A DNA stretch of 64,000 bases from Candidatus Nanopelagicus hibericus (GTDB lineage Bacteria > Actinomycetota > Actinomycetes > Nanopelagicales > Nanopelagicaceae). Of the stretch, positions 1-64,000 are shown in pieces (position 1 is the first letter of the stretch; the number at the start of each line of letters is the position of its first letter). A program made the position numbers and the translations under genes. The DNA lies in NCBI RefSeq assembly GCF_002288005.1, contig NZ_CP016771.1, forward strand, positions 558,001-622,000. The letters run 5' to 3'. A model generated the notes under the pieces. That model saw only the letters and a program-made list of their open reading frames with translations. It ran no database searches and had not been told where the DNA came from.

Positions 1-1175
1 TGATGTTGGATCGGACTCCATTTTATGCTGAAGGCGGCGGGCAGTTAGCTGATAACGGTGTAATTAAATTGGCAAATGGAGCAGTTGTGAAAGTAGAAGA
101 TGTTCAAACCCCAGTACCAGGATTGTTTGTTCATAGGGGCTCCGTCGTAAGTGGGGTCGTAAAGAATGGTGAATCGGCTTCTGCTGAAATTGATTTACAA
201 AGAAGATTAGCCATTTCAAGAGCTCACACGGCAACCCATATGGTGCATAAAGCATTTAGAGAAGCATTAGGTGAAACTGCTACTCAGGCTGGTTCAGAGA
301 ATGCACCCGGCCGATTTAGATTTGATTTCCCTTCAACCAGCGCGGTACCAACATCTGTGTTAAATGATGTTGAAAGTCGAGTGAATGAACTATTGATTGC
401 AGATTTGCAAGTCGATGCACAAGTTATGTCTCAAGATGCAGCTAAGGCATTGGGTGCTACTGCATTGTTTGGTGAGAAATATGGCGACCAAGTCAGAGTT
501 GTTAGTGTCGGTGATTGGGCAAAAGAATTATGTGGTGGCACACATGTGTCTAGATCTGGTGAATTGGGCTTAATTAAGCTTTTATCTGAATCTTCTATCG
601 GTGCCGGAGTAAGAAGAGTTGAAGCTTTAGTTGGCCATGATGCCTATAAATTCTTAGCCCGTGAACATGTTTTACTGAATTCTCTTACCGAAATAATCAA
701 AGGCGTGAGAGTTGAAGAATTACCTCAACGTATTTCTGATTTGATTGAAAAAATGAGATCGATGGAGAAGGAAATATCAGCGATAAATACCGCCAAAGCG
801 GTAACAGCGGCTGGTGATTTACTCAAAAAGAGTAAATCAACGGGAAATGCCAGCGTGATAATCGAGCAACTTGGTAATGGTATTTCTGGCGAAGATATGC
901 GAACTATTGCATTAGATCTCAAGGGGAAGTTAAAAACTGGAATTGTTGTACTTGCCACTATAAATGATGCGAAACCTTTGCTAGTTGCAGTGGTTTCAGC
1001 AGAGGCTATCAAATTAGGAGTAAAGGCTGGCGAATTGATAAAACTAGGTTCAACCATTCTTGGCGGTGGCGGTGGTGGGAAAGATGATTTTGCGCAAGGA
1101 GGAGGCAGTAACGCAGATGCAATCACAAAAGCATTTGCTGAGATTGCTAAACATATTCAGGGAAAGCTAAATTAA
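1..1175 (+). CDS. alaS: alanyl-tRNA synthetase, C-terminal part (5' end outside window)
   Basis: This is the 3' portion of alaS, which charges tRNA-Ala in the cytoplasm. The frame is open from the window edge, so the catalytic core lies upstream. Visible are the start of the editing region (FYAEGGGQ), the zinc-type HxxxH of the editing domain (AHTATH, near residue 75 of the visible part) and its partner CGGTH near residue 177. A C-terminal C-Ala/DHHA1-like domain follows, with a glycine-rich stretch (GGGGGGKDDFAQGGG). ruvX starts 13 nt downstream, which is the usual actinobacterial order alaS-ruvX-mltG-aroE. Identity is secure; only the missing 5' end limits the call. Confidence 0.97.
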   Translation, partial: MLDRTPFYAEGGGQLADNGVIKLANGAVVKVEDVQTPVPGLFVHRGSVVSGVVKNGESASAEIDLQRRLAISRAHTATHMVHKAFREALGETATQAGSENAPGRFRFDFPSTSAVPTSVLNDVESRVNELLIADLQVDAQVMSQDAAKALGATALFGEKYGDQVRVVSVGDWAKELCGGTHVSRSGELGLIKLLSESSIGAGVRRVEALVGHDAYKFLAREHVLLNSLTEIIKGVRVEELPQRISDLIEKMRSMEKEISAINTAKAVTAAGDLLKKSKSTGNASVIIEQLGNGISGEDMRTIALDLKGKLKTGIVVLATINDAKPLLVAVVSAEAIKLGVKAGELIKLGSTILGGGGGGKDDFAQGGGSNADAITKAFAEIAKHIQGKLN

Positions 1176-1188
1176 AGTTGGATTTCTG

Positions 1189-1641
1189 ATGAATAAACCA
1201 ATTGAAATTGGTCGCAGGATCGGCTTTGATTTTGGAGAGAAGCGGATTGGTGTCGCCACATCGGATTCTGAATCAATATTGGTGGCACCCTATAAAACAA
1301 TTATTAATGATGGTGAACTGCTTTTGAATTTGACTAATCTATTAAATGAGGTTAACCCTGTTTATGTGGTCGTAGGTGACCCAAAGCATCTGTCAGGAAA
1401 TGAAAGCGCTAAATCGATAGCTGCCCTGGAATTTGCCAAGCAGATCAGGCAAATATTTACTGGGCCAATTTATTTTGTAGATGAGAGATTGACCACCCAG
1501 AATGCGAATTCAAAAATGCGTGAGATGGGGAAGAATGAAAAGCAGAGTAAGGCAATGATTGATCAGATAGCAGCGGTAAGTATTTTGGAGAGTGCATTAT
1601 TAAATGAAAAATCAGGCACAGGGGTGGGCAGATTATTTTAA
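1189..1641 (+). CDS. ruvX: Holliday junction resolvase-like protein RuvX (YqgF family)
   Basis: This is a 150-residue protein of the YqgF/RuvX RNase H-fold family, linked to pre-16S rRNA 5' processing and possibly to Holliday junction cleavage. The first acidic strand is seen as GFDFGEKRIGVATSD (residues 12-26), followed by VVVGDP (61-65), VDERLTT (97-103) and the late IDQIAAV motif (124-130). Length is typical for the family. The gene lies between alaS and mltG, as in many actinobacteria, and its stop appears to overlap the start of mltG. Confidence 0.94.
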   Translation: MNKPIEIGRRIGFDFGEKRIGVATSDSESILVAPYKTIINDGELLLNLTNLLNEVNPVYVVVGDPKHLSGNESAKSIAALEFAKQIRQIFTGPIYFVDERLTTQNANSKMREMGKNEKQSKAMIDQIAAVSILESALLNEKSGTGVGRLF

Positions 1642-2633
1642 AACGCGTTTTAGCCCTACTACTAATCTGTTCAATTCTAACAAGCTCTGCAGTTTTATTG
1701 CATAATGCATTTTTACTCAATGATTACCTTGCAGCAACCTCTAAGTTAAAAACAGAGATCCTAATAGAATCTGGTGATACGGGTACTGAAATTGCTCAAA
1801 AACTGTTCAATTCTGGAGTAATAAAACAAACTAAAATATTTGTCAAAATTGCAATTAATCAAAAGAAATCTAATGCGATCTCACCTGGTTTACATGAGAT
1901 AGATTTGAAAATTTCAGCACAGGCAGCTTTAGAACAACTTCTGGATCCGGCACGAAAGCGTGGGGTCTTTGGGTTTGGTGAGGGTCTGAGAAAATCTGAG
2001 ATTCTGGCTTTATTGGAAAAATCCAAATTAGTGAGTGGCAAAGTGTCGAAGTTGCCTAAACCAAATGATCTTTACGGTACAAATAATTTGGAGGGATTCC
2101 TTTTTCCAGCACAGTATTCATTTGCGCCAGGAACGACGTTTGATGAAGCGATTACACAGATGATTGATAGATTTTATTTAGCAGCCAAATCATCCAAGAT
2201 TGAGGAAGGATATTTGAATTATTCGCCTTATCAACTGCTGATAATTGCATCTATGGTCCAGGCAGAAGGTGATGTGCAAGATTTCGCAAAGATATCTAGG
2301 GTTATTTATAACCGCATGAAAATCGGGATGCCGTTGCAAATCAATGCCACGATTGATTATGCAACCAACACTCGAGGCAAGATTCGACTGCCTTATAAGC
2401 GGTTGGAGATTGGCTCAAAATACAACACCTACAAATATCGAGGTTTACCGCCAACACCTATAGGTAATCCCGGTGAAGACGCAATGATTGCTACAGTTAA
2501 TCCAGAAAAAGGTGATTGGTTGTATTACGTCACTGTGAAGCCAAATGACACTAGATTTACAAAGGATTTTAATGAGTTCAACAAATGGGCAAATGAGTTT
2601 CGCGCAAATGAGGATGCGGGCTTATTCGGATGA
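1632..2633 (+). CDS. mltG: endolytic murein transglycosylase MltG, probable non-AUG start
   Basis: MltG (YceG-like) is a membrane-anchored lytic transglycosylase that cuts nascent glycan strands outside the membrane. The catalytic glutamate lies in IASMVQAEG, followed by the family block RVIYNRMKIGMPLQINATIDYA. The frame is open from 1608. The N-terminal transmembrane helix (KRVLALLLICSILTSSAVLL) lies upstream of the first conventional start, a TTG at 1698. No ATG, GTG or TTG precedes it in this frame. An ATT at 1632, five bases after GGGGTG and overlapping the ruvX stop, is my proposed start. The TTG at 1698 would lose the anchor. Identity is sure; the start is inference. Confidence 0.85.
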   Translation: MILKRVLALLLICSILTSSAVLLHNAFLLNDYLAATSKLKTEILIESGDTGTEIAQKLFNSGVIKQTKIFVKIAINQKKSNAISPGLHEIDLKISAQAALEQLLDPARKRGVFGFGEGLRKSEILALLEKSKLVSGKVSKLPKPNDLYGTNNLEGFLFPAQYSFAPGTTFDEAITQMIDRFYLAAKSSKIEEGYLNYSPYQLLIIASMVQAEGDVQDFAKISRVIYNRMKIGMPLQINATIDYATNTRGKIRLPYKRLEIGSKYNTYKYRGLPPTPIGNPGEDAMIATVNPEKGDWLYYVTVKPNDTRFTKDFNEFNKWANEFRANEDAGLFG

Positions 2634-3427
2634 TTAAGTTAGCTGTTGCTGGTGCTCCAATTGGACATTCACTTTCACCGCTACTTCACACCACAGCGTA
2701 TAAATTACTAGGAGTTGAAGCGGTTTTTTCTGCACAAGAGATTAAGGAGGAAAAATTTGGTGATTTCTATTTTGATTGCAAAAATTCGGGATATCGTGGC
2801 TTAGCGCTTACGATGCCCTTAAAAGAGATCTCAATCGGTTTCGTCGATCGGGTTGATCCGGTTGCTAAGCAAATTTCATCAGTGAATACAGTTATTTTTG
2901 AATCAACTGGAAGCATTGGGCTCTCAACTGATTTGTTAGCGTTTAAGAATTTACTTAAGCCATACTATGGGAAGAAGATTGCGATACTTGGCGCGGGAGG
3001 AACAGCCCGAGCAGCCATCGGTTCACTTAAAGGTACTGGCACCTCAGTCACAGCTCTCACCCGTTCGGCAAATCATCACGTGCAGTTACATGCAGCGGCG
3101 GTCGATCTTGAACTGGACTTCTTGGATTGGCATCGGTTTGAAGAGATTCAAGACAGAGATTTAATTATCTCAACGACACCAGCTGGTGCAACTGATGGGC
3201 TTTCAACGATTACTTCAAAGGCTGATTTTTTTGAGGTGATTTATCACCCATGGCCCACAGAATTGGCAAAGCGGTATCAAAACTTGGGTAAGCATGTAAT
3301 TGGCGGGTTGTCACTATTAGTCGAGCAAGCATTATTTCAAATTCACTATTTTTCGCAGAAACAATTTGATTTTGATGAGATGCGCAAGGAGCTTCTAAAG
3401 GTTGCCCATACTGCAGTAAAGGGATAA
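2630..3427 (+). CDS. aroE: shikimate dehydrogenase
   Basis: AroE reduces 3-dehydroshikimate to shikimate with NADPH in aromatic amino acid synthesis. The shikimate-binding motif GAPIGHSLSPLLH (residues 8-20) is complete. The catalytic lysine K65 sits in TMPLKE, a variant of the usual TxPxK, with N86 and D101 (STDLLAF) as partners. The nucleotide-binding loop GAGGTARAA starts at 121. At 265 residues it has normal length. Its ATG overlaps the mltG TGA (ATGA), so translation is probably coupled. Confidence 0.95.
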   Translation: MIKLAVAGAPIGHSLSPLLHTTAYKLLGVEAVFSAQEIKEEKFGDFYFDCKNSGYRGLALTMPLKEISIGFVDRVDPVAKQISSVNTVIFESTGSIGLSTDLLAFKNLLKPYYGKKIAILGAGGTARAAIGSLKGTGTSVTALTRSANHHVQLHAAAVDLELDFLDWHRFEEIQDRDLIISTTPAGATDGLSTITSKADFFEVIYHPWPTELAKRYQNLGKHVIGGLSLLVEQALFQIHYFSQKQFDFDEMRKELLKVAHTAVKG

Positions 3428-3461
3428 TCCACAGCCCGAAAAATAGTTCATTGATCCCATC

Positions 3462-3467
3462 TACTCT
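3462..3467 (+). promoter_or_regulatory. -10 hexamer (TACTCT) of the prepilin peptidase gene
   Basis: TACTCT fits the TANNNT form and ends exactly 6 nt before an in-frame GTG at 3474. That spacing predicts transcription starting at or next to the GTG, giving a leaderless mRNA. No convincing -35 element is seen. Confidence 0.4.
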
Positions 3468-3473
3468 TTGGAT

Positions 3474-3851
3474 GTGATCTTTGAATTGTTAGCATTCTTG
3501 CTCTTTCTCAAGATCGCTTTATACGACATCAAGTATCACCTAATCAAAAATATTGATCTATTCTTTCTTTTACTACTTCTATTACCAAATTATCGATTAA
3601 ATTGGCGCTTGAGTTTGCTTTGCCTCGGGATCTATTTGATTTTGAATGCAATAAGTGGCGGAAAGATAGGAGCGGGCGATGTTAAGTTTTCCTTCATTTG
3701 TGCGATGCCTTTGGGATCGTATTTGGATTTGTTGAATGCGCTCTCTATTACCTGGATTTTCGGTGGGATATACGCACTTTCACGCAGATCTAAATCTGTT
3801 GCCTTCGCCCCTTTTATGATAATCGGAACATATATTTCCAAGATTCTTTGA
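3474..3851 (+). CDS. A24-family prepilin peptidase, peptidase domain only
   Basis: This small polytopic membrane protein (about 125 residues) carries both aspartates of the type IV prepilin peptidase family. They are the D of ALYDIKYHLI near the N-terminus and the GxGD motif (KIGAGDVKFS) about 50 residues later. It lacks the N-terminal methyltransferase domain of PilD-type enzymes, so it resembles TadV/CpaA-type peptidases, which process Flp/Tad or type IV pilins. No pilin gene is in the window, so the substrate lies elsewhere. A TTG at 3468 is an alternative start; I prefer GTG 3474 because of the upstream TACTCT. Placement between aroE and aroC is common in actinobacteria. Confidence 0.82.
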   Translation: MIFELLAFLLFLKIALYDIKYHLIKNIDLFFLLLLLLPNYRLNWRLSLLCLGIYLILNAISGGKIGAGDVKFSFICAMPLGSYLDLLNALSITWIFGGIYALSRRSKSVAFAPFMIIGTYISKIL

Positions 3852-3941
3852 GCTTAGGCACAAAATAGCAACGAGATAAGTCGCTGATCTGAGAGAATTG
3901 ACCCGTAAATATCGATTTGCAGAGTATGACTGGAGATGAAA

Positions 3942-5126
3942 GTGCTTCGTTGGTTAACCGCAGGTGAATCACACGGACCTGCCCTCTCTGCAATCATTGA
4001 AGGCATCCCAGCTCATGTCTTGGTATCAAGCAAAGAGATTGATGCAGATCTTTCTAGGCGGCGATTAGGTTTTGGTCGAGGAGCGCGTCAAAATTTTGAA
4101 GCTGACAAAATTTCAATTACCGGTGGTATTCGCCATGGAATCACCCAAGGTGGCCCGATTGCCATACAAATAGCAAATTCAGAGTGGCCAAAATGGGAAA
4201 AGATTATGAGTGCTGATCCAATTCCTGAAGCTGACATAAAGGATTTAGCTAGAAATGCGCCACTAACAAGGCCAAGGCCAGGTCATGCTGATTTAGTTGG
4301 GATGCAAAAATTTAATTTTTCAGATGCACGGCCTATTTTCGAAAGAGCAAGTGCGCGAGAAACCGCAGCCAGGGTTGCTTTGGGCGCTGTTGCAAGAGCT
4401 TTCCTTAAGCAAAGCGTGGGTATTGAGATATTAAGCCATGTAGTTTCAATCGGAGAGATTTCAGTTCCTGATGGTTACAAACTACCAACCATGAGTGACA
4501 GGGTGAGAATTGATGAAGATCCAGTGCGTTGTGCTGATGCTAAAACGAGTGCAGATATTGTGAAAATTATTGAAGCAGCACATAAAGATGGCGATACCTT
4601 GGGTGGCGTTGTAGAGGTATTGGCTTACAACTTGCCACCGGGACTTGGTTCTTATACCCAATGGGATAAAAGATTAGATGCACGGTTGGCTGGTGCTCTG
4701 ATGGGAATTCAGGCGATAAAAGGTGTAGAGCTAGGTGATGGTTTCCAAACTGCAAAACGAAGAGGTTCTGTGGCACATGATGAAATTGAAAAGAATTCAA
4801 GAGGTGAGATCACTCGTCGCACTGATCGCGCAGGCGGTACTGAGGGTGGCATAAGTACCGGGCAAGTATTACGAGTTAAAGTTGCAATGAAACCAATCTC
4901 TACAGTTCCAAAAGCATTGGACACCATCGATGTGGCAACTGGTGAAGCGGCAAAGGCAATAAATCAAAGATCAGATGTATGCGCCGTACCAGCTTCAGGA
5001 ATTGTTGCCGAAGCCATGACCGCGTTGGTACTTGCTGATGCTGTGTTGGAGAAGTTTGGTGGCGACAGTGTTCAAGAAACTAAACGTAACTTCGAAAATT
5101 ACATAGATACTCTTGAAATAAAGTAA
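3942..5126 (+). CDS. aroC: chorismate synthase
   Basis: AroC removes phosphate from EPSP to give chorismate, using reduced FMN. The N-terminal signature [13 protein letters not shown], the [12 protein letters not shown] segment and the late block [13 protein letters not shown] are all present. Length is normal. An ATG at 3936 directly abuts the GGAG at 3932-3935, which leaves no room for a ribosome binding site. The GTG at 3942 has ideal six-base spacing and gives the typical N-terminus [11 protein letters not shown], so I chose it. The stop overlaps the aroK ATG (TAATG). Confidence 0.95.
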
Positions 5127-5641
5127 TGCTAAATAAAGTTGTCCTGATAGGTCCCCCTGGGGCTGGAAAATCAAGTATCGGCAAAGCATTAGCAAAAGAG
5201 CTGGGGATAGGTTTTATAGATAGCGATAATGAGATCGAGAAATTAGCAAATAAAAAAATAGCAGAGATTTTTGTGGACGATGGTGAACCAGCATTTCGCA
5301 AGATGGAAATTGAGGTGGTGAGCAAATTGCTGGTTGATTTTTCTGGCGTAATTGCACTTGGAGGAGGGGCACCCATTAATCTGGAGATTCAAGATCAATT
5401 GCATGGGGCGGATTTTCCAATTGTATTTATTGATGTATCGATATCCCAAGCTGCCAACCGAATCGGCTTTAACAAAGACCGTCCGTTATTGTTGATAAAT
5501 CCTCGACAACAATGGATGAGTTTAATGAGTGAACGCAGACCAATCTATGAGAGGTTAGCAACTCAAACGGTTTCATCAGATAGCCAAAAGCCAGCGGAGG
5601 TCGCTAAAACCATATCTGAGAAATTGAAGGCAAAATTGTGA
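5126..5641 (+). CDS. aroK: shikimate kinase
   Basis: AroK phosphorylates shikimate at O3 using ATP. The Walker A loop GPPGAGKSS (residues 9-17), the substrate-binding aspartate D34 in DSDNEIE, R58 and the GGGAP motif (79-83) are visible. NKDRPLL near residue 111 is the lid region. The length of 171 residues is normal. It is translationally coupled on both sides, to aroC by TAATG and to aroB by GTGA. Confidence 0.95.
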   Translation: MLNKVVLIGPPGAGKSSIGKALAKELGIGFIDSDNEIEKLANKKIAEIFVDDGEPAFRKMEIEVVSKLLVDFSGVIALGGGAPINLEIQDQLHGADFPIVFIDVSISQAANRIGFNKDRPLLLINPRQQWMSLMSERRPIYERLATQTVSSDSQKPAEVAKTISEKLKAKL

Positions 5642-6663
5642 GGAACATAATTGTTAAGGCTGAGCAAAATTATCAAGTGAAGGTAGGAATTGAGTTCAAC
5701 CTAGAAATCGCAGAAATCATCAAGAATCACAACAAGGTATTACTTATTGCACCCGCCTCGATATTAAAAAACTTTAAAGTTAAGGAAGGCAGAAATCTCA
5801 GCATTTTCGCCACACCTGAGGGTGAAAATCAAAAAACTCTCAGTACTTTAGATCGAGTGTGGACAAAATGTGCTGCGCTAGGAATCAAACGAGGTGATGC
5901 GATTATTGGATTAGGAGGAGGGGCGACAACTGACCTCGCTGGCTTTGCTGCCGCAACATGGCTGCGTGGCATAACTTGGTACGCCATTCCTACATCACTC
6001 GCCGGAATGGTCGATGCTGCGGTTGGTGGCAAGACTGGAATTAATGCCAAGTCAGGAAAGAATTTGATTGGATCATTTTATTCGCCAACCGAGGTGCTTA
6101 TAGATCCAAAATTTTTGAGGAAATTGTCAAGCAGAGATTTATCCGCCGGTATGGCCGAAATAATCAAATGTGGGTTCATTTCAGACTACAAGATTCTAAA
6201 TTTAGTCCAGGATGAGTTTCTCGATTATGAGGAGCTTATTTACAGATCAATACGGGTGAAAGCATATGTAGTCTCAAAAGATTTTAAAGAGAGCAAACTG
6301 CGAGAAATTCTGAATTATGGCCATACCTTAGGGCACGCGATTGAAAAGGATAGTTCCTATAAATTGCGCCATGGTGAAGCGGTAAGTATTGGAATGGTTT
6401 TCGCAGCTGAATTAAGCCGAGATTTGGCAAAACTTTCTGATGATGCGGTGTTACTGCATCGAGAAATATTGAAAAATTTCAACTTGCCGATCACATATCC
6501 TAAAAATAGATGGAGTCGACTGCTTCAAATGCTCTCAACGGATAAGAAAGTTAAGCAGAGCAAATTACGATTTATTGGCATTAGTAAGATTGGTAAACCA
6601 GTCTGGTTTGAAGATGTTTCACCAACACATCTAGCGAAGGTATATGAGAGAATTAACTCATGA
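5638..6663 (+). CDS. aroB: 3-dehydroquinate synthase
   Basis: AroB converts DAHP to 3-dehydroquinate, using NAD+ and a divalent metal. The signatures GLGGGATTDLAGF, TSLAGMVDAAVGGKTGIN, NYGHTLGHAIE and HGEAVSIGM supply the NAD contacts and metal-binding histidines and glutamate. At 341 residues it is slightly shorter than many homologues. The GTG start overlaps the aroK stop, and the end overlaps the aroQ ATG. Confidence 0.95.
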   Translation: MRNIIVKAEQNYQVKVGIEFNLEIAEIIKNHNKVLLIAPASILKNFKVKEGRNLSIFATPEGENQKTLSTLDRVWTKCAALGIKRGDAIIGLGGGATTDLAGFAAATWLRGITWYAIPTSLAGMVDAAVGGKTGINAKSGKNLIGSFYSPTEVLIDPKFLRKLSSRDLSAGMAEIIKCGFISDYKILNLVQDEFLDYEELIYRSIRVKAYVVSKDFKESKLREILNYGHTLGHAIEKDSSYKLRHGEAVSIGMVFAAELSRDLAKLSDDAVLLHREILKNFNLPITYPKNRWSRLLQMLSTDKKVKQSKLRFIGISKIGKPVWFEDVSPTHLAKVYERINS

Positions 6664-7091
6664 AAATTCTCATTTTAAATGGCCCAAATCTTTCAAGGTT
6701 GGATTTGCGAGAGCAAAAACATTATGGCGATTTGGATTATCCGCAACTTAAAAAGGCTATTGAAGAAAAGGCAAAATCACTGGGATTGGATGTAGAAATC
6801 AAGCAAAGTGATAGTGAGAGTGAGTTGATATCTTGGATTCACGAGGCTGCTGATAAAAAACAACCATTAATAATTAATCCTGCGGCCTTTACCCATTATT
6901 CATATGCGATAAGAGATGCAGTAACCATGCTTTCTGCACCAGTCATTGAGGTTCATCTTTCAAACCCGTTATCTAGGGAAGAGTTCCGCCATACCTCAGT
7001 AATCAGTGGGGTAGTAAAAGGATCTATTGCAGGTTTTGGGGTAGAAAGCTATCACCTTGCGCTGATTGCAATGCAAAGTTTGGTTAACTAA
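6660..7091 (+). CDS. aroQ: type II 3-dehydroquinate dehydratase
   Basis: AroQ dehydrates 3-dehydroquinate to 3-dehydroshikimate by the type II trans elimination. The motif GPNLSRLDLREQKHYG carries the lid arginine and catalytic tyrosine. NPAAFTHYSYAIRDA and the SREEFRHTS block supply the active-site histidine and arginine. The lid has Asp where most homologues have Gly (RLD instead of RLG), a mild variation. At 143 residues it is typical. It closes the tightly overlapped aro gene run; efp follows after 57 nt. Confidence 0.93.
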   Translation: MKILILNGPNLSRLDLREQKHYGDLDYPQLKKAIEEKAKSLGLDVEIKQSDSESELISWIHEAADKKQPLIINPAAFTHYSYAIRDAVTMLSAPVIEVHLSNPLSREEFRHTSVISGVVKGSIAGFGVESYHLALIAMQSLVN

Positions 7092-7148
7092 CAAGGTAGG
7101 ATTGATTAGTAATTTTGCAGTTCAATTTGGTTTAGCGAATAGGAAAAA

Positions 7149-7709
7149 ATGGCAACAACAAATGATTTAAAAAATGGCATGACCTTAAACCTGGATGGGC
7201 AGCTTTGGAATGTTATTGAATTCCAACATGTAAAACCGGGTAAAGGTGGTGCTTTTGTTCGCACCAAGATGAGATCTGTCATGTCTGGAAAAGTTGTTGA
7301 AAAAACTTTTAATGCTGGCGTTAAAGTTGAAGTGGCTTCAGTTGAAAAACGCGATATGCAGTATTTATATCGTGACGGTGAAGATTTTATGTTTATGGAT
7401 TCAACAAATTATGACCAAATTAGAATCAGTAAACAAACGGTAGGTGATGCAGTTGATTACCTTTTGGAAAATGCGGATGCAATTGTGGCAATGCATGAAG
7501 GAAATCCATTGTTCATTGAACTGCCAGCCTCGGTGGAGTTAACAATTACCTATACCGAACCAGGGTTGCAGGGTGATCGCTCATCAGGGGGTACTAAACC
7601 AGCAACGGTTGAGACCGGAATAACCATTCAAGTCCCATTATTTATCAAGCAGGATGAAAAAGTTTTAGTAGACACTCGAACTGGCGCCTATCTAGGACGC
7701 GCCAACTAA
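7149..7709 (+). CDS. efp: translation elongation factor P
   Basis: EF-P relieves ribosome stalling at polyproline stretches. The 186-residue length and three beta-barrel domains are standard. The domain I loop [14 protein letters not shown] places a lysine (K32) at the tip, which is the position that is modified or contacts the P-site tRNA in other bacteria. The C-terminal block [19 protein letters not shown] is characteristic. A clear AGGAA ribosome binding site precedes the ATG. No modification enzyme is seen nearby. Confidence 0.97.
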
Positions 7710-7711
7710 TA

Positions 7712-8119
7712 ATGTCTGCCCGAAGTAAGGCTCGAAAGAGGGCTTTAGATTTTCTCTATGAAGGTGATATCAAAAGTACCGCAGCGTCAGAACTTTTCAG
7801 AGTAAGAGGGGCAGCTGGCCTCTCCCAGGAGCCGTATGTTCTGGTTTTACTAAATGGTGTAGCTGAACATATAAATAAAATAGATGAGTTGATCATTACC
7901 TATGCCCAAGGTTGGGATATGGATCGAATGCCACCGATTGATCGCAATATTCTTCGAATCGCTATCTATGAAATTCTTTGGGAGACTGGTGTTGATTTAC
8001 AGGTTGCATGTGATGAGGCGGTGGAATTGGCTAAATCGCTATCTACCGATGAATCCTCAAGCTATATCAATGGTGTCCTAGGAAGGATTATTAAGCTTAA
8101 GGATTCGATCGCTATTTAG
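7712..8119 (+). CDS. nusB: transcription antitermination factor NusB
   Basis: NusB joins NusE (S10) on boxA RNA to help rRNA antitermination. The protein begins with the typical RSKARKRALDFLYEGD helix. It ends with the conserved INRN-like block IDRNILRIAIYEILW and the helix SSSYINGVLGRI. Its length, 135 residues, is standard. It starts 2 nt after the efp stop. Its 3' end overlaps the convergent bldD-like gene by 4 nt. Confidence 0.94.
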   Translation: MSARSKARKRALDFLYEGDIKSTAASELFRVRGAAGLSQEPYVLVLLNGVAEHINKIDELIITYAQGWDMDRMPPIDRNILRIAIYEILWETGVDLQVACDEAVELAKSLSTDESSSYINGVLGRIIKLKDSIAI

Positions 8120-8565
8120 GCGTTGAGTAACTCCGCCTCTGCTAAGTAATCAAGTGTGCCAGATTCATCTATGCCGAGTAATAAAGCCAGAAACTGCAAA
8201 TCATTTGCCCTAATGGTCAGGAGTTGACCATTCCAATCTTTTCGGCGATCACCGATGGATTTAGTAAATTTGCGAAGGCTTTGGGCAGTTGAGTTCTCAA
8301 TTTTACTCAATTTATGCAAATTTAGACTCAAACTTCTGTCAGCCACCTGGGGCGAAGCCTCTGGGAATAGTTCGGTGATAGGCACTTGATAGAACTCCAT
8401 CAGTGATACCGCTTTTTTTAGAGAGATTGCTCGATCAGCTCTTTCATATGAACCGATCACAACCGCTTTCCATTTTCCATTTGAGTGAAGCTCGACATCT
8501 TGCAAGCTCCACCCTTTTGATTTTCTGATTATTCTTAATCGATCTGCGGGGTTATTTTTATTCAT
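8116..8565 (-). CDS. bldD: BldD-like transcriptional regulator with c-di-GMP signature
   Basis: This 149-residue protein has an N-terminal XRE-type helix-turn-helix (residues 7-69; GWSLQDVELHSNGKWKAV) and a separate C-terminal domain. In Streptomyces the BldD C-terminal domain dimerises around c-di-GMP through an RxD-x8-RxxD signature. Here R108-K109-D110 and R119-A120-N121-D122 are separated by exactly eight residues, so the signature is intact. Position between nusB and pyrR matches the Streptomyces bldD locus. The promoter hexamer TACCCT lies 6 nt before the ATG. The target genes in this organism are unknown. Confidence 0.88.
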   Translation of the reverse strand: MNKNNPADRLRIIRKSKGWSLQDVELHSNGKWKAVVIGSYERADRAISLKKAVSLMEFYQVPITELFPEASPQVADRSLSLNLHKLSKIENSTAQSLRKFTKSIGDRRKDWNGQLLTIRANDLQFLALLLGIDESGTLDYLAEAELLNA

Positions 8566-8571
8566 CTGCTC

Positions 8572-8577
8572 AGGGTA
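8572..8577 (-). promoter_or_regulatory. -10 hexamer (TACCCT) of the bldD-like gene
   Basis: Read on the minus strand, TACCCT is followed by six bases and then the ATG. This is the recurring leaderless arrangement of this window. No -35 is recognised. Confidence 0.45.
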
Positions 8578-8620
8578 GCCACACCAGGATTTCGGTGATT
8601 TTTATTATCCACAGAGTTTC

Positions 8621-8629
8621 TGCTAATAT
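8621..8629 (+). promoter_or_regulatory. extended -10 promoter of the pyr operon
   Basis: TGCTAATAT is an extended -10 (TGn plus TAATAT). Transcription should begin about seven bases later, near 8636. That is exactly where the PyrR-type hairpin of the leader begins. The -35 region is AT-rich without a clear match. Confidence 0.55.
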
Positions 8630-8636
8630 ACGGCGA

Positions 8637-8673
8637 TTCCTTTAACGATCCGTCCAGAGAGGCGGCGAAGGAG
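8637..8673 (+). promoter_or_regulatory. PyrR-binding RNA hairpin sequestering the pyrR ribosome binding site
   Basis: The leader holds GTCCAGAGAGGC (8652-8663), which matches the conserved PyrR-binding loop (UCCAGAGAGG). The upper stem pairs CCGTC with GGCGG around the loop CAGAGA. A lower stem pairs 8637-8642 (TTCCTT) with 8668-8673 (AAGGAG), and AAGGAG is the ribosome binding site of pyrR. Binding of PyrR with UMP/UTP would stabilise the hairpin and block translation. Translational PyrR control is known in mycobacteria; the pairing here is read from the sequence. Confidence 0.75.
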
Positions 8674-8679
8674 AAGTAA

Positions 8680-9201
8680 ATGGGTATATTGCTATCTGGC
8701 GCAGATATCGATCGCGCAATCAAACGCATTTCACATGAAATTCTTGAACACAATCAGGGGATAAATAATTTAGTTTTAATGGGCATTCCCACTCGGGGGG
8801 CTTACCTCGCTGATCGCATTGCTACTTTTATCGGCGAGATTGAAGGTTCAGTGGCAGTGGGTGTTCTTGATATCACTCTCCATCGGGATGATCTTCGACT
8901 TAGACCTCCTAAGCCCCTACTTCCCACAAAACTCCCACCCGGAGGGATTGAGGGTAAAGATCTAGTTTTAGTCGACGATGTTTTATTCTCTGGTAGAACA
9001 ATCCGCGCAGCATTAGATGCGATCGGTGAACTGGGTAGGCCAAAGAGTGTCCAACTCGCGGTGTTAGTGGACCGTGGACACAGGCAGCTACCGATTCGGG
9101 CAGATTATGTTGGTAAAAATATTCCAACCTCTATAACTGAGAGTGTGAAGGTGCACCTTTCAGAGTATGACGAAGAGGATCTTGTGGAGTTAATCAAATG
9201 A
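8680..9201 (+). CDS. pyrR: bifunctional pyr operon regulator / uracil phosphoribosyltransferase
   Basis: PyrR senses UMP/UTP and binds pyr leader RNA; many members also have uracil phosphoribosyltransferase activity. The PRPP loop [20 protein letters not shown] (near residues 95-115) is complete. The basic RNA-binding face includes [12 protein letters not shown] and [10 protein letters not shown]. Its length of 173 residues is normal. Its own mRNA carries the matching hairpin immediately upstream, so it probably represses itself and the operon. The end overlaps the pyrB ATG. Confidence 0.96.
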
Positions 9202-10148
9202 TCTCCGGGCACCTACTTTCCACAGCAGATTTATCAAAGGATGAAGCGTTAAATTTGTTAGCCACTGCAAAAGAGTTGGCGCAAATCACTGATGGTCCCA
9301 ATAAGAAACTACCAACCTTACGTGGCAAAACAATAGTAAATCTTTTTTTCGAAGATTCAACCAGAACTCGAATAAGTTTTGAAACAGCAGCAAAGCGATT
9401 ATCTGCAGATGTGATTAACTTTTCGGCGAAAGGATCTTCGGTCAGTAAGGGAGAAAGTTTGAAGGATACTGCTCAAACCTTGCAAGCAATGGGGGCCGAT
9501 GCGGTTGTGATCAGGCATGGCAGCTCTGGCGCAGCTAAGAGATTAGCTGATACGCAGTGGATACAAGCAGCTGTAATAAATGCTGGTGATGGAACGCATG
9601 AACATCCAACGCAAGCTTTGCTAGATGCCTTCACTATCAAGCAGCATCTAAGGCAGGATTCAAAAGATTTATCTGGGATCAAAGTATTGATTGTGGGAGA
9701 TATCCTTCACTCAAGAGTGGCGAGAAGTAATATTTTGCTGCTTACCAAGCTTGGCGCAGAGATAACATTGGTGGCTCCGCCAACATTATTACCAGTTGGA
9801 GTTTCAGATTGGCCAGTCAAAGTTTCCTACGATTTCGATGATGAGATCTCCAAATGTGATGTAGTGATGATGCTTCGTATCCAGTTAGAGCGGATGGCTG
9901 ACTCTTTCTTTCCATCCGCACAGGAGTACTCCCGTAGATACGGATTAAATTCAGCTCGACTGTCAAAGTTAGGCAAAGATGCAATTGTTATGCATCCAGG
10001 CCCGATGAATCGTGGTTTGGAAATATCAGCTGAAAGTGCGGACGATCTCAAATCGGTGATTATTGATCAAGTTAAAAATGGCGTAGCTATAAGAATGGCG
10101 GTTCTTTATGAATTACTTGGCGGCGCACCGCTAGGAGATAGCAAATGA
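9198..10148 (+). CDS. pyrB: aspartate carbamoyltransferase catalytic subunit
   Basis: PyrB makes carbamoyl aspartate from carbamoyl phosphate and aspartate. The carbamoyl-phosphate motif [13 protein letters not shown] (near residues 49-61), the [13 protein letters not shown] motif and the [12 protein letters not shown] block are all present. There is no pyrI gene, as expected for the actinobacterial enzyme. The gene overlaps its neighbours pyrR and pyrC by 4 nt on each side. Confidence 0.97.
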
Positions 10149-11434
10149 TTAATATCAATAACGCACAGCTCGCAAGTGGTGATTTGGTTGATGTGCAGAT
10201 TACTGATGGTTTGATCAGCAAAGTTACTGCAGCATCTGCAGGCAAAACAAAAGAGGGCATAGATGCCACCGGCAAGATGCTTCTACCTGGTTTAGTGGAT
10301 TTACATACACACTTGCGTGAGCCAGGACAAGAAGATGCTGAGACGGTCCTAACAGGATCAAAATCAGCAGCAGCTGGTGGGTTCACCGCTATTTCTTCCA
10401 TGGCAAATACCAATCCTGTGGCGGACACAGCGGGAGTTGTAGAACAGATTTATAGATTAGGGAAAGCGGCAGGGTTGTGTGATGTGAATCCAATTGGCGC
10501 AGTAACCAAGGGGTTGGATGGTGAGAAATTATCTGAAATTGGTGCCATGGCTGATTCGATCGCAAATGTAAGGATTTTTAGTGATGACGGTAAGTGTGTA
10601 TCAGATCCGTTAATTATGCGCCGAGCACTTGAATATGTTAAAACTTTTAATGGAATTATTGCTCAACATGCGCAGGAGCCACGTCTTACAGTTAATGCAC
10701 AGATGAACGAAGGAAGCGTTTCGGCTCGGATTGGCTTAAAAGGCTGGCCAGCGATTGCCGAGGAAGCAATTATCGCTAGAGATATTTTGCTGGCCGAACA
10801 TGTGCAATCAAGATTGCACATTTGTCATGTGACAACCGCTGGGGGAGTTGATCTAATTAGGTGGGCTAAAGCACGTGGGATACAAGTCACAGCTGAAGTT
10901 ACGCCACATCACCTGTTACTTACCGATGAATTAGTTGAGAATTATGATCCAATTTATAAGGTTAACCCACCACTTAGAACTCAAAAGGATGTAATGGCAT
11001 TGCGTGAGGGACTAGCTGAAGGAATCATCGATATTGTGGCAACAGATCATGCACCACACCCAACAGAGGATAAGGATTGTGAATGGCACTCAGCAGCCTT
11101 CGGAATGGTTGGTCTTGAAACTGCATTGTCGGTAGTGGTTAAAACCATGATTCAAAGTAATTTAATGAGCTGGTCTGATCTGGTAAATCGAATGTCGATC
11201 AAACCAGCAAAAATTGCCGGCTATCAACAACAGGGCCAAGAGATTGCAGTAAATAAACCAGCAAACTTAATATTGATAGATCCAACCGCCACTTGGCAGG
11301 TCAATGCGAAGAAATTGCATTCGAAAAGTAAAAACACTCCTTTTGGTGGGATGCAGTTACCTGCAACTGTCACTGATGTTTTTTATGGTGGAAAACAGGT
11401 AGTAGTAAATCGACAATTGGTAAACCAAGAATGA
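10145..11434 (+). CDS. pyrC: dihydroorotase
   Basis: PyrC cyclises carbamoyl aspartate to dihydroorotate. Metal ligands are visible in [13 protein letters not shown] (HxH), in [10 protein letters not shown], and in the aspartate of [15 protein letters not shown]. All catalytic elements are intact, so this is an active type I enzyme and not the pseudo-dihydroorotase found beside some PyrB proteins. Length is 429 residues. The next gene is carA directly; the small membrane-protein gene found between pyrC and carA in mycobacteria is absent. Confidence 0.96.
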
Positions 11435-11440
11435 AAATTG

Positions 11441-12589
11441 ATGAGTAAAAGAACTCCTGCTTATTTGGTTTTAGATGATGGCCGAATTTTTGAAGGGTTA
11501 TCTTGGGCAAAAGGTGGTGAAACTTTTGGTGAGGCAGTCTTTTCAACTGGGATGACTGGATATCAAGAAACTTTAACTGATCCTTCATATCACAAGCAGG
11601 TAGTGATCATGACCGCTCCCCATGTTGGTAATACTGGCGTCAACAAGAGCGATAAGGAATCAGAGAAAATTTGGGTTTCAGGTTTTGTGGTTAGAAATCC
11701 ATCGCCAGTTGCAAGCAATTGGCGGAGTGAGAAAACTTTAGAGCAAGAATTAATTGATGCCGAAGTTGTTGGAATTCAAGGCGTAGATACTCGGGCAATT
11801 ACTCGACATCTTAGAGATCGTGGCGCCATGCGTGTGGGAATTTTTAGTGAAACTTCCCTATCAAGAGAGGAGATGGTGATTAAAGTAAGACAAGCACCGA
11901 CAATGAGTGGCGCTTTTCTTGCAGCAGATGTTTCAACGAAGAAACCTTATATAGTAAATCCACCAAGGGGTGTAGCTACTCGTTTTAAAATTGCAGCGAT
12001 TGATCTTGGGATAAAGTCGGCAACTCCACGCGCGATGTCTAAAATAGGCATGCAGGTTCATGTCTTGCCAATTGATACAACATTTGAACAAATTAAATCC
12101 TTATCACCAGATGGAGTGTTTCTTTCAAATGGCCCTGGTGATCCATCGACTATGACATCGGTGGTTGAACTTGTGCGACAGGTGTTACAGCATGAGATTC
12201 CATTTTTTGGAATTTGTTTTGGCCATCAAATTTTAGGACGAGCTTTAGGCTTTGAAACTTATAAATTACCTTTTGGACACAGAGGTATTAATCAGCCAGT
12301 AATCGATTTAACAACTGGCAAAGTTGAGATTACTGCTCAGAATCATGGTTTCGCAGTGGCCGCGCCTAAGGATCACGATTTCAACACCGTATATGGAAAT
12401 GGGCGGGTTACTCATATTTCATTAAATGATTCAGTAGTAGAAGGTCTTGAATTAATTTCAATACCGGCTTTTTCCGTTCAATATCATCCAGAATCATGTG
12501 CCGGCCCACACGATGCATCATATTTATTTCAAAGATTTGCAGATTTAATGCAAGCTCCCAAACTAGGCTTAAAGGACATAAATGCCTAG
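11441..12589 (+). CDS. carA: carbamoyl-phosphate synthase small subunit
   Basis: CarA is the glutaminase subunit that hands ammonia to CarB. The class I glutamine amidotransferase triad is visible: the nucleophile Cys in [12 protein letters not shown], then the His and Glu in YHPES near the C-terminus. The N-terminal half carries the CPSase small-chain block [15 protein letters not shown] chose ATG 11441 over an in-frame TTG three bases earlier. The end overlaps carB by 8 nt. Confidence 0.96.
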
Positions 12590-15500
12590 AGATAAATCTA
12601 TTGAAAGTGTTTTGGTAATAGGCAGTGGGCCGATTGTCATTGGTCAAGCATGCGAGTTTGATTATTCTGGAACGCAAGCTTGCCGGGTTCTGCGGGCGGA
12701 AGGAATTAGAGTTATTTTGATTAACTCGAACCCAGCAACAATCATGACCGATCCAGAATTTGCTGATGCTACTTATATAGAACCAATTACACCTGAAGTA
12801 ATTGAGAAAATTTTAGAAAAAGAACGACCTAGTGCTGTATTAGCGACATTAGGTGGCCAGACCGCGCTAAATGCGGCAATGGCCTTACATGAGCGTGGCG
12901 CATTTGAAAAATATGGCACTCGTCTAATTGGAGCGGATGTTGATGCAATTAAACGTGGGGAGGATCGTGAGGTCTTCAAAAAAATTGTTGAGACAATTGG
13001 TGGCAAATCAGCTAGATCTAAAATATGTCATTCGATGCCGGAATGTCTGGAAGCCGCTACTGATTTAAAATATCCGGTGGTAGTGCGACCATCTTTCACT
13101 ATGGGTGGTCTGGGTTCTGGTATTGCTTACAACGAGTCTGATCTACAACAGATTGCAGGAGCTGGATTACGTCATAGTCCTACAACTGAGGTGTTGCTTG
13201 AAGAGTCAATAATCGGTTGGAAAGAGTATGAGCTTGAGGTAATGCGTGATCATAATGACAACGTAGTGATTGTTTGCAGTATTGAAAATGTTGAGCCGAT
13301 GGGTGTTCACACAGGAGATTCAATTACGGTGGCGCCAGCAATGACTTTAACCGATGTTGAGTATCAACAGTTACGAGATCTTTCTATTGCAATTATTCGC
13401 GAAGTGGGCGTTGCAACTGGTGGCTGTAATATTCAATTTGCAGTTAATCCACAGGATGGTCGAATTATTGTTATCGAAATGAACCCCCGAGTTTCACGCT
13501 CATCTGCACTTGCCTCTAAAGCAACTGGATTTCCAATCGCAAAAATCGCTACTAAATTGGCGATTGGTTACTCATTAGATGAAATTGACAACGATATTAC
13601 CAAGTCAACTCCGGCATCATTTGAGCCGGCACTGGATTATGTTGTGGTTAAAGTGCCGAGATTTGCCTTTGAAAAATTTCCCGAAGCCGACATCCGCTTA
13701 ACGACCACCATGAAAAGTGTCGGCGAAGTAATGGCGATTGGAAGAAGTTTTCCAGAGGCGCTACAAAAGGCAATGAGATCATTAGAAAAATTTGGTGCAG
13801 TTTTTACGTGGCAGCAGATGAATAAGGAAGACTTATTGACCAAAATTAGGGTCCCAACTGAGTTTAGGATGCAACAAGTTCAAATGGCGATGGCAAATGG
13901 CGCAACATTGCAGGAGGTTCACCAAGCTACCAAAATAGATCCTTGGTTTTTGGAGCAAATCAATCTAATTAACCTGCAAGCTGATCTAATATCAAAATCA
14001 GCTGAATTAACGAAAGATTTGCTTAGAGCCTCAAAAATGATGGGGTTTTCAGATTCGCAGATTGCAGCGTTGCGGAATACAGAAGAAGGCCAAATAAAAA
14101 ATGCTAGAGATAATTTTAAATTGCATCCAGTTTATAAAACGGTTGACACTTGCGCTGGTGAGTTTGCGGCGTTGACTCCATATTATTACTCAGCTTACGA
14201 TGATGAAAGTGAGGTGCTTCCAAGGAGTAAAACTGCTGTCATCATTCTAGGAAGTGGTCCTAACCGAATCGGCCAGGGTATTGAGTTTGACTACTCTTGT
14301 GTGCATGCCTCATTTGCATTACGTGAGGCGGGGTATGAAACGATCATGATTAATTGCAATCCTGAAACAGTTTCAACCGATTACGACACCTCCGATAGAT
14401 TGTATTTTGAACCTTTGACTTTAGAAGATGTTTTAGAGGTTATTGCAGCTGAATCAGCAGTTGGTCCTGTATTAGGTGTTATCGCACAACTTGGGGGGCA
14501 AACTCCTTTAGGACTAGCCCGCGGGTTATTAGATGCTGGCGTAAAAATCTTGGGAACTTCACCAGATGCTATCGACATGGCTGAAGAGCGTGGAGCATTT
14601 GGAAAATTGCTGAACGAAAATAATTTATCAGCACCAGAATTTGGAATGGCTAATTCATATAATGAATCAGTACAGATTGCGGCCAAGATTGGATATCCAG
14701 TTTTGGTTAGACCTTCATACGTTTTAGGTGGCCGGGGTATGGAGATTGTTTATGACGAGGAATCCTTGCGGGGTTTCATTGAAAAGGCGACTGCGATTAC
14801 ACCAAATCATCCAGTTCTAATTGATAAATTCCTTGATGATGCAATTGAGATAGATGTTGATGCTTTATATGATGGCGATGAACTCTACCTAGCAGGTGTC
14901 ATGGAGCATATTGAAGAGGCTGGAGTGCACTCGGGGGACTCTGCTTGCGTACTGCCAAGTACATCTTTAGATAATGATGTTCTATCTGAAATTAGACAAG
15001 CAACGGAGAAGATTGCGAAGGATGTCGGAGTTAAAGGATTGATTAACATTCAATTTGCGGTAACACGAGCTTCGAGGAAACTCTATGTTTTAGAGGCGAA
15101 TCCAAGAGCATCCCGCACGGTGCCTTTTGTTGCCAAGGCAACTGGAGTTGGACTTGCAAAAGCAGCAGCATTAATAGCAACTGGAAAAAAGATAGTAGAT
15201 CTACGTAAAGAAAAAGTTTTACCTGCTTCCGGTGATGGTAAGCCAAATGGAGTATCAGTAAAAGAAGCGGTGTTGCCATTCAATAGATTTAGAAGAGTAG
15301 ATGGTACGGGGGTGGATACAGTCCTAGGCCCGGAGATGAAATCAACTGGAGAAGTAATGGGAATAGCTAACAATTTCGGCTTAGCATTTGCTAAAAGTCA
15401 GACAGCAGCATTTGGCCCGCTTCCAAAATCTGGTTCAGTCTTCATCTCACTATCGCAAAATGACAAAGAGGAAGGTTGGAGAGCTGCTCGGGATTTGCAC

Positions 15501-15833
15501 CAAATTGGTTTCAAGCTTTACACCACGGCAGGCACCCATGATTTTTTACAAGAAAAAGGTATTCCCTCTGAAAAAGTTAGAAAGAATTCGGATCCAGCAT
15601 CAGATAAACTTTCATCGAGTGAAATAATCACTAATGGAATGGTGCAGCTGGTTATCAACACTCCGCTTGGACGTGGTTCTCGGCAGGATGGTTTTTTGAT
15701 TAGAACAGCAGCAGTATCTAGATCGGTGCCCTGCATTACCACCATCCCTGGATTTAAAGCAGCGGTTGCAGGCATCACCGCATTACAAGATGCTGATTTT
15801 TCCATCAAATCACTGCAAGAGTGGATGAGTTGA
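12582..15833 (+). CDS. carB: carbamoyl-phosphate synthase large subunit
   Basis: CarB makes carbamoyl phosphate from bicarbonate, ammonia and two ATP. At 1083 residues it has the full duplicated architecture. Both halves open with a matching [15 protein letters not shown] / [14 protein letters not shown] motif, followed by ATP-grasp domains ([14 protein letters not shown] and [14 protein letters not shown]). The C-terminal allosteric MGS-like domain starts near residue 935. The TGA overlaps the pyrK ATG. Confidence 0.97.
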
Positions 15834-16678
15834 TGAGTATGCAGAAAATTAACAAAAGTGCAGTACAAATGCAGGCTGAAGTTATAGGTAACAAAAAAGT
15901 CGGACCTTATCACCATATTGTTTTTGCAGTTGGCGAAATGGCTTCAAACTCTAGACCCGGTAATTTTGTTGCTATCTCTATTGGAGGGGAAGCAACTTCA
16001 TTAATTTTGCGTAGAGCGTTTGCAATCTATCGAGCTATCGATAAAGGTGTAATGGGAGGCAGCATTGAATTAGTAATTGCTCCATACGGGCAAGGTAGCA
16101 AATGGTTGTGTTCGAGAAATGTGGGAGATTTTGTTGATCTAGTTGGTCCGCTTGGAACATCCTTTGGATTACCAACAACTAATGCAAACACCATGTTGAT
16201 TGGTGGTGGATATGGTTCAGCCCCACTTTTTGCACTGGCAGAGGTGTTAAAAAATCGCGGGTGCCGAGTTGATATGGTTTTGGGCGCGAGTACTGCAAAT
16301 AAAATCTACGCACCGCTTGAAGGAAAACGTAGCGTCTCCTCACTAACGCTGACTACTGATGATGGTAGTGCAGGTATACATGGTCAAATAAGTGAGGCGA
16401 TTCCCAGACTTTTAAGAGAGTTTGGAACAGAGGTGATCTATTCATGTGGTCCAATGGGAATGCTTTCAGCGATTGCCAAAATTGCAGATGAGTTTGATAT
16501 TGCACACCAGTGCGCTGTAGAAGAGGCCATGGCTTGTGGAATTGGTGTTTGCATGACATGCGTCGTGCCTGTGAAAGATCCAAGTGGCATCAAGATGGTT
16601 AGGTCTTGTATCGATGGGCCTGTAATGGATGGGTCACAGATCATTTGGGATAAAAAAGATGTATTGGATGCGTTATAA
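15833..16678 (+). CDS. pyrK: dihydroorotate dehydrogenase electron-transfer subunit (PyrK)
   Basis: PyrK passes electrons from the class 1B dihydroorotate dehydrogenase through FAD and a [2Fe-2S] cluster to NAD+. The FAD domain (LRRAFAIYRA, similar to RxxS-type flavin motifs) and the NAD-binding segment MLIGGGYGSAPLFALAEVL are visible. The cluster cysteines appear in ACGIGVCMTCVVPV plus a later Cys in VRSCIDGP. I use ATG 15833, which overlaps the carB stop, rather than GTG 15821. The gene implies an NAD+-linked pathway in place of the quinone-linked class 2 enzyme. Confidence 0.92.
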   Translation: MSMQKINKSAVQMQAEVIGNKKVGPYHHIVFAVGEMASNSRPGNFVAISIGGEATSLILRRAFAIYRAIDKGVMGGSIELVIAPYGQGSKWLCSRNVGDFVDLVGPLGTSFGLPTTNANTMLIGGGYGSAPLFALAEVLKNRGCRVDMVLGASTANKIYAPLEGKRSVSSLTLTTDDGSAGIHGQISEAIPRLLREFGTEVIYSCGPMGMLSAIAKIADEFDIAHQCAVEEAMACGIGVCMTCVVPVKDPSGIKMVRSCIDGPVMDGSQIIWDKKDVLDAL

Positions 16679-16679
16679 A

Positions 16680-17612
16680 ATGAGCGTTTTGGATTTTTCA
16701 ACTAAGATCGGTAGCAAGAGATTTTCTAATCCAATCTTTACCGCCAGTGGATGTGCGAGTTCAGGCCAAGAGTTGGCTCAATTCTTTCCATTAACCGAAC
16801 TTGGTGCGATTGTTACAAAATCTATTATGACTAAACCACGCACCGGTAGAGCAACTCCTCGAATGGCTGAAACCCCCAGCGGCATGCTTAATTCAATTGG
16901 ATTACAAGGGCCTGGTATCCATACTTTTCTTGAGAGGGATATTCCTTGGTTAGTTGAGAATAAAGTAAAAGTAATAGTTTCAATCGCAGGTGAAACTGTT
17001 GATGAGTATGGAGTTCTGGCACGAAGGTTACGAGCGGTGGCAGGTATTAGTGCTGTCGAAGTCAATATTTCCTGCCCAAATGTTGAAAACAGAGGTCAGG
17101 TTTTCGCTTGCCACCCAGAAAGTGCTGTAGCGGTGATAGAAGCGGTTAGAAGAAATATTGGGGGTGAGCTACCAATTGTCGCGAAATTATCGCCAGATGT
17201 CACAGACATCGTTGCAATCGCGGCTTCAGTAATCAATGTGGGTGTAGATGGTTTAGCGCTAATAAATACCTTACTTGGCATGGTGATTGACACAAATACT
17301 ATGAAACCAAAGCTTACGGGAAAGACTGGTGGATTATCTGGACCCGCAATCAGGCCAATTGCAGTGCGTGCGATTTATCAAGTCCACCAAGCCTTTCCCA
17401 ACATTCCAATTGTTGGCATGGGTGGTGTTTCTAGTGGCCGTGATGCATTCGAATTGGTATTGGCTGGCGCAAGCGCAATTTCTATTGGAACAGCTAATTT
17501 TTCCAATCCTTCAGCCGCAATAAACATTAAAAATGAATTATCTGCATTACTGACGGAACGAGGATTTAATGATTTTCGTGATGCTATTGGTTTTGCCCAT
17601 CGAGGAATTTAA
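16680..17612 (+). CDS. pyrD: dihydroorotate dehydrogenase, class 1B catalytic subunit
   Basis: PyrD oxidises dihydroorotate to orotate with FMN. The active-site cysteine lies in VNISCPNVENRG, typical of class 1 enzymes (class 2 uses serine). The FMN phosphate loop GMGGVSSGRDAFE and the segment INTLLGMVIDT support this. ATG 16680 gives the normal N-terminus; the longer frame to 16629 runs into pyrK. The adjacent pyrK makes class 1B the natural assignment. Its stop overlaps the pyrF start (TAATG). Confidence 0.94.
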   Translation: MSVLDFSTKIGSKRFSNPIFTASGCASSGQELAQFFPLTELGAIVTKSIMTKPRTGRATPRMAETPSGMLNSIGLQGPGIHTFLERDIPWLVENKVKVIVSIAGETVDEYGVLARRLRAVAGISAVEVNISCPNVENRGQVFACHPESAVAVIEAVRRNIGGELPIVAKLSPDVTDIVAIAASVINVGVDGLALINTLLGMVIDTNTMKPKLTGKTGGLSGPAIRPIAVRAIYQVHQAFPNIPIVGMGGVSSGRDAFELVLAGASAISIGTANFSNPSAAINIKNELSALLTERGFNDFRDAIGFAHRGI

Positions 17613-18304
17613 TGAAACTGCCAGTAATTCTCGCACTTGACACCAAGGATCTAACTCAAGCTTCAGAGTGGATTGAAGCCAGCATTGATTCAATTGATCA
17701 TTTTAAGATTGGACTAGAGTTCTATTTGAAACATGGAAGAGTCGGAATTGAACAATTAAGGCAAAAGAATGATTTTAATCTTTTTCTTGATTTAAAGTTG
17801 CATGATATCCCCAACACAGTAAAAGGTGCGGTTGAAGCAGTTTCCTCTTTATCTCCAAAATTCTTATCAGTTCATGCCTCCGGCGGCAGTAAAATGATTT
17901 CCGCTGCTAAAGCGGCTCTGCCTAATGGTTCAATAACTGCAATCACAGTTCTAACCTCGTTTTCAGAAGAGGATTTCTCTAGATTAGGAATGGCTGGGAG
18001 TATTTCTGAAACAGCAAAAAATTGGGGGAGCATTAGTCTTGCAGCGGGGGCAACTTCATTAGTTTGCTCACCTTTTGAGGTTTCACAATTGCGGTCAATT
18101 GCTGGTTCTGCCATTTTAATAACTCCTGGTGTACGAGTTGAGGGCGATGATGTGGGGGACCAAGCCCGAGTGATGTCGCCAAAGAGCGCACTTGCTGCCG
18201 GGGCAAATTTTGTTGTGATAGGTCGTTCAATTACTGGTGAATGGGATGGCACGGACAAAAAAATGCGGAAGAAAATTGAACTCATAGCAAAATCTTTGGA
18301 ATGA
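17612..18304 (+). CDS. pyrF: orotidine 5'-phosphate decarboxylase
   Basis: PyrF decarboxylates OMP to UMP. The catalytic D-K-x-x-D motif is clear in LDLKLHDIPNTV near residue 60, with the phosphate-binding VIGRSIT near the end. This compact type I form (230 residues) has the N-terminal ALDTKD, whereas mycobacteria carry the longer type II PyrF. It ends inside the start of the mIHF-Gmk gene (ATGA overlap). Confidence 0.95.
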   Translation: MKLPVILALDTKDLTQASEWIEASIDSIDHFKIGLEFYLKHGRVGIEQLRQKNDFNLFLDLKLHDIPNTVKGAVEAVSSLSPKFLSVHASGGSKMISAAKAALPNGSITAITVLTSFSEEDFSRLGMAGSISETAKNWGSISLAAGATSLVCSPFEVSQLRSIAGSAILITPGVRVEGDDVGDQARVMSPKSALAAGANFVVIGRSITGEWDGTDKKMRKKIELIAKSLE

Positions 18305-19173
18305 CCATGTTACCGCCAAGACTAAGCCGCAGATCCAGACGCAAAGCGGGTGAAGCTGCAGTATCAGCACGACAGGAGCGTGCCAGAGTAAAGGAATTGA
18401 TTACAAAAGGTGAGATTTACTTCTTTGATCTATTCAAAGATGAGCGCAAATCAATTTTACGGATGAAACTTATTGATCTACTGCAATCGGTTCCAGGCAT
18501 CGGCAAGAGTAGAGCGGAGGTAATTTTAGATAGAACTGGAATCTCACATTCACGTAGAATTGGCGGTGTTGGGCATAGACAACTTGAACTACTACGTCAG
18601 GAGTTTTTATTGATCAAGAACTCTCCTAAAAGTGGGCGTCTATTGGTTGTCTCTGGGCCAAGTGGTGTTGGTAAAAGCACCATCACCAATAAATTACGCA
18701 ATGATGATCGATTTTGGATATCGGTTTCAGCAACGACAAGAGAAATTAGATCTGGTGAGCAAAATGGCGTGGATTACCATTTTGTCAGCAATGAGCATTT
18801 TGACCGGATGATTACTAAGAATGAGTTTTTAGAATGGGCTAGTTTTGCTGGTGCTAAATATGGAACTCCTAAGAAAGCTGTTAATGATGCTTTAATGGAT
18901 GGCAAAAATGTGGTTTTGGAAATTGAGCTAAATGGGGCACGTCAAGTGCGAAAAAATTCAAAGAACGCGATATTGGTTTTTATCAAACCTCCCTCATGGG
19001 AGGAGTTAACGGCTAGATTAATCAAAAGAGGGACAGAGTCCGAACAATCAACGCAAGCTCGGTTAGATCGGGCTAAAGAGGAGTTATTAGCCGCCTCTGA
19101 GTTTGATCATGTAGTAATAAACCACCAAGTAGATCAATCTGTGTCGGAACTGGTATCTTTAGCCCTTCGCTAG
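18301..19173 (+). CDS. gmk: fusion protein: actinobacterial integration host factor (mIHF) + guanylate kinase
   Basis: One uninterrupted 290-codon frame encodes two proteins that are separate neighbours (mihF, gmk) in mycobacteria. Residues 3-100 match mIHF: a basic N-terminal helix, LLQSVPGIGKSRAEVIL (helix-hairpin-helix-like), and RRIGGVGHRQLELLRQEF, a DNA-binding tail. Residues 110-290 are guanylate kinase: P-loop SGPSGVGKST, then SATTREIRSGEQNGVDYHFV, EFLEWA and LEIELNGARQV. There is no stop or frameshift between them. An in-frame TTG at 18610 has CAGGAG six bases upstream, so free Gmk might also be made. The kinase converts GMP to GDP; the IHF part would bind DNA. Confidence 0.88.
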   Translation: MTMLPPRLSRRSRRKAGEAAVSARQERARVKELITKGEIYFFDLFKDERKSILRMKLIDLLQSVPGIGKSRAEVILDRTGISHSRRIGGVGHRQLELLRQEFLLIKNSPKSGRLLVVSGPSGVGKSTITNKLRNDDRFWISVSATTREIRSGEQNGVDYHFVSNEHFDRMITKNEFLEWASFAGAKYGTPKKAVNDALMDGKNVVLEIELNGARQVRKNSKNAILVFIKPPSWEELTARLIKRGTESEQSTQARLDRAKEELLAASEFDHVVINHQVDQSVSELVSLALR

Positions 19174-19205
19174 GCAATAATTCTTGAAAAAAGGGGCATT
19201 ACCGC

Positions 19206-19484
19206 ATGAGCAATCAAGCACTAGATGGAATTACTAATCCACCAATCGACGCGTTATTAGATAAAGCTGGATCGAAATATAGCTTGGTACTTTATGCAGC
19301 TAAGCGAGCCCGCCAAATTAATGCATACTATTCACAACTTGGTGAGGGATTATTGGAATATGTGGGGCCACTGGTCGAAACTTATGTGCATGAAAAACCA
19401 TTATCTATTGCGTTAAGAGAAATCAACGATGGCTTGCTTACTATTGAGAATTTAGAACCAAAGCAAACTCCTACAGCTGGCTAA
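19206..19484 (+). CDS. rpoZ: DNA-directed RNA polymerase omega subunit
   Basis: Omega helps fold and stabilise the beta' subunit. The 92-residue protein has the conserved N-terminal block [28 protein letters not shown], where the first part contacts beta', and a short acidic C-terminal tail. An AAGGGG ribosome binding site precedes the ATG. The order gmk-rpoZ-coaBC-metK-priA is the standard actinobacterial one. Confidence 0.95.
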
Positions 19485-19493
19485 TTAATTACC

Positions 19494-20693
19494 ATGTTTC
19501 CCCGTGGTCGAAAACTTCTACTAGGTGTAGCTGGTGGAATTTCTGCTTATAAATCCTGTGACTTATTACGCCGCTTGCAAGAACAAGGGTTCGTAGTCGA
19601 TGTAGTGCCAACTAGTGCTAGTTTAAATTTTGTTGGTAAAGCCACCTGGGAGGCACTCTCTGGCCGCAAAGTTCTTACAGATTTATGGAGTGAAGTCGAA
19701 TCTGTACCACATATTTCAATGGCAAAAGCCAATGATCTTATTATTATAGCCCCAGCAACTGCAGACCTTATTGCCAAACTGGCATCTGGTAGAGCTGATG
19801 ATTTACTGACAAATATTGTGTTGGCATCAACAGCGCCAAAGATTTTAGTACCAGCGATGCACACTGAGATGTGGCTAAATTCGGCAACGGTAGAGAATGT
19901 TGAAATCTTGCGAAAACGGGGATTTGTTGTAATAGATCCTGATGAAGGACGTATGACTGGATCTGATGTTGGAGTAGGTCGTTACCCAGAGACTGGAAGA
20001 ATAATTACTGAGATAGACAAGGTTAGTGTCCAAACTGCTGATCTTATTGGAAAAAAGATATTAATTACCGCAGGCGGCACTCGAGAACCAATTGATCCGA
20101 TTCGATTTATTGGTAATCGATCATCTGGCAAACAGGGCTTTGCACTGGCCATGGCAGCGGCTAGTAGGGGTGCGCAGGTGCATTTGGTTATCGCTAACTC
20201 AGATCTACCAAATATTGATGGAATCACTACCACAGTATGTGAAACCGCTGAAGAAATGGCAGCAATTTTAAATCTGGAATTTCCACATTGTGATGCATTG
20301 ATAATGAGCGCAGCGGTTGCCGATGCCAAAGTATTAAATTATTCAGAAGGCAAAATCAGGAAAGAAGCACTGGACAAAGTTGAGTTGGCAAAGAACCCTG
20401 ATATCTTGAAATCACTCGCTCAAATCAAACGCTCAGGACAGGTTGTAGTGGGATTCGCTGCTGAGACGTTCACCAGCTTGGATGCACTGCAAAAAAGTGG
20501 TCATGAAAAATTAAGCAGTAAGAATTTGGATTTGATATATGTAAATGATGTCTCGGATGGGGCCATTTTTGGGCAGGAAAAGACAAAAGGAATTATCATT
20601 GACAAGTTCAGCAACGTGATTAAAGTTCCAGAAATAAGTAAGGACACGCTCGCTGATATATTGCTTGACCAATTAGTACATAAGTTAGGTTAA
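19494..20693 (+). CDS. coaBC: bifunctional phosphopantothenoylcysteine decarboxylase / phosphopantothenate-cysteine ligase
   Basis: CoaBC performs two successive steps of coenzyme A synthesis. The N-terminal CoaC flavoprotein domain (residues 1-180) shows [18 protein letters not shown], the catalytic His in [11 protein letters not shown] and a PAMHTEMW motif, where PAMN is more common. The C-terminal CoaB domain (from about 185) shows [25 protein letters not shown] and the lysine-containing KIRKE. The length of 399 residues is normal. It is 4 nt from metK. Confidence 0.94.
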
Positions 20694-20697
20694 TCCA

Positions 20698-21888
20698 ATG
20701 AAGAATAGATTATTTACCTCCGAATCAGTCACTGAAGGACATCCAGACAAGATTGCAGATCAAATTTCAGACGCAATTTTGGATTCCCTTTTATCGCAAG
20801 ATGCGAAAAGTCGTGTTGCTGTTGAGACTTTAATAACCACTGGACAGGTACATGTTGCTGGGGAGGTTACAACCAATGGTTACGCAGATGTCATGAGTAT
20901 CGTTCGAGATACGGTTTTAGAAATTGGATATGACTCATCAGATAAAGGTTTCGACGGGAATAGTTGTGGCGTATCTATATCGATTGGTCAGCAATCTCAG
21001 GATATAGCTCAAGGTGTTGATGATGCGTTTGAAAGTCGGGTTTCAGCCTCAGCCGATCCTTTAGATCTACAAGGAGCCGGTGATCAAGGATTGATGTTCG
21101 GCTATGCATCTAACGAGACTCCGGAACTAATGCCATTACCAATTTCCTTAGCTCATAAATTAGCTCAACAACTTACAAAAGTTAGAAAAGACGGCACATT
21201 GCCATATCTTCGCCCAGATGGAAAAACACAGGTGACTATCGAATATCAGGGGGATAAGGCGGTGGGGTTAAACACGGTAGTTATTTCATCCCAACACGCT
21301 CCTGAAATTGATTTAGAAAAGAAGTTAGCTCCCGAAATTAAAAAGTTTGTGATTGATCCAATTATTAAAGATTTATCAATAGATATTTCATCGGTGAAAT
21401 TACTGATTAATCCAACTGGGCGATTTGTAATTGGTGGACCAATGGGAGATGCTGGTTTAACAGGCCGAAAGATAATTGTGGATACATATGGGGGAATGGC
21501 CAGGCACGGCGGTGGCGCTTTTTCTGGTAAAGATCCCTCAAAAGTGGATCGTTCAGCTGCTTATGCAATGCGTTGGGTGGCAAAAAATGTAGTTGCTGCT
21601 GGTCTTGCAGATAGATGTGAAGTACAGGTTGCATATGCCATAGGTAAGGCGCAACCGGTGGGATTATTTGTAGAAACCTTTGGTACTGAAAAATTTGATT
21701 TAGCAAAAATCGCAAATGCGGTGAAAGAGGTATTTGATTTGCGTCCGGCAGCGATAATTCGTGATTTAAATTTACTGCGCCCCATTTACGGTAAAACTGC
21801 TGCTTATGGTCATTTTGGTCGTGAATTACCGGATTTCACTTGGGAAAAAACTGATCGTGCTGCCGCACTTAAGGCGTTAGTTAAGTAA
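20698..21888 (+). CDS. metK: S-adenosylmethionine synthetase
   Basis: MetK forms S-adenosylmethionine from methionine and ATP. Signatures [16 protein letters not shown] (near residue 15), [12 protein letters not shown] and [19 protein letters not shown] are intact and the 396-residue length is typical. There is only a 4-nt gap to coaBC, so no room for a SAM riboswitch. It supplies the cofactor for trmI and rsmB in this window and uses methionine from metH. Confidence 0.97.
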
Positions 21889-21891
21889 TCA

Positions 21892-23796
21892 GTGGCCGCT
21901 CCACTTAAACTAAAGCGACAAAGCTCTCCAAAAGTAGTTAGGCAAGATCTTTCAGTCGCACAAGAATTGCCGATTGCTGCAGTCCTAGTAGATACTCCAG
22001 TTTCGCACTTAGAAGGTGTTTACGATTATCTTGTACCAGAATCACTTCACGCCTCTGCAACTATTGGGACAAAGGCAATAGTTGAATTTGGCAACACCAC
22101 CACTGAGGGATTGATTGTCGCGCGAAAAAAGAGTAGTGATAAGCAGAAAAACATGAAAACTATTACAAGATTGAATTCACCGAGTGGTTTAGTGAGCCTG
22201 AGTGTAATCAAACATATTGAAGCGGTGAGAGATCGATTTGGAGGTGGCATTTGGAATATCATTAAGTCAGCTATCCCGGCAAGAGTTATTAAAGAAGAGA
22301 GTTTTCAACGGAGTTCAGCATCTTCCATTAATTTCCCCGAATACGATTCACCAAGACTGAGGGAGTTAGTTGGTCGCGCAGATTACGATCAAATACGAAA
22401 TTCCAAAAAAATCAAATGGGCGCTAAGTTTTCCAATCGGCATCAAGCCTGAACTGTTCCTAACTGAATTTATTAAGGTTCGAGCTCAAATCAATCAAGTG
22501 CTATTGATCGTTCCAGATGAAAAAGATTTGACCAATTATTTAGCGCAGTTATCCAAGTATTTTGGAGATGAGGTGATTGAACTTGGATCGCATTTAAGTA
22601 AAAATCTCCGATATCGAAATTATCTGAAAGCTGCTTTTCAATCCAAGAGAGTGATAATTGCTTCAAGAAGTGGCGCTTTTACCGAATTGGAATCAAACTC
22701 AACTGTAATAGTTTTGTCAGATTTGGATGAATCACACTATGAACAGCACGCACCCGGATGGAATACCAGGGATGTTTGCCTACTCCGAGACAGTAGCACC
22801 TCTATAGTTTTCGCCTCGGTCTCGCATTCTTTGGAGATAGCTAGATTAGTTGAGATTGGTTGGCTGGAAAGCAAAATATACGAGAATAAATCCGCTATCA
22901 AGATTGTAAGTGCCAATGATAACCATTCTTCCATTCTCACAATTAAGAAGGGTTTAGATCAGGGCAATGTGCTGGTATCTGTATCTGAGAAAGGCTATGC
23001 AAATCTTTTTCTATGTACCAAATGTCGTAATACCGCGAATTGTGAATGTGGAGGTAAATTGCAAATCGCTGCTCAACCTAGGATTCCTAGCTGCTATCTT
23101 TGTCAAAAAATTTACAAGAATTGGCAATGTATTTATTGTGGGGACTCTAGGCCGTTTGTAATTGCCAGAGGCATCGACAGAACTGCAGAGGAGATTGGTA
23201 GAGCCTTACCCAAGAAATCCATTCTGGTATCTTCAGGTAACAAACAATTAAGAAATTTGCCTAAGGGCAACCATGTAGTAATTGCTACTGCTGGGTCTGA
23301 ACCAAATGAAACATTTGCAGCAGTTGTGATGTTAGATGGTGAAAAGATATTCAATCGTCCTTCCCTTAGGGCTGAGGAGATGGCAAAATTCTCTTGGTTT
23401 AATTTATTAAGCAAAGCAAAACCAAGCTCCGAGGTTTTTCTTTCGTTACCAAACCATCATCCAGCAGTTCAGGCAATATTGCGGGGTCAATCAAGGCATG
23501 GCGTATCAGAAGATTTAATCAATAGAGAGAAAGCCAAGTTGCCTCCTTTCTACAGAATCGCGGTAGTGATCGGAGAAAAATTGGAAATTTCGAAGTTTTC
23601 TGAAAACTTGAAAAATAGTTATAGTTTTGAAGTTACCGGACCTACATCTATTAATGGGATGCAGAGCAAACTTCTGATACGTGCTACTTTGCAACAGGGA
23701 TCGATGTTGGTGGACCTATTAGATGACATTACGAAGATCCAGGGAGTTAAGGGGAGAAAAATCTTCAATATTAGGTTCGATCCATTTGATCTATAA
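21892..23796 (+). CDS. priA: PriA-like primosomal protein, helicase motifs degenerate
   Basis: The order and domain plan fit primosomal protein N'. The N-terminal DNA-binding domain (VDTPVSHLEGVYDYLVPE) is followed by a helicase-like core and an eight-cysteine zinc region (residues 374-416: CTKC, CEC, CYLC, CIYC). The Walker A loop is missing: where GxGKT is expected the sequence reads FPIGIKPELF. The Walker B box is altered to SDLDESH. Loss of these motifs is known for actinobacterial PriA homologues, so ATP-driven unwinding is unlikely and a structural loader role is inferred. The GTG start lies 3 nt after metK. Confidence 0.86.
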   Translation: MAAPLKLKRQSSPKVVRQDLSVAQELPIAAVLVDTPVSHLEGVYDYLVPESLHASATIGTKAIVEFGNTTTEGLIVARKKSSDKQKNMKTITRLNSPSGLVSLSVIKHIEAVRDRFGGGIWNIIKSAIPARVIKEESFQRSSASSINFPEYDSPRLRELVGRADYDQIRNSKKIKWALSFPIGIKPELFLTEFIKVRAQINQVLLIVPDEKDLTNYLAQLSKYFGDEVIELGSHLSKNLRYRNYLKAAFQSKRVIIASRSGAFTELESNSTVIVLSDLDESHYEQHAPGWNTRDVCLLRDSSTSIVFASVSHSLEIARLVEIGWLESKIYENKSAIKIVSANDNHSSILTIKKGLDQGNVLVSVSEKGYANLFLCTKCRNTANCECGGKLQIAAQPRIPSCYLCQKIYKNWQCIYCGDSRPFVIARGIDRTAEEIGRALPKKSILVSSGNKQLRNLPKGNHVVIATAGSEPNETFAAVVMLDGEKIFNRPSLRAEEMAKFSWFNLLSKAKPSSEVFLSLPNHHPAVQAILRGQSRHGVSEDLINREKAKLPPFYRIAVVIGEKLEISKFSENLKNSYSFEVTGPTSINGMQSKLLIRATLQQGSMLVDLLDDITKIQGVKGRKIFNIRFDPFDL

Positions 23797-23812
23797 CCTT
23801 TAGTACTTAAAG

Positions 23813-23818
23813 TATCAT
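23813..23818 (+). promoter_or_regulatory. -10 hexamer (TATCAT) of def
   Basis: TATCAT ends six bases before the def ATG, giving the leaderless spacing. It could let def-fmt-rsmB-rpe be transcribed apart from the upstream superoperon. Confidence 0.45.
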
Positions 23819-23824
23819 TGCCTT

Positions 23825-24385
23825 ATGGCTATACAACCAATTAGATTATTTGGAGACCCAGTTTTGGTCACACCAGCATCTGTCGTTATCGATTTTGACA
23901 AAGAACTTCGTCAGTTGGTTGCCGATCTGACCGAAACTATGCAAGCAGCCCCTGGTGCCGGTTTAGCAGCTCCACAAATTGGCGTGCCTTTAAGGGTGTT
24001 TGTTTGGGATATTAATGACGAGCTAGGTCATCTGATTAATCCATCACTGGATCTAGGTAGTGAGATGCAAGAAGGAGAAGAGGGGTGTCTTTCATTTCCA
24101 AATCTTGTTTATGAAACTCCTCGCGCATTCAAGGTTGTTGCAAAAGGGTTTAATATGCATGGTGAACCAGTGATTATCGAAGGAACCGAGTTGCTCGCCA
24201 GATGCTTGCAACATGAGACGGATCATCTTGATGGTGTCCTATTTATTGATCGAATGACATCGCAACAGCGTAAAATTGCTATGAAGGAAATTCGAGAATC
24301 GGAATGGTTTGGACTTGCGTCGGCAAATGGACAACTACCGAATATTAAAATTTCACCTCATTCCACTTTTGGACTGGGTTTGTAA
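23825..24385 (+). CDS. def: peptide deformylase
   Basis: Def removes the N-formyl group from nascent proteins. All three family motifs are present: GAGLAAPQIG (near residue 40), EEGCLSFPN with the metal-binding Cys, and QHETDHLDG with two metal-binding His and the catalytic Glu. The third motif has Thr in HETDH where HEIDH or HExDH is usual. The length is 186 residues. It is paired with fmt, its functional counterpart. Confidence 0.97.
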   Translation: MAIQPIRLFGDPVLVTPASVVIDFDKELRQLVADLTETMQAAPGAGLAAPQIGVPLRVFVWDINDELGHLINPSLDLGSEMQEGEEGCLSFPNLVYETPRAFKVVAKGFNMHGEPVIIEGTELLARCLQHETDHLDGVLFIDRMTSQQRKIAMKEIRESEWFGLASANGQLPNIKISPHSTFGLGL

Positions 24386-24388
24386 GAG

Positions 24389-25309
24389 TTGAAGATAATC
24401 ATTGCGTCATCTTCTCGGGTTGCAATTCCAATTATTTTAGAGTTAGAGGGCTCTACAAAACACCAGTTGTCTGCAGTAATAACCAACCCTGATAAAGCAA
24501 CTGGCCGAGGCCAATTACTTGAGCCAAATGAGTTGGCCGCCTGGTGTCAAGAAAAAAAGTTGAAGGTATTTAAACCAGAAAATACAAAAGAGTTATCGCA
24601 GATGGTTTCTGATGGGGGAGCAGATCTGGCAATCACCATCGCTTATGGCCACTTAATTCCTGAGGAGTTGTTACAGGTGACAAAATATGGCTGGTTAAAT
24701 GTTCATTTTTCGCTATTGCCCAAATGGCGTGGCGCTGCGCCAGTGCAACATTCAATTCTTCATGGCGAGAAATTGACCGGTATTACTATTTTTAAATTAG
24801 ACAGAGGTATGGATTCTGGTCCAATCTATTTAAAAGAATCGGTGAATATCTCTGATTCGGACTCTACGGATAGTTTGCTGGAGCTTATGAGTGTTATTGG
24901 TGCAAAGCTTGCTTTTGATGCGATCAAACTTGTCGAGCAGGGAGTGGTTCCTACTCCTCAAGAACTAGTTGGCGTGACTTTCGCGCCTAAATTTAGTAAA
25001 GAGGATGGAAAGTTGAATTGGAATCTCGAGGTAGGCACTCTTTTTAATCGCTATCGAGCATTGTCACAAAATCCTGGAGTATGGAGCAACCTAGGGCAGA
25101 CGCGGATTAAGATAGATGCAATGCGAATCTCATACACCTCGCATGTAATCAAGCCTGGTGAACTACTAATTCATCAAGAGAAGATGCTTGTTGGGGCTAA
25201 GAATGGTGTTATTGAAATTGAACGTTTAACTCCAGCAGGTCGAAATCAGATGAGTGCTGCCGAGTTTGTGCGTGGATTACCACAGAAGAGTGGATTAACT
25301 CTTGGCTAA
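24389..25309 (+). CDS. fmt: methionyl-tRNA formyltransferase
   Basis: Fmt formylates initiator Met-tRNA using 10-formyl-tetrahydrofolate. The formyl-folate binding signature HFSLLPKWRGAAPVQHSI (near residue 108) contains the catalytic His-x-Ser/Leu-Leu-Pro block, and the C-terminal domain fits the tRNA-binding OB-like fold. The start is TTG 24389, three bases after the def stop. The end overlaps rsmB by 8 nt. Confidence 0.95.
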   Translation: MKIIIASSSRVAIPIILELEGSTKHQLSAVITNPDKATGRGQLLEPNELAAWCQEKKLKVFKPENTKELSQMVSDGGADLAITIAYGHLIPEELLQVTKYGWLNVHFSLLPKWRGAAPVQHSILHGEKLTGITIFKLDRGMDSGPIYLKESVNISDSDSTDSLLELMSVIGAKLAFDAIKLVEQGVVPTPQELVGVTFAPKFSKEDGKLNWNLEVGTLFNRYRALSQNPGVWSNLGQTRIKIDAMRISYTSHVIKPGELLIHQEKMLVGAKNGVIEIERLTPAGRNQMSAAEFVRGLPQKSGLTLG

Positions 25310-26630
25310 GCCTAATCCAGCTCCCTCGAGGCTGGTTGCATATGAGCTAATTACCCAGGTAAATCGCCAAGGTGCCTATGCAAATTTAAGGCTTCCTGAA
25401 TTGTTGCTTAAGACGAAAATGAATCTAGCCGATAGAGCCTTCACGACAGAATTGGCATATGGCACCTTACGGATGCAAGCACGGCATGATTACATTGCGT
25501 CAAAATTCATAGATAGAACTTTTGCCGAGTTAGATGAAAAAATTGTTGATCTTTTGCGAATGGGTATACACCAAATAACCCAGATGCGGGTTGCAGATCA
25601 CGCTGCAGTTTCAGAAACCGTTGAAGTAGCTAAATTAGTAGCAGGTGAATCAAAAGCTTCCTATGTAAATGCTATCCTGCGTAAGGTATCTGCAAACTCA
25701 AATGATCTTTTAGAAATTAAAGATTTTACAACTTTGCGCAGATTGTCAATTCAATATAGTCACCCTGAATGGATAATTTCCTCTTTTTTTGATCAGATGA
25801 AGGATTGGGCAGAGGTAGAACTTTTTCTTGCAGCAAACAACAATCCGGCAACTCCCGATGTTGTAGCCTGGCCGGGAAAATCGAGTACAGATGAACTTCT
25901 CACTCTCGGTGCAACTCCAATACCTGGATTTGTTAATGGAGTGAATCTTCCAGGGATTCCAATGGATTTTTCGCCAATTGTTGAACGTCGAGCTGGAGTG
26001 CAAGATCGTGGCTCTCAACTGGTTGTAGAGAATTTCTTAGCATCCTTTAAGCCCGGTTTATCATGGCTTGATATGTGCGCTGGGCCAGGAGGAAAAGCTG
26101 CTTATCTTTTTAATTCTCTTTTAAGCATGGATAAATCTGCAACCTTTTTAGCTAACGAGCCCACCTCTCACCGCGCCGAACTGGTAAAACGGGTGGTCAA
26201 TAATCAGCAGGTTGTCTCATTTGATGCCACCGTAGCCAATAATTTTAATCAAAAATTTGATCGAATTTTAATAGATGCTCCCTGCACCGGATTAGGTGCG
26301 CTTCGCAGGCGACCAGAGGCTCGGTGGCGCAAATCGTTGCAAGATCTAAAGGAGCTGGTGCTACTACAAAAACAATTACTGGCCAGCGCTTATCAACTGT
26401 TGTCACCCAATGGCGTTATCGCCTATGTAACATGCTCACCACATTTAGCTGAAACTAAAGGGCAAGTGATCGATTTCCTATCAGCTCATTCTGATATGAA
26501 GATGTTGCCTATGGGCAAGCTGGAATTAGCACATAAAGAAGGAGTTTTATCTGATGGCACCGTCCAGCTTTGGACCCACCATAATCAGAGCGATGCTATG
26601 TTCATGGCAATGTTTGAAAAAGTCGGATAA
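25302..26630 (+). CDS. rsmB: 16S rRNA (cytosine-967-C5)-methyltransferase RsmB
   Basis: RsmB (Sun/Fmu) methylates C967 of 16S rRNA using SAM. The N-terminal NusB-like domain (residues 5-140) is followed by the SAM-binding motif DMCAGPGGKAAYL. The two catalytic cysteines appear in DAPCTGLGALRRRPEARW and YVTCSPHLAETKGQV. The protein is 442 residues. It starts at TTG 25302 within the end of fmt. def-fmt-rsmB is a classic translation-linked cluster. Confidence 0.93.
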   Translation: MAKPNPAPSRLVAYELITQVNRQGAYANLRLPELLLKTKMNLADRAFTTELAYGTLRMQARHDYIASKFIDRTFAELDEKIVDLLRMGIHQITQMRVADHAAVSETVEVAKLVAGESKASYVNAILRKVSANSNDLLEIKDFTTLRRLSIQYSHPEWIISSFFDQMKDWAEVELFLAANNNPATPDVVAWPGKSSTDELLTLGATPIPGFVNGVNLPGIPMDFSPIVERRAGVQDRGSQLVVENFLASFKPGLSWLDMCAGPGGKAAYLFNSLLSMDKSATFLANEPTSHRAELVKRVVNNQQVVSFDATVANNFNQKFDRILIDAPCTGLGALRRRPEARWRKSLQDLKELVLLQKQLLASAYQLLSPNGVIAYVTCSPHLAETKGQVIDFLSAHSDMKMLPMGKLELAHKEGVLSDGTVQLWTHHNQSDAMFMAMFEKVG

Positions 26631-26638
26631 GGACCAAT

Positions 26639-27316
26639 ATGGCTAACAAAGTTTTTATCGCACCAAGTATTTTGAACGCCAATTTTGATGATTTGGAAAA
26701 AGAAATTGGAAAGATATCAGCTGTTGCTGACTTGCTTCACCTAGATATTATGGATAACAAGTTTGTCCCGAACTTCACCTTTGACATAAAGCGTGCGTTT
26801 GAAATTATTGGATTTTCAAAGTTGCCAGTTGATGCGCATTTGATGATTGAGGACCCAGATTCTATTGCGCCTAAATATGCTCAAAATGGTTGTAGTTCTG
26901 TCACCTTTCATTTGGAAGCAGCTCAAAATGTCTTGCGTACTATTGAAGATATCAAGTCCAATGGCGTAAAGGTAGGTATTGCAATCAAGCCCGCGACCAA
27001 ATTTTCAGAGGTCGAACCATTCATTGAAATGATTGATATGTTGTTGATAATGACTGTGGAACCTGGTTTTGGTGGTCAATCATTCATGCATGATCAGATA
27101 CCTAAAGTGGCTATGGCTCGTAAACGTATTGAACAAATGCTGGATTCAAAACCGTTATTGCAGATTGATGGTGGGGTTTCTCTGGAGACTATTGCAGAAG
27201 CAGCTTCGGCCGGTGCAAACTGTTTTGTTGCCGGCAGCGCTGTTTACAAATCTTCGGATCCTGCGGGTATGGTTGAGCAACTACGTGAAAAAGCTCAAAC
27301 TAACTTCTCTGGCTAA
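26639..27316 (+). CDS. rpe: ribulose-phosphate 3-epimerase
   Basis: Rpe interconverts ribulose 5-phosphate and xylulose 5-phosphate in the pentose phosphate pathway. The TIM barrel shows APSILNANF, the metal-binding HLDIMDNKFVPN, VEPGFGGQSF and the phosphate-binding IDGGVSLETI. The length, 225 residues, is normal. It closes the plus-strand run and overlaps the convergent serB by 4 nt, leaving no space for a separate terminator. Confidence 0.96.
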   Translation: MANKVFIAPSILNANFDDLEKEIGKISAVADLLHLDIMDNKFVPNFTFDIKRAFEIIGFSKLPVDAHLMIEDPDSIAPKYAQNGCSSVTFHLEAAQNVLRTIEDIKSNGVKVGIAIKPATKFSEVEPFIEMIDMLLIMTVEPGFGGQSFMHDQIPKVAMARKRIEQMLDSKPLLQIDGGVSLETIAEAASAGANCFVAGSAVYKSSDPAGMVEQLREKAQTNFSG

Positions 27317-28485
27317 CTACTTATCCCCATCAGCAGCAAGAGCGTAGAAAGATCATTATTGCTTATTGTTGTCGCAGCTGCGGCTGCTACCTTCGGTTTG
27401 GCATTAAATGCTACCCCTAGTCCAGCAGACTCGATCATATCCAGATCATTCGCTCCATCGCCTACAGCAACGGTTTGATTCATTGAGACATTTTCTGATT
27501 TAGCAAACTCAGAAAGTGCGTCCGCTTTGGCTTTACGATCGACAACCTGACCAATTACTGCTCCAGTAAGTTTGCCACCTTTGATTTCAAGGATATTTGC
27601 TCGATAAAAATCTAGCTTCAAAGACTTTAGCAATGGTTCAATGACATTTATAAATCCACCTGAAACCACGCCAACTTTATGTCCTTGCTCATGTAGTCTC
27701 TCGATTAATCGTTCTGCTCCAGGAGTAAGAGTGATTTCTTGGCGAACCTTTTCAAGTACCGTTGAATCAAGCCCTGCTAGTAATTGGACTCGCTGCACCA
27801 GAGCTTGAGTGAAATCCAATTCACCAGTCATCGCTTTAGTAGTTATCTGTGAGACAACTTCTGCTTTTCCAGCATGTTGTGCCAAAAGATCAATCACCTC
27901 TTGCTGAATCAATGTGGAATCCATATCCAGCAGAATTATTCGTTTTGCGGCACGCGACAATCCTCCAGGCTCAACTGCCAAATCAATTCGATGCTTTACA
28001 GCAACAGTTGCTAACGCCCTTTGAACACTTTTAATAGATTCATTTGGAATAGTTAGATCTAGTTCTATAGCAATATTTGGTAGTGTTGCCGTCCGCTTTA
28101 TCGCCGTAATATTTCCACCCAATGATGCAATCTCTGAAGCCACTGATGCTAAACCTGTTGGTTTTATTCCGTCTCCAACCATAACCACACGAAGAGTTTC
28201 AGCGCCTGTTTTTGCATCATCATGTTGCACAAAATCAACAGCGATATCTAGGCCGATCTCATCTTGGAGCAAAGCTAAATCATCGGAGATTGCCTGCGCA
28301 TGATCAGGATCAAGTGAAATAAGCACGGTCAAAAGCAAACGATCTCTAATAACTAATTGCTCAATATCGATAATCTTTATCGTGAATTGAGAGAGAGTCT
28401 GCATCAACCTCTGAGTTATTCCAGGACGATCTTGACCTGAAACCAGAATCAAGCCAGAGAACTTGGGGACATTTTTATTCGGCAT
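27313..28485 (-). CDS. serB: phosphoserine phosphatase with N-terminal ACT domains
   Basis: SerB dephosphorylates phosphoserine, the last step of serine synthesis. The N-terminal half (residues 8-165) holds two ACT-type regulatory regions (VSGQDRPGITQRLMQTL and VMVGDGIKPTGLASVASEI). The C-terminal HAD domain has DMDSTLIQQEVIDLLA (nucleophile Asp), SGGF and GDGANDLDMI. This layout matches the actinobacterial SerB2 form, where serine inhibits through ACT domains. The serine it makes could feed the glycine cleavage system. Confidence 0.95.
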   Translation of the reverse strand: MPNKNVPKFSGLILVSGQDRPGITQRLMQTLSQFTIKIIDIEQLVIRDRLLLTVLISLDPDHAQAISDDLALLQDEIGLDIAVDFVQHDDAKTGAETLRVVMVGDGIKPTGLASVASEIASLGGNITAIKRTATLPNIAIELDLTIPNESIKSVQRALATVAVKHRIDLAVEPGGLSRAAKRIILLDMDSTLIQQEVIDLLAQHAGKAEVVSQITTKAMTGELDFTQALVQRVQLLAGLDSTVLEKVRQEITLTPGAERLIERLHEQGHKVGVVSGGFINVIEPLLKSLKLDFYRANILEIKGGKLTGAVIGQVVDRKAKADALSEFAKSENVSMNQTVAVGDGANDLDMIESAGLGVAFNAKPKVAAAAATTISNNDLSTLLLLMGISS

Positions 28486-28491
28486 TGGCTC

Positions 28492-28497
28492 AGATTA
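28492..28497 (-). promoter_or_regulatory. -10 hexamer (TAATCT) of serB
   Basis: On the minus strand TAATCT is followed by six bases and the serB ATG. This is the leaderless spacing seen at other unit heads. It lies in a short divergent region shared with the ABC ATPase gene. Confidence 0.45.
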
Positions 28498-28521
28498 ACC
28501 ATAAGTAGGCGCAAGGGGCGG

Positions 28522-28527
28522 TATCTT
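28522..28527 (+). promoter_or_regulatory. candidate -10 hexamer (TATCTT) of the ABC ATPase gene
   Basis: TATCTT ends eight bases before the ATG at 28536. The spacing would place the transcript start within a base or two of the start codon. Confidence 0.35.
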
Positions 28528-28535
28528 TCACTCCT

Positions 28536-29318
28536 ATGAGCGCAATATTGGAGTTATCGAATATCAGCGTTCGCAGGGGAGATCGAGTAATACTTGGTCC
28601 CCTTGATTGGCAAGTATTAGATGGTCAACGCTGGGTAGTACTTGGTCCAAATGGTGCTGGTAAGACCACATTGCTGCAGATATGTTCCTCTTTGATACAT
28701 CCAACAACCGGTGAAATTAAAATACTTGGCACCACTCTCGGCAGAGTCGATGTTTTTGAATTGCGCACGCGAATTGGTTTAACCTCATCCGCACTTGTGG
28801 AGCAGCTACCTGCAGATGAGCTTGTTATGGATGTAGTCCTTACCGCAGCCTACGCAATGTTGGGTAGATGGCAGGAAAAATATGATTTATGGGATGAATC
28901 AAGGGCAATGGCGTTGCTAACTGCACTAGGAGTACGCGAATTGGGTACTCGAACCTTTGGCTCACTAAGTGATGGCGAAAAAAAGCGGGTACAAATAGCC
29001 CGGGCATTAATGGCGGATCCCGAATTATTGCTGCTAGATGAACCAGCCTCATCGCTTGATCTAGGTGGCCGGGAGGATTTGTTAAAACGAATTGAAGTTT
29101 TTGCTAAAGACCCATTAGCCCCGGCCACAGTAATTGTTACCCATCATATTGAGGAGATTCCAGCTGGGACTACCCATGCACTTTTACTCAAAGATGGCTT
29201 ATGTGTTTCGCAAGGGGAGGTTGAGCAAGTGATTACTAATGCCAACTTATCCGCTGCCTATGGAATATCAATTTCTGTCTCAGTAGAAGGTGGTCGGTTC
29301 TTCGCTCGTGCCCGTTGA
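28536..29318 (+). CDS. ABC transporter-type ATP-binding protein (YlmA-like)
   Basis: A single ABC ATPase domain of 260 residues. Walker A GPNGAGKTTLL, signature LSDGEKKRVQIARAL (a variant of LSGGQ) and Walker B LLLLDEPASSLDL are intact, with the H-loop in VTHHIEEIP. No permease or binding-protein gene lies beside it, so its transport partner is unknown, and it may act alone like other orphan YlmA/ModF-like ATPases. It overlaps ung, an arrangement with no obvious functional link. Confidence 0.88.
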   Translation: MSAILELSNISVRRGDRVILGPLDWQVLDGQRWVVLGPNGAGKTTLLQICSSLIHPTTGEIKILGTTLGRVDVFELRTRIGLTSSALVEQLPADELVMDVVLTAAYAMLGRWQEKYDLWDESRAMALLTALGVRELGTRTFGSLSDGEKKRVQIARALMADPELLLLDEPASSLDLGGREDLLKRIEVFAKDPLAPATVIVTHHIEEIPAGTTHALLLKDGLCVSQGEVEQVITNANLSAAYGISISVSVEGGRFFARAR

Positions 29319-29937
29319 CCTTTATTCATTAATTCCACCTTCTTGGCAGATACTTGCCGAGATCTCTAGTCTGGTTGAAATCTCAGAAAAACTCACTGAG
29401 GATTATTTGCCAAGGAAGGAGCTAATTTTTAAAGCTTTTGAGTTGGCACCAGAGCAAGTAAAAGTGTTGATACTGGGACAAGATCCATACCCGAATGCTA
29501 AACATGCAGTTGGATTGGCTTTTTCCACCGGTGATGTCCGCCTACTACCAGCATCCCTTAAAAATATTTTTAAGGAATTGGAGAATGATTTAAGTATCAA
29601 GCGAAGCACCGGTGACTTGTCTGATTGGTCTAATCAAGGCGTAATGTTGCTAAATATGTCTCTATCAGTGGTGCCTGGTGATCCTGGAGCACACTCAAAA
29701 ATTGGCTGGCAGAAATTTACCCAACCTGTAGTTGAGTATTTGGCCAGTAGGGGAGTTGTTGGCCTTTTGTGGGGGAATACAGCGCAAGAGATGAGCAAAT
29801 ATTTCAAGCAAGGTGATCTCTTTACCGCACCTCACCCAAGTCCGTTATCTGCTTATCGAGGATTTTTCGGATCGAAACCGTTTAGCAAAATTAACAACCG
29901 ACTAATTGAAAAAGGCTTAACACCGATAAAATGGTAA
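29308..29937 (+). CDS. ung: uracil-DNA glycosylase
   Basis: Ung excises uracil from DNA. The family 1 motifs are present: the water-activating GQDPYPN, the LLWGNTAQEM segment, and the minor-groove loop HPSPLSAYRGFFG. GTG 29308 gives the natural N-terminus and overlaps the ABC gene; GTG 29290 is a longer possibility. The length is about 209 residues. The gene is followed by a strong hairpin. Confidence 0.96.
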   Translation: MPVDLYSLIPPSWQILAEISSLVEISEKLTEDYLPRKELIFKAFELAPEQVKVLILGQDPYPNAKHAVGLAFSTGDVRLLPASLKNIFKELENDLSIKRSTGDLSDWSNQGVMLLNMSLSVVPGDPGAHSKIGWQKFTQPVVEYLASRGVVGLLWGNTAQEMSKYFKQGDLFTAPHPSPLSAYRGFFGSKPFSKINNRLIEKGLTPIKW

Positions 29938-29965
29938 AGGGGTGGACCAAACGGCCCACCCCTTT
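29936..29965. terminator. bidirectional terminator hairpin between ung and the NCS2 permease gene
   Basis: A perfect 10-bp stem pairs AAAGGGGTGG (29936-29945) with CCACCCCTTT (29956-29965), with a 10-base loop. It sits between two convergent genes and overlaps the ung stop. T-rich tails are short on both sides. It is the only strong hairpin terminator I found in the window. Confidence 0.75.
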
Positions 29966-29978
29966 ATTCGATTTAACT

Positions 29979-31415
29979 TTAAGCAGTCCAGATATTTATT
30001 GGAGATTGCAAGAAGTAAACCATGAATAATCCAGAGACCAGATACATCAATGGACTAATTTCTTTGGTACGACCTTGCAGAACTCGAATTACAACATAGG
30101 ATACAAATCCAGCTCCAATACCTACGGAGATGTTGTAGGTGAATGGCATTAGGATAATTGTTAGGAAAGCGGGGATTGCTATTCCTAGGTCGTCCCAATC
30201 GATGCCCTTTATTTGGGTCATCATTAAGAAACCAACAATTATCAAAGCAGGAGTTGCTGCTTCGTAAGGAATGATTGCTACAAGTGGAGCTAGGAATGTA
30301 GTTAGCAGGAACAGAACTCCAGTTACTACTGAAGCAAGTCCTGTTCTGGCACCCTCGCCTACGCCACCAGCTGATTCGATGTATGAAGTATTTGATGAGA
30401 CGGAACCAGCACCACCTGCTGCTGCAGCAATAGAGTCAACGAGAAGAATACGATTAGCACCTTCAACGTTGCCATCTCTATCAACTAAGCCAGCCTGCTT
30501 ACCAATTGCGGTCATCGTTCCCATGGTGTCAAAGAAATCTGCTAGTAAAAGCGTGAAAACAAGCAGAACGGCTGCGACTAATGAGATGCGATCAAATCCA
30601 CCTAGCAAGTTGAAATCACCAAGGATATCAAATTTAGGTGTTGCAGCAATTGCCTCTGGCATAGCTGGAACATTTAGATTCCAACCTTTTGGATTTACTG
30701 CTCCAGTTGCGCCATTAAATAATGGACCAATTTTGAATGCAGATTCAATAGCAACAGCAAGGGCGGTTGAAGTCACAATTCCAATCAGAATTGCTGCTTT
30801 AACCTTCTTTACTTGTAATGCAATGGTTAGGAAGAGACCGAACGCAAAAACGATAATTGGCCAACCAACAAGGTTTCCATTATCGCCAAGAGTTACCGGA
30901 ACAGGTCCGGAGCCAGTACGGCGAACGAATCCTGCATCAACTAAACCGATAAGTGCAATGAAAAGACCGATGCCTACTGAGATTGCGATCTTCAATTGGG
31001 TTGGCACAGCCTTGAATACCGCAGTACGGAATCCAGTTAGTACCAAAATTAGAATGATTAAGCCTTCTAGGACAACAAGTCCCATGGCATCTGCCCAGGT
31101 CATTTTTGAGGCGATACCAACAGCAACAAAGGTGTTTAAACCTAATCCGGTTGCTATGGCTAATGGAAAGTTAGCGACTACGCCCATCAAAATGGTCATA
31201 ACGCCGGCAATGAGTGCGGTAGCAGCAGCAACTAATGCAAGATTAGGAGCATCGCCTCCGCCAATATATTTTCCATCAGCATCTTTAGCAAGACCGATGA
31301 TGAGTGGATTGAGCGCAACGATGTAGGCCATTGTGAAGAATGTGACGACTCCGCCACGAACTTCTTGAGCTACGGTTGAGCCACGCTGACTGATTTTAAA
31401 GAAGCTATCAAGCAT
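29979..31415 (-). CDS. NCS2-family purine/nucleobase permease (AzgA-like)
   Basis: This 478-residue polytopic membrane protein has about a dozen hydrophobic segments. It opens with the AzgA-type block TFFTMAYIVALNPLIIG and has the ATGLGLNTFVA and DFFDTMGTMTAIGKQAGL motifs, the last being the substrate-side signature of the guanine/hypoxanthine branch. The substrate is inferred to be a purine base (adenine, guanine or hypoxanthine). apt, about 4 kb away, could salvage imported adenine. An AAGGG ribosome binding site is present, and the leader carries a palindrome at 31459-31479. Confidence 0.9.
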   Translation of the reverse strand: MLDSFFKISQRGSTVAQEVRGGVVTFFTMAYIVALNPLIIGLAKDADGKYIGGGDAPNLALVAAATALIAGVMTILMGVVANFPLAIATGLGLNTFVAVGIASKMTWADAMGLVVLEGLIILILVLTGFRTAVFKAVPTQLKIAISVGIGLFIALIGLVDAGFVRRTGSGPVPVTLGDNGNLVGWPIIVFAFGLFLTIALQVKKVKAAILIGIVTSTALAVAIESAFKIGPLFNGATGAVNPKGWNLNVPAMPEAIAATPKFDILGDFNLLGGFDRISLVAAVLLVFTLLLADFFDTMGTMTAIGKQAGLVDRDGNVEGANRILLVDSIAAAAGGAGSVSSNTSYIESAGGVGEGARTGLASVVTGVLFLLTTFLAPLVAIIPYEAATPALIIVGFLMMTQIKGIDWDDLGIAIPAFLTIILMPFTYNISVGIGAGFVSYVVIRVLQGRTKEISPLMYLVSGLFMVYFLQSPINIWTA

Positions 31416-31438
31416 GGAATAGACCCTTCTGTTTTTTT

Positions 31439-31479
31439 AACATGGTGTTTTCGACATGTTGTCAGATGCGGTCTGACAA
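31439..31479 (-). promoter_or_regulatory. paired inverted repeats in the leader of the NCS2 permease gene
   Basis: On the minus strand an 8-bp perfect inverted repeat (TTGTCAGA / TCTGACAA, five-base spacer CCGCA; 31459-31479) overlaps by two bases a second 6-bp repeat (AACATG / CATGTT; 31439-31460), so the two stems compete. Downstream come an A-run, the ribosome binding site and the ATG. It could be a repressor operator or a structured RNA leader. I do not recognise a named riboswitch. Confidence 0.45.
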
Positions 31480-31507
31480 GCCGAGGGGGATAGGAGAAAC
31501 CTATTGG

Positions 31508-32167
31508 CTACCTGGTGGTAAGACGCTCAACGACACCTAGAGAAATGGCTACCGATTGCCCGATCAGGAGTGCAAATAAGGCGGTCCCAATGCCTACGGT
31601 GCCCCCGAGGAGGGCGCCAATACTCAGAGCAATTAGCTCAATTCCAAGCCTCACCCTGCCAACTCGTACCCCAGTTTTATAGTGTAGTCCGGTCATTAAT
31701 CCATCTCTTGGACCAGTTCCTAATCCACAAGTAATGTACAAAGCAGAACCAACACCAACTAGTGCGATTCCAAAAAATATATATAAGAATTTTAAATATA
31801 AGTCATTAACCTCTGGTATAAAAGCGAGACCGATTTCAATCGCAACTGAAATAACAATTATATTTGCTACCGTGCCGAGCCCTGGCCGTTGTTTAAGTGG
31901 AATCCAAAGAGCTAATACAGTCAAAGAAATAAAAAAAGTTGCTGCACCGATACTAAGCGGTGTATTCAGTGATATTCCTTGAGCTAATACTGACCAAGGT
32001 GCATTACCGATTCCAGTGATTATTAGTAGTGAATCTCCAAGACCAAATATAGACAAACCAAAAATCAGAATAAAAATTCTTTCTAAATGGTGTCTGCCAG
32101 CACCGATTGACCAAGTTGAATCAGCGCGCCAGGGAGTATTTGGAATGGTGCGCGAAGGACGAAGCAT
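31508..32167 (-). CDS. YczE/YyaS/YitT-family integral membrane protein
   Basis: An approximately 219-residue protein with five or six hydrophobic helices. The family motif GLGTGPRDGLMTGL lies in the middle, and an N-terminal GIGNAPWSVLAQGI repeats the same pattern (GxGxxPxD/S), as in other YczE/YyaS proteins. The function is not established for this family. ATG 32167 is chosen over GTG 32215 because TAAGCT lies seven bases upstream and the extension would leave almost no room for the divergent gene's promoter. Confidence 0.78.
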   Translation of the reverse strand: MLRPSRTIPNTPWRADSTWSIGAGRHHLERIFILIFGLSIFGLGDSLLIITGIGNAPWSVLAQGISLNTPLSIGAATFFISLTVLALWIPLKQRPGLGTVANIIVISVAIEIGLAFIPEVNDLYLKFLYIFFGIALVGVGSALYITCGLGTGPRDGLMTGLHYKTGVRVGRVRLGIELIALSIGALLGGTVGIGTALFALLIGQSVAISLGVVERLTTR

Positions 32168-32174
32168 CTGTAAC

Positions 32175-32180
32175 AGCTTA
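32175..32180 (-). promoter_or_regulatory. -10 hexamer (TAAGCT) of the YczE-like gene
   Basis: On the minus strand TAAGCT is followed by seven bases and an in-frame ATG (32167). The spacing fits a leaderless transcript. Confidence 0.4.
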
Positions 32181-32256
32181 TTTAATGGATTTTCGCTATC
32201 TGAAGCCTTATTCACTGATAAACTCTACCAAAACAAAGAGTCAAGACGGGTACATT

Positions 32257-33120
32257 TTGGATTTTACTTACAGTCAAGCGATCATAATTGGTTTTATCCA
32301 AGGAATTACAGAGCTTTTTCCAATTTCGAGTCTTGGTCATGCAATTCTCATTCCGGCTTGGATCGGTGGCTCATTCCGTGATTTTATAAGTGATGAAAAC
32401 GAAGCCTATTTATTGATTACAATTGCTATGCATTTAGCAAGTTCTGTGGCTTTGTTTTTGGTGTTTCGTAAAAGATGGGTCAGATTAATCTCAGGTAGTT
32501 ATCGTGCAATCACAAGTAGAAATTATCAATCGACTCCATTTCGGGTACTGGGTTACATAGTTATTGCCACGATACCAGTTGGATTTTTGGGTTTAGCATT
32601 TGGGGATTACTTCCAGAGTATTTTTGGCAAACCACAATATTCGGCGCTATTCCTGGTGTTGAATGGTCTTCTACTGATAACTGCAGAACGGTTATCTCGG
32701 CGTGATGTTGCCCAGGAGTTACAAGACTCAGATTCAGAGATAGATAGGCGAGTAAGTGTGAAAACTGCGGTAGCGATCGGTTTTGGTCAAAGCTTGGCAC
32801 TATTTGCTGGTATCAGCAGATTTGGCGTAACTATGAGTGCTGGCTTGCTGCGCAAGCTAAATCATTCCGTAGCATCGGATTTTGCATTTTTACTTTCACT
32901 CCCAGTAATAGTTGGGGCTTCAATAGTGAAATTGCCTGAACTTTTCACGACAAAAGCTAATGAATTACTTGGGCAAATTTTCGTTGGATCAATAATATCT
33001 TTTATTGCTACCTATATCAGCGTAACTTTTTTAGTTCGCTGGTTTAAAACTAAAACCCTATATCCGTTCGCGGTATATTGTTTGGTATTTGGCGTATTAT
33101 CTTTTTTAAGGTTTACCTAA
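32257..33120 (+). CDS. divergent undecaprenyl-diphosphatase (UppP/BacA family)
   Basis: A polytopic membrane protein of about 287 residues from the TTG start. The first family motif reads GFIQGITELFPISSLGHAIL, against the usual E-F-L-P-I-S-S-S-G-H. The second reads GFGQSLALFAGISRFGVTMS, where PGxSRSGxT is canonical, so the Ser after Arg is replaced by Phe. The glutamate, histidine and arginine of the active site are kept. UppP recycles the lipid carrier for cell wall synthesis; whether this variant does so is inference. The start is uncertain: ATG 32185 is in frame, but the family N-terminus (SQAIIIGFIQG) fits TTG 32257. Confidence 0.75.
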   Translation: MDFTYSQAIIIGFIQGITELFPISSLGHAILIPAWIGGSFRDFISDENEAYLLITIAMHLASSVALFLVFRKRWVRLISGSYRAITSRNYQSTPFRVLGYIVIATIPVGFLGLAFGDYFQSIFGKPQYSALFLVLNGLLLITAERLSRRDVAQELQDSDSEIDRRVSVKTAVAIGFGQSLALFAGISRFGVTMSAGLLRKLNHSVASDFAFLLSLPVIVGASIVKLPELFTTKANELLGQIFVGSIISFIATYISVTFLVRWFKTKTLYPFAVYCLVFGVLSFLRFT

Positions 33121-33855
33121 ATGTTTCCTGGAATTGGAACAGCTTTAAACATCTCAACCATAATAATAGGTTCACTTATAGGAATATTGGTTGGAAAAAA
33201 ATTAAATGAGAAATTAAGGAATCTCATCACTGATGTGTTGGGCTGTATAACTGTGATCTCTGCAGCTGATGCCCTCACCGCATATTGGGACCCCTCTCTG
33301 ACGAAATCTCTGCCAAATGGCGGTGCGATATTGGTTGTGATTTTTTCTTTACTTGCAGGAGCTTTAATTGGTTCGTGGCTCAAGATAGAAGATGCCTTGG
33401 AAAATTTGGGTAAAAAATTAAAGACAAGATTCAGCCCACAAGGCGGTTCAAATTTTGTTGAGGGGTTTGTTTCTGCTTCATTGATATTTGCGATCGGTCC
33501 TCTGGCAATCTTAGGAAGTATCTCCGATGGGATGGGAACTGGTATCGATCAGTTGGTGCTTAAGAGCACATTGGACGGATTTACCTCGATTGCTTTTGCG
33601 GCCTCACTAGGTTGGGGAGTAGCACTTTCTTGCTTGCCAGTTGGTATTTATCAATTTTTTTGGACAGCGATTGGTTTATTCCTTGGCGCCATCTTGGCGC
33701 CATATCAAATAGCAGCTATGACAACTGTGGGAGGAGTGTTGCTAATCGGTATATCACTTCGTTTACTTAGAATTCGGGAGATTGCAGTTGCAAATCTTCT
33801 ACCAGCTTTGGCAATAGCTCCATTGTTGGCATTACTCGCTAAGCAATTTATTTAA
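33121..33855 (+). CDS. DUF554 family membrane protein
   Basis: A 244-residue protein with several hydrophobic helices that begins PGIGTALNISTIIIGSLIGILVGKKL, the typical DUF554 (YdfK/YqgA-like) opening. GAILVVIFSLLAGALIGSWLKIEDALENLG and the late DGFTSIAFAASLGWGV block also fit. Function is unknown; a transport or channel role has been suggested only from topology. It starts immediately after the uppP stop and overlaps the convergent alcohol dehydrogenase gene by 4 nt. Confidence 0.88.
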   Translation: MFPGIGTALNISTIIIGSLIGILVGKKLNEKLRNLITDVLGCITVISAADALTAYWDPSLTKSLPNGGAILVVIFSLLAGALIGSWLKIEDALENLGKKLKTRFSPQGGSNFVEGFVSASLIFAIGPLAILGSISDGMGTGIDQLVLKSTLDGFTSIAFAASLGWGVALSCLPVGIYQFFWTAIGLFLGAILAPYQIAAMTTVGGVLLIGISLRLLRIREIAVANLLPALAIAPLLALLAKQFI

Positions 33856-34892
33856 AAGGTTTTCGCGTCAATCACAAACCGGTATTTAACATCGCTAGCA
33901 ACTGTTCGATCGTAGGCTTGGTTGATGTAATCTGCGGCAATAACCTCAACATCACATAAAATATTGTGTTCACCACAGAAATACAACATTTCTTGTAGCT
34001 CTCTTATCCCACCAATCATCGATCCAGCCAAAGATCTGCGTTGTCCGAGCAATGTTCCGGCTTTGACTGCGTAGGGTTTACCTGGCAAACCAATTACTAC
34101 CAAAGTGCCATCCAATTTCAGGGATTGCAAATAAGGCTCTAAATCAATCTGTGCGGATACAGTATTTAAAATTAGATCAAAATTTCTTTGATATTTCTTA
34201 AGGACATCAACGTCACTTGTGATCACAAAATGATCCGCGCCCATTGCTTTGGCGTCTTGCTCTTTCTCAGCGGAGTGAGAGAATACAGTTGTTTCAGCTC
34301 CTAGCGCATGAGCAAACTTAACTCCCATATGTCCTAATCCACCAAGTCCCATAATGGCTACTTTCTTGCCAGGGCCAGCTTGCCAATGCTTAAGTGGTGA
34401 GTAAAGCGTTATTCCAGCACACATAAGTGGTGCGACGCCAGAGAGTTCTAGGTTTGTCGGTACATGGACTGCGTAATCTTCATCGATTACAAATCTATTT
34501 GAGTAGCCACCAAAAGCGATTGTTTTGCCATCTCGCTCCTTTGCATTGTAGGTGCCAGTCATCTCCTCCAAGCAATATTGCTCAAGGCCGGATAGACAAC
34601 TTGAGCAGTTGCGACAGGAGTCGATGAATACCCCAACGCCAATTAATTCGCCAACCTTGAACTTACTTACTTGCGATCCAATCTCAGTTACTTTGCCTAC
34701 AATTTCATGGCCAGGCACCATTGGAAAAATTGCTGGATCCCACTCTTCTCGAGCTTGGTGTATGTCGGAGTGGCAAATACCGGAGTATAAAATCTCTAAC
34801 CCAACATCTCGTGGTCTTAATTCGCGTCGATCAAACTCAAAAGGTTCTAACAGTGCACCAGCTGAGTGAACCACATAGCCCTGGGCCTTCAT
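33852..34892 (-). CDS. zinc-dependent NAD(P)-linked alcohol dehydrogenase (CAD family)
   Basis: A 346-residue medium-chain dehydrogenase. Catalytic zinc ligands are in SGICHSDIH and GHEIVGKV. The structural zinc cysteines are in DSCRNCSSCLSGLEQYC. The nucleotide fold has GLGGLGHMGVKFAHALG. It most resembles the cinnamyl alcohol dehydrogenase/YahK/AdhC group, which reduce aldehydes with NADPH, though the real substrate is unknown. It overlaps tdk by 4 nt and DUF554 by 4 nt. Confidence 0.9.
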   Translation of the reverse strand: MKAQGYVVHSAGALLEPFEFDRRELRPRDVGLEILYSGICHSDIHQAREEWDPAIFPMVPGHEIVGKVTEIGSQVSKFKVGELIGVGVFIDSCRNCSSCLSGLEQYCLEEMTGTYNAKERDGKTIAFGGYSNRFVIDEDYAVHVPTNLELSGVAPLMCAGITLYSPLKHWQAGPGKKVAIMGLGGLGHMGVKFAHALGAETTVFSHSAEKEQDAKAMGADHFVITSDVDVLKKYQRNFDLILNTVSAQIDLEPYLQSLKLDGTLVVIGLPGKPYAVKAGTLLGQRRSLAGSMIGGIRELQEMLYFCGEHNILCDVEVIAADYINQAYDRTVASDVKYRFVIDAKTF

Positions 34893-35536
34893 CGTTCCGA
34901 TCCATTAAATGGTAAGGATTGGTCTGTTGCTGGATTTGAAACTCTTGAGGTCACATTGCGCATGTGATGGCGACGGCACAAAACCTCATATGCAACTGTC
35001 GATGCGGTACTCACATCACCAACAACTACCTGCTCGCCTTCAGTCACCATTTTGCCATCAATAATACGAGCGTTATGAGTTGCTCTTTCACCGCACCAAC
35101 AAAGTGCCTCTACTTGTAAATTTTGTACGCGATCAGCTAATTCAACCAACCGAGCGCTTCCAGGGAACAGTTTTGTCCTAAAATCAGAGAGAATTCCGAA
35201 GGCGTAAACATCTATTCCGAGGCCATCAACTATCTTCGCCAACTGTTCAATCTGCTCGGGAGTATAAAACTGGGCTTCATCGCAGATTATAAAAGTTATC
35301 CGACCGCCAATTGATAATCGCTCCACAATTAATTTGTGTATATTCAAATCAGCATCAACCTCTAATGCCTCGATTTGTAAACCTAGTCTGGATGAAATTA
35401 AACCTTTACCGGCACGATCCTTGCTGGTGAAGATGACTCCTTCACGTCCACGTGAGCGATGATTGTGTGCAGTTTGCAGCGCAAGCGTTGACTTACCGCT
35501 ATCCATTGTTCCGCAATAATAAATTAGCTCAGCCAT
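34889..35536 (-). CDS. tdk: thymidine kinase
   Basis: Tdk phosphorylates deoxythymidine for salvage. The P-loop is GTMDSGKSTLALQ, followed by the Walker B-like FIICDEAQFYTPEQIEQL and a zinc site (CWCGERATHNAR with CRRHH). ATG 35536 gives the standard N-terminus MAELIYY and leaves 4 nt after the apt stop; the longer frame to 35605 would overlap apt. About 215 residues. It forms a salvage pair with apt. Confidence 0.94.
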   Translation of the reverse strand: MAELIYYCGTMDSGKSTLALQTAHNHRSRGREGVIFTSKDRAGKGLISSRLGLQIEALEVDADLNIHKLIVERLSIGGRITFIICDEAQFYTPEQIEQLAKIVDGLGIDVYAFGILSDFRTKLFPGSARLVELADRVQNLQVEALCWCGERATHNARIIDGKMVTEGEQVVVGDVSTASTVAYEVLCRRHHMRNVTSRVSNPATDQSLPFNGSER

Positions 35537-35540
35537 GTGC

Positions 35541-36065
35541 TCATTCTGCCAATAATGTTTGGATTTGTAGATCAGGATGGGCTTCATTAATTCGTGATTT
35601 GCCACCTAACGCAGGAATATCTAAGAGGCAAACAACCCCCGTAGGCGTCAAATTTGCGGCGATGATTAATTCAACAGCCGCAAGAGCGGTTCCACCGGTT
35701 GCTAGAACGTCATCGACCACCAATACCCTTTTGCCTTGCGGAATTAAATTTGCATGGATTTCAAGAGTGGCTGTTGCGTATTCGAGTTCATAGCTTTTCG
35801 AAATAGTTTCACCTGGCAATTTTCCTAATTTACGAATTGGTATAAATCCTTTATTGCCCATAACAGCTGCTGCCGCCGCAAATATGAAACCCCGTGCTTC
35901 TATTCCGGCAATATAGTCACACTCTTGTGCCAGCGACGCAATTTCTTTGCAACACTGCGCAAAAACTTCTTTATCTGCAAGTAGCGGTGTTATATCCTTA
36001 AAAATTATTCCTGGGGATGGAAAATCTGGGATGATTCGAATTAACCCTTGCGTTGTGACCACCAT
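35541..36065 (-). CDS. apt: adenine phosphoribosyltransferase
   Basis: Apt converts adenine and PRPP to AMP. The N-terminal PDFPSPGIIFKDITPLL, the EARGFIFAAAAA loop and the PRPP motif VLVVDDVLATGGTALAAVELI are complete. The length is 174 residues. In other actinobacteria apt often lies with relA and secDF; here it sits with tdk and directly downstream of tRNA-Leu. Its own TAGGAT -10 is in the 32-nt gap after the tRNA. Confidence 0.95.
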   Translation of the reverse strand: MVVTTQGLIRIIPDFPSPGIIFKDITPLLADKEVFAQCCKEIASLAQECDYIAGIEARGFIFAAAAAVMGNKGFIPIRKLGKLPGETISKSYELEYATATLEIHANLIPQGKRVLVVDDVLATGGTALAAVELIIAANLTPTGVVCLLDIPALGGKSRINEAHPDLQIQTLLAE

Positions 36066-36071
36066 CTGCGA

Positions 36072-36077
36072 ATCCTA
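36072..36077 (-). promoter_or_regulatory. -10 hexamer (TAGGAT) of apt-tdk
   Basis: On the minus strand TAGGAT is followed by six bases and the apt ATG. It sits between the tRNA-Leu 3' end and apt, so apt may be made from its own leaderless mRNA as well as by readthrough. Confidence 0.4.
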
Positions 36078-36097
36078 TTGTTTTGTTGATAATCTGA

Positions 36098-36184
36098 TGG
36101 TGTCCAGGAGGGGAGTTGAACCCCTAAGCCCTTACGGGCACTAACACCTCAAGCTAGCGCGTCTGCCAATTCCGCCACCCGGAC
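36098..36184 (-). tRNA. tRNA-Leu (anticodon GAG), CCA encoded
   Basis: On the minus strand the gene folds fully. The acceptor stem is GTCCGGG with CCTGGAC (one G-U pair). The anticodon stem is CTAGC/GTTAG around the loop TTGAGGT, which gives GAG. The long variable arm has stem GCCC/GGGC, as expected for a class II tRNA, and the T-arm contains GGTTCAACTCC. Discriminator A73 is followed by an encoded CCA. The D-arm has the GGCGGAATTGGCAGACGC form typical of tRNA-Leu. Confidence 0.97.
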
Positions 36185-36193
36185 CTAATCAGT

Positions 36194-36199
36194 ATTTTA
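36194..36199 (-). promoter_or_regulatory. -10 hexamer (TAAAAT) of tRNA-Leu
   Basis: On the minus strand TAAAAT lies nine bases upstream of the mature tRNA 5' end, so transcription would start within a few bases of it. A clear -35 is not seen. Confidence 0.4.
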
Positions 36200-36249
36200 A
36201 CTTCTATCTGAATTCGATGGAAATTCAACTTATGTAGGAGAATACATCC

Positions 36250-37569
36250 ATGAAGCTAACTCCTCAGCAGATCAGTGAACTTGAGGATGAAACCATCCTT
36301 TTCTGCCAGGAAATGATCAGGATACCAAGTGTGAATCATGGCGAAGGTCGTGGTGATGAAAAAGCGATGGCCGAATATGTGGTTAAACGATTATCCGAAT
36401 TAGGGATAGAAACTGAATCAATAGTTAGTGCTCCGAACCGTGTGAACGTGGTTGCAAAGATTGCCGGGGCAGATCAGTCCAGGCCAGGTTTAGTTTTACA
36501 CGGACATATCGATGTTGTTCCAGCTAAAGCTGAAGATTGGTCGGTTGATCCCTTTGGCGGAATTATTAAGGATGGTTTTATTTGGGGTCGCGGAGCGGTT
36601 GACATGAAGGATATGGACGCGATGATGCTAGCTACTGTAAGAATGTGGCAGCGAATCGGCTACAAGCCTCCACGCAATATTTTACTCATCTTTTTTGCGG
36701 ATGAAGAGGCAGGATCAAATTTTGGATCTCGTTGGATGGTGAAAAATCGACCAGAATTATTTAAAGGATACAGCGAAGCGATTTCTGAAGTTGGTGGATT
36801 TTCCGTCACAATCACGGGTGATAATCGACTCTATTTGATCGAAGCTGCTCAAAAAGGAATTCAATGGTTAAAGCTAACCGCTAAAGGCACCGCTGGTCAT
36901 GGATCTTTTGTAAATAGGGATAATGCAGTGACAAAATTATCAAATGCAGTCGCGCGAATTGGTAATCATGAATGGCCTGAGTTAGAGACTAAAACCAATA
37001 ATAAGTTTTTCCGCAAAATAGCAGAGTTGACCGGAGATAAGTATGATTCAAAAAATGTTAAACCATTACTGCATCACCTTGGGGCAGCAGCAAGAATGAT
37101 TGGTGCAACTATTACCAATACGGCTAACCCGACAATGCTTGAAGCTGGGTATAAGGCGAACGTCATCCCACAAAGTGCTAGTGCAGTTATTGACGGCAGA
37201 TTTTTACCTGGTCATGAAAATCAACTTCAAGAAACGCTAAAGAAATTGGCGGGAGATGAGATTGAAGTAGAGGTATTGGTGCGGGATATCGCATTAGAGG
37301 TAGATTTTGCGGGACCGCTAGTTGAAGCAATGTGTAAGGCAATTAATGTCGAAGATCCAAGTGGCATACCTGTTCCTTATCTTATGAGCGGTGGCACCGA
37401 CAATAAGGCTTTAAATGATGTCGGGATCATCGGGTATGGATTTTCACCATTGCGATTGCCGGCAGATCTTGATTTTTTTGCTCTTTTTCACGGAGTCGAT
37501 GAGCGGGTACCCATCGATGGATTAAAGTTTGGCGTTCGAGTTCTCTATGACTTTCTGGATAACGTTTAA
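36250..37569 (+). CDS. M20/M25/M40-family metallopeptidase
   Basis: A 439-residue dizinc amidohydrolase or peptidase. The metal-binding motifs are LVLHGHIDVVPA, WGRGAVDMKDMDAMM and FADEEAGSNFGSRWM (catalytic EE). A lid domain lies between about residues 210 and 330, and the C-terminal metal His is in FHGVDERVP. Family members cleave dipeptides, acyl-amino acids or similar substrates, and the target here cannot be read from the sequence. A TAGGAG ribosome binding site is seen. Its stop is 4 nt from the convergent aldo/keto reductase. Confidence 0.9.
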   Translation: MKLTPQQISELEDETILFCQEMIRIPSVNHGEGRGDEKAMAEYVVKRLSELGIETESIVSAPNRVNVVAKIAGADQSRPGLVLHGHIDVVPAKAEDWSVDPFGGIIKDGFIWGRGAVDMKDMDAMMLATVRMWQRIGYKPPRNILLIFFADEEAGSNFGSRWMVKNRPELFKGYSEAISEVGGFSVTITGDNRLYLIEAAQKGIQWLKLTAKGTAGHGSFVNRDNAVTKLSNAVARIGNHEWPELETKTNNKFFRKIAELTGDKYDSKNVKPLLHHLGAAARMIGATITNTANPTMLEAGYKANVIPQSASAVIDGRFLPGHENQLQETLKKLAGDEIEVEVLVRDIALEVDFAGPLVEAMCKAINVEDPSGIPVPYLMSGGTDNKALNDVGIIGYGFSPLRLPADLDFFALFHGVDERVPIDGLKFGVRVLYDFLDNV

Positions 37570-37573
37570 TAAT

Positions 37574-38515
37574 TTAGTTAATTGAAACTTCATTTAGCAC
37601 TTGTCGCATCGTCTCTGGCAAGCTGATTTGTTCGACAGTTAAAATCCCTCGCAATTGAGCGCCAGTTCTGGCGCCGATTAAAGCACTAGTAACGCCGGGT
37701 GCATCTCTCACCCATGCAAGTGCAACCTCAAGAGGTGAATAACCTAGTCCCTCGGCTACAACACATACGCATTCAACGATCTTTTTTGCTCGCTCCGATA
37801 AATATGGATCCACAAAATTTGCAAAGTGCGGAGAGGCACCTCTGGAGTCGGAGGGCACACCGCCACGATATTTGCCAGTTAGGACTCCACGCCCAAGTGG
37901 TGACCAAGCAAGAAATCCAAGATTTAGTGCACCAGTTGCTGGAATTACCTCATCTTCAGCTTTGCGATTTAATAAGGAGTATTCATTTTGTGCAGATGTA
38001 ATAGCTGCTTTACCAAATATCGGATTCTGTAATGTAGTAGCACGTGCTAATTGCCATCCATTAAAGTTACACACACTTACATAACGTACTTTCCCAGAAC
38101 TAGTTGCATAATCTAAAGCGGATAGTGTTTCCTCCAGTGGGGTAGTTGCATCCCAGTGATGTATCTGCCAAAGGTCAATATAATCGATGTTTAATCGGGA
38201 TAATGATTTATCAAGATCTGAGATTAATTCATTGCGAGAGTTGTTTACCTGCCTGTTGCCATCTTTAAATGAAACACCGGCTTTAGTGGCAATAAACAAC
38301 TGGTCTCGTTTAACCAATGCGCCAATGAAACCACCTAAAACACGTTCGGCATCGCCATCGCCATAAACTGCCGCAGTATCAATTAGATTTCCGCCAGCTT
38401 CAACAAACTCCTGTAACTGCTGCGCAGCCTCATTCTCATCGGTGTCTCTGCCCCATGTCATTGTGCCAAGACCAAGACGGGAGATTGATACTCCACCTAA
38501 TTTGCGGCGTTCCAT
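37574..38515 (-). CDS. aldo/keto reductase
   Basis: A 313-residue TIM-barrel oxidoreductase. The catalytic tetrad positions are visible: Asp in GNLIDTAAVYGDGDAERVLG (also the Tyr), Lys in IATKAGV and His in LWQIHHWD. The late IGARTGAQLRG supplies the NADPH phosphate-binding region. Substrates of this family are carbonyl compounds, and nothing nearby narrows this one down. It is divergent from the phosphomutase gene, and both have a TAACCT hexamer. Confidence 0.92.
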   Translation of the reverse strand: MERRKLGGVSISRLGLGTMTWGRDTDENEAAQQLQEFVEAGGNLIDTAAVYGDGDAERVLGGFIGALVKRDQLFIATKAGVSFKDGNRQVNNSRNELISDLDKSLSRLNIDYIDLWQIHHWDATTPLEETLSALDYATSSGKVRYVSVCNFNGWQLARATTLQNPIFGKAAITSAQNEYSLLNRKAEDEVIPATGALNLGFLAWSPLGRGVLTGKYRGGVPSDSRGASPHFANFVDPYLSERAKKIVECVCVVAEGLGYSPLEVALAWVRDAPGVTSALIGARTGAQLRGILTVEQISLPETMRQVLNEVSIN

Positions 38516-38522
38516 GGCTGGC

Positions 38523-38528
38523 AGGTTA
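38523..38528 (-). promoter_or_regulatory. -10 hexamer (TAACCT) of the aldo/keto reductase gene
   Basis: On the minus strand TAACCT is followed by seven bases and the ATG, the leaderless spacing. The divergent gene has the same hexamer on the other strand 25 bases away. Confidence 0.4.
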
Positions 38529-38552
38529 GCAACAAGAGGTAGAAAAGATCGG

Positions 38553-38558
38553 TAACCT
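38553..38558 (+). promoter_or_regulatory. -10 hexamer (TAACCT) of the phosphomutase gene
   Basis: TAACCT ends six bases before the ATG at 38565. It would drive the four-gene run ending in mshC as a leaderless mRNA. Confidence 0.45.
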
Positions 38559-38564
38559 TGCCAA

Positions 38565-39239
38565 ATGCCGATCCTCTATCTTCTGCGTCATGGCCAATCC
38601 GTGGCCAACTTGAAAGGGATATTGGCAGGCCAAGACGATACGGTGGCATTATCAAAAGTTGGCCAAAAACAAGCAAACTCGCTGACTTCCTACCTGGGAA
38701 GCATTAAGTTCGAAAAAGTTTTCTGTAGCCCACTCAAACGCTGTCTTCAAACTATTGACCCCTTCATGATCAGCAATCCAAAAATGAAGTTTGAATTTGA
38801 ACCGCGGATTATTGAAATGGATTATGGCCTTTGGTCTGGTCGAAAATTGGCCACTCTGGCTCGAGATCGTCGCTGGAAAACTGTTCAAACAAAGCCTTCT
38901 GCATTCACCTTTCCGCAAGGGGAGAGCTTCAAGGGAATGCGAAAGCGCGTTCAATCGGTATTAGATGACTTATCAACTCAAAAAGGTCCATTTTTACTAG
39001 TAACTCATGGCGACATTATTAAGATGTTTATTGCCACCTGCCTTGACTTACCTATCGATAGATTTCAAAGTTTTATAGCCGAACCAGCCTCAATCACCAC
39101 TATTAGCCTTGGAAATAAACGTAATACGATTTTGCAAATGAATTATAAATTAACTCCAACTGATCTGACTGGGTTCAAAGCAAATCACCTTGGTGGTGGC
39201 AATTCTCTTAAGAATCTTAAAAAATGGTGGCAGAAGTAG
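38565..39239 (+). CDS. histidine phosphatase-superfamily protein (MSMEG_4193 type)
   Basis: A 224-residue phosphoglycerate mutase-like protein. The catalytic histidine motif is LLRHGQSVAN near residue 8, with the supporting RCLQTIDP and FLLVTHGDIIKM (second His). It belongs to the group commonly annotated MSMEG_4193 family phosphomutase, which is conserved with the next two genes in actinobacteria. The substrate is unknown. It overlaps DUF3090 by 16 nt. Confidence 0.88.
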   Translation: MPILYLLRHGQSVANLKGILAGQDDTVALSKVGQKQANSLTSYLGSIKFEKVFCSPLKRCLQTIDPFMISNPKMKFEFEPRIIEMDYGLWSGRKLATLARDRRWKTVQTKPSAFTFPQGESFKGMRKRVQSVLDDLSTQKGPFLLVTHGDIIKMFIATCLDLPIDRFQSFIAEPASITTISLGNKRNTILQMNYKLTPTDLTGFKANHLGGGNSLKNLKKWWQK

Positions 39240-39778
39240 TGCCAAGGATTGTCTATCGCCACCAGCCGGCCACACGATTTATTGTCAGCGCAATAGGCGA
39301 ACCGGGTCAGCGCCAATTTTTCCTACAAATTAAGTCAGAAGTTGGAATCAATGCTGTAACTCTTGAGAAAACTCAGGTTATGGCACTAACTGAAAGATTT
39401 GAAGAGCTGATAAGAGAACTTCGTCGTGGAAAAATGGCCTCGTTAGATGAAATTAATCTGACGCCAACTGAGGATAACGATCCTATGGAGCTACCCATTG
39501 AAGAGGATTTTAGGGTTGGTGTAATCAGTATTAGCTGGGAAGAGAATTTAGTCGTGGTAAATATTCAGGCAGCCACCGAGGATGATGAACTAATTTTAGA
39601 TGATGTTGATTTTGGTCCAGACTTGATAATTGCCACGCTCAGAATTAATCAGATCAGGGGTTTTTGTGAAAGAGCCAAACGAATAGTAAATGCTGGCAGA
39701 GCTGCTTGCCCATTTTGCGCACTACCAGTAGATCCACTTGGTCACCTTTGTCCTAGGGCAAATGGATATCGCAGATGA
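39224..39778 (+). CDS. DUF3090 family protein
   Basis: A 184-residue protein of unknown function. It opens VPRIVYRHQPATRFIVSAIGEPGQRQFFLQ, typical of the family, and ends with a conserved CPFC...HLCPRANG segment, likely a metal-binding three-cysteine knuckle plus His. A GTG close to 39238 is a possible shorter start. It is coupled to SCO1664 by a 4-nt overlap, and the three proteins probably work together. Confidence 0.85.
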   Translation: MVAEVVPRIVYRHQPATRFIVSAIGEPGQRQFFLQIKSEVGINAVTLEKTQVMALTERFEELIRELRRGKMASLDEINLTPTEDNDPMELPIEEDFRVGVISISWEENLVVVNIQAATEDDELILDDVDFGPDLIIATLRINQIRGFCERAKRIVNAGRAACPFCALPVDPLGHLCPRANGYRR

Positions 39779-40470
39779 GAGCAACTTTGGATTTGATAAC
39801 AAATGGCGAGATGGTTGTGGTTGGCCGATTAGTTGATGCATCAAATGCCACATTATTAGCCCAGATCAAAGATTCTGATCCGAAAATTCAAGTGATATAT
39901 AAACCAGTAGCGGGTGAGCGTCCATTGTGGGATTTTCCAGATGGCAGTTTAGCTCATCGGGAGTATGCAGCTTTTTTATTAAGCGATCTTGGTAATTTTA
40001 ACTTGGTGCCTTTTACTGTGTTACGAAATGGTCCATTTGGTTTCGGAATGGTGCAGGAGTGGGTAGAGGTAGACGAAAATATTGATGTGGTTGATTACGG
40101 GCAGGGTACAGATAGTCAACTTCGTAGAATGGCATTATTTGATGCAATCATAAATAATACCGATCGAAAATTTGGTCATTTATTGATTAATAATGAAGGC
40201 TCCCTTAAAGGCTGTGACCATGGTGTTTGCTTCCATAGCGAAGACAAATTGCGCACAGTGATCTGGCAATTTGCAGAGCAGCCCTTTACAGAGGATGAAT
40301 TTGAATTATTAAATGCACTAGCTCTGCTGGATCTAGATTCACATTTTGCGCCATATCTCACTGGCCAGGAGATTTCGGCACTAAAATCTCGCATCGATGG
40401 ATTGAAGGCTTTGGGGAAGTTTCCATTACCTAGTGCAGAGTGGCCTGCAGTGCCTTGGCCTCCGGTCTAA
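39775..40470 (+). CDS. SCO1664 family protein, kinase-like
   Basis: A 231-residue protein of a family found beside DUF3090 in actinobacteria. The block RRMALFDAIINNTDRKFGHLL contains an NxDRK motif, and a DHG follows at CDHGVCFHS. That pattern resembles the catalytic loop and metal-binding motif of HipA/PI3K-type kinases. K-P-V-A-G-E near the N-terminus could be the ATP-binding lysine. The kinase idea is inference from motif shape; no substrate is known. Confidence 0.82.
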   Translation: MRATLDLITNGEMVVVGRLVDASNATLLAQIKDSDPKIQVIYKPVAGERPLWDFPDGSLAHREYAAFLLSDLGNFNLVPFTVLRNGPFGFGMVQEWVEVDENIDVVDYGQGTDSQLRRMALFDAIINNTDRKFGHLLINNEGSLKGCDHGVCFHSEDKLRTVIWQFAEQPFTEDEFELLNALALLDLDSHFAPYLTGQEISALKSRIDGLKALGKFPLPSAEWPAVPWPPV

Positions 40471-40486
40471 TGCGAGATAATTAGAT

Positions 40487-41710
40487 ATGAATAGTTGGCC
40501 TCGTAACTCCCTGCCAATTTTTACTGGTTTCAAATTCCCAGCCTTAAACCTCTTTGATTCAAATAAAGGCTTAGTCACCATATCTGCCCCCAGTGAATTT
40601 CGAATGTATGTATGTGGGATAACACCATACGATGCAACTCATCTAGGTCACGCTGCAACCTATCTTGCATTTGATTTGATAAATCGGTATCAAATTTTTG
40701 CTGGAGCTAAGGTCAATTTTATTGAAAATGTTACCGATATTGATGATCCATTGCTGGAACGAGCAAGGCGAGATAATTCAAGCTGGCGCAACCTGGCTGA
40801 TACTCAAACCGAATTATTTAAATCAGACATGTCAGCTTTACGAATACTTCCACCAACAAATTTGGTGAAGGTTACTGAATCAATTCCTGTCATCGAGGGG
40901 TTTATCAAGAGATTGGATAAGAATGGATATTTGTATCAAATATCCGGTGATCACTACTTTTCGGTCGAGAAATTTCTATCTGGTTTACCAATTCCAGCCG
41001 ACGACGCCATAAGAATATTCGCTGAACGTGGTGGTGATCCAAATCGTAAAGAAAAAAGGCATCCATTGGACCCATTGGTGTGGAGTGCTAATACCGCTGG
41101 TGAACCAGGTTGGGAAAGCAGTTTTGGCTATGGTCGACCAGGTTGGCATGTTGAATGCACAGCAATTGCTTGTCACTATTTAGATAAGGATTCAAATGAT
41201 CCAATATTGCACCTGCAAGGTGGTGGATCTGATTTGATATTTCCACATCATTTCATGAGTGCCCAAATCGTAAAAGCTGCTTACGGAAGAGAGTTTGCGA
41301 AGTATTTCATTCACGCAGCCATGATTGGTTTTGATGGTGAAAAAATGAGTAAATCCAAGGGAAACTTGGTTTTTGTTTCGAAATTGCTCAGCGCTGGCAC
41401 AGATCCAATGTTGATTCGGTGGGCCCTGCTGCAAGGTCATTATCAACAGGATCGCGAATGGAATGAAGATTTGCTGCAAGAGTCCAAAATGCAAATTGAA
41501 ACTGTTCGAAAATCCCTTGCACGCAGTGAGGTTTGTGACGCAGAGAATTTGATTAATGGGATCATCAATGACCTCGCAAATAACCTCGATACCCCATCTG
41601 CCTTAAAGCGATTGATATCTTGGTCTGAGCAATCCATAAATTCTGGTTCAGTTAATCAAAGTGGCTTAGTATCTCGTGGCATCGATTCATTGTTAGGTTT
41701 AGCACTATAA
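40487..41710 (+). CDS. mshC: mycothiol ligase (cysteine:GlcN-inositol ligase MshC)
   Basis: MshC links cysteine to glucosaminyl-inositol in mycothiol synthesis. It resembles cysteinyl-tRNA synthetase without the tRNA-binding tail. YVCGITPYDATHLGHAATY carries the zinc cysteine and the HIGH-like motif. GWHVECTAIACHYL is the second zinc region, and KMSKSKGN is the ATP loop. The 407-residue length and the ITPYDATHLGHA form set it apart from CysS. It indicates that the organism makes mycothiol, a marker of actinomycetes. Confidence 0.95.
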   Translation: MNSWPRNSLPIFTGFKFPALNLFDSNKGLVTISAPSEFRMYVCGITPYDATHLGHAATYLAFDLINRYQIFAGAKVNFIENVTDIDDPLLERARRDNSSWRNLADTQTELFKSDMSALRILPPTNLVKVTESIPVIEGFIKRLDKNGYLYQISGDHYFSVEKFLSGLPIPADDAIRIFAERGGDPNRKEKRHPLDPLVWSANTAGEPGWESSFGYGRPGWHVECTAIACHYLDKDSNDPILHLQGGGSDLIFPHHFMSAQIVKAAYGREFAKYFIHAAMIGFDGEKMSKSKGNLVFVSKLLSAGTDPMLIRWALLQGHYQQDREWNEDLLQESKMQIETVRKSLARSEVCDAENLINGIINDLANNLDTPSALKRLISWSEQSINSGSVNQSGLVSRGIDSLLGLAL

Positions 41711-41738
41711 ATCAATGATTTAGCCTGATTAATTGCAG

Positions 41739-41744
41739 TAAACT
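41739..41744 (+). promoter_or_regulatory. -10 hexamer (TAAACT) of metH
   Basis: TAAACT ends seven bases before the metH ATG, giving near-leaderless spacing. The gap to mshC is only 41 nt, so no cobalamin riboswitch fits here. Confidence 0.4.
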
Positions 41745-41751
41745 AAGCCAA

Positions 41752-44700
41752 ATGAATTCTCTGCGAAATGCACTATCTAAGCGTGTAGTAATAGCAGATG
41801 GCGCTATGGGAACAATGTTGCAAGCCCAAAATCCCAGCTTGGCGGATTTTCAAAATCATGAAGGATGCAATGAGATTCTCAATGTCACAAGGCCTGATAT
41901 CGTGAAATTGGTTCACAGCAAATATCTGGAGGTTGGTGTTGATGCGATTGAAACCAATACATTTGGCGCAAATTTTGCCAATCTAGCTGAGTATGGAATT
42001 GAAGATCGGATATACGAATTGGCATTGGCTGGGGCAAAGATAGCCAGAGAGGTTGCGGACCAATTTTCTACAAAGGATAAACCAAGGTGGGTACTAGGTT
42101 CCCTTGGTCCCGGGACAAAACTGCCAACATTGGGACATACAACTTATGACTTATTAAAGGATGCTTATAAGACTGCCTCAGATGGTTTGATAAAAGGTGG
42201 TTGCGATGCACTTTTAATCGAAACTACTCAAGACTTACTGCAAGCTAAAGCTGCTACAAATGGTGCGCGAACCGCCATAGCAGAATCTAAAAAGGATATT
42301 GTGCTTATTGCGCAGGTGACAATTGAAACCAATGGCACGATGTTGATGGGCTCTGAAATTGGAGCCGCGTTAAATGCACTAGAACCAATTGGCATTGATC
42401 TAATTGGATTAAATTGCGCCACTGGTCCAGCAGAGATGAGTGAACATCTTCGAGTTTTAAGTAAAGGTGCTTCGATTGGTTTGTCCGTAATGCCTAATGC
42501 CGGCTTGCCAATTCTCGGCGATGGTGGTGCTCACTATCCGTTGACCCCGTCTGAATTAGCTAAATCGCTGAAGCAATTTGTTACTGATTATAAAGTAAAT
42601 TTAATTGGTGGCTGTTGTGGGACAACTCCAGAGCATATGAAAGCAGTAGTAGAGGCGGTAAATGGATTGGCGTTGATAGAGCGTGAGATCAATCAAGAAT
42701 TTGGTGCATCATCTTTGTATCAGTTTGCGCCATTTCGACAACAAAATACCTATCTTTCTATTGGAGAACGAACAAATGCCAATGGATCTCGCGCATTCAA
42801 AGATGCATTGCTCGCCGAAGATTGGCAAAGTTGTGTTGAAATAGCTAGAGATCAGATTAGAGATGGAGCGCATATGCTCGATCTGTCAGTTGATTACGTT
42901 GGTCGAGACGGCGTGGCAGATATGAAGGAACTGGCATTCCGTTTTGCTACTACTTCGACGCTACCAATTGTTTTGGATTCAACCGAGCCAGCAGTATTGG
43001 AGGCGGGACTAAAACAGCTTGGTGGGCGTTCAGTGATTAACTCTGTAAATTATGAGGATGGTGATGGCCCTACATCAAGATTTGCACGAATTATGCCCTT
43101 GGTTGTTGAACATGGTGCCGCGGTAATTGCGTTAACAATTGACGAAGAAGGACAGGCACGAGATGCAGAGTGGAAACTGAAAGTAGCACGTCGTTTGATT
43201 AATGATCTTACAAAAAAATGGGGGATGCGAGTTGAAGATATTTTGATTGATTGCCTCACTTTCCCGATCGCAACCGGCCAGGAAGAAACTAGGCGTGATG
43301 GCCTACAAACTATCGAGGCAATAAAGAGATTGAAGGCGGAGTTCCCAGCGGTTCAAACAACCTTAGGAGTGAGCAATGTTTCCTTCGGTTTAAATCCTGC
43401 CGCAAGAACTGTGCTTAACTCAGTATTTTTGGCTGAAGCGGTAAAAAATGGTTTGGACTCTGCAATAGTTCACCCCTCCAAAATAACTCCAATAAACAGA
43501 ATTCCCCAAGAACAACTTGAAGTTGCACTTGATCTCATTTATGACCGCCGAAAAACAGATGAGTCTGGTAACACTACCTATGATCCGCTAACGAAGTTTT
43601 TGGATTTATTTGCAAATGTGCAAGTAACGACTACTAAAGAAAGCCGAGCTGCTGAATTGGCGGCCCTGCCGATGCAGGAGAGATTGCAACGCAGAATCAT
43701 AGATGGTGAAAAAGTGGGCCTAGATGAAGATTTAAAAACTGCCATGGAATCAGGTTTGACTGCGCTGGTAATTATTAATGATTATTTGCTCGCAGGCATG
43801 AAGACGGTCGGTGAGTTATTCGGGAAAGGTGAGATGCAACTGCCCTTTGTTTTGCAGTCAGCTGAGGTAATGAAATCCGCAGTAGCTTTTCTAGAACCTT
43901 TCATTGAGAAAACAGATGATCAGGGTAGAGGCAAAATATTGCTTGCTACAGTCAAAGGAGATGTTCATGATATTGGAAAGAATCTAGTAGATATTATTTT
44001 GTCCAATAATGGATATGAAACTGTTAATATCGGTATTAAGCAGACAGTAAATCAGATCATTGATGCAGCTAATGAAAATAGCGTTGATGTAATTGGTATG
44101 TCTGGTCTTTTGGTTAAATCAACGGTTATCATGAAGGAAAATCTTCAGGAATTGGATTCCAGAGGACTAGGTAGTAAGTGGCCAGTGGTTTTAGGTGGAG
44201 CGGCACTCACCCGCTCCTTTGTTGAGCAGGATTTAAGTGAACAATTTAGTGGCACTGTTCGATACGCCAAAGATGCTTTTGAAGGATTGAAGTTAATGGA
44301 AACATTAATGGGAATTAAGCGGGGGGTACCTGGCGCTACCTTGCCACCATTAAAACCAAGAAGAACCGCCAAAACTAATCGTGATCAATCAGATTCTATA
44401 GATATTAAGCGCAGTGATGTCTCAGCGAGTAATCCGATTCCTGCTGCACCATTTTTGGGTTCTAGAGTTGTAAAGGGCATTGCACTTGCTGATTATGTTG
44501 GCATGTTAGATGAGCGAGCACTTTTTCTTGGCCAATGGGGTTTGAAGGGCGAAGATTTTGAAACTATGGCAAATGATAAAGGCCGCCCTCAGCTTAGATC
44601 CCTAATCAATGATGTTCAGTCAAAAGGATGGCTTAATGCTGCGGTTGTATACGGATATTACCCTTGTTACAGCGAAAATAATGATTTAGTAATTTTGCAT

Positions 44701-45225
44701 CATGAGGGCGAATTGAAAGGTAAGGAGCGGGTAAGGTTCACTTTTCCTCGACAAAGTCGAGATCGCAGGTTGTGTTTAGCGGATTTCTTTCGTAATAAGG
44801 ATTCGGGAGAAGTTGATGTTGTGAGTTTTCAAATAATCACAATGGGCCAGTCAATTAGTGAAGCGATAAATAAGTTGTTTAAAGAGAATCTCTATCGAGA
44901 GTATCTAGAGTTACACGGTCTTTCTGTTCAATTAACCGAGTCGTTAACCGAACATTGGCATGCTAGAACTCGAGAAGAGCTTGCAATAAATCAAGCCGAT
45001 TCGAAAGATTTGAAAGAGATTTTCGATCAAGGTTATCAAGGTTCTAGGTACTCTTTTGGCTACCCAGCTTGTCCAGATCTTGAGCAACAGGTTCAACTAT
45101 GTGACTTATTGGAACCGGCAAGAATTGGTGTTTCTCTCTCTGAAGAGTTCCAACTACATCCAGAGCAATCAACCTCCTCCATCGTCTTACACCACCCAGA
45201 AGCTAAGTACTTCAACGCCTCATGA
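41752..45225 (+). CDS. metH: cobalamin-dependent methionine synthase
   Basis: MetH transfers a methyl group from methyl-tetrahydrofolate to homocysteine through cobalamin. The four modules are visible in 1157 residues. The homocysteine-binding domain (1-310) has zinc cysteines in LNCATGP and GGCCGTTPEH. The folate domain has IGERTNANGSRAF. The B12 domain has DVHDIGKNLVDIIL near residue 737, with the cobalt-coordinating His. The C-terminal reactivation domain has AVVYGYYPCYSENND. It is somewhat shorter than the E. coli enzyme. The organism must obtain cobalamin. Its stop overlaps the HAD gene. Confidence 0.96.
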   Translation: MNSLRNALSKRVVIADGAMGTMLQAQNPSLADFQNHEGCNEILNVTRPDIVKLVHSKYLEVGVDAIETNTFGANFANLAEYGIEDRIYELALAGAKIAREVADQFSTKDKPRWVLGSLGPGTKLPTLGHTTYDLLKDAYKTASDGLIKGGCDALLIETTQDLLQAKAATNGARTAIAESKKDIVLIAQVTIETNGTMLMGSEIGAALNALEPIGIDLIGLNCATGPAEMSEHLRVLSKGASIGLSVMPNAGLPILGDGGAHYPLTPSELAKSLKQFVTDYKVNLIGGCCGTTPEHMKAVVEAVNGLALIEREINQEFGASSLYQFAPFRQQNTYLSIGERTNANGSRAFKDALLAEDWQSCVEIARDQIRDGAHMLDLSVDYVGRDGVADMKELAFRFATTSTLPIVLDSTEPAVLEAGLKQLGGRSVINSVNYEDGDGPTSRFARIMPLVVEHGAAVIALTIDEEGQARDAEWKLKVARRLINDLTKKWGMRVEDILIDCLTFPIATGQEETRRDGLQTIEAIKRLKAEFPAVQTTLGVSNVSFGLNPAARTVLNSVFLAEAVKNGLDSAIVHPSKITPINRIPQEQLEVALDLIYDRRKTDESGNTTYDPLTKFLDLFANVQVTTTKESRAAELAALPMQERLQRRIIDGEKVGLDEDLKTAMESGLTALVIINDYLLAGMKTVGELFGKGEMQLPFVLQSAEVMKSAVAFLEPFIEKTDDQGRGKILLATVKGDVHDIGKNLVDIILSNNGYETVNIGIKQTVNQIIDAANENSVDVIGMSGLLVKSTVIMKENLQELDSRGLGSKWPVVLGGAALTRSFVEQDLSEQFSGTVRYAKDAFEGLKLMETLMGIKRGVPGATLPPLKPRRTAKTNRDQSDSIDIKRSDVSASNPIPAAPFLGSRVVKGIALADYVGMLDERALFLGQWGLKGEDFETMANDKGRPQLRSLINDVQSKGWLNAAVVYGYYPCYSENNDLVILHHEGELKGKERVRFTFPRQSRDRRLCLADFFRNKDSGEVDVVSFQIITMGQSISEAINKLFKENLYREYLELHGLSVQLTESLTEHWHARTREELAINQADSKDLKEIFDQGYQGSRYSFGYPACPDLEQQVQLCDLLEPARIGVSLSEEFQLHPEQSTSSIVLHHPEAKYFNAS

Positions 45226-45890
45226 GTGCAATTCTTTTTGATATGGATGGCACACTTATTGATTCTGAACCCATTTGGTTAGAGGCTGAAATTGAGGTTA
45301 TGGCTGAGGTTGGTTGTAAATGGGACCAAGATGATCAAATCAATTGTTTAGGCGGCCCGATGGACCGAACTGAAAAATACATGCAGGAACGAAGTAAAAA
45401 TGTGAAACCATATGGATATTTTGGAACAAGGCTTGAAGAGGTAATGGAGATTAAACTTGCTGAAAAATTGGAATTATTGCCCAATGCCTTAAATCTACTA
45501 ATTCAGTGTCAAAATCTTTCGATTCCGACAGCGCTGGTAACTGCTAGTACCGGCAGGTTAATGAGATCAGTGCTAACTAGATTTCCTAAAGATATTTTCG
45601 GCGCAACCATCTCATGCGATGATGTGGTTAAAACTAAACCTGATCCTGCGCCATATTTATTTGCCGCAGAGAGATTAGCAGTTGATATTACTCAATGCGT
45701 GGTATTTGAAGATTCATTAACTGGCGTTGAATCTGCATTGCGATCTGGGGCACAGGTGGTGGGGATTCCACATCTGGTCACAATGCCATCTGACCCAAAG
45801 CTAAGAGTCATTGATTCACTTGCTCAGATTGACATCCAACAGATAATTTCTTGGTACCCCAACTTAAACAGTAAAGTCGTATCCAAATGA
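45222..45890 (+). CDS. HAD-superfamily hydrolase
   Basis: A 222-residue HAD phosphatase of the beta-phosphoglucomutase-like type. Motif I is ILFDMDGTLIDSEPIW, motif II VTASTGRLM, motif III the lysine in KTKPDPAPYLFA, and motif IV VVFEDSLTGVESAL. The substrate cannot be deduced. It is overlapped by metH and trmI on either side, so it is co-expressed with both. HAD genes in the metH-trmI interval are common in actinobacteria. Confidence 0.9.
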   Translation: MSAILFDMDGTLIDSEPIWLEAEIEVMAEVGCKWDQDDQINCLGGPMDRTEKYMQERSKNVKPYGYFGTRLEEVMEIKLAEKLELLPNALNLLIQCQNLSIPTALVTASTGRLMRSVLTRFPKDIFGATISCDDVVKTKPDPAPYLFAAERLAVDITQCVVFEDSLTGVESALRSGAQVVGIPHLVTMPSDPKLRVIDSLAQIDIQQIISWYPNLNSKVVSK

Positions 45891-46732
45891 TGGACCGTAG
45901 TTTTAAAAATGGAGATCGAGTTCAGTTAACAGATTCAAAAGGAAAGCTTTATTCGTTAACTTTGAATCCAGGTTCGGAGTGGCACACACATAAGGGTGTA
46001 TTGAAACATGATGATCTGATTGGTTTACCTGAGGGATCAATCGTTGCAACAAGTGGTGAATTGAAATTCCAAGCTTTTAGACCACTCCTTGCAGATTATG
46101 TGCTTTCAATGCCCAGAGGTGCAACTATCGTTTATCCCAAAGATGCCGCGATGATAATTGGGATCGCAGATATTAAACCTGGAATTCGGGTTTTAGAGGC
46201 CGGTGTAGGTTCAGGTGCCTTAAGTATTTCAATCTTACGTGCTGTTGGTGAAAGTGGTCATTTACATTCTGTTGAAATTAGAGAAGATTTCGCCAAAATC
46301 TCTCAGGAAAATGTGCAGAATTACTTTGGCAACTTGCCTAAGAACTGGGTGTTAACAGTTGGAGCATTGCAGGAGCAAAAGCTAGACAATGATTATGATC
46401 GAGTGGTGCTAGACATGCTCTCACCCTGGGAGTGCGTGGAAACAGCGGCGCAGGCCTTGGTTCCCGGAGGAGTATTGATTTCTTATGTTGCTACTACAAC
46501 TCAATTGTCAAAAATAGCTGAAGCGATAAAAGAGAACGGAAATTTCACTGAACCAGAGTCCAGTGAAACGATTGTTCGTGGTTGGCATCATGAGGGTTTA
46601 GCGGTCAGGCCGCAGCATCGAATTATTGGTCACACAGGATTTTTGATTTTTACGAGACGAGTGGCATCTGGTGTTCCGGTCCTGCAACGCCGTCGCCGGC
46701 CATCAAAGGGTTCTTACGGAGTTATTGAGTAA
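45887..46732 (+). CDS. trmI: tRNA (adenine-58-N1)-methyltransferase TrmI
   Basis: TrmI methylates A58 in the T-loop of tRNA with SAM. The N-terminal small domain ends in YVLSMPRGATIVYPKDAAMIIG, the classic TrmI bridge. The SAM fold motif VLEAGVGSGALSISILRAVG follows, with the catalytic VLDMLSPWE. The 281-residue length is normal. In other actinobacteria the next genes are arc/mpa, dop, pup, prcBA and pafA; here the FKBP lipoprotein gene abuts on the opposite strand. Confidence 0.94.
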   Translation: MMDRSFKNGDRVQLTDSKGKLYSLTLNPGSEWHTHKGVLKHDDLIGLPEGSIVATSGELKFQAFRPLLADYVLSMPRGATIVYPKDAAMIIGIADIKPGIRVLEAGVGSGALSISILRAVGESGHLHSVEIREDFAKISQENVQNYFGNLPKNWVLTVGALQEQKLDNDYDRVVLDMLSPWECVETAAQALVPGGVLISYVATTTQLSKIAEAIKENGNFTEPESSETIVRGWHHEGLAVRPQHRIIGHTGFLIFTRRVASGVPVLQRRRRPSKGSYGVIE

Positions 46733-47236
46733 TTAAGAGACAGCAATTAGATCTACAACAAAAACCAAAGTTTCATTTGGGCCTATAGCACCACCAGCTC
46801 CTTGAGCGCCGTAACCTAAATCCGGGGGAATGACTAACAACCTTCGTCCGCCCTCTTTCATTCCAGGAATTCCCTCTTGCCAACCAGCTATAACACCACT
46901 TAAAGGAAATGTTGCACTCTGACCGCGCTCCCATGAGGAGTCAGCAATCTGTCCAGCACTCCAAGTTACTAATGTGTAATGAACCTCAAGGGTGGAGTTT
47001 GCTAACGCTTCTTTACCGGTGCCAAGATAAATATCTTGCTTCTGCAACGTGGTTGGGGGAGTACCAGATGGTGTTCCAATAGTTGGTTTTTTGCCCTTAT
47101 CTCCAGTGACTTGTGGAAGTGCAGAAGATGAATTTTGACCCTCATTTATCATTGGCTCTACCCCTCCGTCAGTTGTACAGGCTGTTAACAGCAGTATTGG
47201 CGCAACCAACAAGGCAAATTTGGAAGATTTTCGCAC
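46733..47236 (-). CDS. FKBP-type peptidyl-prolyl isomerase lipoprotein
   Basis: A secreted lipoprotein of about 167 residues. The N-terminal signal ends in the lipobox LLTAC, so the Cys would be lipid-anchored on the outside of the membrane. After a Ser/Pro/Thr-rich linker, the FKBP domain shows VHYTLVTW, GVIAGWQEGIPGMKEGG and RRLLVIPPDLGYG, the core isomerase fold. The GTG start 47236 is set by TACGAT five bases upstream; TTG 47251 is an alternative. FKBP genes flank pafA-pafB in many actinobacteria. Confidence 0.9.
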   Translation of the reverse strand: MRKSSKFALLVAPILLLTACTTDGGVEPMINEGQNSSSALPQVTGDKGKKPTIGTPSGTPPTTLQKQDIYLGTGKEALANSTLEVHYTLVTWSAGQIADSSWERGQSATFPLSGVIAGWQEGIPGMKEGGRRLLVIPPDLGYGAQGAGGAIGPNETLVFVVDLIAVS

Positions 47237-47241
47237 ATCTA

Positions 47242-47247
47242 ATCGTA
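47242..47247 (-). promoter_or_regulatory. -10 hexamer (TACGAT) of the FKBP gene
   Basis: On the minus strand TACGAT is followed by five bases and a GTG that gives a textbook lipoprotein signal. It supports the shorter start. Confidence 0.35.
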
Positions 47248-47267
47248 GCAAAGATTTTCGTAATCGC

Positions 47268-47273
47268 TAGCCT
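47268..47273 (+). promoter_or_regulatory. -10 hexamer (TAGCCT) of pafB
   Basis: TAGCCT directly abuts the ATG at 47274 but ends exactly six bases before a second in-frame ATG at 47280. That spacing points to 47280 as the leaderless start. Confidence 0.4.
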
Positions 47274-47279
47274 ATGCCT

Positions 47280-48203
47280 ATGAGTGCGCAGAAAACTGAG
47301 CGGCTGATTAACTTGACCCTCGCCTTGCTTGCGACGAAAAAATATTTAACAAAAGCTGAGATTTTTACCACTGTAGCTGGTTATACCGGCACTCCTGAAA
47401 CCATGGAACGAATGTTTGAAAGAGACAAAGATGAGTTGCGCGAATTGGGCATCGAGATTGAGGTGGGTGGGCTTGATCCGTTATTTGAAGATGACCTAGG
47501 TTATTTAATTAGAAGTGAAACTTTTCAACTAGATGTCAACCAGTTCGAAAATGAAGAGTTGCTGTATCTAACTATGTCTGTAAATCTTTGGCATAACTCT
47601 GCATTACAGGCCAACTCCAAGGCTGCCTTACTGAAAATCCAATCATTAAGTGGCCCAATTGAATCGGATGCAGTAAATCTGCCTGTCATTAGTGATACCG
47701 AGAACTCTAAAACCTTATCCACCGCTTTTGATTCTGTGGAAAAGCGATACGGCCTTAACTTCCAATACAAAGGCAGTGAACGAAATGTTCAACCCTATGG
47801 GCTTTATCTCCAAGATGGCTTTTGGTACCTAGTTGCCAAGGAAAAGGAGGACATTAAGTCTTTTAAGATGCAGCGGATTGAAGGAAAGTTAAGCAAAATT
47901 GGCAAGGAATTTGCCTTTATAAAGCCCGCAGAATTTGATCTAGCAATTTTTCTTGCGAAATCACGATTAGAAAAAAAAGAAGTCGCAGTTTTACGCGTGC
48001 GCAAAAATCAGGGACATGCACTTAGGAGTAAGTATTCGGTAATAGAAATTGACGATGAATGGGATCAGATGGATATTGAATATGGATTTGATCAAGAGAT
48101 CATTCAAACAATTCTCTGGTATGGCCCAAATGTGTTGGTTGAAAAGCCAGAAAAATTACGATTAGAGATTAAATCTCGATTACAGGTGTTGGCAAATGGT
48201 TGA
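47280..48203 (+). CDS. pafB: WYL-domain transcriptional regulator PafB
   Basis: PafB and PafC form a heterodimer that activates the RecA/LexA-independent DNA damage response in mycobacteria. The N-terminal winged helix is KTERLINLTLALLATKKYLTKAEI. The WYL domain follows (KRYGLNFQYKG and YGLYLQDGFWYLVAKEKEDIKSFKMQRI). About 307 residues. The start is ATG 47280 because of promoter spacing and because homologues begin near this KTERL block; ATG 47274 is the alternative. It overlaps pafC by 8 nt. The proteasome genes that give the pair its name are absent nearby. Confidence 0.92.
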   Translation: MSAQKTERLINLTLALLATKKYLTKAEIFTTVAGYTGTPETMERMFERDKDELRELGIEIEVGGLDPLFEDDLGYLIRSETFQLDVNQFENEELLYLTMSVNLWHNSALQANSKAALLKIQSLSGPIESDAVNLPVISDTENSKTLSTAFDSVEKRYGLNFQYKGSERNVQPYGLYLQDGFWYLVAKEKEDIKSFKMQRIEGKLSKIGKEFAFIKPAEFDLAIFLAKSRLEKKEVAVLRVRKNQGHALRSKYSVIEIDDEWDQMDIEYGFDQEIIQTILWYGPNVLVEKPEKLRLEIKSRLQVLANG

Positions 48204-49104
48204 AACTGCAGCTATAAGAGCACTTCGCAGTATGGACTTAATCCCATTCGTTTTAGAAAATCCAGGGGTATCAATCGCGGAATTAGCTGAAAAATTTTCA
48301 GTCACACAGGAGCAAATTAAGAGCGATCTTCAACTTGTTTTCATGTGTGGCCTTCCGGGTTACACACCTTACGACTTGATTGATGTTGCATTTGAAGATG
48401 GGATTGTTTCGGTAATCGATCCACAGGTTTTAAATAGACCACGGAATTTTTCGAGTAATGAGATTGTCGTAATAGCGCTGGGGTTGAAGATGTTGATAGA
48501 CATAAATCAAATGAACCCGACTGCTACTTCTAAATTAAAGAAACTATCGGAAAAGGTTGCAAAATTGGGTGGTAGTAATTCAATTTTAATGGCTGGAGAT
48601 GTAAGTCAGGTCCCTTTTTTTGAGATCATATCGAAGGCTATTTCCCAACAACGTGTATTAAATCTGCAGTACCACTCATTAATTAAGGATCAAGTTACTA
48701 ATCGTCTAGTTTTGCCGGAGAAATTATATTTTCTAAATGGAAGCCTATATTTGTTAGCAATGGATATTAACATTGATTCTGATCGAGTATTCAAGGTTGA
48801 GCTGATTAAGGAGTGTGAAATCGGCGCCCCAGCTAATGTGAAAAAGTCTGTTGCAGCACCGGTTGAAACAACTGTGATCTTAGATATCCAACGGGAAAAC
48901 CAAAGTTTTATTGAACGAAATTCTTCGATAATCACCGCGATGGAGGAGCGGGGGAAATCAACCAGGGTACATTTGCAGGTGAGCAATCTTGAATGGATTA
49001 TGCGAGCAGTTTTAAGTAATGCACCTGGTATTACGGTTATTTCGCCAGAATCCCTTGTCATTGAGATTAAAGAAACAGCAGGAGATTTACTCGCCTTGTA
49101 CTAG
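48196..49104 (+). CDS. pafC: WYL-domain transcriptional regulator PafC
   Basis: The partner of PafB, 302 residues. The N-terminal region (ALRSMDLIPFVLENPGVSIAELAEKFSVTQEQIKSDLQLVFMCGLPGYTPYDL) is the characteristic PafC helix-turn-helix. A WYL domain follows (RVLNLQYHSLIKDQVTNR...LPEKLYFLNGSLYLLAMD). The mid-part is an alpha-helical linker. It is translated by overlap with pafB. In mycobacteria the pair responds to DNA damage; the ligand is thought to be nucleic acid, though this is not shown here. Confidence 0.92.
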   Translation: MVETAAIRALRSMDLIPFVLENPGVSIAELAEKFSVTQEQIKSDLQLVFMCGLPGYTPYDLIDVAFEDGIVSVIDPQVLNRPRNFSSNEIVVIALGLKMLIDINQMNPTATSKLKKLSEKVAKLGGSNSILMAGDVSQVPFFEIISKAISQQRVLNLQYHSLIKDQVTNRLVLPEKLYFLNGSLYLLAMDINIDSDRVFKVELIKECEIGAPANVKKSVAAPVETTVILDIQRENQSFIERNSSIITAMEERGKSTRVHLQVSNLEWIMRAVLSNAPGITVISPESLVIEIKETAGDLLALY

Positions 49105-49122
49105 GGCTAAATTGGCTTAGTG

Positions 49123-49128
49123 TAGTAT
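49123..49128 (+). promoter_or_regulatory. -10 hexamer (TAGTAT) of tatA
   Basis: TAGTAT ends six bases before ATG 49135, again leaderless spacing. It also argues against the upstream in-frame TTG at 49129. Confidence 0.45.
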
Positions 49129-49134
49129 TTGGGT

Positions 49135-49326
49135 ATGAACGCATTTAAACCTTGGCACATTCTTGTTTTAGCGGTGGTTTTTTTAGTTCTTTTTGGGGCG
49201 AAAAGATTGCCGGATTCTGCTCGAGCACTTGGTAGATCGCTCCGTATTTTTAAAAGCGAGGTTCATGAAATGAATGAAGACGATAATAAGCGGGATAAAA
49301 AACCAGACTCAAGTTCTGAAAAATAG
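49135..49326 (+). CDS. tatA: Sec-independent (twin-arginine) translocase subunit TatA
   Basis: TatA forms the pore of the twin-arginine export machine. The 63-residue protein has one N-terminal transmembrane helix (HILVLAVVFLVLF), then the hinge and amphipathic helix FGAKRLPDSARALGRSLRIFKSE, and a charged tail. No tatB is seen, as in many actinobacteria with only TatA and TatC nearby. tatC follows after 5 nt. Confidence 0.95.
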   Translation: MNAFKPWHILVLAVVFLVLFGAKRLPDSARALGRSLRIFKSEVHEMNEDDNKRDKKPDSSSEK

Positions 49327-49331
49327 CTCAT

Positions 49332-50138
49332 ATGAGTAAACGCCGTGGCGACAAGATGCCACTGCTAGAACATGTTCGTGAGTTTCGAGATCGAATGCTC
49401 AAGTCAGTGTTGGCAATTGGATTGGGTGCGATCGTTGGTTGGATTTTGTATCAGCCCATAATCAGAATACTCACGTTGCCATTTTGTGATTTAGAAAAGT
49501 CTAGTTTGCCCAGTAATGAGCAATGCGGAGATTTGTATGTAAATGGGATTTTGGGTCCATTTAATTTGCAAGTCAAAATCGCTTTGCTCTCGGGAGTGAT
49601 TTTTTCTGCTCCGGTATGGATCTACCAGCTTTGGGCATTCATCACACCGGCACTGCACAAGCGGGAACGTCGAGTTGCAATTATATTTGCAGCGATAGCA
49701 TCTCCTTTGTTTGCTTCCGGCTCTTATCTTGCTTACCTTATTTTGCCGCACGCGGTTGATGTACTGCTTGGGTTCACACCAAATAATCTTGGTAATTTGG
49801 TGAGGTTTGATGAATACCTGGATTTCGTTCTACGTTTAATTCTCATATTCGGCATTGCATTCGTTTTGCCATTATTTTTGGTGGCATTAAATCTCTTGGG
49901 AGTTTTGTCAGGCGCCGCTATTTTGAGGCCGTGGCGAGTTGCTGTTTTTATCTGCTTCTTATTTACTGCCATTTTCACCCCTACGCCTGATCCGGTAACG
50001 ATGATAGTGCTGGCAATACCCTTATGTATTCTTTATTTTGGAAGCGGAATCTTCGCCTTGCTAATTGATAAACGTCGAAAGAGAAATTCCGATGATCAGA
50101 TTCAATCCACTGATATTGAAAAACCTGAAGCTTTGTAA
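49332..50138 (+). CDS. tatC: twin-arginine translocase subunit TatC
   Basis: TatC is the receptor for twin-arginine signal peptides. It has six membrane helices in 268 residues. The N-terminal LLEHVREFRDRM includes the conserved E and R/LRxR block of TatC. The motif LWAFITPALHKRERR is the standard first cytoplasmic loop. FTAIFTPTPDPVTMIVLAIP is the family signature before helix 6. Its stop overlaps the next start. Confidence 0.95.
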   Translation: MSKRRGDKMPLLEHVREFRDRMLKSVLAIGLGAIVGWILYQPIIRILTLPFCDLEKSSLPSNEQCGDLYVNGILGPFNLQVKIALLSGVIFSAPVWIYQLWAFITPALHKRERRVAIIFAAIASPLFASGSYLAYLILPHAVDVLLGFTPNNLGNLVRFDEYLDFVLRLILIFGIAFVLPLFLVALNLLGVLSGAAILRPWRVAVFICFLFTAIFTPTPDPVTMIVLAIPLCILYFGSGIFALLIDKRRKRNSDDQIQSTDIEKPEAL

Positions 50139-51019
50139 TGTGGCTCTTAGTTGTAAATCCAACAAGTGGTAAACATAAAGGATCAGAGCTTGCGCAAGAG
50201 TTAAGTTTTCTGCTCAAGTTGAACAATATTGGTTTCCAATTAATTGATTTTCCTGATCTACTACAAACAAAAAAATCGTTAGAAATGGCGATATCAAGTA
50301 GAGAATTTGGCACAGTGGTTGCGGTAGGAGGTGATGGTTTAGTAAATCTTTGTTTACAGCAAGTCGCTGATTCAAGCATTTCTCTAGCCGTCATTCCAGC
50401 CGGAACCGGTAATGATTTTGCAAGATCAATTGGATTTCATGGGAAAACAGTCAAGCAGATATTTCAAATACTCACACAACAGATGCCAAGCAGGATCGAC
50501 CTTGGCAGTATTAAAACTAATCACGGAACAAAATGGTATGTGCAAGTACTAAGCACCGGTTTTGACGCCAAAGTAAATTCATTAGCGAATCGAATCACCT
50601 GGCTTCGAGGTAAATCAAAATACACAATTGCCATGCTGCTTATTCTTTCCAAGTTTAAGGCGCTTCCTTATAAGGTTGAGATTGATGGTGAGGTGGTCTC
50701 GCGGAAAGCAATGCTTGTATCAGTTGCAAATGGTCCAACATATGGTGGGGGAATGCGCATATGCCCTGGAGCATCAAATACCGATGGCGTCTTTGATATC
50801 TTAGTTGTGAGTCCCGTTTCCAAAATAGTTTTGCTTACTATATTTCCAAAGGTGTTCACTGGTAAACATATTTTTCATCCAAAGGTAGATGTCCTTCGAG
50901 GCAGTAATGTAAAAATTTCTGCACCCGGAAGTGCCTATGCAGATGGTGAATATATCGCAGAGCTACCGATCGAAATCAGTAATGTTAAAGGTGCATTAAG
51001 TACTTGGCACTCATTGTGA
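50138..51019 (+). CDS. diacylglycerol kinase-family lipid kinase (YegS/BmrU-like)
   Basis: A 293-residue lipid kinase-like protein. The catalytic-domain motif is VVAVGGDGLVNLCLQQVA near residue 60, with IPAGTGNDFARSIG and the late ADGEYIAELPIEI beta-sandwich. It transfers phosphate from ATP to a lipid such as diacylglycerol; the exact substrate is unknown. It is fused by overlap to tatC and to helY, and such kinases sit between tatC and helY in related genomes. Confidence 0.9.
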   Translation: MWLLVVNPTSGKHKGSELAQELSFLLKLNNIGFQLIDFPDLLQTKKSLEMAISSREFGTVVAVGGDGLVNLCLQQVADSSISLAVIPAGTGNDFARSIGFHGKTVKQIFQILTQQMPSRIDLGSIKTNHGTKWYVQVLSTGFDAKVNSLANRITWLRGKSKYTIAMLLILSKFKALPYKVEIDGEVVSRKAMLVSVANGPTYGGGMRICPGASNTDGVFDILVVSPVSKIVLLTIFPKVFTGKHIFHPKVDVLRGSNVKISAPGSAYADGEYIAELPIEISNVKGALSTWHSL

Positions 51020-53358
51020 CGCTTTCACCTTCAGAAAGCTACGCAAAGAGTAAGCAGGCGGGGAAGTTTCCTAAAACCCGCAAATTCTCGGAAGGTTTTC
51101 CTTTTGAACTAGACCAGTTTCAGATTGATGCCTGTCATGCATTAGAAAGTGGTAAAGGGGTATTAGTTGCTGCACCAACCGGTGCAGGTAAAACAATTGT
51201 TGGTGAATTTGCTGTTGATTTAGTCATAAATTCAGGTGGCAAATGCTTTTATACGACACCGATTAAAGCCCTTAGTAATCAAAAATACACCGAACTTGTT
51301 GCTAAATACGGTGAGGATCGAATAGGCCTGCTTACTGGTGACACTTCAGTAAATTCTGAAGCGCAAATAGTAGTTATGACTACGGAAATATTGAGAAATA
51401 TGATTTATTCCAATTCACAAACAATTAATGATCTCAAGTATGTGGTTATGGATGAGGTGCATTACCTTGCCGATAAGTTTCGTGGCGCCGTTTGGGAGGA
51501 GATATTGATTCACCTCTCAGATGCAGTACAGATCATTTCACTTTCAGCGACTGTATCAAATGCTGAAGAGTTTGGTGAATGGTTGCAGACAGTTAGAGGA
51601 GAGACCGAGGTTATTGTAAGTGAAATAAGGCCAGTTCCACTTTATCAGCATGTACTTTTTGGTAATCGCTTATTGGATCTATTTGGAGAAAATCAAAAAC
51701 TCAATCCTGAGTTAACCCGGTTAGAACGCGATACTTATCGTCAAGTTCGTGGAAATTGGCGCGATCGGCCGAAAGGTCCAAAACCCCTATCTAGATCTGA
51801 GATTATTGAAAAACTTGATCGTGAAAATCTGCTGCCGGCAATTACTTTCATTTTTTCTAGAAACAATTGCGATGCAGCTGTTAGGCAGTGTCTTGCCGCT
51901 GGAATTAAATTAACCAACACTGAAGAGAGATCTGAAATCCGATCAGTGATAGCTAGAAATATCAAGAATTTAGCGGAGGAGGATTTAGTAGTTCTTGGAT
52001 ATTATGAATGGGCTGATGCGTTAGAACGTGGGATTGCTGCCCATCACGCTGGATTACTACCAGCTTTTAAAGTGACTGTTGAGGAGTTATTTCAAAAAGG
52101 ATATGTAAAGGCTGTGTTTGCGACAGAAACCTTGGCACTCGGAATTAATATGCCAGCGCGAACAGTAGTTCTAGAGAAATTGAGCAAATGGAACGGTGAG
52201 GCTCATGTGGCAATCTCACCAGGTGAGTACACACAATTGACTGGAAGAGCCGGTCGCCGAGGCATTGATATTGAGGGCAATGCGGTAATTCTTTGGAATA
52301 ACGATTTGGACTCTACCTCTGTTGGTGGTTTAGCCTCAACTAGAACTTATCCACTGAAGAGTTCTTTCAAGCCAACATACAATATGAGTATTAATCTAAT
52401 CTCACAATTTGGATCCGAAAGAGCTAGAACCTCCTTGGAATCCTCACTAGCCCAGTTTCAAGCCGACAAAGCGGTAGTAGGTCTTGCGAAGCAAATACGC
52501 AAGAATGAAAAATTGCGGGATGAGTTATATCAGCAGGCAAAATGCCATCTTGGAGATTTTATGCAGTACTCAGAGATGCGATCTCAAATTAAGAAGTTGG
52601 AGAGTGATAACAAGCGAAGCAAACGTAAGCGGCATGAAATCGAGGAAGAGATTGGAAACATTCGCAAACTTCTAAAGAATCATGCTTGTCACAGTTGTCC
52701 AGATCGAGAGAATCACTCCAGATTTGCAGAACGAGCTCAGAGGCTACAGCGAGAAATTGATGGACTGACCGAGCGCATTAACTCTCGCACAAATGTTATC
52801 GCGAAGAGATTTGATTTGATTAAGGTTATTCTTGACAAGTTTGGATATATAAAAGCTGATGAAATTGCTAAATCAGGAAAAATGTTGGCAAAGATATATG
52901 GTGAAACTGATTTGCTTGTTGCTGAGACTGTACAAGCTGGCATTTTAAATACTCTCACACCTGCTGACCTTGTCGCGGTTGTTTCTACCTATGTTTATGA
53001 GTCAAGAAATGAAGAAGCGGCTAAAGTTCCCCGTGGAGAGGTTGCAGTTGCATTAGCATCGATTTCCAAAATTTATGCAAAAATACATGAGGCGGAGAGT
53101 GAATTAAATTTAGAGCCGATGCGAGCACCCGATTTCGGTTTCTGTTGGGCTTCACAAAAATGGGCGGCTGGTCAATCACTCACCTCCATTTTGAAAGGAA
53201 GTGATTTGACTGTGGGCGATTTCGTTAGGTCAATGAAGCAAATAATTGATTTGCTGCGCCAGTTAAGAGCTGCAGCGCCGCAATTACAACCCATTATCGA
53301 TCAATCGCTGACAAAGATTGATCGTGGGGTTATTACCTACGCCGGAGCGGCTGTATGA
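51016..53358 (+). CDS. helY: DEAD/DEAH-box RNA helicase HelY (Ski2-like)
   Basis: A large Ski2/HelY-type helicase of about 780 residues. Walker A is APTGAGKTIVGEF; motif II is VVMDEVHYLADKF, the DEVH form; SATVSNAEEF is motif III; GRAGRRGID is motif VI. A C-rich insertion HACHSCPDRENH sits in the region after the core and may bind metal. Mycobacterial HelY is longer, about 900 residues, so the tail is trimmed here. RNA turnover or ribosome-linked RNA unwinding is inferred. GTG 51016 (GTGA overlap) is preferred over TTG 51004. Confidence 0.92.
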   Translation: MTLSPSESYAKSKQAGKFPKTRKFSEGFPFELDQFQIDACHALESGKGVLVAAPTGAGKTIVGEFAVDLVINSGGKCFYTTPIKALSNQKYTELVAKYGEDRIGLLTGDTSVNSEAQIVVMTTEILRNMIYSNSQTINDLKYVVMDEVHYLADKFRGAVWEEILIHLSDAVQIISLSATVSNAEEFGEWLQTVRGETEVIVSEIRPVPLYQHVLFGNRLLDLFGENQKLNPELTRLERDTYRQVRGNWRDRPKGPKPLSRSEIIEKLDRENLLPAITFIFSRNNCDAAVRQCLAAGIKLTNTEERSEIRSVIARNIKNLAEEDLVVLGYYEWADALERGIAAHHAGLLPAFKVTVEELFQKGYVKAVFATETLALGINMPARTVVLEKLSKWNGEAHVAISPGEYTQLTGRAGRRGIDIEGNAVILWNNDLDSTSVGGLASTRTYPLKSSFKPTYNMSINLISQFGSERARTSLESSLAQFQADKAVVGLAKQIRKNEKLRDELYQQAKCHLGDFMQYSEMRSQIKKLESDNKRSKRKRHEIEEEIGNIRKLLKNHACHSCPDRENHSRFAERAQRLQREIDGLTERINSRTNVIAKRFDLIKVILDKFGYIKADEIAKSGKMLAKIYGETDLLVAETVQAGILNTLTPADLVAVVSTYVYESRNEEAAKVPRGEVAVALASISKIYAKIHEAESELNLEPMRAPDFGFCWASQKWAAGQSLTSILKGSDLTVGDFVRSMKQIIDLLRQLRAAAPQLQPIIDQSLTKIDRGVITYAGAAV

Positions 53359-54257
53359 CATTAATGCTTTTGGATAGTGCATCGCTTTGGTATCGGGCAT
53401 ATTTTGGTATGCCAGACACATTACTTTCGCCAAAAGGTGAGCCAGTCAATGCGATTCGCGGCTACCTCGATATGACATCTCGATTGTTGGTTAAGTATCA
53501 GCCAAAAAGATTGGTTGCTTGTTTGGAGGGTGATTGGCGCCCATCATGGAGGGTCGAGCTGTTTCCTGATTACAAACTAAATCGATTAGATGAGGAGGGT
53601 GAAGAGGAGGAGCCAGACACACTTGGGCCTCAAATTCCCATTTTGCTAGAGGTGTTAGATGCACTAGGGATTGCGGTTCTAGGAGTTGATGATTATGAAG
53701 CTGATGATTTAATAGCAACTTTTAGTACTAAACAAAAAGGCCCTATTCGTATTGTTACTGGAGACCGAGATCTATTTCAATTAGTTGATGATCAAAAAGA
53801 TGTAAAAGTGATTTATCTGGCAAAAGGTATTTCTAATCACGATTTGGTTGATCTGCAATGGATTAGTAAGAAGTATGAGATACCGGGGGAGCGATACGGA
53901 TTATTTGCCATGATTCGCGGGGACTCATCTGATGGACTACCAGGTATCAGGGGAATTGGTGAAAAAGGGGCTGCCAATATTGCTAATCAATTTTCCACCC
54001 TAAGTGAGGTAATGAAAGCTGCAGCAGCTGGAGATGAGCGTTTAACTCCAAATTTGTGTAAAAAACTTCTTGCGAGCAAAGATTATGCTGCAATAGCGTA
54101 CAAATTAGTAAGTTGCGCCACCGATATTGCTCTGCCCCAAATGAGCATAGATCTCCCAGGTAAACCTAAATCAATGGAGAAGATATCGGCACTAAAAGAG
54201 GAGCACGGTTTAGGAACAAGTATTGATCGAATAGTAAGTGCGTTGGGTTGGAATTGA
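53355..54257 (+). CDS. 5'-3' exonuclease (flap endonuclease-like)
   Basis: A 300-residue stand-alone 5' nuclease, similar to the N-terminal domain of DNA polymerase I. Acidic residues that bind metals are in VDDYEADDLIATF and ITGDRDLFQLVDD. GDSSDGLPGIRGIGEKGAANI supplies the helix-hairpin-helix. It may remove RNA primers or flaps; since it is separate from a polymerase its exact partner is unknown. It overlaps helY by 4 nt. Confidence 0.93.
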   Translation: MTLMLLDSASLWYRAYFGMPDTLLSPKGEPVNAIRGYLDMTSRLLVKYQPKRLVACLEGDWRPSWRVELFPDYKLNRLDEEGEEEEPDTLGPQIPILLEVLDALGIAVLGVDDYEADDLIATFSTKQKGPIRIVTGDRDLFQLVDDQKDVKVIYLAKGISNHDLVDLQWISKKYEIPGERYGLFAMIRGDSSDGLPGIRGIGEKGAANIANQFSTLSEVMKAAAAGDERLTPNLCKKLLASKDYAAIAYKLVSCATDIALPQMSIDLPGKPKSMEKISALKEEHGLGTSIDRIVSALGWN

Positions 54258-54258
54258 T

Positions 54259-55641
54259 ATGACCAACTTACTTGCGATCCTATTTGGATTATTAACATCT
54301 TTTGCTTTTGAGCCAGTAGCACTTTGGCCTTTTGCCTTAATTGGATTCTCTGGACTGTTTTGGTTACTGAACAAAAATTACCTGACTCAAAGATTGTTAA
54401 GCGCTTATCTTTTTGGCCTAACATTTTTGCTAACAGTGCAGCATTGGACCAGTACTTACGTAGGAAGTATTCCTTGGTTAATTTTAGGATTCATGCAAGC
54501 AACTTTTTTTATTCTGCCAGCATTATTTTTTAAACGTAATCATCGGTATAACCAAATAGTTTTTGCTTTATCAGTTGTATTAGTAGAGCTGGCTTTACGA
54601 ACAATTCCTTTCACAGGTTTTGGTTGGAGCAGGGTGGGATTCACTCAGGTGGATTCCCCAATTGCAGTTTTATACCCCTTGGGTGGAGCGGTGTTGGTGA
54701 CCTTTTATATTGGTCTAATTAGCGCGTCTCGATCTCTCATTTCCTTCCTTCTCTTGATACTCGTGCTACCCGTATCTCTAATAATCCCCCCCACAGTTTC
54801 TTTTAATCAACCAGTGAAGATTGCTCTTGTGCAAGGGGGAGTGGTTAATCTAGGGCTTGATTTCAACGCAATAGCAAAAGAGTTATTTAACAGGCATCTT
54901 GATCAATCAATAAATAGTATTGAGCTAAATAGCGTGGATTTGATTATCTGGCCGGAGAACTCAGTGGATGTGGATATCGGTAGAAATTCTGATGTGCTGA
55001 AAAAGGTAATTGATTTTTCGCGTCAAACTAACACGCCACTGTTGATATCTGGTGTTCAAAAAAATAATGAAGGAAAGCTAAATCAGGCTTTTTTGTTCGA
55101 CCCACAATTAAAGCAGATTTACACTAAACGTTATTTAACTCCTTTTGGTGAGTACATCCCTCTAAGATCAATTGCGGAGAAGGTTTCAAAGTATACTTCG
55201 CAGGTTAGTGACATTTCTGCAGGTACCTCCGATACAATCCTCAATATTCAAAGTAGTAAATTTCAAACCTTAATTTGCTACGAGTTAATTGATGACTCTT
55301 TAATACGTAAGGTAGAACATGATTTTCTTGTCATTCAAACTAATAATGCAACCTTTGGAGATACACCGCAATTAGATCAGCAAGTAAACATTGCACGTGT
55401 TCGAGCGGCAGAAACCTCCCGGTATATTCCATATGTATCGACAACAGGTGTAACTAGCTTTATTGGCCCTAAAGGCGAGTTCATATCCCAAGTTGAAAAA
55501 TTTGAACCTGCAACACTATTTGGCCAGATTGAAAAAGCTAAAGGCTTAACTTATGCCCAAAAGTACGGAATGTATATTGAAATGATTGCTATTATTTGGC
55601 TCTTAACTCTGCTATTAATGCGTAGAAGGGGGAGAAGTTGA
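54259..55641 (+). CDS. lnt: apolipoprotein N-acyltransferase
   Basis: Lnt adds a third acyl chain to lipoproteins in the membrane. The N-terminal part has several transmembrane helices; the C-terminal nitrilase-like domain carries the triad Glu (WPENSVDVDI), Lys (KRYLTPFGEYIP) and Cys (LICYELIDDS). The 460-residue length is normal. It is paired with ppm1, mirroring the mycobacterial Lnt-Ppm1 fusion, but here the two are separate genes with a 4-nt overlap. The in-frame GTG 54238 would be a longer start. Confidence 0.93.
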   Translation: MTNLLAILFGLLTSFAFEPVALWPFALIGFSGLFWLLNKNYLTQRLLSAYLFGLTFLLTVQHWTSTYVGSIPWLILGFMQATFFILPALFFKRNHRYNQIVFALSVVLVELALRTIPFTGFGWSRVGFTQVDSPIAVLYPLGGAVLVTFYIGLISASRSLISFLLLILVLPVSLIIPPTVSFNQPVKIALVQGGVVNLGLDFNAIAKELFNRHLDQSINSIELNSVDLIIWPENSVDVDIGRNSDVLKKVIDFSRQTNTPLLISGVQKNNEGKLNQAFLFDPQLKQIYTKRYLTPFGEYIPLRSIAEKVSKYTSQVSDISAGTSDTILNIQSSKFQTLICYELIDDSLIRKVEHDFLVIQTNNATFGDTPQLDQQVNIARVRAAETSRYIPYVSTTGVTSFIGPKGEFISQVEKFEPATLFGQIEKAKGLTYAQKYGMYIEMIAIIWLLTLLLMRRRGRS

Positions 55642-56366
55642 TTTCAGTTTTGGTAGTTATACCAACCTACAACGAATCTGAGAGTATTCAATCCCTTTTA
55701 TCTAGGCTTGATGCCGCCCGCAAAGTGGTATCAGAAATGTTCTCGATTGATATTTTGCTAGTTGATGACAGCTCACCGGATAAAACTGCCCAGATAGCTA
55801 CTTCAATGAACCTATCTAATTTTTCAGTATTAAATCGTTCTGATAAATCTGGTTTGGGTCCTGCCTACTTAGCCGGATTTAAGCAGGGTTTAAACTTAGA
55901 TTATCAATACTTTGTGGAGATGGACGCGGATTTAAGTCACCAACCAGAGCAGTTAGTGGATCTACTAAAGGCTGCCACGGCTAACAGTTTGGTGATTGGC
56001 ACCAGGTGGATGCCTGGCGGATCTGTCGTTAATTGGCCAAAAAAACGACGTTGGATATCAAAGTTAGGCACTAGGTACGCATCATTTGCACTCAACCTGC
56101 CATATAAAGATTTAACCTCAGGGTTTCGAGTACTGCCAAGGCAATTGTTAGAGAAGATTGATTTCACCTCGATTGAAACTCGCGGCTATGGATTTCAAAT
56201 TGAGATGGCATTAAAAGCTATTAGTAATGGATTTCAGATCAAGCAGGTGCCAATCACCTTTGTTGAACGAGAGAATGGATACTCGAAGATGAGTATGGCG
56301 ATTGTTTGGGAGGCGTGGTTTATGGTGACAATCTGGGGCTTGCGTAGGTTGATTAAACGCCGATAA
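55638..56366 (+). CDS. polyprenol-phosphate mannosyltransferase (Ppm1-like)
   Basis: A family 2 glycosyltransferase of 242 residues. The N-terminal VLVVIPTYNES, the metal-binding DDSSPD and the DADLSHQPEQ motif fit polyprenol-phosphate mannose synthases. The catalytic WPKKRRWISKLGTRYA and the end block YSKMSMAIVWEAW follow. It would make the lipid-linked mannose donor for surface glycans and lipoprotein mannosylation. The start is TTG, overlapping the lnt stop. Confidence 0.9.
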   Translation: MISVLVVIPTYNESESIQSLLSRLDAARKVVSEMFSIDILLVDDSSPDKTAQIATSMNLSNFSVLNRSDKSGLGPAYLAGFKQGLNLDYQYFVEMDADLSHQPEQLVDLLKAATANSLVIGTRWMPGGSVVNWPKKRRWISKLGTRYASFALNLPYKDLTSGFRVLPRQLLEKIDFTSIETRGYGFQIEMALKAISNGFQIKQVPITFVERENGYSKMSMAIVWEAWFMVTIWGLRRLIKRR

Positions 56367-56392
56367 TCTACATTATGTAAAGTAAAGAAGAT

Positions 56393-59239
56393 CTAGTTAG
56401 AAGCCAACTCCTCGATCGGTAGACAGCTGCACACCAAATTACGATCACCATATACTCCATCGATTCTTCCTACAGTAGGCAAGTATTTACCACCCCTTCC
56501 CATGCCAAAACTTTCACCATTTGGAAAGGCACCAATTAGTCTTGAGTACTTACGATCCCAATCATTTCGAACCAAATCACCAATTGTGTGAGGTGCATGG
56601 CGCAGCGGTGAATCTTCAATACTGACCTGTTTTGCCTCAACCTCAGCAATTTCAGCTCTAATGCTCTCCATTGCGGATAAAAATCTATCTAACTCCCTTA
56701 CATCCTCTGATTCAGTTGGTTCAATCATCATTGTGCCAGCAACTGGGAAACTAACAGTTGGTGAATGAAAACCATGATCCATTAATCTCTTCGCAATATC
56801 ATCTACCGTTACACCAGTATTTTTAGTTAATTCTCGAATATCGATAATACATTCATGGGCGATAAAGCCATTTTGTCCTTTGTATAAAACTGGAAATAAT
56901 CTCTCAATCTTCTTAGCGATGTAATTTGCCGACAAAATCGCTACCTCAGTTGCCTTGGTTAACCCAGCACCACCCATCATCCGGATATACATCCAGGATA
57001 TTGGCAGAATCGAAGCTGAACCAAAGGGCGCTCCAGATACTGGCCCAGGCCCAGTTGTAGGACCAGCCGATGAGTTTGCTGGATGATTTGGTAAAAAGGG
57101 CGCTAAGTGTTTCCGAGCAATAACCGGTCCAACACCTGGTCCCCCGCCACCATGAGGAATACAAAATGTTTTATGCAAATTTAAGTGTGAGACATCTGCG
57201 CCAAATTTTCCAGGTTTGGCCACGCCCACTAAAGCATTTAGATTGGCGCCATCGACATAAACCTGACCACCTGCCTCGTGGATCATCTCGCATATCTGGG
57301 AAATTGCTGATTCAAATACGCCATGAGTGGATGGATAGGTGACCATCAAAGCTGCCAAGGTGGATCGGTACTGCGTAATCTTTAATTTTAAATCTTCTAA
57401 ACTTACATTCCCGTTTTCATCGCAGGCGATAACAATGACTTTCATTCCTGCCATAACCGCACTTGCCGCATTTGTTCCATGAGCACTAGATGGGATTAAG
57501 CAGATATCTCGTGCACTCTCCCCCTTGCTATCAAGATAGTTTCGAATTGCTAACAAACCAGCAAACTCACCTTGAGATCCAGCATTAGGTTGCAGCGAAA
57601 CTGCGTCATATCCAGTTATCGATATCAACCAATCACTGAGTAACTTGATTAGTTGCGTGTATCCAGCTGCTTGATCCGCCGGTCCAAAAGGATGAATTGA
57701 ATTAAACTCTGGCCAAGTTATCGGAATCATCTCTGAAGTGGCATTTAATTTCATGGTGCAGGAGCCAAGTGGAATCATCGTTCGATCTAACGCTAAATCA
57801 CGGTCTGAAAGTGTTCTAATGTGCCTCAGCATCGCAGTTTCAGAGTGATATGTATTAAAGATTGGATGGGATAAGAAATCTGTTTTCCGAGCAAGATTAG
57901 ATGCCGGTATCTCGCTTGAATCCAGTTTCGAGCCAAATATTGTCAAAAGCTGGGATAAATCATTTTCAGTACTTTGTTCATCAAAACTAACAGATAGCGA
58001 GTTGTTGGAAACTAGTCTGATATTAAAACCAGATTGAGCAGCCTTATCAAAAATTTGTCTCGCTTTTTCGGTGTTAATTAGCACTGTATCAAATATTTCA
58101 TAATTAGCTACATCAAATCCGCTTGATCTAAGTGCTCCCCTGAAATTGTAGGCAAAGCCTTGAACCCTACTTGCTATCGCTTTCAATCCTTGCGGCCCGT
58201 GCCACATGGTGTAAAACGCTGCAATCACCGCCAACAAAACTTGTGCGGTACAGATATTTGATGTGGCTTTATCTCGTCTTATATGTTGTTCACGAGTTTG
58301 TAACGCTAATCTAAACGCAAGATTCCCGTGGGTATCAACTGATTGGCCCACCAGTCTCCCTGGTAGTGATCTCTCTAATCCAGTGCGCACAGCTAGAAAT
58401 CCAGCATGTGGTCCACCATATCCAACTGGAACACCAAATCTTTGTGCGGAGCCAACTGCAATATCTGCGCCATATTCACCAGGAGTTTTAAATAAAGTCA
58501 GTGCTAATAAATCGCAATTAACAATCACCAGCGCTGATTTGGATTGAACGCTGGCGATAATTTTGCTTATATCTTTAACTTCACCAGTGGAGTTGGGATA
58601 GGCAATCACCGCTGCAAAAATATCACCTGCAAAATCAGTACTGCTGAAATCAATTTCTATCACCTTGATTTTCAATGGTTTGGCTCGAGTATGAACCACC
58701 GCTTTTACATGCGGATGAAGATTGGTATCAATCACAAAAGCAGCTTCATCAGAGCCTTGCCAAACACGTCTTGCTAATGTCATCGCTTCAGCGGTTGCAG
58801 TTGCTTCATCCAACATGGATGCGTTAGCGATATCTAATCCAGTTAAATCTGTGACCGCTGTTTGAAATGCAAATATCGCCTCCAACCGACCTTGAGCTAT
58901 CTCTGGTTGATATGGTGTGTAAGCGGTGTACCAGCCGGGATTTTCCAAGACATTTCTTAAAATTACTGCTGGGGTGATAGTTCCATAGTAACCGCTGCCA
59001 ATGAAGTTTTTCTTGATGGAATTCTTTTTGGCTATCTCAGATATTTCTGCCAGGGCAGCGGTTTCTGAGATCGCGCTAGGAATAGCTTTTTCGATCTCAC
59101 CTTTAATATGAATATTGTTGGGAACAACTGACTTAATAAAGGAATCTAAATCTTTGAATCCTAATTCAAGCAGCATGGTTTGAATCTGATATTGGTTTGG
59201 ACCAATATGTCGATCGGTAAAATCAGATCGGTGACTCAT
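56393..59239 (-). CDS. gcvP: glycine dehydrogenase (P protein of the glycine cleavage system)
   Basis: GcvP decarboxylates glycine with pyridoxal phosphate and passes the aminomethyl group to GcvH. The PLP-binding lysine lies in HLNLHKTFCIPHGGGGPGVGP, and the earlier GYYGTITPAVILRNVLENPGWYTAYTPYQPEIAQGRLE is the family block. The length is 948 residues. ATG 59239 has a GGGGGAG site close upstream; ATG 59254 has none. gcvH is upstream in the same orientation, but gcvT and a lipoamide dehydrogenase gene are not in the window. Confidence 0.96.
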   Translation of the reverse strand: MSHRSDFTDRHIGPNQYQIQTMLLELGFKDLDSFIKSVVPNNIHIKGEIEKAIPSAISETAALAEISEIAKKNSIKKNFIGSGYYGTITPAVILRNVLENPGWYTAYTPYQPEIAQGRLEAIFAFQTAVTDLTGLDIANASMLDEATATAEAMTLARRVWQGSDEAAFVIDTNLHPHVKAVVHTRAKPLKIKVIEIDFSSTDFAGDIFAAVIAYPNSTGEVKDISKIIASVQSKSALVIVNCDLLALTLFKTPGEYGADIAVGSAQRFGVPVGYGGPHAGFLAVRTGLERSLPGRLVGQSVDTHGNLAFRLALQTREQHIRRDKATSNICTAQVLLAVIAAFYTMWHGPQGLKAIASRVQGFAYNFRGALRSSGFDVANYEIFDTVLINTEKARQIFDKAAQSGFNIRLVSNNSLSVSFDEQSTENDLSQLLTIFGSKLDSSEIPASNLARKTDFLSHPIFNTYHSETAMLRHIRTLSDRDLALDRTMIPLGSCTMKLNATSEMIPITWPEFNSIHPFGPADQAAGYTQLIKLLSDWLISITGYDAVSLQPNAGSQGEFAGLLAIRNYLDSKGESARDICLIPSSAHGTNAASAVMAGMKVIVIACDENGNVSLEDLKLKITQYRSTLAALMVTYPSTHGVFESAISQICEMIHEAGGQVYVDGANLNALVGVAKPGKFGADVSHLNLHKTFCIPHGGGGPGVGPVIARKHLAPFLPNHPANSSAGPTTGPGPVSGAPFGSASILPISWMYIRMMGGAGLTKATEVAILSANYIAKKIERLFPVLYKGQNGFIAHECIIDIRELTKNTGVTVDDIAKRLMDHGFHSPTVSFPVAGTMMIEPTESEDVRELDRFLSAMESIRAEIAEVEAKQVSIEDSPLRHAPHTIGDLVRNDWDRKYSRLIGAFPNGESFGMGRGGKYLPTVGRIDGVYGDRNLVCSCLPIEELASN

Positions 59240-59283
59240 CACTCCCCCATGCAATCCATTAGTGGTGTGAGATTTTAGTAGGT

Positions 59284-59790
59284 TTAAGCGCCCTTAAGCT
59301 TTCTACGTTGGGCTAACTCATCGTTAGATTGACCACTTACTACGAGGGAACCATCACTTAGGCTCTCACCCTGTAGCGTGGATAGGGATCCTTCGACCTC
59401 ACTCCAAACTTTTCCGATTGCAATACCAAAAACACCCTGACCACCTTGTAAAAGGTCAACAATCTCATCTGGACTTGTGCACTCATAAATTGAGGCACCA
59501 TCACTCATCAAAGTGATCGATTCCAGATCTTCCACCCCGCGGGCACGCAGGTGCTCCACCGCACTTCTAATATTTTGTAGGGATACTCCAGTATCAAGTA
59601 ACCGCTTGACGATTTTTAATACCAAAATATCTCGAAAACTATAAAGTCGTTGGGATCCAGAGCCAGCTGCTCCTCGAACACCTGGAACTACCAATTCAGT
59701 ACGAGCCCAATAATCAAGTTGGCGATATGAAATTCCTGCCGCCACACAGGCGGTTGCACCGCGATAGCCAATCTCTGCTGAGGTGTTCAT
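59284..59790 (-). CDS. MerR-family transcriptional regulator (ResR/McdR-like)
   Basis: A 168-residue MerR-type regulator. The winged helix is ISYRQLDYWARTELVVPG and GSQRLYSFRDILVLKIVKRLLDTGVSLQNIRSAVEHL. The C-terminal region lacks metal-binding cysteines typical of heavy-metal sensors. Its position next to a bifunctional nuclease, FtsR and gcvP corresponds to mycobacterial Rv1830, a regulator of growth and division. A TAGAAT hexamer nine bases upstream is a weak promoter candidate. Confidence 0.88.
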   Translation of the reverse strand: MNTSAEIGYRGATACVAAGISYRQLDYWARTELVVPGVRGAAGSGSQRLYSFRDILVLKIVKRLLDTGVSLQNIRSAVEHLRARGVEDLESITLMSDGASIYECTSPDEIVDLLQGGQGVFGIAIGKVWSEVEGSLSTLQGESLSDGSLVVSGQSNDELAQRRKLKGA

Positions 59791-59865
59791 AAGTGCTCAA
59801 TTCTATGGGGAAGTGCTAATTGTAGAAGAGGCTGCCTGCCTAGCCCCTCAACGACACGGATTTAT

Positions 59866-59885
59866 CAACCCAAGGTTTAGGGTTG
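59866..59885 (-). terminator. small hairpin after the bifunctional nuclease gene
   Basis: On the minus strand the repeat CAACCC (59885-59880) pairs with GGGTTG (59871-59866) across an eight-base loop, just after the nuclease stop. No T-run follows, so it may be a weak terminator or a processing site. Confidence 0.25.
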
Positions 59886-59888
59886 GAC

Positions 59889-60362
59889 TTAACCTAGAAA
59901 ATCTTCTGGTTTTATCTGATCTAAGAACTCTTTGAACCGCTCAACCTCATCTTCGGCTTGGTCTGGAATCTCAATACCAGCCTCAGATAGCAGTTGCTCA
60001 CTGGCGAGGATGGGAGATCCAGTACGGAGTGCTAAAGCGATGGCATCACTAGGTCTGGCAGAGATGGTTGGACCATCTTCAAAATTGAGTTGGGCATAGA
60101 AAATTCCATCTTTAAGTTCAGTCAAATAGACGGTATTGAGTTTGGCCCCTAATTCAGACAACACATCCTTAAAAAGATCATGAGTTAAAGGCCTTGGCGG
60201 TTTAACCTCTTGCTGGGCGAAGGCAATGGCGGTAGCTTCAACTGCGCCAAGCCAAATTGGAAGATAGCGAAGACCATCTAACTCTTTCAATAAAACTATA
60301 GGTTGGTTTGAGGGCATCTCTACCCTTACTCCCATTACCTCAACTGGATGGTAATCGCTCAT
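59889..60362 (-). CDS. bifunctional nuclease-family protein (BFN domain)
   Basis: A 157-residue BFN-domain protein, equivalent to mycobacterial Rv1829. The motif LPIWLGAVEATAIAFAQQ is the family hallmark, and RPLTHDLFKDVLSELGA with SARPSDAIALALR completes the fold. Nuclease activity on DNA and RNA is reported for plant members; the bacterial function is uncertain. Its acidic C-terminus (DEVERFKEFLDQIKPEDF) is also typical. It lies between two MerR regulators. Confidence 0.9.
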   Translation of the reverse strand: MSDYHPVEVMGVRVEMPSNQPIVLLKELDGLRYLPIWLGAVEATAIAFAQQEVKPPRPLTHDLFKDVLSELGAKLNTVYLTELKDGIFYAQLNFEDGPTISARPSDAIALALRTGSPILASEQLLSEAGIEIPDQAEDEVERFKEFLDQIKPEDFLG

Positions 60363-60367
60363 TTAAA

Positions 60368-60373
60368 ATATTA
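60368..60373 (-). promoter_or_regulatory. -10 hexamer (TAATAT) of the bifunctional nuclease gene
   Basis: On the minus strand TAATAT is followed by five bases and the ATG. It overlaps the end of ftsR and could give the nuclease gene its own leaderless transcript. Confidence 0.4.
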
Positions 60374-61084
60374 TTTTGCGCGATGCAAACCGGCGCGGAC
60401 TAAGGATGCGTGTAGGCGAATAGAAAGTGATGCTAACTCTCGCTCAACCTCTTCAGCTCTTGCTTTTGCATCCGCTCCCTTTTGGCGCAACAGTGGAGTT
60501 GTTACTTGTTCCACTAAACCAATCTCTCGATCTGCAGCAGTTTTAAAAGCTCGAAGATGTCTGGCGCCGATTCCAAAAGCTGATATCTCAGCCACCGCTT
60601 TGGCAACTGCCAAAGCATCGGAGTCGTAATGCCTGCCCCTGATCGCTACCAATCCATAAGATTCAATCTCAGTCAATTGATCATCACTTAAATTAGCTGC
60701 AGATAGCAACTCGTTTCTAGTCAACCTTAAATCATTATCACCGCCAAATTGATCAGCAGTCAGAGCGCCATCCTTGCTGGCAAGTCGTGGTGAAGCTACT
60801 CCACCTACAACTTTTGCTGGTGCTAATCCGCGGTCCATTGCATCCAAATTTTCCTTAATCACTTTTAAAGGCAGGTATTGATCTCGCTGTGATAGAAGGA
60901 CAAAACGCAAGCGGTCTAAATCAGATGTGGTGAATTTTCGATATCCACTTGGTGTTCGTTGTGGCTCAATTAATCCTTCAGACTCTAAAAACCTTATTTT
61001 AGATATTGTGATATCTGAAAACTCGGTGCGAAGCCTGGAGAGTACCTCGCCTATACTCAAATACGCTCTTGCTGGAACATTCAT
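60371..61084 (-). CDS. ftsR: MerR-family regulator FtsR
   Basis: A 237-residue MerR regulator matching FtsR of corynebacteria and Rv1828 of mycobacteria, which activates ftsZ expression. The N-terminal winged helix is LSIGEVLSRLRTEFSDITISKIRFLESEGLIEPQRTPSGYRKF. The C-terminal part is a long helical dimerisation region. Start and stop overlap with garA at one end, and the nuclease start is 8 nt away at the other. The ftsZ link is taken from other genera. Confidence 0.9.
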   Translation of the reverse strand: MNVPARAYLSIGEVLSRLRTEFSDITISKIRFLESEGLIEPQRTPSGYRKFTTSDLDRLRFVLLSQRDQYLPLKVIKENLDAMDRGLAPAKVVGGVASPRLASKDGALTADQFGGDNDLRLTRNELLSAANLSDDQLTEIESYGLVAIRGRHYDSDALAVAKAVAEISAFGIGARHLRAFKTAADREIGLVEQVTTPLLRQKGADAKARAEEVERELASLSIRLHASLVRAGLHRAK

Positions 61085-61524
61085 TACTTATCCCCTATAA
61101 ATAGAGTTAGATGGTATTTACCAATTTGCACTTCATCTCCTGCTTTTATTGCACTCTCTTTAACCGCCACCGCATTTATATAGCTGCCATTTAAACTACC
61201 CAAATCTTTAAGACGATATCCCTCATCCTTTGTTATCAATGCGTGGGATCTAGATACGGTGATGTCATCTAAAACAATTTGATTACTCATATCTCGGCCA
61301 ACTTTGGTTTGCGCTGTATCTAATAGGTATCTGCCACCTATTCCAGCACCTTTGAGAATCAACAAAATTCCTTGACCTTTTGGCAGGTTATTAACCACAT
61401 TTTGTTGCTCAACGCTCAGAGATTTATAGATTTCATCAGATCCAGCTGCTTGCGGAATGGAGCGTAATTGACGAAGATTTAAGGTGGAGGTCAAATCATT
61501 TGGCGGTGTTGCCTTATCAGCCAT
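61084..61524 (-). CDS. garA: FHA-domain regulator GarA
   Basis: GarA is a phosphorylation-controlled regulator of central nitrogen and carbon metabolism in mycobacteria (Odh inhibitor OdhI in corynebacteria). The C-terminal FHA domain is complete: KVGRDMSNQIVLDDITVSRSHALI and LKDLGSLNGSYIN. The N-terminal LTSTLNLRQL (residues 11-20) resembles the ETTS phospho-acceptor region. ATG 61524 has a GAGGGGG site upstream, so I prefer it over the longer ATG 61575. The gene is 58 nt downstream of gcvH. Confidence 0.9.
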   Translation of the reverse strand: MADKATPPNDLTSTLNLRQLRSIPQAAGSDEIYKSLSVEQQNVVNNLPKGQGILLILKGAGIGGRYLLDTAQTKVGRDMSNQIVLDDITVSRSHALITKDEGYRLKDLGSLNGSYINAVAVKESAIKAGDEVQIGKYHLTLFIGDK

Positions 61525-61582
61525 AGATTCCCCCTCTTCACTATCAACTAGAGGCTCACAGTATTGCCTAGCCAAGTAGCGG

Positions 61583-61966
61583 TCAAGCGGTAAGTTGTTG
61601 ATACTCCTGCGCTGAAAGTAGCGATTCTTCTAATTTCGAGGTTGAAATTTCAATCTCTGCTATCCAACCCTGACCATAGGGATCTGAATTGATCATCTCT
61701 GGCTTTGAATCCAAGTCACTATTAATAAGTACTACTTTGCCTGATATCGGTGCGTAAATCTCCGAAACCGATTTAGTGGACTCCACCTCTCCACAAACAG
61801 AATTAGCTTTTATATCAGCTCCCTGTTTAGGCAACTGAATATAAACAATATCTCCTAAAGCTGATTGAGCGTAGTCAGTGATACCAATTCTAAATCTAGT
61901 TGGTGAAAGTTCTGATATCCACTCATGCTCTTTTGTATATCTAAGATTCTCTGGAACCTGTGACAT
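61583..61966 (-). CDS. gcvH: glycine cleavage system H protein
   Basis: GcvH carries a lipoyl arm that shuttles the aminomethyl group among the P, T and L proteins. The lipoylation lysine is K65 in GEVESTKSVSEIY. The N-terminal LRYTKEHEWI and GITDYAQSALGDIVYIQLP are standard. The length of 127 residues is normal. A GAGGGG site precedes the ATG. The nearby gcvP makes this half of the system. Confidence 0.96.
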   Translation of the reverse strand: MSQVPENLRYTKEHEWISELSPTRFRIGITDYAQSALGDIVYIQLPKQGADIKANSVCGEVESTKSVSEIYAPISGKVVLINSDLDSKPEMINSDPYGQGWIAEIEISTSKLEESLLSAQEYQQLTA

Positions 61967-61994
61967 TACCCCTCATATCTAACTTGAATGCTTC

Positions 61995-62540
61995 TCATAA
62001 AATCTTTGGTTTCCGTAAACCCTTTGCTAGGTATTGAATACCTGTGTAAAAGTACAGGGTGATCCCCCAGATAGCAAAGGACCAGCCAGCAGCAAAACAC
62101 CAAACCCCAATCACCGCCACCTCCTCCAATAATAGGAATGGGAAGGCATAGAGCAGGTTGAAAGTGGCAGCTTTGCCCAAAAAACTAACTTCAAGAAAGG
62201 GGATCCCTCGAAACTTTTGATAAATAATTTCTAGGAAGAGAATTAGATCACGGGCGATAATCGCTGCTACCAATGGCCAGGGCAGAAGTTCCTTGGTTGC
62301 AAAGGCGATTATTACCGCAGCTATATATAATCGATCCACAGTTGGATCAAACTTGGCTCCAAAATCTGAGGTTTGATTCAGCGCTCTGGCAATTTTTCCA
62401 TCCAAATAATCTGTAATTCCGCCTAATGCAAGTACCACAAAGCTTGCTACCGGCTGATCTGCAATCAGGAAAAGATAAAGAAATAGCGGTACCCCTAGCG
62501 CCCGGATCAAGGTGAGGGCATTTGGAATGTTAAGCATCAT
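61995..62540 (-). CDS. pgsA: CDP-alcohol phosphatidyltransferase (PgsA-like)
   Basis: A polytopic membrane enzyme of about 181 residues. The active-site motif DGxxAR-x8-GxxxD-x3-D is present as [24 protein letters not shown]. It is probably phosphatidylglycerophosphate synthase or cardiolipin synthase, based on length and motif spacing; which one is not settled by sequence alone. It overlaps the cmk-der stop; GTG 62543 and ATG 62537 are other possible starts. Confidence 0.86.
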
Positions 62541-64000
62541 CACGTTCCTTCAATTTTACCGCCACCTCAATTGGTGTGCCTTCAAAGCCAAAATCCTCTC
62601 GCAACCGGCGTTCAATAAATCTGCGATATGCGGTTTCTAAGAAACCGGTGGCAAAGACCACAAATTTAGGCGGACAGGTTCCAGCCTGGGTAGCAAACTT
62701 AATCTTAGGCTGCTTACCAGATCTAACTGGAGGTGGATTTGCGGCAACCAACTCCCCCAAAAATGCATTTAATTTTGCGGTTGGAATTCTTTTCTCCCAA
62801 TTAGTTAACGCTGTTCGAAGTGCTGGTGCTAGCCGATCTCGATGCCAACCAGTTTTGGCCGAAAGATTCACCCGTTGCGCCCACGGGTATCGCTCCAGCT
62901 GCCGGTCAATCTCCCGATCAAGCACCAGTTGTCGCTCCTCGTCAACTAGATCCCATTTATTCATCACTATAACTAAGGCCTTACCCGCTTCATCTGCCAT
63001 GCTGACGATTCGAATATCTTGTTCGGTAAGTATTTGGGATGCATCAAAAATTACCAAGGCAACTTCAGCTCTATCAAGTGCTATTGCAGTACGAAGTGAA
63101 GCATAATAATCAGTTCCACTTGCTTGATGTGCACGCCTTCTGATTCCAGCAGTGTCGATAAACCGCCAAGTTGATCCGCCGAAATCAATCAACTCATCAA
63201 CGGCGTCCCTAGTAGTTCCTTCGACATCATCTACCAAAACTCTTGGTGAACCTGCTAGTGCATTTAACAAACTAGATTTTCCAACATTTGGACGGCCAAC
63301 TAATGCAACTCTTCGATAACCGTCATCAACTTGAGATGTGCCAACCTCCGGCAACGCACCAGTCAAAAGATCTAATAGATCTCCACTTCCGCGGCCATGC
63401 AGTGCTGATACAAATCTAGGCTCACCTAGTCCCAAGTTCCATAACTCATAACCTTCAGCTTCGTCCTCAGCGTTGTCGATTTTGTTGGCAACTAAAATGA
63501 CTTTTTTGCCACTTTTCCTTAGCAAGTCAACAAGTGATGCATCCTCATCTAATGCACCCACCTGGGCATCAACTACAAACATAATTAAATCCGCCTCAGC
63601 AATCGCAGCTTCAGCACCTGCAGTTATTTTTTCAGAGATTCCAGTTGGTTTTACCTCCCAGCCACCAGTGTCAATTAGAAAAAATCTTCGGCCATTCCAC
63701 TCTGCTTCATACTTCACGCGATCCCTGGTAACGCCAGGAGTATCTTCAACTATTGCCTCTCGCCTGCCAATCATTCGATTTACCAGGGTGGATTTGCCTA
63801 CATTGGGACGACCAATTACTGCAACGGTTGGCAAGCCCAGTAAATTTCGCTGCTTCAACCATTTCCAAATCTGATCTGTAACCTCCTGCAGTGTCAGTCG
63901 GGTGGAGTCGATCACCGCAGCATCGGCAGCTTGCGTGAGTGGTGAAATAGCTCTTGATGAATCAATTTGATCTCGATTTGCCAGAGATTCTCCTATTTTT
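62530..64000 (-). CDS. der: bifunctional cytidylate kinase / GTPase Der (5' end outside window)
   Basis: The frame is open to the window edge. At its upstream end the sequence reads [20 protein letters not shown] and then [14 protein letters not shown], the C-terminus of cytidylate kinase. With no stop it continues into Der, whose first P-loop is [16 protein letters not shown], with [10 protein letters not shown], then a second GTPase [14 protein letters not shown] and [16 protein letters not shown]-like domain follows. Der assembles the 50S subunit; Cmk makes CDP from CMP. This fusion is known in actinobacteria. A GTG at 63915 is not the true start. Confidence 0.95.

Follow-up and report, generated by a model that had tools for sequence, protein, structure and literature searches.

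Guanylate kinase (Gmk) converts GMP to GDP. In mycobacteria its gene is a separate neighbour of the gene for mIHF, an essential and very abundant nucleoid protein, and in M. tuberculosis the order is mihF-gmk-rpoZ (PMC6155035); the first-pass annotation was accurate on this point, and the two genes were also separate neighbours in many of the actinobacteria compared here. The window analysed, a stretch of 64,000 nucleotides from Candidatus Nanopelagicus hibericus, carries both coding sequences in a single reading frame. The first part of the encoded protein is like the mycobacterial mIHF (Rv1388) and the Streptomyces sIHF (SCO1480) in belonging to the same domain family above the cut-off, in its order before gmk and rpoZ (PMC6155035), and in conserving the basic helix, the HhH-like loop and the RR(I/V/L)xG(L/V)G motif, but it is followed by a C-terminal guanylate kinase. 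The second part is like bacterial Gmk (TIGR03263; M. tuberculosis, PDB 1znw/1s4q) in its full domain, P-loop and GMP-site motifs, and differs from it by the N-terminal mIHF domain. No description of such a fusion was found in the open-access literature searched.

The fused frame and its two domains

The gene lies between pyrF and a downstream series composed of rpoZ, coaBC and metK. Its main features are, in positions of the window:

17612..18304, + strand, pyrF, the upstream neighbour (OMPdecase)
18301..19173, + strand, mihF-gmk fusion ORF of 290 codons, from ATG to TAG, with 0 internal stops
18316..18606, + strand, actinobacterial IHF (mIHF/sIHF) domain, aa 6-102 (NF041260, H2TH_5)
18607..18633, + strand, linker of about 8-9 aa, aa 103-111 (gap between the domain matches)
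18634..19161, + strand, guanylate kinase domain, aa 112-287 (TIGR03263)
18655-18678, + strand, P-loop GPSGVGKS, motif intact
19206..19484, + strand, rpoZ (RNA polymerase omega), the downstream neighbour (RNA_pol_Rpb6)

The claim that a complete mIHF-type domain and a complete Gmk share one frame was borne out, as both matches exceeded the curated cut-offs. The NCBIfam model actino_IHF (NF041260) matched aa 6-102 with 79.5 bits (cut-off 60), and guanyl_kin (TIGR03263) matched aa 112-287 with 230.6 bits (equivalog cut-off 160.45); the Pfam Guanylate_kin score was 176 bits. These Pfam and NCBIfam matches ruled out a chance open reading frame. The type of the NF041260 model, 'equivalog_domain', suggests that its curators had larger proteins in mind as well. 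As for the start, position 18301 is probably 6 bases too early: close relatives have no start codon there and share an ATG equivalent to the one at 18307, which is therefore the likely true start and would give a protein of 288 aa.

The frame itself is secure, since the host genome is a single contig of 1.223 Mb and many relatives possess the same unbroken frame. That two genes had been joined by an error in sequencing or assembly, such as the indel that the first-pass annotation wished to see checked, is refuted: no stop or frameshift separates the domains in many independently assembled genomes, several of them single contigs. The mihF-gmk fusion is real and old. Its product is the sole mIHF and the sole Gmk of the complete genome (one full Gmk match), HU being encoded separately. 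Only one other genomic match to the query was present (G000:C1:672321-672578). It covered the C-terminus of a UvrC-like gene and the beginning of a gene like RapZ (Walker A), with one in-frame TGA between the two, the similarity being a chance resemblance to a HhH plus a P-loop.

The closest solved relatives of the IHF part were sIHF (4itq) and mIHF (6tob). The HhH-like PGIGK loop and the RR arginines are present, and arginines R22, R25, R85 and R86 (sIHF numbering) are kept; DNA binding by this domain is predicted. In the kinase part, the P-loop and GMP-site motifs are there, namely GPSGVGKS (the GxxGxGKS P-loop), SVSATTR, RSGE, DYHF, LEWA and YGT, and GMP kinase activity is likewise predicted. 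Its closest solved relative was the M. tuberculosis Gmk (1znw), with a TM-score of 0.90 of the target for the kinase fold. An acid differs, D being replaced by E in the LEIEL segment, and this replacement is not tied to the fusion because split relatives have it too. The AlphaFold2 model showed two confident domains (pLDDT 92.8) joined by a weaker short linker, aa 101-110 forming the lowest block (pLDDT 71). The relative orientation of the domains was uncertain (pTM 0.71) and was left out of the argument, the input alignment having contained misplaced IHF-only rows; the model was retained owing to its high pLDDT.

Distribution and history of the fusion

Hereafter g1 designates the genus of the window, and g2 and g10 two related genera. 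In a survey of the order, a match was found in 272 of 296 genomes, and most genera had one unbroken frame across both domains. The search for the same two-domain architecture, proposed in the first-pass annotation, thus returned a fused frame in most genera of the family. All 20 g1 genomes with a complete gene were fused, the gene of the 21st being cut by a contig end. Genera g5, g6, g7, g8, g14 and g15 had separate adjacent genes, often overlapping or one in-frame stop apart. The basal genera were split, and so were g8 and g15 although nested among fused genera. Many split relatives had zero to few bases between mihF and gmk.

Class-wide, two genes were found in most genomes, the fused exceptions being family f31 and two genomes of genus g89 in family f29. 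The Gmk of f31 fell, in an incompletely resolved grouping, among sequences of Micrococcales and Actinomycetales, and f31 probably corresponds to Microbacteriaceae. Its fused genomes were larger (2.8-4.3 Mb). Among named records, Candidatus Nanopelagicaceae, related MAGs and Pontimonas carried the fused gene; in Schaalia, Actinomyces, Jonesia and Corynebacterium MAGs the two genes were separate. Actinomyces and Schaalia, where tblastn matches spanned both domains, were rejected as fused on account of stops between the domains. The matches in the records named Sanguibacter keddieii 250_SKED and Xylanimonas cellulosilytica 352_XCEL (L142, L143) were almost the same as in Schaalia odontolytica, and these two records may be misnamed. 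A gmk without a detectable mIHF beside it was observed in several small actinobacteria, namely f29 genera, Rhodoluna and Microbacteriaceae MAGs (L111, L125, L129, L130, L160-L174), in which the mIHF may have been lost, may lie elsewhere or may have diverged beyond the reach of the model.

The fusions of Pontimonas, f31 and f29/g89 have the same domain order in one frame, but their linkers, of 11-24 aa, are longer than the approximately 8 aa observed here, and they do not form one clade with the Nanopelagicaceae fusion. In the tree, the fused Nanopelagicaceae proteins grouped together with support (100/99), and g8 and g15 fell within this group. A single origin of all fusions, g8 and g15 included, was rejected (AU test, p 0.02). 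The fusion thus arose at least twice; its occurrences are in Nanopelagicaceae, in f31 (probable Microbacteriaceae) and in a third lineage. For g8 and g15 the shape of the tree favours fission, while a fused clade without them survives the AU test (p 0.27).

The fused proteins also differ from mIHF and sIHF at one arginine. The third arginine of the RRxR/RRxRGLG motif (R88, sIHF numbering) is common in the family, yet outside the curated NF041260 criteria. It is replaced by G88 here (18562-18564), by G, A, Q or S in 45/45 fused Nanopelagicaceae proteins and by G in the 10 f31/f29 fusions, hence in all fused proteins checked, whereas R was present in 14/18 split outgroup proteins. This loss, common to the independently fused f31/f29, may be a marker of altered DNA binding.

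Signals at the seam and inside the gene

Five further elements were distinguished within the fusion gene:

18553..18561, + strand, codons CGT AGA ATT (R85 R86 I87), among the top synonymous-conservation peaks
18555-18560, + strand, TAGAAT, candidate -10 of an internal promoter, ~50 bases upstream of the seam signal
18598..18603, + strand, CAGGAG, Shine-Dalgarno-like (SD-like) tract at the seam (g1 conservation, synonymous-conservation peak)
18610..18612, + strand, in-frame TTG (Leu104), candidate start of free Gmk (187 aa), with a 6-base spacing from CAGGAG
19147..19170, + strand, gmk 3' element GAACTGGTATCTTTAGCCCTTCGC (synonymous conservation)

The TTG at codon 104 and the CAGGAG six bases before it were found as earlier described. 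The predicted pairing energy at this site (dG -6.9) was stronger than that of the start at 18307 (-3.3). In relatives, the start at the seam was a TTG at the same place or an ATG two codons on. Synonymous codons were shuffled 200 times within each gene, relatedness being ignored, in order to ask whether an in-frame start and an SD-like tract were kept beyond the needs of the protein. In g1, 20/21 genomes combined an in-frame start with a dG of -6 or below (null mean 4.2; 0/200 shuffles), and the mean dG was -6.85 compared to -2.6 in the shuffled genes (0/200). In the 28 g10 genomes the count was 21 (null 6.2) and the mean dG -7.33 versus -3.3 (0/200), while the excess in the 25 g2 genomes concerned the mean dG only (-4.44 versus -1.7; 0/200). 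No excess was detected by this test in g11, g12, f31 and f29, so that the f31 fusion, unlike that of g1, has no seam signal. A longer anti-SD left the result unchanged, and a pyrimidine-rich scramble of the anti-SD gave a similar signal; the data therefore support a purine tract but not an exact pairing with the 16S rRNA. The three strongest synonymous-conservation peaks of g1 were the gmk 3' element, CAG GAG TTT and CGT AGA ATT, in a genus where four-fold sites were different in 63% of pairwise comparisons. The internal TTG start suggested by the first-pass annotation was thus strengthened, short of proof, by seam signals conserved in g1 beyond coding need. The gene probably yields a full-length IHF-Gmk plus a free Gmk.

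The candidate -10 read CGTAGAAT in 19/21 g1 genomes and TAnnnT in 21/21. TAnnnT was found at this place in 24/25 g2 genomes and in part of g10 and g11, but in none of the 8 sequences of g8 and none of the 16 of the outgroup, both of which have split genes. No -35 was recognised for TAGAAT, a promoter scan of the + strand found nothing that fitted the sigma-70 consensus, and the presence of the -10 and of the SD did not co-vary significantly under phylogenetically independent pairs, which were few. It is possible that TAGAAT is the -10 of an internal promoter. At the other end of the gene, the synonymous sites of the gmk 3' element were almost invariant in g1, with peaks also in g2, g10 and g11, and stayed nearly constant from genus to genus, the element reading CTGGTATCTT, CTGGTATCCTT or CTGATAGAATT. 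The segment TGGTATCTT (19151-19159) resembles an extended -10, and it or close variants precede rpoZ across genera. This element is probably the rpoZ promoter, located inside gmk, and its conservation indicates that promoter-like elements in the fusion gene can leave such a trace at synonymous sites.

Origin and possible roles of the fusion

We propose, with somewhat more confidence than doubt, that this genuine fusion, the sole mIHF of the cell, was created by stop loss and that free Gmk is made as well by internal initiation. The gmk start would already have been at or within the end of mihF before the fusion, and the most likely origin would be the loss of the mihF stop codon between two tightly spaced, co-transcribed genes; some split relatives are one in-frame stop short of fusion. 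The full-length protein, translated from the pyr operon transcript, would associate the DNA-binding IHF with the catalytic Gmk through a join of about 9 residues. In g1, g2 and g10, initiation at the seam (in g1, AGGAG followed by TTG 18610) would make free Gmk too, and TAGAAT may feed this initiation site. Free Gmk besides the fusion would allow the enzyme and the nucleoid protein to be supplied in different amounts.

It is conceivable, if on balance not the better reading, that the stop was lost between overlapping genes as a neutral by-product of gene crowding, with no functional effect on either domain. The many relatives with almost no spacing between the genes and the 1.22 Mb genome agree with it; the presence of the fusion in the larger f31 genomes and its long retention do not.

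Rather unlikely is an obligate fusion in which only the full-length IHF-Gmk is made, the seam signals being left over from the former gmk start or having some other role, for instance in RNA structure or translation speed. That g11, g12 and f31 are fused without a seam signal indicates that cells can live with the fused gene and no free Gmk, and the domains model well as one chain. A relic should have decayed, yet the purine tract and the start codon were retained at fast-changing silent sites in g1 (20/21), as well as in g10 and g2, which disfavours the relic reading.

Selection for tethering appears less probable again. Gmk would be held on the nucleoid, local GDP/GTP being coupled to the state of the chromosome, or GMP/GDP would tune DNA binding. 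The repeated origin of the fusion, its retention over most of the family and the key residues kept in both domains speak for it. Against it stand the split forms in the nested g8 and g15, the ease of stop loss in genes that are neighbours anyway, the uncertain orientation of the domains, and the lack of any sign of allostery.

Beyond the proposed stop loss and internal initiation, a bolder and improbable extension is that one essential gene gives a nucleoid-bound IHF-Gmk plus free Gmk through an internal promoter and ribosome-binding site lying within the codons of the DNA-binding domain, by which the bacteria would adjust how much of the enzyme is tethered and how much is free, and couple the state of the nucleoid to GTP supply. 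These tiny, streamlined actinobacteria include abundant freshwater bacteria. With the only copy of mIHF and of Gmk being one protein, and with split relatives at hand, they offer a natural experiment on whether a nucleotide enzyme acts at the nucleoid. The fusion also bears on how one gene could keep two expression levels after merging.
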